From: a virus
Strand: one strand, 5' to 3'
Length of the DNA: 31,660 nt
Virus record (IMG/VR): IMGVR_UViG_3300025312_000518
Location: 1-31,660 of that record
Shown here piece after piece: positions 1-31,660 of the stretch (position 1 is its first letter; each line of letters begins with the position of its first letter). The notes under the pieces were generated by a model. It saw only the letters and a program-made list of their open reading frames with translations, was not told where the DNA came from and did not search any database. The translations under genes and the position numbers were made by a program.

Positions 1-1113
1 GAGGACAACACACGGAACCGGCTCGCCCGCGTTACAGCGGCAGGATGGGCGCCAGCCGGTGGTCTCGCTCCACGCTGTCGGGTGGCTGCCGGGATGCATG
101 CGTCTGTTGAGTACGCCAACAGCCTCATAGGTCGGCACATGCCTGCCCCGGTCTCCCCGATGCTCCCTCTCCACTACCCGCACCCACGGCGCACCGCAGC
201 TCGGGCAGCAGCCCCGCTCGCTGGTGCCGGCCAGGACACACGGCTCGACGAGGACCTGAGGGAAAGTTGCGAAGTGCGCGCTCGGGAAGGGCTCGGTAGG
301 AATGGTCCAGACAGAGCGCTTGTTCGCCCCTTTAAACGGCTCCCGGATCGCTTCCGCGTCGTAGTGGTAGCGCTCGCTCTTGCTGAGCAGAAATAAGTAC
401 TCGTGCGCCTTTGTTGGGCGATCTCTTACCGACTCCGGCATAGGCGCCGGCTTGCACCAAATGATGTCCGAGCGCAGGTACCAGCCATCGGCCTGGAGCG
501 CGAAGGCCACCCGCCATGGCATGCCCACCAGGTCCTTGGGCTTGAGGCCACTGGGTGGCTTGCGGGCGACCCCTGTATTCCCGGCTGCCTGGGGCTTGAT
601 GCCACCACCATGGCCATAAGCATCAAACTTTGCACGACTCACAGCATCGTTGTCGTCACGCCCAGACTTCCCAGCCGCGTAGCAGTCGCCCTTGTTCAGC
701 CACAGAGTCCCATCCTTGCGCAGCACGCGACGCACTTGGCGGAAGACCTCGACGATGTGCTCGACATACAGCTCAATCGTAGGTTCCAGGCCGAGCGAGC
801 CGCGCCATGCACTGCAGCGGGAGCAAGCAGTCCCGATGCCCACGTTCCATGAGTGGCTTTGCCGCCCGCCGTGGGCGCCGCCATCAGACCAGACCCATCC
901 CTCATGGTCCTTCGCCTGAACCTCCCGCTCCTCACTCCATTCGTGCGCGCATACCGGCTCCCCGCCCCAGACCTGCGCCTCGATCCCATAATCACGAAGC
1001 CCCCAGTACGGCGGGCTCGTCACCACGCAGTGAACCGACTCGTCCGGCATCTGCGCCAGCGCGTCCAGGACGTGCCCCTCGTAGATCACGCCGCCGGGCA
1101 AGTCATGGCTCAC
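1..1113 (-). CDS. Site-specific DNA methyltransferase (N4-cytosine/N6-adenine type), 3' end cut by window edge
   Basis: A frame starting with GTG at 1113 stays open to base 1, giving 371 visible codons. TSPPYWGLRDYG near residues 32-43 contains the catalytic SPPY motif of amino-methyltransferases. The SAM-binding FxGxG motif is not seen before the edge, which fits the order with the catalytic motif first (beta-type, DpnA-like). Other family-like stretches are VRRVLRKDGTLWLNKGDCY, MPWRVAFALQADGWYLRSDIIW and the segment around TIPTEPF. A CxxC pair (CCPSCGAPW) near residues 302-310 may bind zinc. The GTG overlaps the stop of the upstream HTH gene. In a phage it would probably protect DNA from host restriction or mark it. 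Target base and specificity cannot be read. Confidence 0.9.
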   Translation of the reverse strand, partial: MSHDLPGGVIYEGHVLDALAQMPDESVHCVVTSPPYWGLRDYGIEAQVWGGEPVCAHEWSEEREVQAKDHEGWVWSDGGAHGGRQSHSWNVGIGTACSRCSAWRGSLGLEPTIELYVEHIVEVFRQVRRVLRKDGTLWLNKGDCYAAGKSGRDDNDAVSRAKFDAYGHGGGIKPQAAGNTGVARKPPSGLKPKDLVGMPWRVAFALQADGWYLRSDIIWCKPAPMPESVRDRPTKAHEYLFLLSKSERYHYDAEAIREPFKGANKRSVWTIPTEPFPSAHFATFPQVLVEPCVLAGTSERGCCPSCGAPWVRVVEREHRGDRGRHVPTYEAVGVLNRRMHPGSHPTAWSETTGWRPSCRCNAGEPVPCVVL

Positions 1114-1322
1114 GAGCACGCCAGCCACCCCTCATGCCAGAGCCACCGCGCCACGGTGCTCCGGTCGCGGCCGAAGAGCCGCCCGATCCGCTCCTGCGTC
1201 CACTGCCGCTCGAAATACAGCCACCGCGCGATCTTGCGGCGGCGAGCGCAGACATCGGCGCGGCGCGACGGGCCCCGCAGCCGGTGGCCACCGAGGATGA
1301 CCATCGACAGCTTCGTGATCAC
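1110..1322 (-). CDS. Small helix-turn-helix DNA-binding protein (70 aa)
   Basis: This short basic protein carries a recognisable helix-turn-helix in its C-terminal half: WTQERIGRLFGRDRSTVARW, the pattern of a two-helix unit that reads DNA. A run of arginines and lysines (ARRRKIARWLYFER) precedes it. I chose the GTG at 1322 because it overlaps the TGA of the small frame just upstream; ATG at 1304 is an alternative. It lies between a wHTH-like protein and the methyltransferase, so it may regulate this block or act with the methylase. It ends with the EGWLA-coding repeat also found at two neighbouring gene ends. Confidence 0.65.
   Translation of the reverse strand: MITKLSMVILGGHRLRGPSRRADVCARRRKIARWLYFERQWTQERIGRLFGRDRSTVARWLWHEGWLACS
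1117..1133 (-). repeat. 17-bp gene-end repeat, copy C
   Basis: The minus-strand sequence GAGGGGTGGCTGGCGTG is identical to 1320-1336 and differs by one base from 1699-1715. It encodes EGWLA in frame near the end of the HTH gene. Confidence 0.8.
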
Positions 1323-1378
1323 GCCAGCCACCCCTCGAACACGTCCAGCACCACCGCTGCCGGACCACGCACGCTCAC
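1319..1378 (-). CDS. Possible 19-residue leader-like peptide or gene remnant
   Basis: A GTG at 1378 overlaps the TGA of the upstream gene and opens a 19-codon frame (MSVRGPAAVVLDVFEGWLA) whose TGA overlaps the GTG of the HTH gene. Such double coupling keeps ribosomes moving through this gap, so the frame may be translated even if the peptide does nothing. Its last five residues are coded by the 17-bp repeat seen at neighbouring gene ends, so it may instead be what remains of a deleted gene. No function can be assigned. Confidence 0.3.
   Translation of the reverse strand: MSVRGPAAVVLDVFEGWLA
1320..1336 (-). repeat. 17-bp gene-end repeat, copy B
   Basis: Identical to copy C at 1117-1133. It codes EGWLA followed directly by the stop of the 19-codon frame. 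Confidence 0.8.
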
Positions 1379-1698
1379 CACACGAGCCAATAGCTGCCGT
1401 CTACCACCCGGACGACATCAGGCAGCAAGTGTGCACGCAGATGATATGCGAGCACTCGGCGCTTCCGGCTCGTTACCGCCAGCAACTCCGTCATAGATAC
1501 CCCCTTAGATTCTGAGAGGTGCTCGACGATATCGCCGCAAACGTCATCCACGTCCAGGTCAGCCTTTCCCCATCTCGCGTTGCCCCCACGTTGGGCGATC
1601 TCGCTCCGTTCCATCGGGGCGAGCGCCGCCGCCCTGGCCGGACCGCCCTTCAGCCCGCCGAGGCGCCCCAGGAGAACGGCAGCATCGTGTCGAGTCAT
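1375..1698 (-). CDS. Small basic protein with GGxKGGxARA motif and winged-helix-like C-terminus (107 aa)
   Basis: The N-terminal half (residues 8-42) carries LGRLGGLKGGPARAAALAP, then MERSEIAQRGGNARWG. This recurs in small bacterial and phage proteins as a 'GGxKGGxARAxxLxxxxRxEIAxxxxxARW' motif, thought to bind nucleic acid. The C-terminal half (about 50-107) looks like a winged helix: DIVEHLSESKGVSMTELLAVT, then RRVLAYHLRAHLLPDVV and a short wing VVDGSYWLVW. ATG at 1698 overlaps the TGA of the VRR-NUC gene (ATGA), which fixes the start. Likely a DNA-binding regulator; the exact role is unknown. Confidence 0.7.
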   Translation of the reverse strand: MTRHDAAVLLGRLGGLKGGPARAAALAPMERSEIAQRGGNARWGKADLDVDDVCGDIVEHLSESKGVSMTELLAVTSRKRRVLAYHLRAHLLPDVVRVVDGSYWLVW

Positions 1699-2012
1699 CA
1701 CGCCAGCCACTCCTCGACGCGGCCCGAGGTCCAGTCGTCCGGTCTGACGCATCTCCACGTATAGCCCACATTCCCGCTCAGCGCATCCCGCCACCACTCC
1801 TGCTCCAGCGTCAGCCGGCCGCGGTTGCCCTTCAGTTCCCAGAACTCGACGCGTTGGCGCCCAGCCAGCACCAGATCGGGGAAACCGACACCATCGCCCT
1901 GCACGGCGGTACGCCATCCCCGCTCGGTCATCGCAGGACGCTGGTGCATGGTCCGCCAGCCTCGCGCGGCCGCTAACTCCAGGATGGCCGCCAGCAGCTC
2001 CGCCTCAGTCAT
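1698..2012 (-). CDS. VRR-NUC domain nuclease (104 aa)
   Basis: This single-domain protein of the PD-(D/E)xK superfamily has the VRR-NUC layout: a helical start (TEAELLAAILELAAARGW), the metal-binding GVGFPDLVLA with D46, then the core strand VEFWELKG with E59 and K61, followed by LTLEQEWWRDAL. Stand-alone VRR-NUC proteins of about 100 residues are common in phage replication modules and are thought to act as structure-specific DNA nucleases, possibly resolving junctions. ATG at 2012 overlaps the TGA of the zinc-ribbon gene upstream. The position after primase and helicase supports a replication or recombination role. Confidence 0.88.
   Translation of the reverse strand: MTEAELLAAILELAAARGWRTMHQRPAMTERGWRTAVQGDGVGFPDLVLAGRQRVEFWELKGNRGRLTLEQEWWRDALSGNVGYTWRCVRPDDWTSGRVEEWLA
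1699..1715 (-). repeat. 17-bp gene-end repeat, copy A
   Basis: GAGGAGTGGCTGGCGTG on the minus strand, one mismatch from copies B and C. It codes EEWLA at the end of the VRR-NUC gene. Confidence 0.75.
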
Positions 2013-2368
2013 GCTCGCTTCTCCTCTCCCGGTTTTCCGTGGCAGCGCTGACACACCCGCTCTGCTGGCCACGGCGGCAGGCGCTCCCAGTACACGCTGC
2101 CGCCACAGATGCCGCAGCGCCATGGCTCACGCTGCTCGGGCGGGACCCAGCCGCTGACGAAGGCCGCAGACAGCTTGTAGAACCGCATCCTATCCAGATG
2201 GCGCCGCCGCGCAGCCCTCGCCGCGTCCGTCTCGTCCTTCGGTGCGTTGTAGACCCATCGGCCGCAGGCCCCGCAATAGACACATTGCTGCCCAGCCTTC
2301 GGCTCAATTCGGCCCTCCCAGCCGCCACAGGCAGGGCAAGCCTGGCGCATCGGATACGACTCAGCCAT
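2009..2368 (-). CDS. Double zinc-ribbon protein (119 aa)
   Basis: Two Cys-rich units are visible. The N-terminal one (residues 11-38) has CPACGG and CVYCGACGRW, a zinc ribbon followed by the polar stretch VYNAPKDETDAARAARRRH. The C-terminal one has CGICGG and CQRCHGKPG, a second four-Cys site. The middle is basic and helical. The fold suggests nucleic-acid or protein binding with no visible catalytic residues. ATG at 2368 overlaps the stop of the primase gene (ATGA), so it is translationally coupled to replication genes and may assist primase or nuclease. An HNH-like enzyme was considered, but I see no His-Asn-His set. Confidence 0.7.
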   Translation of the reverse strand: MAESYPMRQACPACGGWEGRIEPKAGQQCVYCGACGRWVYNAPKDETDAARAARRRHLDRMRFYKLSAAFVSGWVPPEQREPWRCGICGGSVYWERLPPWPAERVCQRCHGKPGEEKRA

Positions 2369-3153
2369 CAGAACGCCCCGGGCCCCAGGCCCTTACGGTA
2401 GGCCGACCGAATCGTCCGCTCCACCTCGCGCCAGTCCTGGGCACCCTGGGCGTAGTCTCGCTCCCAGCGCAGCGCCATGTACCGTAAGGCCATGTCGAGC
2501 GGCATCTGGGCCTGCCGGAGCATGTGGGCCTCGACGTAGGCGCTCTTGTTCCGCTCCTCGATGGGCACCTCCGGACGCCATGGGGACGGGAAGCCGGCCG
2601 ATGCAACGCTGCTCTCATCCTTGATCCCCACTTTGTCGCAGAGCCACTTCCAGGCCAGGGCCAGTGAGGGCGATGGATAGGGCGGGCCACGGCCCACCAG
2701 CTCGTAGCCTGGCGTCGGTGGCGCCGCTACCTGCGTGCCCTCGGCCTTCAGCTCGACCTGGACCGTCCGGCCCTCCCATTGAATCGTGAAGGCCCGCGAC
2801 GGCGAGAGCTGCGCCACCTCCTGGACGTAGACGTGGCACCGCTTGCGGATCGTGCGGACAGATCGCGGGCCATCCCTCCCTAGCGCCGACAGCACTTTGC
2901 CGCCGAGGCCCACGTCGTCGATATCGATAGCGGCTAGGCCGCCGCTGGTGTGTCCCAGTACAATGCCCAGGCCGGAGGCTCCCTCCCACGGTAACGCCGC
3001 AACGGCCTCTTCCGTCGCTACCAGGTGAGTCCAGTTCGCCACGATGGGGCGCTTCGGGAAGCCGGCCAGGTCCAGGGTCAAGGGCATGGGGCACCAGCCA
3101 CGTTGTACCAATATCGCGGCACACTCCCTAAGGTCCATCGGCGTATCACCCAT
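2368..3153 (-). CDS. Prim-Pol (archaeo-eukaryotic primase superfamily) bifunctional DNA primase/polymerase
   Basis: The protein matches the Prim-Pol N-terminal domain in order: KRPIVANWTHLVATEEAV (near 34-51), then SGLGIVLGHTSGGLAAIDIDD with the metal-binding D77 and D79, then RKRCHVYV with H107, then VELKAEGTQVAAPPT (133-147) in the place of the third acidic motif and its PPS-like loop. The rest is helical and ends near 261 with no helicase domain; the helicase is a separate gene just upstream. It should make primers on phage DNA, possibly with DNA polymerase activity. The start at 3153 has no well-spaced Shine-Dalgarno; AAGGAGG lies about 18 bases upstream, and M6 at 3138 is possible. Confidence 0.87.
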   Translation of the reverse strand: MGDTPMDLRECAAILVQRGWCPMPLTLDLAGFPKRPIVANWTHLVATEEAVAALPWEGASGLGIVLGHTSGGLAAIDIDDVGLGGKVLSALGRDGPRSVRTIRKRCHVYVQEVAQLSPSRAFTIQWEGRTVQVELKAEGTQVAAPPTPGYELVGRGPPYPSPSLALAWKWLCDKVGIKDESSVASAGFPSPWRPEVPIEERNKSAYVEAHMLRQAQMPLDMALRYMALRWERDYAQGAQDWREVERTIRSAYRKGLGPGAF

Positions 3154-3180
3154 GCCCGTTCCCTACCCATACCTCCTTAG

Positions 3181-3273
3181 CGTCGCACGCCCCTATAAAG
3201 GGGGGCGCGTTGCAACGCCTGTTTGCGACGCCCGTCGCAGCAACGTCGCAGGCGTTGCAACTTGCAACGCCTA
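3181..3273. other. Palindrome-rich spacer: candidate replication origin or operator
   Basis: The only real gap between helicase and primase genes is dense in symmetry. It holds GCGTTGCAACGC (3207-3218, perfect palindrome), GCGACGCCCGTCGC (3225-3238, 6-bp arms) and an inverted repeat with 10-bp arms GGCGTTGCAA/TTGCAACGCC around one base (3251-3271). CGTCGCA occurs three times in direct orientation (3181, 3233, 3244) and once inverted (3224). A small AT-rich core (CCCCTATAAAGGGG, about 3190-3203) sits in otherwise GC-rich DNA. Iteron-like repeats beside RepA-like helicase and Prim-Pol genes are typical of origins, but a repressor operator is equally possible. Confidence 0.55.
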
Positions 3274-4512
3274 CCCATCTCTGGCCCAGGAAGGCACGAG
3301 CCAAACATCGCCCTCCTCACGGCCGGGCTCGGTGCCAAAGAGGTCCTTGTGGCGGCTTAGAACGTTTCTGATCTGGGCAGCGTTCAGCTTAGATGCCTCC
3401 TGGGCAGCCAACCTGCTGAGGCGAGCCCCAGGGGCATCCCTGAGGCAGGCAATCAAAGCGTCTCTATGGGTCAGGTGCTTTCTCATCTCGTAGATTCGGC
3501 CGGGGTCGTGATAGCCGATGCGGACGGACTCCTCATCGAATTGGACGCGCAGGCCAAAGGTCCTCTGGAGCTTCCCCCGGTTAACCTTCCGGTGAATGAT
3601 GCCCAGATCAATGATAGATTCGTCCTCTCTCTCTCCGGCCTTCAGGAACCAGAGGCTACGCATGGTATTCCACCAGAAGATCGACCCGAATGGCCATTCG
3701 TCGTCCTTCTTGGCATGGTGGGCCAGGGTGAGGGTGGTAGGTATCCCTGTCGTGCGTAGAGCCCTGTAGTACGCCGTAGCCGTGTCTGCCTTCTCGGGGT
3801 CGCCCCCGCAGGCGAGGGCGGCCGAGTCTACGACCAGGAACCGGATGTCTTCCTTCGACGCTAAGCGGGCGACGGAATCAGCAATACTCGTGAGAGGGGC
3901 ATCGGCCGCCTTGTGGATCACGCGCGCCGGCTCATGCTGGTGTCCCGAACAGATTAGCTCCAGGCGCTCCTCGTGGATGTCGTTCTCGTCCTCGAAATCG
4001 AGGTACAGCGCGGCCCCGCCACTGGTGAGCGTTGGCAGTCCCAAGTGCTCAACCCCGGTAGTTACCGCTACGCAGGTGGCCAACGCGAGGAGACTCTTGC
4101 CAGAGCCGCCGCGGGCGTACCACATGGTGTGATCCTTCTCGCGTATCAGGGGAGTCATCATGTACCCAGGAGACTCGCTCGGTTTCCTGGGTTGGAGCAG
4201 TGTCGGTGGTGCTCCTTCCTCGAACGCCAATCGCACGGTCCGACATGCCTTCTCCAGTAGCGGGTACCAGTCGGTTTCGCCTACGCGATCTTTGCACGCC
4301 TTGACAGCATCTGATTTCGAGCGGCTTCCTGTGAGTACGATCTTGCCCTCATACAGCTCCCCGTCAGGTCGGCCGGGGAAGCCATCCAGAGAGATGTTGA
4401 GCAGTGCGACCAGGTCCTCCCGCGAGTCATGAAGCCGGGAGAAGCGGAACATGGCCCCTGGCCAACTGGCGATGTAGTCGGGCCCCTCGCGCCTGATCTC
4501 TGGCGGGTCCAC
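3271..4512 (-). CDS. RepA/DnaB-type replicative helicase (AAA_25-like ATPase) with C-terminal winged helix
   Basis: The RecA-like core spans about residues 115-335: Walker A GGSGKS (135-140), acidic LYLDFEDEND (169-178), Walker B RFLVVDSA (224-231) and LTLAHHAKKD (261-270), the order seen in hexameric RepA-type helicases of phages and plasmids. Residues 345-413 form a winged-helix-like tail (LIACLRDAPGARLSRLAAQEAS, AQIRNVLSRHKDLF). It should unwind DNA with the adjacent Prim-Pol. The GTG start at 4512 lies 3 bases after the TAA of the upstream gene. Part of the winged-helix coding sequence is duplicated almost exactly at 11984-12024. Confidence 0.87.
   Translation of the reverse strand: MDPPEIRREGPDYIASWPGAMFRFSRLHDSREDLVALLNISLDGFPGRPDGELYEGKIVLTGSRSKSDAVKACKDRVGETDWYPLLEKACRTVRLAFEEGAPPTLLQPRKPSESPGYMMTPLIREKDHTMWYARGGSGKSLLALATCVAVTTGVEHLGLPTLTSGGAALYLDFEDENDIHEERLELICSGHQHEPARVIHKAADAPLTSIADSVARLASKEDIRFLVVDSAALACGGDPEKADTATAYYRALRTTGIPTTLTLAHHAKKDDEWPFGSIFWWNTMRSLWFLKAGEREDESIIDLGIIHRKVNRGKLQRTFGLRVQFDEESVRIGYHDPGRIYEMRKHLTHRDALIACLRDAPGARLSRLAAQEASKLNAAQIRNVLSRHKDLFGTEPGREEGDVWLVPSWARDG
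3336..3376 (-). repeat. 41-bp direct repeat, copy 1 (inside helicase gene)
   Basis: This copy encodes QIRNVLSRHKDLF in the winged-helix tail of the helicase. It matches 11984-12024 at 40 of 41 bases, in the same orientation. The difference is t at 3358 versus c at 12006, a synonymous change in the helicase frame. Confidence 0.9.
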
Positions 4513-4515
4513 GGG

Positions 4516-4740
4516 TTACAGCCGTGCCACCAGCAGCCTCGCCTCCCGCACCAGCTCCACCGCCGTCACAGCCAGCGCGCTTACCCGCTCCAGGGGATGC
4601 AGCGCGACAAGCGCCTCCTCCAGAAGGCAGGCCGCGAGCATACGCTCCAGCTCCAGGCGCTCCTGGGTGCCCTGCAGCCCCGGCGACCGAGCTAGCTCCC
4701 GCAGCGTGGATAACAGGGTTGCGATGAATACGTCGTCCAT
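4516..4740 (-). CDS. Small acidic helical protein of unknown function (74 aa)
   Basis: MDDVFIATLLSTLRELARSP starts a protein predicted to be almost wholly helical, rich in Leu, Ala and Glu, with no Cys and no membrane segment. Heptad-like spacing suggests helix packing or a short coiled coil. The ATG at 4740 lies just past the stop of the 86-residue gene, and the TAA is 3 bases before the helicase GTG, so it sits inside the replication operon. A helicase loader or replication accessory role would fit the position but has no sequence support. Confidence 0.6.
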   Translation of the reverse strand: MDDVFIATLLSTLRELARSPGLQGTQERLELERMLAACLLEEALVALHPLERVSALAVTAVELVREARLLVARL

Positions 4741-4741
4741 G

Positions 4742-5002
4742 TCATGGCACCTCCTCGGGGTACTGGATCGCCAACCAGCTCCGGCGGGCCCATATCCCAC
4801 AGGAGGACGTAGGCGTAACGCCAGCCAGCGGCATCAGATGTAGGCGCCGCTTCCCCGGCAGCTTGCACCAGTTGCCGGGCGTGGGGTCCCCGCTACGCCG
4901 CTTTAGGTCCAGCACCCGGAGGGCCAGGCACCGCTGGCACTCGGGTAGCTGTGCTTTCACGGGCGCGGTGATCTGCCGGAGGAGATCACGCCGGAGGCTC
5001 AT
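4742..5002 (-). CDS. Small Cys-containing basic protein of unknown function (86 aa)
   Basis: The N-terminus is helical and basic (MSLRRDLLRQITAPVKAQLP), followed by CQRC at 22-25 and further Cys residues near 46 and 68, so a zinc site is possible but not canonical. The ATG at 5002 overlaps the TGA of the RecT-like gene (ATGA). No family is recognised. The compact position between recombination and helicase genes is the main support for it being real. Confidence 0.55.
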   Translation of the reverse strand: MSLRRDLLRQITAPVKAQLPECQRCLALRVLDLKRRSGDPTPGNWCKLPGKRRLHLMPLAGVTPTSSCGIWARRSWLAIQYPEEVP

Positions 5003-6513
5003 GATGGCATCGCTCCCGCTGCCGCGCGCCGCAGGTCCGCCGTGCGCTCAGCCAGCTTCAGCCTCAGCGCCTTCAGGTCGGCGGGCCGGAGGAACAGGTC
5101 GCCCTCCATAGCTGCTTGTAGCTGCACGATATCAACATCGGTTGCCGCTGCGATCTGCTGGGCGTAGTGCTGAGCCACCTCTTCGGGCATCACGCTGTTT
5201 GATGGCGGCACTTCAGCCGCCCTGTGGACTGGGACGGGCGCCGGCCCCGGCGGACCGGGATTGACTGGCGCCCCTGCCGGCGAGGACTCCAGTTCCTGCC
5301 GCCGCTGACGTCCGAGCGCTACCAGCTCCGCCCGCTGGTCCTCTGCCATGGGTGTATTCTGCACGCGCGTCGCTAGGCCGGAGAGGGCGGAGCCGGGTGC
5401 CCGCGCGATCTCGGCCCGCAGGCCGGCCATCCACGCCTCGGGGGCATGGGGGCCGGGATCAGACGCCGGCAATGGTGCCGCCTCGGGCTGGCCCTGGGCG
5501 GGCTTTTCTTCGCTCGGCTGTGCTGCGGGCCGGCAGTCGTCATGGTGGAGCACCTCCCCTGCCCAACCCTCCGGCGCTACCACCGGCAGGTTGCACACGG
5601 CGCAGCGAGCAGCAGCAGCGCCGGGCAACTCCTCGTCTACGACCTGGCCCTCGGCGTCCCATACCTCCGGCGGTAGGTCGTCCATGAGTTTCGGGGCCAA
5701 GCCCCTGACCCTGAAGCCCATCTCTCGGTAGAGAGTTACCTCCGCGCGCTTGAGCGCCATGGCCGTGAAGTACTTCTGCGTCACTGGCTCGTAGGTACCG
5801 CCGGCCCGTGTCGCCTGGCGTTGTCTCTCAGCGGCCCGGACGACTCCGTACGCCTCGTGGGGGACCCTGCGGCCCTTCACGTAGCCTTCCAGGCCGACGA
5901 TCACGTCCCCGGGCTGGATTTCATAGGCCGAGAGAACAGCAGCCGGGACGGTCCAGATTTTGCGCATGCCGTCGAAGACGGGGTTCTCGCTCAGGTCGCG
6001 CACTCGGCGCCACCCGTCGATCTCTACGTACAACTGGCCCTGATAGATCGTCAGCTCCCGGAACAGGGGGTCGAGGTGCAACTCGACCGCGATCTCTGCC
6101 AGGAGGCGCCGTTGTTCTACCGTCAGGTCACGCTCGAACTTGATGAGCCGACCGGCCTCCCCTGCCTTGATGCGCTCCAGCATCCGGTCGGGGTGCCAGA
6201 CCGTGGCGTCCGTGATTGGTTCCACGCCAACCTCTCCTTCCGCGAACCGCTTCAGGTCGCGGATTTTCATTTCGTCGAACTGGAGTTTTCCCGCTCGCCA
6301 GGACGCCGGCGACGGGTCTCCGTAGTAGCCCCCCTCGCGTTGCCCGAAGGCACCACGCATCATGGCCTCAGCGGCGCGCAGGTCCTCACGCAGCTCGTCG
6401 TCCGTCATGGCTGCGTGCCGTGCGGCGTCCCGTTGCGTGAGATCGATCTCGGCTAGAGCGCGCCGCACAGGGTTGCTGACACCGCGACGCCGTACTCCTG
6501 TCGGCGTCCTCAT
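4999..6513 (-). CDS. RecT-like single-strand DNA annealing protein with long C-terminal extension
   Basis: The core (about residues 105-290) resembles the RecT family. Visible are a helical part ending AEIAVELHLDPLFRELTI, the hallmark QLYVEIDGWRRVRD, a strand-rich part with GDVIVGLEGYVKGRRVPHEAYGV, and a final helix AMALKRAEVTLYREMGF like the RecT 'KRAExxALRKAF' end. RecT proteins anneal complementary single strands in phage recombination. Beyond 310 it adds a Cys/His cluster (CAVCNLPVV...HHDDC), a Pro-rich linker and a helical tail, making it longer (504 aa) than usual RecT of about 270. The N-terminal 100 residues are also extra. No partner RecE-type exonuclease is visible; the VRR-NUC gene is the only nearby nuclease. 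Confidence 0.7.
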   Translation of the reverse strand: MRTPTGVRRRGVSNPVRRALAEIDLTQRDAARHAAMTDDELREDLRAAEAMMRGAFGQREGGYYGDPSPASWRAGKLQFDEMKIRDLKRFAEGEVGVEPITDATVWHPDRMLERIKAGEAGRLIKFERDLTVEQRRLLAEIAVELHLDPLFRELTIYQGQLYVEIDGWRRVRDLSENPVFDGMRKIWTVPAAVLSAYEIQPGDVIVGLEGYVKGRRVPHEAYGVVRAAERQRQATRAGGTYEPVTQKYFTAMALKRAEVTLYREMGFRVRGLAPKLMDDLPPEVWDAEGQVVDEELPGAAAARCAVCNLPVVAPEGWAGEVLHHDDCRPAAQPSEEKPAQGQPEAAPLPASDPGPHAPEAWMAGLRAEIARAPGSALSGLATRVQNTPMAEDQRAELVALGRQRRQELESSPAGAPVNPGPPGPAPVPVHRAAEVPPSNSVMPEEVAQHYAQQIAAATDVDIVQLQAAMEGDLFLRPADLKALRLKLAERTADLRRAAAGAMPS

Positions 6514-6851
6514 CGCTCGTTACCCCTCCTCTCCTTGCCTTGCCCTGCAAATGCGCGTACATCGCGCACCGTGACGACCTTGCTGGACTCGTCGATGAGG
6601 GTATCCCATTCGCGCAGGTCGGCCTGGAACTCCTGCACGACACAGCCTCGTGCATCGCCGCCGTAGGAGACGTGCATGGTGGGGTCGGACTCCGCCAGTA
6701 GACGGGCGACCTCACACCCCTCGCCCAACGCCAGGGTCAGCTCGCCCACATACACCCCGTTGACGTAGACCCTCAGCCGGTCATGCCCCGGACCTTCATC
6801 GAGCTGCACCGACGTAACCGGCGAGCGTAATCTGTAGTAGGAGGTGCTCAT
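6510..6851 (-). CDS. Hypothetical phage protein (113 aa)
   Basis: MSTSYYRLRSPVTSVQLDE opens a mostly beta-strand protein: LRVYVNGVYVGELTLALGEG, then a stretch with GCVVQEF and KVVTVRD. ATG at 6851 overlaps the TGA of the upstream gene, and its own TGA overlaps the ATG of the RecT-like gene, so all three are translationally coupled. I do not recognise a family. A small binding protein for the recombination module is possible, but that rests on position alone. Confidence 0.65.
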   Translation of the reverse strand: MSTSYYRLRSPVTSVQLDEGPGHDRLRVYVNGVYVGELTLALGEGCEVARLLAESDPTMHVSYGGDARGCVVQEFQADLREWDTLIDESSKVVTVRDVRAFAGQGKERRGNER

Positions 6852-7177
6852 GGCAGCGCCGCCGGCATGTGGTCGCCCTCCGCCAGGTCGTCGCACCGCT
6901 CGCATATCCCCGCCTCGGGCAGCACCAGCACGGGCGCGATGCCCAGCTGCGGGCAGTGCTCGTCCGTGGCGTGTTCGGCGCAGACGATGGCACCGAAGGT
7001 CCTGCTGTTGGGTCCGACCCCGGTGGGCCAGGGCCACGTCAGGAGGGCGCCGCACTGGTCCACGCAGCAGCCGATCAACCGGTCCTCTCTCTGGGGACAC
7101 CGGGTGTCGTGGTCCGGCGGCCCGGCGATCTCGGGCTCGTTGCCCGATACGCCGGGCGGGTAGTTCCAGCCGCTCAT
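6848..7177 (-). CDS. Cys-rich hypothetical protein (109 aa)
   Basis: The protein has scattered Cys and His pairs: CCVDQC near 37-42, CAEHATDEHC in the middle and CERCDD near the end, enough for one or two zinc sites. GVGPNSRTFGAIVCAEH links the first two groups. Starts with ATG at 7177, overlapping the stop of the 141-residue gene (ATGA). No catalytic motif is visible. It belongs to the run of small zinc-binding proteins upstream of the RecT-like gene. Confidence 0.65.
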   Translation of the reverse strand: MSGWNYPPGVSGNEPEIAGPPDHDTRCPQREDRLIGCCVDQCGALLTWPWPTGVGPNSRTFGAIVCAEHATDEHCPQLGIAPVLVLPEAGICERCDDLAEGDHMPAALP

Positions 7178-7599
7178 CGAATCACCTCCACCACGACATT
7201 GATTCCCGGCCCAGCCGTAGCCGCGTACGCCGCAGAGCGCCGGCAGCGGTAGCAGAGGCCCTGCCCCGGGTCGTGTGGGTCGTAGTCGCGCCGCTCACGA
7301 TGATACTCCTGAGGCAGTCGGGCGCCACAGGCTGCCCGGCGATCACCTGTTCGGATCAGATGGTGCCGCGTCCATGCTGCGTCTTCTCTGCGCCATGCGA
7401 TCCACTTCTGTCCGTTCGTCATTGCCCCCTCCACTTGACCGACTGACACCGGGGGCATCGCGTTCTCGTGCGTCAGCCGCAGGGTGTCGTTCGCGGCCCA
7501 CGCCTCGCGCAGGGTCTCTATGAGCCACCTCCGGTCGTCCGAGCACGTGGGACAGTTCTCGTGCCCGATGGCGATGCGGGCCAGCCTCACCTGATCCAT
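7174..7599 (-). CDS. Zinc-ribbon-like hypothetical protein (141 aa)
   Basis: CPTCSDDRRW near residues 16-25 and CYRCRRSA near 117-124 give two CxxC pairs, with one more Cys at about 92 (RRAACGARL); together they could form separate zinc knuckles. The middle is helical and Trp-rich (MTNGQKWIAWRREDAAW). A GGAGAGGAGG ribosome site lies ahead of the ATG at 7599. The gap to the amidase gene is only 62 bases, so this gene probably belongs to the same transcript. No function assigned. Confidence 0.65.
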   Translation of the reverse strand: MDQVRLARIAIGHENCPTCSDDRRWLIETLREAWAANDTLRLTHENAMPPVSVGQVEGAMTNGQKWIAWRREDAAWTRHHLIRTGDRRAACGARLPQEYHRERRDYDPHDPGQGLCYRCRRSAAYAATAGPGINVVVEVIR

Positions 7600-7661
7600 T
7601 GGGCGGCGCCTCCTCTCCGATTATCAATGGTCCCTGCTCTTCAGGGTCATGCCACCGCCTC

Positions 7662-8228
7662 CTAACCGTCGGGGTGCTGGTCACGGTAGCTACGCCTCTG
7701 CGCCATCCTGCTCTCCTCCAGGCGCTTGACCTCGGCGACCGCCTCGCTCATCTCTGCGCGGGACCTTAGCAACCCCATCAGCCGACCCCAATCGAACTCT
7801 CCAGGATCGCTCTTGACCGAGTCGATCTCCTCGTGCCCAACCAGCGAGTGCTCCCGATCCAACCCAAACCCATACCGCTGCCGCATCCCCAGAATCCACT
7901 CGGCCAGGAGGTAATACTGGGCGTCAGTGTAGTCGTCGTCCGCCGTCGGCTGCTCCAGCTCGACCCCTAGATGCGTGGCGTTCCATGCCTTCGCGTGCCA
8001 GGCGATCCACTCATCCGGGACGCATTGAGCCCGCCGCCCATCGCGCCCGATCACCACGTGCGCGCTCACCTGGCTGGCCGGGTTGGAGAACCAGCGCAGG
8101 GTCGCGTCGAACTCGACGCCGTAGGCCGCGCCGCCACGGGTCGAATGCACCACGACCCCGTCCGCCGCCTGAGCGCGCGGCCCGCTGTGGTTTGGGCTCA
8201 GCGCGACGATCCACGGCTGACGGCTCAC
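7662..8228 (-). CDS. N-acetylmuramoyl-L-alanine amidase (Amidase_2/PGRP fold) endolysin
   Basis: Zinc-amidase motifs are complete: VVVHSTRGG with H28, SAHVVIGRDG (55-64), GVELEQP with E90, SLVGHEEID with H132, and KSDPGEFDW with D141, so the H/H/D metal site is present. Amidases of this family cut the bond between MurNAc and the stem peptide of peptidoglycan. The protein is 188 residues, nearly all catalytic domain plus a charged helical tail (SEAVAEVKRLEESR); no separate wall-binding domain or signal peptide is seen, so it would need a holin. The GTG at 8228 is chosen because it overlaps the TGA of the hydrolase gene (GTGA); an upstream in-frame start at 8264 is less likely. Confidence 0.9.
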   Translation of the reverse strand: MSRQPWIVALSPNHSGPRAQAADGVVVHSTRGGAAYGVEFDATLRWFSNPASQVSAHVVIGRDGRRAQCVPDEWIAWHAKAWNATHLGVELEQPTADDDYTDAQYYLLAEWILGMRQRYGFGLDREHSLVGHEEIDSVKSDPGEFDWGRLMGLLRSRAEMSEAVAEVKRLEESRMAQRRSYRDQHPDG

Positions 8229-9616
8229 CCTTTTGGGACTATGGGGGATCGGGCGACGACCCAAGCGTCACCCGCGCCGTCCTGGTACTCCAGGACGCGA
8301 GGCTCGCCGTTGATGGTCGCCACCTGTCGGATCAGACCGCCGCCAATAGCGGTCTCGTTCTTCAGCGCCTCGACCACATAGCCGGCAGCACGCAGCTTGC
8401 CGGCCAGAACGGCCATCGCTCCGATAAAGGTTGGCATTGGTGTCTCCTCCTCCTCGACTTCGACTACAACCCGCTTCAGCTCCAGCACCGGCGGCACGTT
8501 GGCCATCTGGAGCACCCCAAACCGCTCGTCCTCGAACAGGTGCCCGAACAGCAACCAGGGCCCCCAGTCTGCCTCGGGGAACTGTCCGATGGTGCGGCGG
8601 ACCAGCGCCTCGTACTCCCACCGCGCCAACTCGCGGTCGCTGAAGGTGGTCTGCGTGGAAGTGAATGGGCAGCTTGGCGCATATCGCTTGACTAGGGCGA
8701 CGTAGCTTGGCCAATCTGGCGGCACCTGGACGATGGCCTCTGGCCCCGCCACCTGCACGACCTGGCGGTTCCATTCGCCTACCATCACCGGCAGCAACTC
8801 CAGCAAGCCGTACTGGCTCATAGCCTGGAGCGCATGCTCAATCCGGCTCCCACCGTAAGCGCCGCCTTCGCGCTGCAACTCGGGCGGGCAGAGCAGCCGT
8901 ACCGCCGTGTCCAGGTAGGCCGGATTGCCCGGCCGGATCGGCTCGCCGTAAGTGTGGAGCGCCGTGCCGAGGCGCTTCACGGGGCCGGCGTTCAGCTCCT
9001 CGATCTTGCGCCGCAGGTCCGGCTGACCGAACGCATGCCAGATGCTCAGCTCGGGGCGCCAGGAGCCATGTGGGCCGAGACCGTCGGCGATGTAGCCGTT
9101 GGGGCTCAATGCGTCGATCCAATCCATCGCACTCAGCACGACCTCGTTGAATCCCAGGGCGGCGAATACGCGCGAGTGCGCGAACATGAAGGCGATGGCT
9201 TGGTGCTCGTCGTCCGTCCAGAGCCCGCCGCCACGGTAGCCCCACGGAGAAAAGACCCCCTCGATATTGACTTCGTTGGCCAGCACCGCGTGACGGCTTC
9301 GGTCATGGACCGAGCGGCCATCGCTGCGCACCGCGAGCCACATCCGGCCCTGCTCCTTGCCCCACTCGTAGGCCAGCGCATCCACGTCCTGCGGCCGACA
9401 GGTGGTGAGGTCGTTGGGGCTCGATCCCACGTTCGCTCTGTGTTGTATCCACGCGTTGGGATTGCGCCGCAGAATCTCATCCTCAACGCCGGACTCCCAG
9501 GAGCGGAAATGAGCGTACTCGAAGAAACGCTCATCCCAGCGGGATTGCGACTGTGAACCCACGTGGATTATTCGAGCCATGCCCACGAGGCGCCTATCTG
9601 GATGAACAGGCCTCAT
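8225..9616 (-). CDS. Putative clan-A (TIM-barrel) glycoside hydrolase-like protein (463 aa)
   Basis: The sequence looks like a (beta/alpha)8 hydrolase. It has WLAVRSDG and LANEVNIEG with an Asn-Glu pair at 114-115 (acid/base position in clan GH-A), FNEVVLSAMDWIDAL, LGTALHTYGEP, and VMVGEWNRQ with E281 as the possible nucleophile. After about residue 370 comes an acidic linker and a small C-terminal domain. It is directly coupled to the amidase, which suggests paired attack on cell-wall glycans, but a polysaccharide depolymerase is also possible. I prefer ATG 9616 (AAGGTG upstream, 10 bases after the previous stop). Exact family unassigned. Confidence 0.55.
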   Translation of the reverse strand: MRPVHPDRRLVGMARIIHVGSQSQSRWDERFFEYAHFRSWESGVEDEILRRNPNAWIQHRANVGSSPNDLTTCRPQDVDALAYEWGKEQGRMWLAVRSDGRSVHDRSRHAVLANEVNIEGVFSPWGYRGGGLWTDDEHQAIAFMFAHSRVFAALGFNEVVLSAMDWIDALSPNGYIADGLGPHGSWRPELSIWHAFGQPDLRRKIEELNAGPVKRLGTALHTYGEPIRPGNPAYLDTAVRLLCPPELQREGGAYGGSRIEHALQAMSQYGLLELLPVMVGEWNRQVVQVAGPEAIVQVPPDWPSYVALVKRYAPSCPFTSTQTTFSDRELARWEYEALVRRTIGQFPEADWGPWLLFGHLFEDERFGVLQMANVPPVLELKRVVVEVEEEETPMPTFIGAMAVLAGKLRAAGYVVEALKNETAIGGGLIRQVATINGEPRVLEYQDGAGDAWVVARSPIVPKG

Positions 9617-9626
9617 GATTGCACCT

Positions 9627-9875
9627 TCACCCGTCCACCGCCTCATAGGTGGCCGCGAAGATGTCGGGCTTGCAGGGGTAATGCTCACCCATGATACCCC
9701 GAATAATCCAGTCACCCTCATCGGCTAGCATCATTCCCTCACGGGTCCCAATTATCAGCCCCTCGTCAGGATCCCATTGTCCACCCGGTCCAATGAACTC
9801 CAGCACCTCGTGCCGATTCGTACCTAACCACTGGAGCGCCTCCACCTCTACCGGGCGCTTGCGCCACTTGCTCAT
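9627..9875 (-). CDS. Conserved small phage protein with GDWIIRG/PCKPDIFxATYE signature (82 aa)
   Basis: [16 protein letters not shown] at the start and [28 protein letters not shown] at the end (broken here by no gap) match a small protein found in very many phages and prophages, recalled as '[26 protein letters not shown]'. Its function is unknown to me. It is a beta-rich single domain. ATG at 9875 overlaps the TGA of the 47-residue gene. Confidence 0.8.
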   Translation of the reverse strand: [82 protein letters not shown]

Positions 9876-10015
9876 GGCAGCCTTCCTTGCTCTAGGAGTA
9901 ATACTCGGTCATACAGCTCCGCGTGCCGTAACTCCAAGTCGTCTACGCGTTCCTGCAGCCGTTTGATGCTCGCCTTTGCCAGTTCCTCTGTGCTGGCCTG
10001 AAGCTGATCGCTCAT
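9872..10015 (-). CDS. Short coiled-coil protein (47 aa)
   Basis: This short frame reads MSDQLQASTEELAKASIKRL and continues as ERVDDLELRHAELYDRVLLL, an almost ideal amphipathic helix with Leu/Val every three to four residues. It has no Cys and no membrane segment. ATG at 10015 overlaps the TGA of the zinc-ribbon gene upstream and the TGA overlaps the ATG of the next gene, so coupling on both sides supports translation. It may oligomerise or bind a partner; function unknown. Confidence 0.65.
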   Translation of the reverse strand: MSDQLQASTEELAKASIKRLQERVDDLELRHAELYDRVLLLEQGRLP

Positions 10016-10236
10016 GAGCAGACCACCCCCTCGACCGGATGCGGCGGGCAGTCGCAGGCGATCCCCGCCATGACGCCACGCTCCGGGCTACAACCGCAGT
10101 GCGGGCAGTAGAGGTAGACCCGCTTGCCGGTCGTCGCCTGCATCGGCACGTGGCAGGACGTGCAGAGCTGCCCCGGAGCCGACCCTCCCTCCAGGTCCGC
10201 ACCTGCCAGGATGCGCGCTACGTCATCGGCGTTCAT
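10012..10236 (-). CDS. Zinc-ribbon protein (74 aa)
   Basis: CTSCHVPM and CPHCGCSP form a classic CxxC...CxxC zinc ribbon in the middle, with a second small group CDCPPHP near the end. The N-terminal 20 residues are helical (NADDVARILAGADLEG). ATG at 10236 overlaps the TGA of the membrane-protein gene (ATGA); a GTG two codons upstream is possible. Likely binds nucleic acid or protein; no further assignment. Confidence 0.65.
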   Translation of the reverse strand: MNADDVARILAGADLEGGSAPGQLCTSCHVPMQATTGKRVYLYCPHCGCSPERGVMAGIACDCPPHPVEGVVCS

Positions 10237-10541
10237 GGCCACACCGCCTTCATGCGCGCGCCGTCGGCCTTCTGGATAGCTTGCTCAGCGTAGATCGCCG
10301 GTGCCTGCTGCCGCAGGTTGCCCTCGATCGAGTTGTTCAACGCCCAGGCCGCCAACCCGATGGCGAGCGCAATGAACACGCAGCCCACGATCAAGAAACT
10401 GCCATCAGACGAGACGGAGTGGTGGGCCCAGATGGCCGCCGCCGCAGCAAAGCCGCTGATGGCTGCCAGGGCTGCCAGGAACGGCACCCACTGCACCATG
10501 CCCACCCCCGCGAGATAATGCGCCTGGATTAATTCTTCCAT
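10233..10541 (-). CDS. Two-helix inner-membrane protein (102 aa), holin candidate
   Basis: Two hydrophobic segments are clear: about residues 17-40 (VPFLAALAAISGFAAAAAIW) and about 51-69 (FLIVGCVFIALAIGLAAWAL). A polar N-terminus and a charged C-terminal tail (AEQAIQKADGARMKAVW) flank them. A strong ribosome site (GTAGGAGGAGGAC) precedes ATG 10541. Size and topology fit a class II holin, and hydrolase genes lie downstream on the same strand, but many phage membrane proteins share this shape. Confidence 0.6.
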   Translation of the reverse strand: MEELIQAHYLAGVGMVQWVPFLAALAAISGFAAAAAIWAHHSVSSDGSFLIVGCVFIALAIGLAAWALNNSIEGNLRQQAPAIYAEQAIQKADGARMKAVWP

Positions 10542-10786
10542 GTCCTCCTCCTACGAGAACTGCGCTGCGAAGCCGGGCCCGACACCATCATCTCGGCGCG
10601 CCAGTATGATGCTCGCCGATACAGGCCGCAGATCGTCCACACAATCGTGTCGTCCGCGACGGACGAGAGGAGTGACAGTACTGCGTGCCGGCGACGGCCG
10701 ACGGTCAGAAAGATGAACTGCTCCGGCGGCTGCCGACCAGCTACCCGACGCCAGCACCGGGAGCAGATGTCAGACTCACTCGTCAT
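10529..10786 (-). CDS. Small basic protein with CxxC (85 aa)
   Basis: MTSESDICSRCWRRVAGRQP gives one CxxC pair (8-11), followed by a hydrophobic strand-rich middle (FIFLTVGRRRHAVLSLLSSV, then DDTIVWTICGLYRR) and a basic tail RRRRTWKN. It overlaps the start of the membrane-protein gene by 13 bases. No family recognised. Confidence 0.5.
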   Translation of the reverse strand: MTSESDICSRCWRRVAGRQPPEQFIFLTVGRRRHAVLSLLSSVADDTIVWTICGLYRRASYWRAEMMVSGPASQRSSRRRRTWKN

Positions 10787-10791
10787 GCCTT

Positions 10792-11049
10792 CTACTCTCC
10801 CGCGAGGATCTCGACAAACGCCGCAGCGGCGCGTGCTAGGCGGCGGTGCCACTCGCGCCGATGAGGCGCGCCGCAGTAAACCTGCGGCGATCCATGCACC
10901 CGCTTGCGGCGCGGCAACGGCACGTGGCAGACGGGGCACTGGGGAGGAGAGGGGGCACGCCCTTGCCTCTCCTCCTCCAGAGATGGGGCCACAGGGGCTT
11001 CCGCCGCTTGCCGAGCGGCTGGCGTAGGGGTTGCCCTGCTCGCACCCAC
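10792..11049 (-). CDS. Small zinc-finger protein (85 aa)
   Basis: The core CPVCHVPLPRRKRVHGSPQV is followed by YCGAPHRREWHRRLARA. This resembles the short bacterial zinc finger 'CxxCxxxFxxxxxxxxYCSxxCRxxxHRR', with Cys, Cys, Cys and His as ligands and a basic helix. I take GTG at 11049 as the start, but the N-terminus is uncertain because the frame stays open upstream through the tRNA. The protein would follow the tRNA on the same transcript. Likely nucleic-acid binding. Confidence 0.55.
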   Translation of the reverse strand: MGASRATPTPAARQAAEAPVAPSLEEERQGRAPSPPQCPVCHVPLPRRKRVHGSPQVYCGAPHRREWHRRLARAAAAFVEILAGE

Positions 11050-11128
11050 GGCAACACAGTAACACAAAGCGCCATCGCTTCGCAAGGGGCCGGTGGCGGG
11101 GGTTGTGTTGCGGGCACCGGAGCACTGG
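11050..11128 (-). other. Leader between tRNA and first gene of the left block
   Basis: A 79-base stretch between the tRNA 3' end and the GTG at 11049 with no supported gene of its own. It probably holds the processed tRNA 3' trailer and the ribosome site of the zinc-finger gene. Confidence 0.4.
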
Positions 11129-11205
11129 TGGCGGTGCGTACCGGACTCGAACCGGCGATCTCCTCCTTGACAGGGAGGTGTCCTGGGCCACTGGACGAAC
11201 GCACC
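11129..11205 (-). tRNA. tRNA-Asp (anticodon GTC), CCA encoded
   Basis: A full cloverleaf can be drawn on the minus strand. The acceptor stem is GGTGCGT/ACGCACC, the D stem GTCC/GGAC, the anticodon stem CCTCC/GGAGG with loop CTGTCAA (anticodon GTC), and the T arm GCCGG-TTCGAGT-CCGGT. The discriminator base is G, as expected for tRNA-Asp, and CCA follows at 11131-11129. It sits just after the terminator that closes the virion block. A phage-borne tRNA may support late translation, or the site could be an old attachment site. Confidence 0.95.
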
Positions 11206-11395
11206 TGAAGAGTCAGGCGGGCGACTCCTGCCGCATGCTGCCTGGGTTATCCGGCCAGGCCCACTTTGGCAGCCCCCATCGACCTGCTCGCCCGGAAAGG
11301 CGGGGACTCCAACACATCGGTAGTTGTCTCGGGCCACCGGCCCCCGCGCTCCACTCATCGCCCGGCTGGGTTCGCGTGGAGCCAGTGCCCACGTC
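11206..11395 (-). other. Gene-free, hairpin-rich stretch upstream of the tRNA
   Basis: I see no convincing coding frame here; the frames that cross it also cross the tRNA or the terminator. It contains several inverted repeats: GCTCCAC/GTGGAGC (11348-11354 with 11376-11382), GGGCC/GGCCC (11331-11343), and GCTGCC/GGCAGC (11237-11242 with 11268-11273) enclosing CCTGG/CCAGG. It follows a candidate promoter, so it would be the 5' leader of the tRNA transcript and could hold a structured RNA. No known riboswitch is recognised. Confidence 0.4.
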
Positions 11396-11424
11396 AGAAT
11401 ACCATAGATAGATGCAGAGAAAAA
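11396..11424 (-). promoter_or_regulatory. Candidate extended -10 promoter for tRNA and left block
   Basis: Minus-strand TGGTATTCT (TG-N-TATTCT) forms an extended -10 at 11404-11396. A weak -35, TTTTTC, lies 17 bases upstream and overlaps the terminator T-tract. The position just past the terminator suits a fresh start of transcription, but the -35 match is poor. Confidence 0.4.
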
Positions 11425-11470
11425 CAACTGGACCGGAGCCAACGGGCATTGCCCCGCACTCCGGTCCAGT
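11419..11470 (-). terminator. Intrinsic terminator of the virion/lysis transcript
   Basis: A perfect 12-bp stem ACTGGACCGGAG/CTCCGGTCCAGT (11427-11438 with 11459-11470) has a 20-base loop that can fold again (GGGC-AAT-GCCC). On the minus strand it is followed by TGTTTTTC. The orientation matches the genes upstream. No T-tract exists on the other side, so it acts on the minus strand only. Confidence 0.85.
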
Positions 11471-11615
11471 CACGAGCCCTTGGCTGAGGCAGGCAGAGTT
11501 TACCACAAAGGCAAAGCGCCTCACCCATGCGAAAGGTGGGGCGCCGGACAGCGTACCTGCTGTCCCACTCCGCCCCTGCTGCTGCTTGGTCCAGCCAGGG
11601 GCGATTGCTGCTATT
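11471..11615 (-). other. Untranslated tail between last lysis-region gene and terminator
   Basis: A stretch of 145 bases with no supported gene. Together with 11050-11470 it makes the longest protein-free stretch of the window, about 570 bases. Confidence 0.4.
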
Positions 11616-11792
11616 CTACCAGATCGTCAGACGAGGAAGGCCACCCGTGCCCACCGGCAGCGGGAGGCAGTGAGGGCAAGCCGCCGTGCCCGATGACCGC
11701 CAGATGGACGGCATGGGCCTCTCCGGGCGGTGGCACGGGCAGGTGCAGTCGACGGTCGTGAACGGGCCGCTCCGATGCACTACGATGACCAT
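11616..11792 (-). CDS. Small Cys-rich protein (58 aa)
   Basis: CTCPCHRP and ACPHCLP supply two Cys pairs and a His, a likely zinc site. The ATG at 11792 is preceded by AAGGAGG at an ideal distance of seven bases, which I prefer over the start at 11816. It overlaps the end of the preceding gene by 13 bases. It is the last gene before the terminator. Function unknown. Confidence 0.55.
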   Translation of the reverse strand: MVIVVHRSGPFTTVDCTCPCHRPERPMPSIWRSSGTAACPHCLPLPVGTGGLPRLTIW

Positions 11793-11983
11793 GGCCGCGC
11801 CTCCTTGTCCCAGCACGGGTCAGGTATGGTCGTCTGCCCAGAGCCACAGTTGGGGCAGCCCCATGTGTGCTCGCAGCCGACCCGGCGGTGGTCCGTACAG
11901 ATAAGTCCTCCGCTCCCGGACGTGAACGTTATGCCCGAGAGGCTGGTCTTGTTGGCGTCGAGCCCCACTGGCTTCCTACTCAT
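11780..11983 (-). CDS. Small zinc-ribbon-like protein (67 aa)
   Basis: ICTDHRRVGCEHTWGCPNCG holds Cys, His, Cys, Cys and Cys in a tight cluster that resembles a zinc ribbon. The N-terminus (MSRKPVGLDANKTSLSGI) is polar. The ATG at 11983 overlaps the TGA of the membrane-protein gene (TGATG). The start codon lies exactly next to the 41-bp repeat, so this gene's upstream signal was set by the duplication. Confidence 0.55.
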   Translation of the reverse strand: MSRKPVGLDANKTSLSGITFTSGSGGLICTDHRRVGCEHTWGCPNCGSGQTTIPDPCWDKEARPWSS

Positions 11984-12192
11984 CAAAGAGGTCCTTGTGG
12001 CGGCTCAGAACGTTTCTGATCTGGTGCTTGGACGCGGCCCCGCAGATAGTAGCCGACGCTGGCGGCGCTGATCGCTACGAGAGCCCCCAACGCGGGCTCG
12101 CTGCTCGCCAGCACGGCCAGGTAGACGACGGCAGCCGTCGAGGCCAGCGCCATCAGTGCCCCGACTGCCTCTCGTACTCGTTCCGGTGTCAT
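11983..12192 (-). CDS. Small membrane protein with C-terminus formed by a duplicated helicase fragment (69 aa)
   Basis: Residues 8-28 (AVGALMALASTAAVVYLAVLA) and 31-49 (EPALGALVAISAASVGYYL) are two membrane helices, as in a small holin. The last 14 residues (from about PDQKRSEPPQGPL) are coded by a 41-bp copy of the helicase winged-helix sequence, read in another frame. In the helicase register the same DNA would read SKHQIRNVLSRHKDLFDE and stop. The tail thus looks acquired by recombination. ATG at 12192 overlaps the TGA of the upstream gene. Confidence 0.65.
   Translation of the reverse strand: MTPERVREAVGALMALASTAAVVYLAVLASSEPALGALVAISAASVGYYLRGRVQAPDQKRSEPPQGPL
11984..12024 (-). repeat. 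41-bp direct repeat, copy 2 (end of membrane-protein gene)
   Basis: Matches 3336-3376 at 40 of 41 bases in the same orientation. Its left edge touches the stop of one gene and the start of the next. Confidence 0.9.
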
Positions 12193-12410
12193 GGCACCTC
12201 CTCGATTATAGCCCGCAGCCGCACCGTGACGCGGCGCCCGTACACGACCAGCAGGTGCGGCGTCTCGCCCGCCTCAAGTTCACGGTTCAGCAGCGTCTCC
12301 GCCTCCGCCCGCGTCAACCCCTCGGCAGCCTCAGCCGGTCCAACCAGCGCTGGAGCTCGCAGCAGGTAGTACCCCAGCCGCGTGCCCGCCCGCCGCGCTG
12401 AGTCGTTCAT
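12189..12410 (-). CDS. Small soluble protein of unknown function (73 aa)
   Basis: The sequence has a helical middle (LTRAEAETLLNRELEAGE) and a strand-rich end (HLLVVYGRRVTVRLRAIIEE). There is no membrane helix, Cys or known motif. ATG 10 residues in is absent, so the start at 12410, overlapping the TGA of the 37-residue gene, is the only good one. It lies inside the membrane-protein cluster, so a lysis-associated or superinfection role is possible but unsupported. Confidence 0.6.
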   Translation of the reverse strand: MNDSARRAGTRLGYYLLRAPALVGPAEAAEGLTRAEAETLLNRELEAGETPHLLVVYGRRVTVRLRAIIEEVP

Positions 12411-12523
12411 CAGTCCCCACGGCTAAGCGCCCAGGCAACGCCGAGCAGCACCAGCCCGATCACCAGCACAGCTCCGAGGCTGCCGGCTAGCGCGCCAATG
12501 ACGAAGGCGCTCCAGCACGTCAC
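12410..12523 (-). CDS. Single-span membrane micro-protein (37 aa)
   Basis: MTCWSAFVIGALAGSLGAVL continues into VIGLVLLGVAWALSRGD, one long hydrophobic helix with a short charged tail. GTG at 12523 overlaps the TGA of the 114-residue gene (GTGA), and the TGA overlaps the next ATG, so it is coupled on both sides. Size and shape would fit a small holin or antiholin. Confidence 0.6.
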   Translation of the reverse strand: MTCWSAFVIGALAGSLGAVLVIGLVLLGVAWALSRGD

Positions 12524-12864
12524 GATGGCTGCCCGTTGATCGCCCGCACCACGACGGTCAATTCCTCCAGCGCTCGCCGCATGCCGTCACGGCTTTCGTG
12601 CGCCCGCTCGCGATCCAGCGACAGCATGTGGTAGAGGCCCTTTGACTCGGCCGTGTGGGCGTCGAGGATGGCCATGTGACGGTCCCGTTCCACTTCGGCG
12701 GCCGCCCGCGTCGCCACCCGCTCGGCTCGCTCCTCGGTCAACATCTGCTGCAGCGTCTCGACGAATTGGCGTCGCTCAGACAGGATGGCATCGAGCACGA
12801 GCTTGCCGCCGATGCCCAGGCCCCCCAGGAGCCCGAGGATCACCGCCGTCAGCAGCTCGGTCAC
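12520..12864 (-). CDS. Membrane-anchored coiled-coil protein (114 aa)
   Basis: One N-terminal hydrophobic helix (residues 4-26, LLTAVILGLLGGLGIGGKLV) is followed by a long charged helix of about 80 residues (RRQFVETLQQMLTEERAERV onward) with coiled-coil character. This is the layout of an i-spanin or of Rz-like lysis proteins, and also of some holin partners. It opens the cluster of small membrane proteins directly after the tail genes. No partner o-spanin with a lipobox is seen. Confidence 0.6.
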   Translation of the reverse strand: MTELLTAVILGLLGGLGIGGKLVLDAILSERRQFVETLQQMLTEERAERVATRAAAEVERDRHMAILDAHTAESKGLYHMLSLDRERAHESRDGMRRALEELTVVVRAINGQPS

Positions 12865-13241
12865 AGGTTCACCCAGGCGCCGGCCTCGTAGCCCTCGATA
12901 GCGGCCGTGGTCGTGTTGTAGATGATCATGCCGTTCGCCGGGGTCAGCGCGTCCCGCTCACCCGTCGTCAGCCGCGGCAGGAGCAACGCCCCCGTCGTAC
13001 CTCCGATGTCGATGGCCGTGGACGCCGCTGGTGTGGCGGTACGCACCCCCAAGCGGTTGTTGGTGTCGTCCCAGAACAGGTTCGCGTTGTCTTCGCTCGT
13101 GTTCCCCGACGAGTCCATGAACACGATCGATCCGGCCGTGAAGGCCGCCGCCCTCAACCTGCTCACGATCTCGTTGAGGTAGTAGGTCAGCGGGAGCTGA
13201 CCCAACCTGGTGAACCGGGCGGGCCTTGGCAACGCCGGCAT
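12861..13241 (-). CDS. Short tail-fibre-tip-like protein (126 aa)
   Basis: A helical start (LPLTYYLNEIVSRLRAAAF) leads into short strands typical of trimeric fibre heads: AGSIVFMDSSGNTSEDN, NLFWDDTNNRLGVRTATPA, then ALLLPRLTTGERDALTPANG and MIIYNTTTAAIEGYEAGAW. Such 'WDxTNNRLGIGTxxP' and 'NGMxIYNTTT' stretches are widespread in phage and bacterial surface fibres. Position right after the 817-residue tail protein supports a distal tail or fibre role. Confidence 0.7.
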   Translation of the reverse strand: MPALPRPARFTRLGQLPLTYYLNEIVSRLRAAAFTAGSIVFMDSSGNTSEDNANLFWDDTNNRLGVRTATPAASTAIDIGGTTGALLLPRLTTGERDALTPANGMIIYNTTTAAIEGYEAGAWVNL

Positions 13242-15695
13242 CTAGTTGGCCACCGCCTCAGCGCACACGATCTGGACGAAGCGGTCCTGGCCGCTGGCTG
13301 ATAACCTCGTGCTCTCCGCCGTCGAGAGCACCCTGACGCTGACGACATCGACCCGGTAGGTCGTGGTGCCGTCAAGGTCCGTCAGCGTTGACGGTGTCGC
13401 GGTGTTGCGCGCGGTCCTGAGATTCGACAGGATGCCACCAGGGTCAGCCATCCCCCCGCTCTGGCGCCCTCCCCGAGCGCCGCGACTGAGCCGAGCCGTC
13501 ATGACCCACTGGCGCCGTTCGTCCTGCTGGACGCGCCCGTAGAGCGTGAACCACAGGACTTCGGGGGTCAGAGCCGATGTGTTGTTCACGAAGGTGAACC
13601 GCAGGAAGACGTTGCGACCGCTGGTGTTGGCAGCGAAATAGACCTCGCTGTAGCCGTCCGCCGTGATCGTGGTGGCGCTGCCGCTGGAATTCTGGCACTG
13701 CGTCCATGAGGAGGGCACGCCGTTGTAGACATCCGTGGCGTAGTCCACGCGCAGAGGCCGTGCGGCAGCCAGGTTGCGCGCGAAGACGCCCACCCGGTGG
13801 AGGCCCTTGCCCAGGTGCCGCCGGCCGGGGCCGCCGTCCCAGCCGGAGGTGATCATCGAGTGCTGCTGGGTGGCGGCGCTGGGGGCGGCGAAGCGATTCT
13901 CAGTCCCCAGTACCACCCACCCAATGCGGTAGGACTTGCCGGAACCCATGCTGGAGTTGGGTTCTTGGAACCAGAGGAGGGGGGCGTCGAGGTAGGGCAC
14001 GGTAGTCACGAAGGGCTGAACTACGTCCACGTCATCAGCCCCTAGAGAACTGGGGTCGAAGAGGGTCAAGAAACCTTGCCAGACCCAGCCTCGACCAGCC
14101 TTCCGGCCGCGCAGCACATAGCCGCTCATCGCCGCGTAGAGCCATTGGGCATCTTCGACGAGCCGGACATCGCCAAAGTTTGCCTGCAAACTATTCAGGG
14201 CGCCTACCCCCGTCATCAGAGACGGAGCAACGCGACGCAGGCTGATGTCCTCGTACTGGCCGTCAAGGTCTAACTGCCAGAGCCCGCGGTGTGCCAGCGG
14301 CACCAGCAGCGACCCATCGAAGCCGGCCAGCAGCCCCCGCGCGTTGGCATCGTTGGCCTGGGTCCGCAAGGCCGGCGTCATATGATAGATCAGCCCGGTG
14401 ATGTCCGTCGTCCACACTCCGTCATCTTTGCCCACAACGACCAAATCGGCCCATGTCTCCGCATCGTTGGTATCGACTGAAGAGTCCCCCAGAGACGCAA
14501 TAACGGATGACCAGGAGCCGCCATTCGTAGGGGTTGTGGAGCTACGCATTTGATTCTCCGCAGACACACCGAAGAAAGTGTCTCTCAGCATAGTGAAAGC
14601 GTAGGGCCACCACGATAGGGCGAACGTGCTTTCGGTCCACGTGTCACCATCTGCGCTGTACCAATAACTACTGCTTCCCCTGGAGACGTACAGGTTGGCT
14701 CCGTACACCGCCATGTCAAAAAGGGTCTTTAGTGTTTCGGTTGGGCGTGTTCCTATGAAGCGGTGGAGCCAATTCCCTGTGGCGGCGCTGAAACGATACA
14801 CGCTCAGGCCATCGCAGAGGTACAGGCTGCCACCGAACACCCGCATGTTGACCATGCCGCCGTTGAACGTCGGCCTGTGGCTCGTTAACGCCGTGCCGTT
14901 GGCGCTGCCGTCGAAACCGTCGTACAGGAAGCCCTCGACCCACCAGTCACCAACACCCGGCATCGTCCCGGTCTGGATATTAAAACGAAGGCCATGATGC
15001 GTGGCGGTGTTGTTGAACGCATCCGTCGTTGGCCCGATCCTCAACGTCCCGTCGACGTAGACGTTGAAGACGTCGCCGCTGCACGTGGCCTGGAGCAAAT
15101 ACGTCGTCCCTGCCGTCACGGTGATGTTGGCCGTTGCTACCACGGTGGGGGACCCGGCGACAAGTTTCTCCAACTGCAGGGCATTGGCTGACCCGCTGGA
15201 GGCCTGGTTCAGCCTGACCGACCAGTAGTTGGAAGCATCACTGAGTCGCAGGACGATGCCATGTCCTGTCCCGACCTCGACCCTGATCCGGGCCCCAACC
15301 TGCACACTGGCGTCCCCAGAGCTGACGCTGATGACGGTGTCTTCGTCGAACGCTATTGGCCGGCACTCGCCGCTGCGAATCTCCGGCGTCCCCGCGCGCA
15401 CGGTGTAGGGGCTGGCCCCCTGATCGGTGTAGGTGATCAACGGGGACAGCCGGAACCCCTGGTCGCGCGCGGCATCGACGTTGTTCGCCATGAGATACCG
15501 CGTGGGATCCCGCACGAACTGCTGCCCGAGCCCGCCCGTGAACTCTCCCTGTTCCCAGAGCAGGCGTTCCTTCTCCCCCTGGGTCTCGTCGTCCACCTGG
15601 TAGGCCAAGCGGCCTCCTGTGTCCGTCGCCAGGGTGATCGGTATGCGGGTAGCCCCGTTGACGAGCAGGACATCCCAGGGCCTAGGATCGGGCAC
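13242..15695 (-). CDS. Large tail protein with lectin-like and propeller-like regions (817 aa)
   Basis: The start (DVLLVNGATRIPITLATDTG) is compact. Residues about 115-265 form a concanavalin/LamG-like beta sandwich (ARIRVEVGTGHGIVLRLSDA, LLQATCSGDVFNVYVDGTLR). Residues about 270-560 hold repeating units (GGSLYLCDGLSVYRFSAATG, YGANLYVSRGSSSYW, LLAGFDGSLLVPLAHRGLWQ) like a beta-propeller. The end is strand-rich. This layout recurs in tail hub, distal tail or spike proteins that touch host sugars. It lies between the connector-like gene and the fibre-tip gene. No catalytic motif is recognised. Confidence 0.75.
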   Translation of the reverse strand: MPDPRPWDVLLVNGATRIPITLATDTGGRLAYQVDDETQGEKERLLWEQGEFTGGLGQQFVRDPTRYLMANNVDAARDQGFRLSPLITYTDQGASPYTVRAGTPEIRSGECRPIAFDEDTVISVSSGDASVQVGARIRVEVGTGHGIVLRLSDASNYWSVRLNQASSGSANALQLEKLVAGSPTVVATANITVTAGTTYLLQATCSGDVFNVYVDGTLRIGPTTDAFNNTATHHGLRFNIQTGTMPGVGDWWVEGFLYDGFDGSANGTALTSHRPTFNGGMVNMRVFGGSLYLCDGLSVYRFSAATGNWLHRFIGTRPTETLKTLFDMAVYGANLYVSRGSSSYWYSADGDTWTESTFALSWWPYAFTMLRDTFFGVSAENQMRSSTTPTNGGSWSSVIASLGDSSVDTNDAETWADLVVVGKDDGVWTTDITGLIYHMTPALRTQANDANARGLLAGFDGSLLVPLAHRGLWQLDLDGQYEDISLRRVAPSLMTGVGALNSLQANFGDVRLVEDAQWLYAAMSGYVLRGRKAGRGWVWQGFLTLFDPSSLGADDVDVVQPFVTTVPYLDAPLLWFQEPNSSMGSGKSYRIGWVVLGTENRFAAPSAATQQHSMITSGWDGGPGRRHLGKGLHRVGVFARNLAAARPLRVDYATDVYNGVPSSWTQCQNSSGSATTITADGYSEVYFAANTSGRNVFLRFTFVNNTSALTPEVLWFTLYGRVQQDERRQWVMTARLSRGARGGRQSGGMADPGGILSNLRTARNTATPSTLTDLDGTTTYRVDVVSVRVLSTAESTRLSASGQDRFVQIVCAEAVAN

Positions 15696-15969
15696 GGAGC
15701 CGTTTCCCCTTCATCCCAGCCCGTGTCACCCACCCCAAACTGGGGATGTACTCTTCTTGGATGTAGTCCTCGACCTCTTGGTCTGTGGGCCGCTGCTGGG
15801 CCTTGCGCCGAGGGCCCCACGAGAAGCTCAACTGGTCTCGCCGCTCTAGCTGGGGGCAGTAGACGCTGACGAGCAGGAGGCCCTCCCTCTCCTCCTCCTG
15901 CTCCACGACCACCTCGATGCCCGCGTAGGAGGCCGGCGGTGGCCGGTCAGCCGGCACGATGCGGACCAT
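15682..15969 (-). CDS. Acidic hypothetical protein (95 aa)
   Basis: MVRIVPADRPPPASYAGIEV starts a protein with a very acidic stretch (VVVEQEEEREGLLLVSVY) and a basic end (GMKGKRLRARS); the segment RPTDQEVEDYIQEEYIPSLG is probably helical. ATG 15969 lies 5 bases after the TAA of the connector-like gene, and its end overlaps the start of the 817-residue gene by 14 bases. It sits where phages often carry a tail completion or tail-tube accessory protein, but no family is recognised. Confidence 0.6.
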   Translation of the reverse strand: MVRIVPADRPPPASYAGIEVVVEQEEEREGLLLVSVYCPQLERRDQLSFSWGPRRKAQQRPTDQEVEDYIQEEYIPSLGWVTRAGMKGKRLRARS

Positions 15970-15974
15970 TTCGC

Positions 15975-17234
15975 TTAGTCCAGGCGCCCGGGGAGCATGC
16001 GTCGCCTGGCGCGCGGCTGGAACCTGGCGCACATGCTCGTCCAGGTCCTCTTCCATTCGTTGGCCTGGCGGGTGTACTCGGCCTTCTCTTCCGGCGGCGC
16101 CTGGTTGGCGATGATCGGCAGCGCATACCGCAGGGTGCCGGCCACTACCCAATCCAGGTCGGCCCAGGTGACGCTGGTGTCAGCGCTCAGCGCCTCCCCA
16201 GCGCGGAACGCCTTGACCCATGGGGTCCGCCAGTTCTGACGCGTCGGTGGGTCAAGCAGCAGAAACAGGCCGGAGAGCTGCGTAGACAGGCTCAGGCCAG
16301 CCTCGTCACCGCTCACGTCCCACCAGGCCCACACGTCTTGATCGGGGGCGTCGGGCATCTCGCGGTTCGTGGCGTAGCTCGTCCCTCGCTCTGTAACTTC
16401 CATCACTTCTTCGATCTGCGCCTTGTGGCTGATCCACGTGGGCAACGGATAGCGCGTCCGGCCGTCCTCCAGCATGATGACATCATCCCACAGGCTCACG
16501 TCGCCGTTCCCCACGGCCATGAGGCGAACCTGCACCTGCACACAGCCTGATGGAGCGACGAAGTCCGAGCGCACGAACTGGTTTCTCCTTTGCGTGCTGT
16601 CCACGGCAGAAATCTCCGCGCCATTCGTCGCATCCCATATGCGCAGACGGGCCGTGCTCGTCCCGCCGGAGGCCAGCACCACCCCCTGAACGGAGTAACC
16701 ATGCCCTTCGTGAACACTGATCGTCTGGTACCCATACCCGCCCGCCGATGTCGCAGTAACCGTCATGGATTGTGCGCCTCGGTAAGTGTTGCCAGCGGTG
16801 CTCTTGGCCAGCGTAGCAGTCACAGCCGTCCAACTCGTGGTCCCCGAGGCCTCCATGTCCGAGTCCGCGAGCAGAGACAGGGGGTAGTTGAGGCGCCGCC
16901 TGATCCTGCGCAGCGCCCGATCGATGCAGCGGTTCAGCTCGTCGGGATGCAGGTTATAGTGCAGTTCGTAGTCCAGGTCCGCCGTGTCCGAGTAGTTGGC
17001 CCCGCCGTGAGCTAAGGCGCCGGTCGTGTTGGTGAACCCCGAGACCGTGCGGACTTGGTCCGCCGCGGCTACGTCTGGGCGGTAGATGTAGGCGTCGCGG
17101 TGGGTCTCGGAAGGATGGCGGCTGTTCTGAAGGTCTGTATCGGTGACGGCGCCCGCAGCCACGCTGTTGGCCACGCCAACCCATCCGCCGAGTAGGCGGA
17201 GGGCCTCTTGCCGGATCGTGACACGGCTAGGCAC
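15975..17234 (-). CDS. Connector/neck-like virion protein with carbohydrate-binding-like insert (419 aa)
   Basis: The N-terminal part is helical (TIRQEALRLLGGWVGVANSV; later LNRCIDRALRRIRRRLNYPL), then residues about 120-260 form a beta sandwich resembling a CBM_4_9-type module (GAQSMTVTATSAGGYGYQTI, ARLRIWDATNGAEI, VQVQVRLMAVGNGDVSLWDD). The C-terminal part resumes with YPLPTWISHKAQIEEVMEV and a helical end with basic residues. A helical phage core split by a sugar-binding-like sandwich is known from some neck and connector proteins. Start ATG 17234 overlaps the preceding gene by 8 bases. Confidence 0.65.
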   Translation of the reverse strand: MPSRVTIRQEALRLLGGWVGVANSVAAGAVTDTDLQNSRHPSETHRDAYIYRPDVAAADQVRTVSGFTNTTGALAHGGANYSDTADLDYELHYNLHPDELNRCIDRALRRIRRRLNYPLSLLADSDMEASGTTSWTAVTATLAKSTAGNTYRGAQSMTVTATSAGGYGYQTISVHEGHGYSVQGVVLASGGTSTARLRIWDATNGAEISAVDSTQRRNQFVRSDFVAPSGCVQVQVRLMAVGNGDVSLWDDVIMLEDGRTRYPLPTWISHKAQIEEVMEVTERGTSYATNREMPDAPDQDVWAWWDVSGDEAGLSLSTQLSGLFLLLDPPTRQNWRTPWVKAFRAGEALSADTSVTWADLDWVVAGTLRYALPIIANQAPPEEKAEYTRQANEWKRTWTSMCARFQPRARRRMLPGRLD

Positions 17235-17403
17235 CCTCTTCCTCTTCGAGGACCTGGGTAAGAGAACGGTGCTGGCGCACGGCGCGGGCCAGCTCCTTCG
17301 TCACGTCGCGATGGACCTGGCGAATCTCGATGCCGTGCTCGTCGTAGACGAAGTACCGGGCAAAGCCTGGCTCTCGATCCACGATCTTGACCGTTACCGT
17401 CAC
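17227..17403 (-). CDS. Small charged hypothetical protein (58 aa)
   Basis: MTVTVKIVDREPGFARYFVY has a strand pattern, then HRDVTKELARAVRQHRSLTQ looks helical, with an acidic end VLEEEEGA. The GTG at 17403 overlaps the TGA of the Lys-rich gene before it and the stop lies inside the start of the connector-like gene, so it is coupled on both sides. No family is recognised. Confidence 0.65.
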   Translation of the reverse strand: MTVTVKIVDREPGFARYFVYDEHGIEIRQVHRDVTKELARAVRQHRSLTQVLEEEEGA

Positions 17404-17534
17404 TTGCCCTTCCTTTTCACTCCTTTGATCTTGCCGACGTTCTCGCTGGCATAGAAGACCTGCGAGCCCTTCTTCTTGCCGTACTGCTCCTCCATCGCCC
17501 GCTTGATCTTGGAGCCCTTCTTGTTCAGGGGCAT
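17400..17534 (-). CDS. Lys/Gly-rich micro-protein, conserved phage type (44 aa)
   Basis: MPLNKKGSKIKRAMEEQYGK, then GSQVFYASENVGKIKGVKR. A short 'KGxKIxxAMxxQYGxxKGxxVFYASxNxGxIKG' protein is, as I recall, very common in phage head regions. It is strongly basic and could bind nucleic acid. Function is unknown. ATG 17534 lies two bases after the stop of the 30-residue gene. Confidence 0.75.
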   Translation of the reverse strand: MPLNKKGSKIKRAMEEQYGKKKGSQVFYASENVGKIKGVKRKGK

Positions 17535-17536
17535 CT

Positions 17537-17629
17537 TTACTTGCCCTTCTTGCCCTTCTTGCCGCCCTTCATCATCTTCTCCATGTCCTTGGGCATCTTG
17601 CCGCCCTTGTGGTCCTTGTGCATGGGCAT
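17537..17629 (-). CDS. Lys/Met-rich micro-protein (30 aa)
   Basis: MPMHKDHKGGKMPKDMEKMM is followed by a Lys/Gly tail (GGKKGKKGK). About half the residues are Lys, Met or Gly. AAGGAGACGAAGATC before ATG 17629 gives a good ribosome site. The product is a short polycation, perhaps packed with or near DNA. An in-frame upstream start at 17761 exists, but it would overlap the previous gene for more than 100 bases. Confidence 0.55.
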   Translation of the reverse strand: MPMHKDHKGGKMPKDMEKMMKGGKKGKKGK

Positions 17630-17642
17630 GATCTTCGTCTCC

Positions 17643-17843
17643 TTACCTGGTCCACCGATACCGGGGGACCATCGCCTCTTCTTCCACGGCGCCTGATGGC
17701 AGGATGCCCCGGTAGAGATACAGCAGGTGGATGCGATCTGCCTCCTCATTGAAGGTGCCATCGGGGTTGGGCAGCGGTCGGCCGGGGGGCATCGTCGCCA
17801 ACGCCAACATGGAGAAACGCTTGTCCCTCGTGTCGACGCTCAC
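17643..17843 (-). CDS. Small DTRxKRxSML protein, paralogue B (66 aa)
   Basis: SVDTRDKRFSMLALATMPPG, then LPNPDGTFNEEADRIHLLYL and YRGI. This is the short phage virion-region protein with 'DTRxKRxSMLxxxxP...PNPDGTxxxxDRxHLLxLYxGI'. A second copy sits at 19788-20018. GTG at 17843 follows GGGAGG and overlaps the TGA of the gene before (GTGA). Function unknown to me; probably a structural accessory. Confidence 0.75.
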   Translation of the reverse strand: MSVDTRDKRFSMLALATMPPGRPLPNPDGTFNEEADRIHLLYLYRGILPSGAVEEEAMVPRYRWTR

Positions 17844-18043
17844 TGTTCCTCCCACGTGGCGACCACGTAGTAGCGGTCGTTCGGCATGTTCCACGGGTTG
17901 AACGAGATCACGGCCTCCTGTGGCGCCCCGGCCTGGACCAGCGCGTCTATCGCGCCATGTACCTCCTGCGGCGTGGGGTGATCGAGGGTCACGCGCACCT
18001 TAATCGTCCTGGGGATTACTTGACGCTCGGGCTCCTGCACCAT
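17840..18043 (-). CDS. Hypothetical protein (67 aa)
   Basis: A small alpha/beta protein: strand TIKVRVTLDHPT, helix PQEVHGAIDALVQAGAPQEA, strands AVISFNPW and YYVVATWEE. The pattern is regular enough to be real. It sits between the 408-residue structural protein and the DTR paralogue. No family assigned. Confidence 0.65.
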   Translation of the reverse strand: MVQEPERQVIPRTIKVRVTLDHPTPQEVHGAIDALVQAGAPQEAVISFNPWNMPNDRYYVVATWEEQ

Positions 18044-18056
18044 GGTCGTATAGGTA

Positions 18057-19283
18057 TTACGCCCATTCGTTGCGAATCGCGGTCGTGCCGTCGTCGCTCA
18101 CGGCAGAGGTCGCGATGTTTGCAGCGTCAGCGTCGTTCCTGAGCGCTTGTGTGGTACTCGTCTGAGTGATCTTGTTCCGGCTCAGGGCGAATATCCACCG
18201 GACCCCGTCTCGGAACGACGCAGTGACGGCGGGAATGCCAGCGGACTCAGTCATGGCCTCATCCCAGAACTCGTCCACCGCGCCGGCAGCCAGAGCGGCG
18301 GCGTCGATAGTGTCCGCGGTGAGCGACCCGGCGTCGAGCTGGCCCGTGCTGGCGTTGAGGATCGTGATGAACAGGCGGAAGACCTGCGCCAGCACACCGC
18401 CCAGGAACGCCCCCGGCACGATCACGAAGTCGTCGTTATCGGCCGGAGCTTCGGTCAGCGCCTCAGCCAACGTCACGATCTGCGTCGTCACCGCGTAGTC
18501 CGTAATCACCCGGGCCTGGCCCAGCAGGGCGCCGCTGGTGAAGACCATCACCATGCCGTTGAAGTGATCTGCGGTGGCTTCGGTGAAGCCGTCCACGGCA
18601 AAGCTGGTGGTCGTGGGCGCCACGTCGTTGACCTCGCCCGAGAGTCCGTGGGCACGGGCCTGCTGGCCGTAGGTCCCCAGCGTCAGGTGCCCCGCCATGG
18701 CCTCGTCCCACACGCCGTCGGCGATCTCCGCCACTGCGTCGGCCGCCAGCGCGGCAGCGTCGATGGCGCCAGCGGCGAAGGTGGCCGCGTCAATAGCCCC
18801 GTTGTTGATGGCTGCGGCCGTGATGACGTTGGCCGCCAGGCCGTTCACGGTGGTCACGGCCGTCACCGTGCCGACCGTGGAGTTGGCTGCCGCGTAGCCC
18901 GTGCCGTCGTAGAACAGTTCGGCATTGTCGGCTGCGGTCGCGTCGCCGCTGATCTGTGTCACGTCCACGCGGATATCGCCAGCCTCCTCCGGGTACATGA
19001 CGATAGGCGTTGTCTTTCCCTGGGTGCTCTTGGCGATCACCATCACGATGTCGCCGTTCATCTCGCCGGCAGTGAGGGTGATTTCGTACATGCCACTGGA
19101 GGTCGTCTCCTCCACGGCTTCCTCCGTGGCGTCCGCGAAGCCGCCCGACTGCGTGGATACCTCCGAGTCAAGGCCGGTGGCGCCGCTGACCAGGTCGCCA
19201 TCGGCGTCCAGGATCGGGAAGCCCAGGTGGCAGGCGACGTTCTTCTTCGGGACCGGTCTGGCTTGCGTCGGGTCGTTCGCCAT
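18057..19283 (-). CDS. Phage tail/fibre-type structural protein, Ala-rich repeats (408 aa)
   Basis: The start (KKNVACHLGFPILDADGDLV) resembles the first domain of many tail-attached proteins, with the beta layout continuing through GMYEITLTAGEMNGDIVMVI. The middle (about 135-200) has repeated 'AAxxxxAIDAATFAAGAIDAAALAADA' units followed by AEIADGVWDEAMAGH, a stretch common in phage virion proteins. A second such repeat with DAAALAAGAVDEFWDEAM occurs near 325-345. The part between them is a beta domain (TTTSFAVDGFTEATADHFNG). The Ala repeats probably form extended or coiled fibre segments. Confidence 0.75.
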   Translation of the reverse strand: MANDPTQARPVPKKNVACHLGFPILDADGDLVSGATGLDSEVSTQSGGFADATEEAVEETTSSGMYEITLTAGEMNGDIVMVIAKSTQGKTTPIVMYPEEAGDIRVDVTQISGDATAADNAELFYDGTGYAAANSTVGTVTAVTTVNGLAANVITAAAINNGAIDAATFAAGAIDAAALAADAVAEIADGVWDEAMAGHLTLGTYGQQARAHGLSGEVNDVAPTTTSFAVDGFTEATADHFNGMVMVFTSGALLGQARVITDYAVTTQIVTLAEALTEAPADNDDFVIVPGAFLGGVLAQVFRLFITILNASTGQLDAGSLTADTIDAAALAAGAVDEFWDEAMTESAGIPAVTASFRDGVRWIFALSRNKITQTSTTQALRNDADAANIATSAVSDDGTTAIRNEWA

Positions 19284-19787
19284 CTACGCGCTTCCTACCA
19301 GTTTCTTGTACCAGTCGAGCAGGCTGCGCCGTTTGGGCGTGGGTGGCGGCGCAGCAGCCAGCTGCTGCAGGGCTTGTGCTGTGGGGATGGACAGCGCGGG
19401 AAGCAACACGTCTCCGCCTCTCTCCTTCGCCGCTTCCTCCGCTTTGCGGCGGATGGTCGTGAACTGCTGGAGCAGGTCTTGTTGTACCTGCACGCTGGGG
19501 GCGGTGATGCTGGTCAGCAGAGAGGGCCTGATGAACGTGGTCGTGAAGGGCGGGTGCATCTTTTGCCCGGCCTCGTTGCGGATGAAGGATCGCGCGAGCC
19601 GCTCCTGGCCGCTACCCTCTTCGGTGTAGATGTGCAGCTCCAGGAAGATGGCGTCCACCGCATCGCTGGGGTCCGTCGCCCTCGTGCCGGCGTACTCTGC
19701 GACGAATGGCCCCTTGCGCTTGTGGGCGAAGAGATACTTCGATCCCATCTTGAGGTGGGGGATCATGGCCTCGACCTGGCTTTCCAT
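19284..19787 (-). CDS. Hypothetical virion-region protein (167 aa)
   Basis: The N-terminal half is alpha/beta (MESQVEAMIPHLKMGSKYLF, AIFLELHIYTEEG). The second half has a long helix (VQQDLLQQFTTIRRKAEEAA) and a Pro/Ala-rich linker leading to a basic end (KRRSLLDWYKKL). It lies between the paralogue A gene and the 408-residue structural gene. No family is recognised. Confidence 0.65.
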   Translation of the reverse strand: MESQVEAMIPHLKMGSKYLFAHKRKGPFVAEYAGTRATDPSDAVDAIFLELHIYTEEGSGQERLARSFIRNEAGQKMHPPFTTTFIRPSLLTSITAPSVQVQQDLLQQFTTIRRKAEEAAKERGGDVLLPALSIPTAQALQQLAAAPPPTPKRRSLLDWYKKLVGSA

Positions 19788-20018
19788 CTACCAGGACCTC
19801 CCGAAGGCTGGGGTCGTGGGTCGCACGTGGGGCACGCCGCCCCAGCGGCGCATGGTCGGCTGGCCGCTGACGATGCTGATGCCGGGGTACAGGTGGATGA
19901 GCTGCGCCCGGTCATTGGAGTCGATGGTCCCGTCCGGGTTGGGCAGGACGTAGGGCAGCCCATGCACCTGGCCAAAGCCCAGCAGGCTCATACGCCGGTC
20001 CCTCGTGTCCACAGCCAC
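19788..20018 (-). CDS. Small DTRxKRxSML protein, paralogue A (76 aa)
   Basis: AVDTRDRRMSLLGFGQVHGL, then LPNPDGTIDSNDRAQLIHLY and PGI match paralogue B at 17643-17843, with a longer Arg/Pro tail ending in PAFGRSW. The tail's last residues resemble those of the preceding gene (SVFGRSW). I place the start at GTG 20018, just after the stop at 20021; upstream starts would run through the previous gene. Confidence 0.75.
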   Translation of the reverse strand: MAVDTRDRRMSLLGFGQVHGLPYVLPNPDGTIDSNDRAQLIHLYPGISIVSGQPTMRRWGGVPHVRPTTPAFGRSW

Positions 20019-20020
20019 GT

Positions 20021-20614
20021 CTACCACGACCTCCCGAAGACCGAGCCGGGGCGGCCGATGCGCATGCCCGGCACGCCGCCGGTTCGCACGTAGTACGGCT
20101 GGCCGCCCGAGGGGTCCGGACACTCGAACTCCAGGGCCGAGCAGTGACCCTCGCGACCTGCGCCACCACCAACCTCATCAACCGTACAGTAGACCAACCC
20201 GCCAGCAGAGTAGTCGAATGGCGCGCCAGTTGTGCCGTCCCACGTATGCTCACGTGTCGTCCAGACTTCACTAACGTCCACAAAGTTGCTGTTACCATGG
20301 GTAACCGCGATGCTCTTCATTAATGTGACCTTGTGGTCCTGCTGCTGCCCACCAGCGGCAGATTTTCGCGTGCGCATACGAGCAATGTGTCCTGTTGTGA
20401 CACCTGGGTCAGTTGTCGGTGACATACCACCTTGTAATTCTGCCAGGTCAACCGTTGTCAGCCAGTATGTGGTTGCGTCATCTGGACCCGAACCCGAGCC
20501 ACGACCGGCACCGAAGCCTTCGTCTAGCTCGTCAAAGGCGTCTGCATCACCGTCACCGGCACCCTGAGACCAATTGGTATGGCTGTCGGCATCTGGAAGC
20601 GCGTACTGAACCAT
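20021..20614 (-). CDS. Gly/Asp-rich structural protein (197 aa)
   Basis: Asp- and Gly-rich start (ADSHTNWSQGAGDGDADAFD) with a likely flexible part, then a strand-rich domain: TTYWLTTVDLAELQGGMSP, KVTLMKSIAVTHGNSNFVDV, SEVWTTREHTWDGTTGA. The 'NWxxGAGDGDxDAFDELDEG' type of start is seen in phage virion accessory proteins. The C-terminus is similar to the end of the next gene (GRSW). Function unknown; decoration or minor tail part likely. Confidence 0.65.
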   Translation of the reverse strand: MVQYALPDADSHTNWSQGAGDGDADAFDELDEGFGAGRGSGSGPDDATTYWLTTVDLAELQGGMSPTTDPGVTTGHIARMRTRKSAAGGQQQDHKVTLMKSIAVTHGNSNFVDVSEVWTTREHTWDGTTGAPFDYSAGGLVYCTVDEVGGGAGREGHCSALEFECPDPSGGQPYYVRTGGVPGMRIGRPGSVFGRSW

Positions 20615-20637
20615 TTACCCCTGCCCCTGCCGACTCG

Positions 20638-20829
20638 TTAGCCCAAAACCCAGTACCGGGCGCGGACTACCCGGCCAAACACACCAGCCTTAACCAGGGC
20701 GGCCATGGCCTCTTGCTCCGTGGTGTAGCGTTTCCCGACCAGATTCGCGGATACAACTTCATCGACCGACGCCTCAATTACATAGCGCACGATAGCCAAC
20801 ATCGTAGGCATCGTTGCTGTCTCACTCAT
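20638..20829 (-). CDS. Small hypothetical protein (63 aa)
   Basis: A short alpha/beta protein: strand MLAIVRYVIEASVDE, helix TTEQEAMAALVKAGVF, strand GRVVRARYWVL. ATG 20829 overlaps the TGA of the exported-protein gene (ATGA). No family assigned. Confidence 0.6.
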   Translation of the reverse strand: MSETATMPTMLAIVRYVIEASVDEVVSANLVGKRYTTEQEAMAALVKAGVFGRVVRARYWVLG

Positions 20830-21377
20830 TGCAGAACACCCAGCACCTTGCGGATCATGTTCTGCTGCGCCGACAATTGGTTGCCCGACGGCATGAAAGT
20901 GATCGACCCATCTTCAGCCGTGATGCGGTATCCGATGGCGTTGCGTTCGTTTTGTGATGCACGGGAAAATCCCGCCGTGATGCTTTCGTCCCAGCCCTGG
21001 AGAATCGCGACCCATACAGCAGTCTCCGGCGGCCGCTGCGGGCGTGGCACGTTCACGTTGTCGTGCTTCCATATCCACCAGACCATGGAGCACTCCGTCC
21101 ACGCCTTGAAGTGGTCCTCATGAGCCAGCGGGTTGACGGTGTTCGCACGAATCCACGCGGTCACGTCCAGCGTTGGGTCGGCCAGCAACGCTTGCCTGGC
21201 CGAGACTCCCGCATCGTTGACGGCGTAGTCCAGGTACTCATCTTGCCCGAAGAGCCAGGACACAACGACCTGAGTCTCGGGCGCCGACAGGTTGTACGAA
21301 GGCACCTCAGCCCGCACCGAGCCCGTGGGAATGAGCGCCAGAGCCAGCGCAACGAGCGCGAACCAGAACCGTGTCAT
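20826..21377 (-). CDS. Exported protein with signal peptide (183 aa)
   Basis: The N-terminus is a clear Sec signal: MTR, hydrophobic core FWFALVALALALIPTG, and likely cleavage after SVRA. The mature part is mostly helical and Trp-rich (TECSMVWWIWKHDN; ETAVWVAILQGWDESITAGF) and has one Cys. GGGAAGAGGTGGG lies before ATG 21377. An exported product inside a virion operon could act on the host envelope, in superinfection exclusion or in lysis. No family is recognised. Confidence 0.65.
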   Translation of the reverse strand: MTRFWFALVALALALIPTGSVRAEVPSYNLSAPETQVVVSWLFGQDEYLDYAVNDAGVSARQALLADPTLDVTAWIRANTVNPLAHEDHFKAWTECSMVWWIWKHDNVNVPRPQRPPETAVWVAILQGWDESITAGFSRASQNERNAIGYRITAEDGSITFMPSGNQLSAQQNMIRKVLGVLQ

Positions 21378-21444
21378 GCATGCCCACCTCTTCCCACGAC
21401 GTTACCTGAGTGTCTTACTGGATATGCGCGGTAACTTAGCCTGC

Positions 21445-21888
21445 TCATGCCGCCACCAGATTCCCGTCCGCCGAAAGCGGCATCCAATAGCAATCTACCC
21501 TCAGGACGCCTGCCGTCACGTTCTGGGTCGCCGGCGCGATAACGACGTTCTGGGTGATGGCGATGTCCTTCAGGGCAGCCGGAACCGCGATGCTGAAGGC
21601 GCTCGGGTTGGTAATCACCCAGAACTCACTCGCGTCGATATTGGTAGCAGAGCTCGCTGCCAGGAAGAGGGTCGGGGCATTGACCACGCCGAGAGATACC
21701 GTTGCCGTGGGCGCCGCCTCGGCCAGCAGTGTGCTACAGAAGGGAACGATGACGATGACGATGACGTCTCCGGTCACGTCAAAGACCGGGACGTTGGTGC
21801 CGGCGAGTCCCTTGCCCGATGTCCCGTCGAAGGTGATGGTCTTCGTCGCGTACTTGAGGTGCTCGGCGATCAGAGGACGCACCTTCAC
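21445..21888 (-). CDS. Beta-rich virion-region protein, paralogue B (147 aa)
   Basis: KTITFDGTSGKGLAGTNVPV, FDVTGDVIVIVIVPFCSTLL and ALKDIAITQNVVIAPATQNV align by eye with the preceding 153-residue protein from end to end, including the final strand YWMPLSADGNLV. It is a tandem duplication. GTG 21888 overlaps the TGA of the first copy (GTGA), so the two are coupled. Probably a capsid-surface or tail decoration protein; function unknown. Confidence 0.75.
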   Translation of the reverse strand: MKVRPLIAEHLKYATKTITFDGTSGKGLAGTNVPVFDVTGDVIVIVIVPFCSTLLAEAAPTATVSLGVVNAPTLFLAASSATNIDASEFWVITNPSAFSIAVPAALKDIAITQNVVIAPATQNVTAGVLRVDCYWMPLSADGNLVAA

Positions 21889-22346
21889 GACGGCACCACC
21901 TTCCCGTCGGGCGACAGTTTCATGTAGTAGACGTCGAACCGGATAGCGCCGGCGGTGATGTCGCTGGTCGCCGGTTGGGCAACGATATCCTCGCCAACGG
22001 CGATATCCTTCAGGGCGCTCGGCAGTGCCTCCCCATTGGCAGCAGGCGTGGCGCTCTGCCAGAACTCGTTGGCGTCGATGTTCAGCACAGTGGTGGCGGC
22101 ACAAAAAAGGGTTGGCGAGCCGCCGAAGCCGCTGCCGGTCCCCAGGTTCAGCGTAGCGCCGCCGGGGACCGCGTTCTCCTCCAGGCTCACCGTGCAGAAG
22201 GGGACAAGGGCGGCCACCAGGACCTCCCCGGTGACAGTGAAGATGGCGACATCAGCCCCCAGCAAGCCCAGCCCAGAGGTGCCGTTAAACGTGACCGTCT
22301 TGGTCTCCCGCTTGAGGTGCTGGGACAGGGAGCGGTGGACATTCAT
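21885..22346 (-). CDS. Beta-rich virion-region protein, paralogue A (153 aa)
   Basis: KTVTFNGTSGLGLLGADVAI, FTVTGEVLVAALVPFCTVSL, LNIDANEFWQSATPAANGEA and ITAGAIRFDVYYMKLSPDGK show regular beta strands with no helical domain. The adjacent copy at 21445-21888 keeps the same order and length. Such jelly-roll-like proteins near capsid genes often decorate the virion. No family name can be given from sequence alone. Confidence 0.75.
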   Translation of the reverse strand: MNVHRSLSQHLKRETKTVTFNGTSGLGLLGADVAIFTVTGEVLVAALVPFCTVSLEENAVPGGATLNLGTGSGFGGSPTLFCAATTVLNIDANEFWQSATPAANGEALPSALKDIAVGEDIVAQPATSDITAGAIRFDVYYMKLSPDGKVVPS

Positions 22347-22349
22347 GCC

Positions 22350-22721
22350 TTACTTGCCATAGCTCACCCGCAGGACCGCATCCACGGAGTCCTTGCGAAT
22401 GAACGTGATGTTGGCGATCTCGTGCTCGTTCTCCAGCTCCAGCCAGTCGCCGGGCTCCAGGATGTGCCCAAGCAGAGCCGTCGGATTGATGTCGAACTTG
22501 AAGCGCACGGCCGCCGTCTCGACGCTGATGAGGGCCACGCGCGAGCCGCTCCACCTCGCCGCCGTCAGGTCCACGGCCGACGTGCTGACGGTGATGTCCT
22601 CGTAGGCGGCGTAGACATGGCCCGGAGCGGGCGCCCCTTCGATGGAGACAGGGAGGGGGTTATCGACCGAGACGGCATCGAGGGTATGTGCCTCGACGCT
22701 ACGACGAACACGGAGTTCCAC
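22350..22721 (-). CDS. Beta-rich virion-region protein (123 aa)
   Basis: The sequence is made of short strands: TLDAVSVDNPLPVSIEGAPA, YEDITVSTSAVDLTAARWSG, SRVALISVETAAVRFKFDIN, LEPGDWLELENEHEIANITF. AAGGAGG before GTG 22721 is a strong ribosome site. The pattern is that of a decoration-type or tail accessory protein; no family assigned. Confidence 0.7.
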   Translation of the reverse strand: MELRVRRSVEAHTLDAVSVDNPLPVSIEGAPAPGHVYAAYEDITVSTSAVDLTAARWSGSRVALISVETAAVRFKFDINPTALLGHILEPGDWLELENEHEIANITFIRKDSVDAVLRVSYGK

Positions 22722-22733
22722 GGCTGGACCTCC

Positions 22734-23396
22734 TTAGACGACGTCCGTGCTCGGGATCTCGCCCCACACCATGACGACGTAGCCCGTCGCCTGGGTGCCG
22801 GTCCCAGCGATGAAGACCTCCCACGTGCCCGCGCCGACGACCACCGGGTAGCCCATCATCGCCCTGGTCACCTCGATGCCGCGGAAGTCGATCCCGGCCT
22901 CATCCGCCCGCGCGTAGGTCCGCCTGAAGACCGAGATTGGCGTGGTCTCGGCGGTGGTGTCGGCCGTGGCGAGCTGCCTGGCCGTGCAGTTGCCGGCGGT
23001 AGCCTCATAGACAGACCCCATCTTGGCGCTGCGGGGCCCCACACCGGCAGCCGACGAGGTGCCGTTGCCGATGTCGTTGCCGGCGATTCTCACGTCGATC
23101 TCGGTCACGGTGCCGGCCGCGCTCTCCAGGACGACGTTGCACATCAGGGGCAGGATGGTCGTACCAGCCGGGACCCTGATCCAGGCGTCTGGCCGGTTAG
23201 CGGCTGTCACCAGGAAGGTCAGGGGCGTGGTCACGGTGCCCATGTTGGCGTAGTAGATGCGGCCGGCCTGCCCCAGACCCTCGAAATAGTCTGCCACCAC
23301 CACGGAACCGTCACGCAGGGCATGCGCCGCCATCCAGGCGCCGTCATCGGTGACCCGGCCCGGGCTCACCCCAGGCTTTACGAACAACTGAGACAT
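22734..23396 (-). CDS. Virion-region beta protein, paralogue of the 224-aa protein (220 aa)
   Basis: QAGRIYYANMGTVTTPLTFL, WIRVPAGTTILPLMCNVVLE and AGTVTEIDVRIAGNDIGNGT parallel GRVYQASNPTVGTAVALSG, LTVPAGTTAVPLLVRLRQG and GGVITVLIAADTINRYSSG in the gene two places upstream. The pair flanks the glycosyltransferase-like gene. A strong GGAGGACCCC site precedes ATG 23396. It ends with WEVFIAGTGTQATGYVVMVW, a final strand likely used in assembly. Minor capsid or tail role likely. Confidence 0.75.
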   Translation of the reverse strand: MSQLFVKPGVSPGRVTDDGAWMAAHALRDGSVVVADYFEGLGQAGRIYYANMGTVTTPLTFLVTAANRPDAWIRVPAGTTILPLMCNVVLESAAGTVTEIDVRIAGNDIGNGTSSAAGVGPRSAKMGSVYEATAGNCTARQLATADTTAETTPISVFRRTYARADEAGIDFRGIEVTRAMMGYPVVVGAGTWEVFIAGTGTQATGYVVMVWGEIPSTDVV

Positions 23397-23405
23397 GGGG
23401 TCCTC

Positions 23406-24239
23406 CTATCTTCCACTGACTGCCTGTCTGGCAGCCAGGTCCGAGATACTCTTGCCGTTGGGCAGCACCAGCCCAGCAGGTACGGCCTGCCGCTGCAATT
23501 GCCCCGCGCTGACAATGCCGTTCACGTCCCGCTTCAGGGCCAGGGGCCCGGGCGCTGGCCGTGGGGGCCGCAACATCTCCTCCAGGGTGAGCAGCCGGTC
23601 GCCGTTGTGGCCCACCCGAATGCTCGGGTCCAGCCACACCTTGAAGCCGGCGTCCCGGGCCCTCTGGCAGAAGGCCCAGTCCTCCGACAGCGCCAGATGC
23701 ACGTCCCCCGGCCACTCAATGGCGAAGGGTGTGTAGAACATCCACCAGGATTGGTCGTCGCCCCCGGGCCCACGCCAGTTCTGATGCGCCCGCGACACGC
23801 GCTCCGAGAGCTGCTCGAAGACGCGGCGATGCACGGCCATGAAGCCGGTGCTCAGAAAGGGCACCTCTACCGGCGAGGCGCCCGGCATGAACATGACCAC
23901 CTCGCCCGGCGGCAGCATCACCGCCGGCTGCGCAGGCTCGCCCCGCGTCACGTAGCAGGCGCCGATGATGTCGCGCTCCATGGCCTTCTCGCAGAGTGCG
24001 ACGGCGTCCTGGGCGCGGAACCAGATGTCAGAATCCACGGTGAGGAGCACGTCGGCGTCACTGCGCAGGAAGGCGCTGGCGATGACGTTGCGGGAGCGGT
24101 CGATCTGGGCATCGCCGCGGGTGATGGCGTTGAAGTAGGGGATGCCGGACCGCTCCAGGTGGACGACGAACGCCAGCATGGCGTCGAGATAGCACGTCTC
24201 GACGAAGCGGTAGACCGCCGAGCCCAGATAGAGGTTCAC
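23406..24239 (-). CDS. GT-A type glycosyltransferase-like protein (277 aa)
   Basis: The GT-A pattern is visible: DAQIDRSRNVIASAFLRSDA (43-62), then DVLLTVDSDIWF with the DxD-like D69-S70-D71 that would hold metal and nucleotide sugar, GACYVTRGEP (93-102), VPFLSTGFMAVHRRVFEQL (126-144), and LSEDWAFCQRARDAGFKVWL (184-203) with the catalytic-site ED pair, followed by VGHNG with H211. The tail (about 225-277) is an extra Pro/Leu-rich piece. It should transfer a sugar onto an unknown acceptor. Position between two paralogous virion genes suggests glycosylation of a virion protein. Start GTG 24239 has no clear ribosome site. Confidence 0.8.
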   Translation of the reverse strand: MNLYLGSAVYRFVETCYLDAMLAFVVHLERSGIPYFNAITRGDAQIDRSRNVIASAFLRSDADVLLTVDSDIWFRAQDAVALCEKAMERDIIGACYVTRGEPAQPAVMLPPGEVVMFMPGASPVEVPFLSTGFMAVHRRVFEQLSERVSRAHQNWRGPGGDDQSWWMFYTPFAIEWPGDVHLALSEDWAFCQRARDAGFKVWLDPSIRVGHNGDRLLTLEEMLRPPRPAPGPLALKRDVNGIVSAGQLQRQAVPAGLVLPNGKSISDLAARQAVSGR

Positions 24240-24242
24240 GGG

Positions 24243-24917
24243 CTAGCTATCGAGCTCAATCCAGCGCACGGCGTAGTGCCACGACGGAGCCGTCGTAGCT
24301 GCGAAGGAGTGGACGAGCAGCGAGGCTGGCCCGACCAACAGTGGGGCTGGCTCGCCCGGCAGCGGCCAGTCGGGCACCACGTTCTGGAAGGCGTTGGGCG
24401 TCGTCGCCACGTCGTGGGTGATGATCGCGCCGTAGAGTTGGATGTGCGTGGTCACGCCCGCCGCCGTGGCTCCGGAGTAGAAGGAGCAGGCCGAAACGCG
24501 GGCGCCCGTCCCGTTCGTCGGGGCCCCAGCGCCCCCGATCTTCAGGTTGATGATGGTGTGCGCCGTGCCGCCCGAGGAGTAGCGGTTGATGGTGTCGGCC
24601 GCGATCAGGACGGTGATGACGCCACCGGCCACCGTGCCACCCTGCCGGAGCCTGACCAGCAGGGGCACCGCGGTCGTGCCCGCCGGCACGGTGAGCAGAA
24701 GGGCCGGCGTCGTGGCGACGTAGCCGGTCCCGCTGAGGGCCACCGCCGTCCCGACCGTCGGGTTACTCGCCTGGTAGACCCGGCCCTTGTTGACCCATTC
24801 CTGATACCACGGGACGGTGAGCTGCTCGCCCCTGCGAGAGAGCGCCGCCGGGCCGTCCGCGCCCGCGTTCAGCGAGGGGAGAGTAACCCCAGCGCCCTGG
24901 ACATCCCATACAGCCAT
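24243..24917 (-). CDS. Virion-region beta protein, paralogue of the 220-aa protein (224 aa)
   Basis: MAVWDVQGAGVTLPSLNAGA starts a beta-rich protein with LLLTVPAGTTAVPLLVRLRQ and a second part with HIQLYGAIITHDVATTPNAF and APSWHYAVRWIEL. It matches the 220-residue protein two genes downstream. I chose ATG 24917 because AAGGAG lies eight bases upstream; GTG 24926 would overlap that site. Likely a minor virion component. Confidence 0.75.
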   Translation of the reverse strand: MAVWDVQGAGVTLPSLNAGADGPAALSRRGEQLTVPWYQEWVNKGRVYQASNPTVGTAVALSGTGYVATTPALLLTVPAGTTAVPLLVRLRQGGTVAGGVITVLIAADTINRYSSGGTAHTIINLKIGGAGAPTNGTGARVSACSFYSGATAAGVTTHIQLYGAIITHDVATTPNAFQNVVPDWPLPGEPAPLLVGPASLLVHSFAATTAPSWHYAVRWIELDS

Positions 24918-24929
24918 TGCGATCACTCC

Positions 24930-25337
24930 TTAGTAGGGGTATTCCCTGGTGATGTGGCACCAGAAGTCTGCGGTGCCGGTGGTGCGGGTCCCCGCCGTGT
25001 TGGCCGTGAAGCCCACGTCGATGTTGTTGGCCGCCGTGTACAGATGGCGGCCCAGGGCGGTGTAGTTCGAGCCCGACCCGCCCAGGAACATGTAGACCCC
25101 TGTCGTTGCCTCGTCCATGTTCCCATCGGCGCAGAAACGGTCCGTGTCGCCGTCGTCACCCACAATGATGATGGCGGCGGTCCCCGATCCGTTGAAGACG
25201 ACTCTGGTCCGGGCAAAGAATGGCCCCACCAGGTTGCCGGCCACCACCGCGAAGATGGGGTCGGCGGACTGATCCGCCGTGTAGTCGTCGGGGGTCCAGC
25301 CGTTGCGCACGCGGCGGTCCCAGTTCACGTATGCCAT
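24930..25337 (-). CDS. Hypothetical virion-region protein (135 aa)
   Basis: VNWDRRVRNGWTPDDYTADQ opens a beta-rich protein with ARTRVVFNGSGTAAIIIVGD, GVYMFLGGSGSNYTALGRHL and a final TTGTADFWCHITREYPY. No signal, no membrane segment. The start ATG is next to the stop of the 128-residue gene (TAAATG). Candidate decoration or head completion protein, unassigned. Confidence 0.65.
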   Translation of the reverse strand: MAYVNWDRRVRNGWTPDDYTADQSADPIFAVVAGNLVGPFFARTRVVFNGSGTAAIIIVGDDGDTDRFCADGNMDEATTGVYMFLGGSGSNYTALGRHLYTAANNIDVGFTANTAGTRTTGTADFWCHITREYPY

Positions 25338-25724
25338 TTAGGCCACCCCTTTCAGGGGCACCCGCTCCTGGCGGGCAGCCCGGTACTGGTAGTTGGCGAC
25401 GATGAGATAATGCGCGAAGGCGCTGGGCGACGAGTCCCGCTCCAGGACCAGGCCGCCGTGCTCTGGCCGGGTCACGGCCATGTCCGCTGCGCAGAGCATG
25501 GCCTGTAACCGCTCCTGGGTCGGGAACGGCCCGTAGGCGTGAACGTCGTCCTCGTCTCGGTACTCCAGCCCCTCCAGAGAGCGCAGGCGGTTCATCTCGT
25601 GGGCAGCCCTGGCCAGGGCCTCACGCAGGTAGCGGCTCTCCACCGCCATGACTGCCTTGGGCCAGCAGGCTTCATGGGCCATCTCGGCGGGGAAGCTCAC
25701 GATGCCCCGCCGTTGCGTGATCAC
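25338..25724 (-). CDS. Hypothetical helical protein (128 aa)
   Basis: Mostly helical: ESRYLREALARAAHEMNRLR, FPTQERLQAMLCAADMAVTR, then SPSAFAHYLIVANYQYRAAR. GTG at 25724 overlaps the TGA of the preceding gene (GTGA), which I prefer over a longer start at 25850. Seated in the head-gene run, it may be a head-tail joining component, but that is inference from place only. Confidence 0.6.
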   Translation of the reverse strand: MITQRRGIVSFPAEMAHEACWPKAVMAVESRYLREALARAAHEMNRLRSLEGLEYRDEDDVHAYGPFPTQERLQAMLCAADMAVTRPEHGGLVLERDSSPSAFAHYLIVANYQYRAARQERVPLKGVA

Positions 25725-26539
25725 TCGGCGGGTTCCTCGGCGGTCGCTGCCGGCAGCGCTGCCTTCGCTGCCTTGCAGTGCCAGAGGTGCATCCGTTTGG
25801 CGTTGCTGGCCTGGCGGCCCTTCTTCGGTGCCCAGTCGCAGTAGTCGCACTTGAGGGCGAAGTCCAACTCCGGCTCTTCGGGCGGCCCACCCAGCGACGC
25901 TACGCCGTCCTCCTCGGCCTGGGCCTCGGCGTGGGTGCCCGCCAGGGGGCTGTTGACGCTGACTCTGTTTACGCCGAACTCAATGCCCCACATCTTGCCC
26001 AACTCTTCCAGATCGGCCAGGCGGTACGAATGACGGCCGTTGATCTGGGACATCAGGTGCTGCCGCAGCATCTCGGCCGCCTCGCGCTGGTTCACGGCAG
26101 AGAAGAGCACCTCCTTCGGGCACTCAGGGCAGCGGTAATCCGTCACCTTCACGCCGACGAGTTGGGGGAACTGGACCTCTCGGTAAGGCGGCCTCAGGTG
26201 CCAGTGGTAGGCGATGATCTGCGTCACCGGGAACTCGTGGGCACCACCACGCTGGAACAGCAGTCGCCACGGCTCGTCCGCCGGGTTCCATGGCCCGCCG
26301 CGAGCGTCCTTCTCAAGTGGCTTCCCCCGGAACGTGCCGTTCGTGAATGTGCCGTACTTGGCCAGAAATTCGTAACCCTTGTACTCCATGTCGCTGCGGT
26401 ACGAGCGCCAGGCCCCCGCTGTGATGATCCAGTCGGTGTCGCTGCGGCGGCGGTAGTACCCGTGCGGCCCCTTGGCCTGCGGGGCCTCTACCTCACGCAG
26501 CTCGGGATAGAGGCTCGGGGCCTCTGGTGCCATTACCAT
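25721..26539 (-). CDS. Hypothetical protein with C-terminal zinc finger (272 aa)
   Basis: The body (about 25-150) is aromatic- and Gly-rich (ITAGAWRSYRSDMEYKGYEF, EFPVTQIIAYHWHLRPPYRE), then YRCPECPKEVLFSAVN supplies one CxxC, a helical part HLMSQINGRHSYRLADLEEL follows, and CDYCDWAPKKGRQASNAKRM with HLWHC forms a C2H2-like finger near 240-258. AGGAGGGGCCAC before ATG 26539 is a good site. It may bind nucleic acid or a virion partner. No family recognised. Confidence 0.65.
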   Translation of the reverse strand: MVMAPEAPSLYPELREVEAPQAKGPHGYYRRRSDTDWIITAGAWRSYRSDMEYKGYEFLAKYGTFTNGTFRGKPLEKDARGGPWNPADEPWRLLFQRGGAHEFPVTQIIAYHWHLRPPYREVQFPQLVGVKVTDYRCPECPKEVLFSAVNQREAAEMLRQHLMSQINGRHSYRLADLEELGKMWGIEFGVNRVSVNSPLAGTHAEAQAEEDGVASLGGPPEEPELDFALKCDYCDWAPKKGRQASNAKRMHLWHCKAAKAALPAATAEEPAE

Positions 26540-27012
26540 GTGGCCCCTCCTGATTCCGACAGGTTGCTACGGACACGCCACTCGAACGCGAAGAACCTCC
26601 CCCACAGGATGTAGTCCCGCAGGGGCGGTGGCGCCACGGTATCCATCTCGAAGACGAACGGCAGTACCAGGCTGGGGTCACCCCGCCGCTTGGCCTCGGC
26701 CCATAGAGAAGAGGACGGGTCGAAGGTGCGGGAGTCGAGCTGGTAACTGTACGTGGGCCCATGGACGACGATCTCGTCCCCGTTGTGCTGGTAGCCGCGG
26801 ATGCCCAGCCGCTCGATCATGCGGGACGTTGCCCATGCCAGGTGCTGTTGCAGGGAGCTCGCGGTGAGCGGCATGGCGTCGATCTTGAAGCCGTGGCAGG
26901 GCGCCGCAGGACAGGAGCAGCGCACCATCGCCACGTCAGCGTCGACCGTCACCGACGCCTGCCGCCAGACGGGGCACAGCTCCTTCTCCTGGAACCGGAG
27001 CAACTGCGGCAT
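26533..27012 (-). CDS. Hypothetical protein after the capsid gene (159 aa)
   Basis: MPQLLRFQEKELCPVWRQAS, then VRCSCPAAPCHGFKI give four Cys that could form a zinc site. Later stretches are YQHNGDEIVVHGPTYSYQLD, FVFEMDTVAPPPLRDYILWG and FFAFEWRVRSNL. ATG at 27012 lies two bases past the capsid stop. Genes here in related phages often code head-completion proteins; I see no motif to support that directly. Confidence 0.65.
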   Translation of the reverse strand: MPQLLRFQEKELCPVWRQASVTVDADVAMVRCSCPAAPCHGFKIDAMPLTASSLQQHLAWATSRMIERLGIRGYQHNGDEIVVHGPTYSYQLDSRTFDPSSSLWAEAKRRGDPSLVLPFVFEMDTVAPPPLRDYILWGRFFAFEWRVRSNLSESGGATW

Positions 27013-27014
27013 GG

Positions 27015-27923
27015 TTACGACGTTCCGTACACCACCACGTTGAATACGTCGGTCGCGGCGCCGCCACCAGCCGTGATGGGCGGTTGCAGCGCCTCGGCGT
27101 AGCCGTAGATGTGCGTCGCCAGCACGACCTCGGCGTCCTGGTGGACGGAATAGATCGGGGGCCTGGTCTTCAACTGCTGCGAGCAGTAGTACACGCCCTT
27201 CTTGTGGCAGAACCAGTTGTCGGCCTGGCCTCCCGCCGGGGCCCGGACCAGGGTGGTCTTGTAGACCTGGGCGTTGAGAATCTTGCCGACATGGGCCTCC
27301 CGCACGGCGCTGCCGGCCGTCGCCGGGCCCACGTAGTCGGCGTGGGTAAAGCGGTCGATCTTGAGCATGCTGTAGTAGGTCCCCGGCCGCACGACGATGA
27401 ACCTGTCCCCCTCGGGGCAGTTGGCATCGTCCAGCGCCTGGGATGCCGCGAGCCAATGATCGTAGGTGGGCTCCAGCCCCAGGGTGCCCTGCGTCTGCGA
27501 GAACGATTGCGGCAGCGTGTGCAGGTTCGTCTCGGCCGCCGCCGCCAGGGCGTAGCCGGCCTTGCCGGTGTACTTCTCGATCAGGTCGGTCTTGCTCTGC
27601 ACCGCGGTGATGTTCTCGGCCGCAAAGCCCACGTGCTGGTGCGTCGCCACCGTGAACGTCTGCGAGGCCTCCGCGCTGGACGGGCCGATCACCTCCAGGG
27701 TGATGTTGGTGTTGGCCGTCTTCGTGTTGGCCGTCGGGTTCGAGATGTAGGGGATGTTCAACGTGTCCCCCGGACCACCGACCAGGTCCTTCAGGCCGAA
27801 GTCATCGCTTTCGACGAGCGCCCCGATCACGATGTTGGCCTCGACCGCGTCTCTCGTAGACGAAGCCCACAGCTCCGGGATGTGGCATGCCGCCTGGGTT
27901 ATTGTGAGCGTACCAGCCGTAAT
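27015..27923 (-). CDS. Major capsid protein, P22/HK97-fold-like, with ATT start (302 aa)
   Basis: The frame contains HIPELWASSTRDAVEANIVI followed by GALVESDD and DTLNIPYISN, matching the N-terminal pattern 'FIPEIWxxxxLRALxANLVFxxLV' of P22-type coat proteins. The E-loop-like and P-domain strands follow (FTVATHQHVGFAAENITAVQ; DRFIVVRPGTYYSMLKIDRF; AEVVLATHIYGYAEALQPP). The conserved N-terminus lies upstream of the first GTG (27830). Between the in-frame TAA at 27947 and that GTG there is no ATG, GTG or TTG, so ATT at 27923-27921, preceded by AGGAAGAGGGAG, is the best start. It assembles the capsid shell with the scaffold upstream. Confidence 0.8.
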   Translation of the reverse strand: MTAGTLTITQAACHIPELWASSTRDAVEANIVIGALVESDDFGLKDLVGGPGDTLNIPYISNPTANTKTANTNITLEVIGPSSAEASQTFTVATHQHVGFAAENITAVQSKTDLIEKYTGKAGYALAAAAETNLHTLPQSFSQTQGTLGLEPTYDHWLAASQALDDANCPEGDRFIVVRPGTYYSMLKIDRFTHADYVGPATAGSAVREAHVGKILNAQVYKTTLVRAPAGGQADNWFCHKKGVYYCSQQLKTRPPIYSVHQDAEVVLATHIYGYAEALQPPITAGGGAATDVFNVVVYGTS

Positions 27924-27944
27924 ACTCCCTCTTCCTTTCTTGCC

Positions 27945-28334
27945 TTACCCGGCTATCCCTACCGCCATCGGCAGGAAGACGCAGCCAGGCGGCGCCTGGT
28001 TGATCGGATCATCGGGCCAGATAGAACACATGCGAGGTCGCTCGGGCTGCCCGTAGACCTGGCACCTGCCGTCTTTGGCCAATCGAGAACACGGGACCTT
28101 GAAGCGGATCGAGCCGCCTCGCCACTCCCATGGCACCGCAGCATGAAACCGCACCGCGTCGCGGCCATCCATAACCAGGCCGGGATGCAGCCTCAGCCAA
28201 AGCATCTCATCGTCGATCAGGGGCCGACCAAGGTGCGCCTCGCGGGTCTCTCCTATCCTGTAGAGATACGGCACCGGCAGCTCGACGTAGCGGCAGCACT
28301 GGCCGCGATCCGAGCAGCCATCACAGGCGTTCAC
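27945..28334 (-). CDS. YkgJ-family cysteine-cluster protein (129 aa)
   Basis: CDGCSDRGQCC (C4, C7, C13, C14) and VPCSRLAKDGRCQVYGQPER with C82, C91 and the final RPRMCSIWP (C103) match the 'CxxCxxxCC...C...C...RPxxCxxF/WP' layout of the YkgJ (Zn/Fe-binding) family. Function of that family is not firmly known. Its presence between scaffold and capsid is unusual for a core head operon. It shares reading frame with the capsid gene, from which only its TAA separates it. Confidence 0.85.
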   Translation of the reverse strand: MNACDGCSDRGQCCRYVELPVPYLYRIGETREAHLGRPLIDDEMLWLRLHPGLVMDGRDAVRFHAAVPWEWRGGSIRFKVPCSRLAKDGRCQVYGQPERPRMCSIWPDDPINQAPPGCVFLPMAVGIAG

Positions 28335-29143
28335 GCGGTCGCCTCCTCAGCCTCGGCGATGGCACCGTCCAACTCGGCGCGCCAGGCGGCGTTGCTGCCC
28401 TTGTAAGCCAGCCTCTCCCGTGGCGTCATGCGGTTCCAGCTCTCCAGGAAGGCCACGCCACCGCGGGCTACCGGGGTGCCTCGTGACACGTCGGGGGACT
28501 TCTCCTTCTGGCGCTCCTTGGCCAAGCGGTCCTCGTACAGAGCCTGGGCCTTCCTGACCGCCAGGGCATCGGACTTCTGCTCGGCCATGCGCTCAGCCAA
28601 ATGCGTGACGACCGCGGCGACCATGTCCTCGAACTTGGCGGCACTGCCGACGACCTTGCGGTACTCGGCCCGATCGACCACGCCGGCGGGCAGCTTCAGG
28701 GCGTCAGGGATGGCCAGGGCAGCTTCGATTGTCCCCTGGTACAGGCTTTGCAGCGCTGCCTGCTGCTGCTGTTCTACAGCGGCGGAGAGCTTGGTGTTCT
28801 CCCGAACGTAGCGCCCCAGCTCATCGTCGTCCATCTCTTCGACGCGGCGCTGCTGCTGCTGCTGCTGCTGCTGCTGTTCCCACTGCCGCCGCTGCTGGGC
28901 GAGAAGCCGGTCGGCTCGGCTCTGCGTGAGCCGATCCAGGTGCTCACGCACCCGGTCATGAGCGAGGACCTGGCGCCACTCCTCGTCAGTCTGCGGTGCC
29001 CGAAACGGCGAAACCGCCTCCTGGGCCGGAGCAGTCTCCGGGGAAGGCGGTTCCTGGTCTGTTAGCGGGGCCGCAGGCGCAAGGGTGTCCTGCGGTGCTG
29101 CTGTGGTCTGTTGTTCGAGCTCGTTGTCTGCCAAAGTGGCCAC
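28331..29143 (-). CDS. Scaffolding-like protein with poly-Gln tract (270 aa)
   Basis: This is a highly charged, helical protein located just ahead of the capsid gene, as capsid scaffolds usually are. The first 50 residues are Pro/Glu-rich and disordered-looking (APLTDQEPPSPETAPAQEAV). Then comes a long helix (DRLTQSRADRLLAQQRRQWE) with nine Gln in a row, a second helical stretch (LGRYVRENTKLSAAVEQQQQ) and a basic tail. The GTG start at 29143 lies inside a strong inverted repeat (29136-29172), so its translation may be controlled. It would guide shell assembly and leave the finished capsid. Confidence 0.7.
   Translation of the reverse strand: MATLADNELEQQTTAAPQDTLAPAAPLTDQEPPSPETAPAQEAVSPFRAPQTDEEWRQVLAHDRVREHLDRLTQSRADRLLAQQRRQWEQQQQQQQQQRRVEEMDDDELGRYVRENTKLSAAVEQQQQAALQSLYQGTIEAALAIPDALKLPAGVVDRAEYRKVVGSAAKFEDMVAAVVTHLAERMAEQKSDALAVRKAQALYEDRLAKERQKEKSPDVSRGTPVARGGVAFLESWNRMTPRERLAYKGSNAAWRAELDGAIAEAEEATA
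28850..28876 (-). repeat. (CAG)9 trinucleotide repeat
   Basis: Nine CAG codons in a row on the coding strand encode nine Gln in the scaffold-like protein. The use of one codon only suggests slippage growth. Confidence 0.95.
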
Positions 29144-29172
29144 CGTCCCTATGCACCGGGCACGGTGGCCAC
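29136..29172 (-). promoter_or_regulatory. Hairpin over the scaffold start codon
   Basis: Perfect 11-bp arms GTGGCCACCGT/ACGGTGGCCAC (29136-29146 with 29162-29172) enclose 15 bases. The GTG start of the scaffold-like gene (29143-29141) lies in the second arm of the RNA. The arms also contain the palindrome GTGGCCAC, so a DNA operator is possible. The ribosome site ahead of the start (AGGGA) lies in the loop. Confidence 0.7.
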
Positions 29173-29180
29173 CGGCAACT

Positions 29181-29345
29181 CTATGACGTTGCGCTATTCG
29201 TTGCTACGTATACGCCTTGCGCCTCTGGTTTGTCAACTACCAGATGTTGCCGCAGCCCGCACCGGCTGCACGTGATCCACAACTTGCCCTCCAGCCGCTC
29301 GGCGAAGAGCTTGCGGCACTTCGGGTTCTGGCAACGAACCTCCAT
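29181..29345 (-). CDS. Com-like zinc-finger protein (54 aa)
   Basis: MEVRCQNPKCRKLFAERLEG followed by KLWITCSRCG has C5, C10, C26 and C29. This is like phage Mu Com and its relatives, which have 'IRCxxCxKLLxxxxxxxxLEIKCPRC'. Com binds an mRNA hairpin and frees the start of the next gene (mom). The ATG at 29345 lies two bases after the stop of the large virion gene. The 3' neighbour begins inside a hairpin, which makes a Com-type role attractive. After residue 33 the tail VVDKPEAQGVYVATNS is unlike Com. Confidence 0.7.
   Translation of the reverse strand: MEVRCQNPKCRKLFAERLEGKLWITCSRCGLRQHLVVDKPEAQGVYVATNSATS
29207..29236 (-). promoter_or_regulatory. Candidate sigma-70-type promoter ahead of scaffold and capsid genes
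   Basis: TTGACA (29236-29231), a perfect -35, is followed after 18 bases by TATACG (29212-29207) as a partial -10. It lies within the end of the Com-like gene and points to the scaffold gene. The -10 match is only four of six. Confidence 0.45.
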
Positions 29346-29347
29346 GG

Positions 29348-31660
29348 TTATCCGGCCCGCCGTTCCTGCGTCGCGAGCCGCTCCCGCAGAGGCCGACGCT
29401 CCTCGTAGGCGGCGCGGTACAGATCGGGCCGTTCGGCCGCAGCCTTCTTCCTGGCCGCAAGCCTCAACGGTGCCAGTTTGCCCCTGAGGAACTCCCCCCG
29501 CGCGCGGTCGGGGAGGTTGCGATAGTACGGGCGCTGGACGAACGGCGAGAGCTCCTCGTCCACCAGCTCGCCCATGTACTTGAACACCAGGTTGTCGAAC
29601 TCGCGGTTGCCGCTGCTGGACACGATCTCTGAGCGCAGGAACTGCAAGCGGTCCAGCTCCTTCTGGGCCGGGTTCTTCGCCTTGACGACCGATACCCCAG
29701 TCAGTTGGCGGATGACCGGGTCTTCACGAGTAAGCGGCCCCTTTTGCGCCGGCGAATAGGCCGCCGGCAGTTGGGTCTGGGCAAAGGGTATCCGGCGCTG
29801 TAGGCCCCCGAAGAAGCCCGCCATGTCCGTGTTCCGCACGATGCGGTGCTCAGGGTCGAACTGGCCGATGGCATCGCTGATCTGCTGCAAGGGCGTGAGC
29901 AGCCCGCCTACCGTCTCGCCCGCGGTCTTCCCCGCCTGCCGCATGAATTGGTCCCAGGACTCGATGCCGCTGAAGCCCTCCAGGGCGCGGTCCACGATCT
30001 CCAGGCCGGCCCCGGCCCGCAGGTTGGCGCCGGTCAATGTCTGGATGATGGCCTTCGTATCGGGGTGGAAGAGGGTGCCATTCCGCAGGCGCTTCACCAT
30101 GTCACCGATAAAGAGGTAGGCCGCAAAGGGGTTGTAGGCCCGCGTGTCAATGGTCCGGCCGTCCGGCGTTTTGATCTCGTACCATTTCTCGCCCGCCAGG
30201 TCGGACTCACGGAAGAGGTACGCAGCCCCCAGCATGGCGCTGCCAATGGCCCCGCGGCTGAGCAGGCGCATGTCGCCGGCGGCCAGCGCCGCCCGCTCGC
30301 TCTTGCTCGTGAGCAGGCCCAGGGGCCCCGCCGGGCTGAACTCCCACATGAAGCGCAAGCCGTTCAGCATGAAGCGGGGGAATGGGACCACGATATTAGC
30401 CAGCGGGATGCCATTCACGGCCTGAAGGAACTTCCAGCCCGGCCCGCCGTAGGCCGGCTGCCGCGAGAATGTCAGCTCCAGCGCTTTTTCTACGGCCCGA
30501 GAGACATCCGCCGCGGGGATGGCGTCTATTTTGCCCGAGGCAAGGACCTTCTCTAATGTCATGCCCGGCGTCGCCCGGATGCTGCGGTCCAGATTGGCCG
30601 CGAAGCTCGCGCGTCTGACCAGGTATTCCTGGAAGCGGTTGACAGTGTTCAGCACGTGGACGGCGTTCTCGCCTGCCGTGAGTAGGCGGTCTCCAACTGA
30701 ACCGGTCGCCTGGCCCTGGACCTTGTTGAGCAGGTCCGACGAGTAGTTGAAGAAGAGGTGGTTGGCCTGGCTCGGGAACGCTTCAAGGACGGCATCCACC
30801 TGGCGCTTCGTGTTCACGGCCTTTGCCGGCCAGAGCGTCCGCATGAGGGCGTCCATGCCCTCGACCGGGCTGGCTGTCACCGGCGCACGAAACGCCTTCT
30901 GGAGCCCGGCCTGCAAGCCCTGGTCGAGACTGTCCAGCCCCAGGCGCGAGACCTGGGTGGTGAAGTTGCGGACCGAGGTGGCGAGCTGGGTCACGAGAGC
31001 GCCGCGCCAGATGTTGGTCGCCCGCTGCCACCAGGCCTGAGCCCGCAGGTTCGCGTCAGCGGTAGCGATCCGGGGCAGCAGATCGCCGCCCAGGCCCGCA
31101 CGGTTGAGCTTCTGCGCCAGGTTCCCCAGATCCCCCAGCCGCCGGGCGGCATCGCGCACCCCCGGCCGGAACAGCGTCTCTCCCAGCTCGGAGAAGCCCA
31201 GGCCATGCTGCTGGAGCACCTGCTGCATCTCGGGCAATGGCATGCGTTCCTGCAAGATGAACTCCAGAATCTGGTCGGAGATCAACTGCTGTGGGTTACG
31301 CTGCACCCCGCCGCGGGTGAACAGGTCCTCCGCCGCCGCCACGATCTCCCGGTGGCGCGGCAGCGACAGAATCGGGTCTGTGAGCGGTCCCACGCTGGGT
31401 GGCGGCGGGATGTCCGGTGGACCCCCTGGCGGCGCGAGTCCGGTGGGCGGTGGCGTCTCCCGGGGGGCGATGCCCTGCTCAGGCACGGACGTGGTGAGCA
31501 GACCGGGGGCTCGTGGAGTGGGCTCCATGGCCCCCGGTGGTGCGGCGGCAGCGGGCGGCGGGGGCGCACCGGCCTCACGGGCGAAGCCGGGAGCGCGGGC
31601 CCGATCCGCGAAACGGCTCAACATCATGGCGGCATCCTCGATGGTCACCACGCGCTCGTT
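29348..31660 (-). CDS. Large putative internal virion protein, 5' end cut by window edge
   Basis: The frame is open to the right edge (770 residues visible; codons N-E-R precede a GTG at 31651), so the true start is outside. It has a Pro-rich linker (about 30-90), then long helical parts (AVNTKRQVDAVLEAFPSQAN, VNRFQEYLVRRASFAANLDR) and hydrophobic stretches (IPLANIVVPFPRFMLNGLRF, AIGSAMLGAAYLF). The end is basic (RLAARKKAAAERPDLY). Very long, mostly helical proteins with membrane-like segments beside capsid genes are often ejected internal virion proteins or parts of polyvalent proteins. No enzyme motif is seen in the visible part. Confidence 0.6.
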   Translation of the reverse strand, partial: NERVVTIEDAAMMLSRFADRARAPGFAREAGAPPPPAAAAPPGAMEPTPRAPGLLTTSVPEQGIAPRETPPPTGLAPPGGPPDIPPPPSVGPLTDPILSLPRHREIVAAAEDLFTRGGVQRNPQQLISDQILEFILQERMPLPEMQQVLQQHGLGFSELGETLFRPGVRDAARRLGDLGNLAQKLNRAGLGGDLLPRIATADANLRAQAWWQRATNIWRGALVTQLATSVRNFTTQVSRLGLDSLDQGLQAGLQKAFRAPVTASPVEGMDALMRTLWPAKAVNTKRQVDAVLEAFPSQANHLFFNYSSDLLNKVQGQATGSVGDRLLTAGENAVHVLNTVNRFQEYLVRRASFAANLDRSIRATPGMTLEKVLASGKIDAIPAADVSRAVEKALELTFSRQPAYGGPGWKFLQAVNGIPLANIVVPFPRFMLNGLRFMWEFSPAGPLGLLTSKSERAALAAGDMRLLSRGAIGSAMLGAAYLFRESDLAGEKWYEIKTPDGRTIDTRAYNPFAAYLFIGDMVKRLRNGTLFHPDTKAIIQTLTGANLRAGAGLEIVDRALEGFSGIESWDQFMRQAGKTAGETVGGLLTPLQQISDAIGQFDPEHRIVRNTDMAGFFGGLQRRIPFAQTQLPAAYSPAQKGPLTREDPVIRQLTGVSVVKAKNPAQKELDRLQFLRSEIVSSSGNREFDNLVFKYMGELVDEELSPFVQRPYYRNLPDRARGEFLRGKLAPLRLAARKKAAAERPDLYRAAYEERRPLRERLATQERRAG

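Follow-up and report, generated by a model that had tools for sequence, protein, structure and literature searches.

A Phage Major Capsid Gene without a Canonical Start Codon: Candidate Initiation at a Near-Cognate ATT or ACG

The capsid locus

The window analyzed here is the whole 31,660-nt stretch of viral DNA in record IMGVR_UViG_3300025312_000518. Its capsid locus lies on the minus strand and comprises the following features:

27945 to 28334, minus strand: YkgJ-like (CxxCxxCC) gene; Pfam PF03692, 22.8 bits, just below the 23-bit cutoff
27925 to 27938, minus strand: purine-rich, Shine-Dalgarno (SD)-like tract AAAGGAAGAGGGAG, ahead of the ATT
27921 to 27923, minus strand: candidate start ATT; AAGGA 7 nt upstream (aligned spacing)
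27918 to 27920, minus strand: candidate start ACG, aligned with the GTG of L003 and the ATG of the other relatives; GAGG 7 nt upstream
27828 to 27830, minus strand: GTG, the first canonical triplet, most likely an internal Val codon, given the conservation upstream of it and its absence from L004 and L005
27015 to 27923, minus strand: major capsid protein gene, identified by a PHROG 267 match and by the capsids of L003, L004, and L005

The capsid assignment is supported by PHROG profiles and by a distant phage homolog. The predicted protein matched PHROG 267 (major head protein, E = 1.3e-21) and PHROG 283 (E = 6e-12), and in a search of phage records the only annotated relative was the capsid of Arthronema virus TR020 (27% identity), whose gene also lies behind a portal gene and one other gene. 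Head-family matches and a location behind scaffold-region genes, as found here, are what we take to mark a tailed-phage major capsid gene. The preliminary description of this DNA had proposed a P22-type capsid; the capsid identity held up, but the P22 label was not confirmed, as there was no Pfam P22 coat match to the protein. A structure prediction from a 4-sequence alignment gave a pLDDT of 28. The closest relatives belong to the same family, with proteins 93 to 94% identical in L003 (IMGVR_UViG_3300025326_002466; L009 is the same contig; 94% for L003/L009) and 69% identical in L004/L011 and L005. No relatives were found in scans of bacterial and archaeal genomes, nor in plasmids, and L012 to L014, found via the 767-amino-acid (aa) protein at the window's end, gave no capsid match.

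Other genes in the window include a Prim-Pol primase/polymerase domain gene (2368 to 4512, minus strand) beside an AAA_25 helicase-like gene, likely a replication module, and an Amidase_2 endolysin gene (7662 to 8264, minus strand; Pfam E = 4e-23). The search for an unusual tRNA returned only a single tRNA-Asp (GTC) in the window (11129 to 11205, minus strand). A previously unlisted 54-aa zinc-ribbon gene (MEVRCQNPKCRKLFAERLEGKLWITCSRCGLRQHLVV...; 29181 to 29345, minus strand) lies between the 767-aa and 270-aa open reading frames (ORFs) of the same operon and weakly matches Com (PF10122, 17.6 bits; cutoff 22.9) and PHROG 6417, a translational regulator (E = 2.6e-5). This gene is nearly identical in L009, a relative with a GTG start, so that no link to the capsid start follows from its presence. 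The YkgJ-like protein of the window shares 54% identity with that of L009 (3119 to 3430), with an internal length difference, while its neighbors are 85 to 94% identical. The gap from the capsid stop to the ATG of the next gene is 2 bases in the window (27012 to 27014), with about 56 extra bases in L009 (4380 to 4437).

Coding sequence upstream of the first canonical triplet

The YkgJ-like ORF ends at a TAA (27947 to 27945) that shares the register of the capsid frame and precedes the ATT by 21 nt. From this TAA, the minus strand continues GGC AAG AAA GGA AGA GGG AGT ATT (27923) ACG (27920) GCT GGT ACG CTC ACA ATA ACC CAG, and the capsid register translates as a stop followed by GKKGRGSITAGTLTITQAACHIPELWASSTRDAVEANIV. 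The frame contains no ATG, GTG, or TTG between the TAA and the GTG at 27830, 38 codons past the stop. Near-cognate triplets in frame upstream of that GTG are AAG (27941), ATT (27923), ACG (27920), ACG (27911), ATA (27902), ATC (27881), CTG (27872), ACG (27857), and ATC (27833). Such an absence alone is ordinary, since 16% of 30-codon stretches in the window's genes lack all three canonical triplets; the question is whether the stretch is translated. The idea of a phage-wide shortage of canonical starts was rejected after a survey of 26 ORFs in the window, which begin with ATG (15), GTG (10), or TTG (1), the capsid gene being counted under GTG 27830.

Comparison with L003, whose DNA is about 87 to 88% identical, revealed purifying selection on this segment. 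Across the 29 codons immediately preceding GTG 27830 there were 10 synonymous changes and 1 amino acid change, with 3, 0, and 9 mismatches at the three codon positions, which argues that GTG 27830 is not the main start. The N terminus, LTxTQAACHIPELW...TRDAVEA, is kept in the 69% identical relatives L004/L011 and L005, and a PE(L/I)W-like motif lies near the N terminus of nearly all relatives of 22 to 28% identity. Neither L004 nor L005 retains GTG 27830 itself. Taken together, purifying selection ahead of the GTG, the conserved N terminus, and the SD-like tract lend good support to a putative non-canonical start farther upstream. The preliminary description had pointed to the conserved N terminus, the lack of canonical triplets, the purine-rich stretch before the ATT, and the register shared with the YkgJ frame, all of which were borne out by the minus-strand reading and these comparisons.

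Start codons at homologous loci

We compared 15 non-identical homologous loci (L003 to L008, L015, L020 to L023, L027 to L029, and L031), at which the capsid gene starts with ATG (14 loci) or GTG (1 locus). The GTG is that of L003, where the start region reads TAAGGAGGT ATTCAA GTG GCA GGT ACT CTC; the capsid genes of L004 and L005 begin ATG GCN AAY CTN, and ATG is also the start in L006 to L008, L015, L020 to L023, L027 to L029, and L031, always followed by Ala in the L020 to L031 group. Good SDs precede the GTG of L003/L009 and the ATG of L004/L011 and L005, whereas a canonical start is absent from the beginning of the window's capsid gene. What is unusual, then, is that the start-less stretch is conserved coding sequence, whereas all 15 non-identical loci begin with ATG or GTG. 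The latter observation counts against a near-cognate start, and the ATT-ACG arrangement is confined to the window and the identical L002, with no conservation across relatives.

In an ungapped protein alignment, the ACG at 27920 to 27918, followed by GCT (Ala), aligns with the GTG of L003. L004 and L005 are one residue shorter here, and their ATG matches the window's ACG if the gap is put after the third codon. A single base separates this ACG from ATG, and the ATT is one codon upstream of the ACG. Since an in-frame ATT is found in L003 as well, directly behind the SD and two codons ahead of the GTG, the ATT in the window may be an inherited spacer. Initial inspection had placed the capsid start at the ATT. 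Coding conservation and the SD-like tract uphold an upstream non-canonical start, but not the ATT as such: when the N termini were aligned, the relatives' start fell at the ACG position, a point missed in that first reading.

Candidate initiation at ATT or ACG

These comparisons lead us to favor, as the probable explanation, a capsid gene without a canonical start that is initiated, in one lineage, at the near-cognate ATT or, less likely, at the ACG. The canonical start would have been lost, probably recently, in this phage lineage, with the gene left intact and in use. Ribosomes would be positioned by the purine-rich tract just upstream and would initiate at a near-cognate codon within ATT-ACG (27923 to 27918), and those ending the YkgJ-like gene 21 nt before could perhaps help by translational coupling. 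Initiation at ATT would give 302 codons and the more likely product, fMet-Thr-Ala-Gly-Thr-Leu (predicted N-terminal peptide MTAGTLTITQAACHIPELWASSTR); initiation at ACG would give 301 codons and the alternative fMet-Ala-Gly-Thr-Leu, as in L003 (predicted peptide (M)AGTLTITQAACHIPELWASSTR). Both would end at the TAA at 27017 to 27015.

The SD-like tract is moderate, weaker than the TAAGGAGGT of L003, and its strength does not separate the two codons: AAGGA lies 7 nt before the ATT and GAGG 7 nt before the ACG, the spacing at which the full SD of L003 precedes its GTG. Local RNA folds around the start were uninformative. ACG is a poor bacterial start, weaker than AUU, and table 11 is not known to list it as a start. 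On biochemical grounds, ATT is the likelier start, and we give it about twice the weight of ACG.

AUU is the start of infC in E. coli, while infC of S. aureus starts with AUA (PMC5472188, PMC13009471). Bacterial AUU starts are used, at about 10% of AUG output given strong SD pairing (PMC13009471, PMC5472188); the AUU of S. aureus cvfC1 is one example, at about 10% (PMC13009471). The window shares with infC a conserved coding sequence, an ATT at its beginning, the lack of a canonical start, and an SD-like tract. In infC, however, the weak start serves autoregulation and is kept across related bacteria, whereas in the window it would be restricted to one lineage and to an abundant structural gene, with ACG at the homologous position. 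S. aureus cvfC1 (AUU) and ccpN (AUA) likewise combine a weak start with an upstream SD, but their SDs are extended and their starts are supported by ribosome profiling (PMC13009471), whereas the SD of the window is a moderate, predicted one. Searches of the literature turned up nothing relevant on ATT-initiated capsid genes in phages. A weak start would be unexpected for the most abundant virion protein, and we are doubtful that the capsid is productively translated at a high level from the ATT or ACG, whether by virtue of the SD tract, coupling to the upstream gene, or lowered start-codon fidelity particular to the phage or its host.

Alternative explanations

It is conceivable, though unlikely, that ATG is the true triplet at 27920 to 27918 in the phage population and that the C at 27919 is a consensus error or marks a minor or defective start-loss variant. 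The ACG is a single base from ATG exactly at the homologous start, and a canonical start is present in all non-identical relatives. Consensus errors are rare, however, and a second contig, L002 (IMGVR_UViG_3300025174_000793), is identical over all 5,644 of its bases, the start site included; the sequence was thus assembled at least twice, making an error in one assembly unlikely, although the two contigs may share a study or a related sample. An earlier suggestion of sequence error is disfavored to the same extent. When IMG/VR was scanned with a degenerate N-terminus pattern, only L002 and the GTG-starting L003 matched, with no ATG version. The capsid gene is otherwise undamaged and its neighbors are full-length, which speaks against long-standing decay, though not against a variant that lost its start recently. 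The capsid gene and its neighbors are uninterrupted and, apart from the YkgJ-like gene, 85 to 94% identical to L009.

Translation from GTG 27830, yielding a virion protein without the 30 N-terminal residues, is improbable. This GTG is the first canonical triplet in frame and has a GAGG 8 nt upstream, but that GAGG is embedded in conserved codons and base-paired in the local fold, and the amino acid-level conservation ahead of the GTG, like the lack of the triplet in L004 and L005, would not be expected of a start. Equally improbable is another route to the protein, be it frameshifting out of a different frame, an intron, or a further capsid gene beyond the ends of the contig. The junction is uninterrupted by stops in one alternative frame, intron-split capsid genes are reported in Cluster J mycobacteriophages (PMC3706429), and the contig, a linear one, may not be complete; against this, no ORF of at least 60 aa with a canonical start runs into the alternative frame, there was no Rfam intron match, and the window contains no second capsid gene.

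Readthrough of the TAA at 27947 to 27945, which had also been raised at the outset, would yield a YkgJ-capsid fusion; this, or a capsid made only as such a fusion, is the least probable of all. The common register and the open 7-codon linker would permit it, but neither is conserved among relatives. In L003 a TAG lying 28 nt ahead of the capsid GTG closes the YkgJ-like gene in another register, the linker differs in length and sequence, and the capsid has a strong SD of its own; in L004 and L005 the preceding stop is closely trailed by an ATG with its own SD. Readthrough would also yield little of an abundant protein.

Implications

If initiation at ATT-ACG is real, a protein of which each virion requires hundreds of copies would be made from a codon whose usual output is a small fraction of that of ATG. 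This would show to what extent a weak start can be offset by an SD tract or by translational coupling, and also that gene callers can truncate or misplace such genes. If the triplet is instead a variant or an error, the start calls of viral contigs need checking against homologs. Confirmation would establish a rare use of a start codon in a known kind of gene, confined to a single lineage among the sequences compared here.
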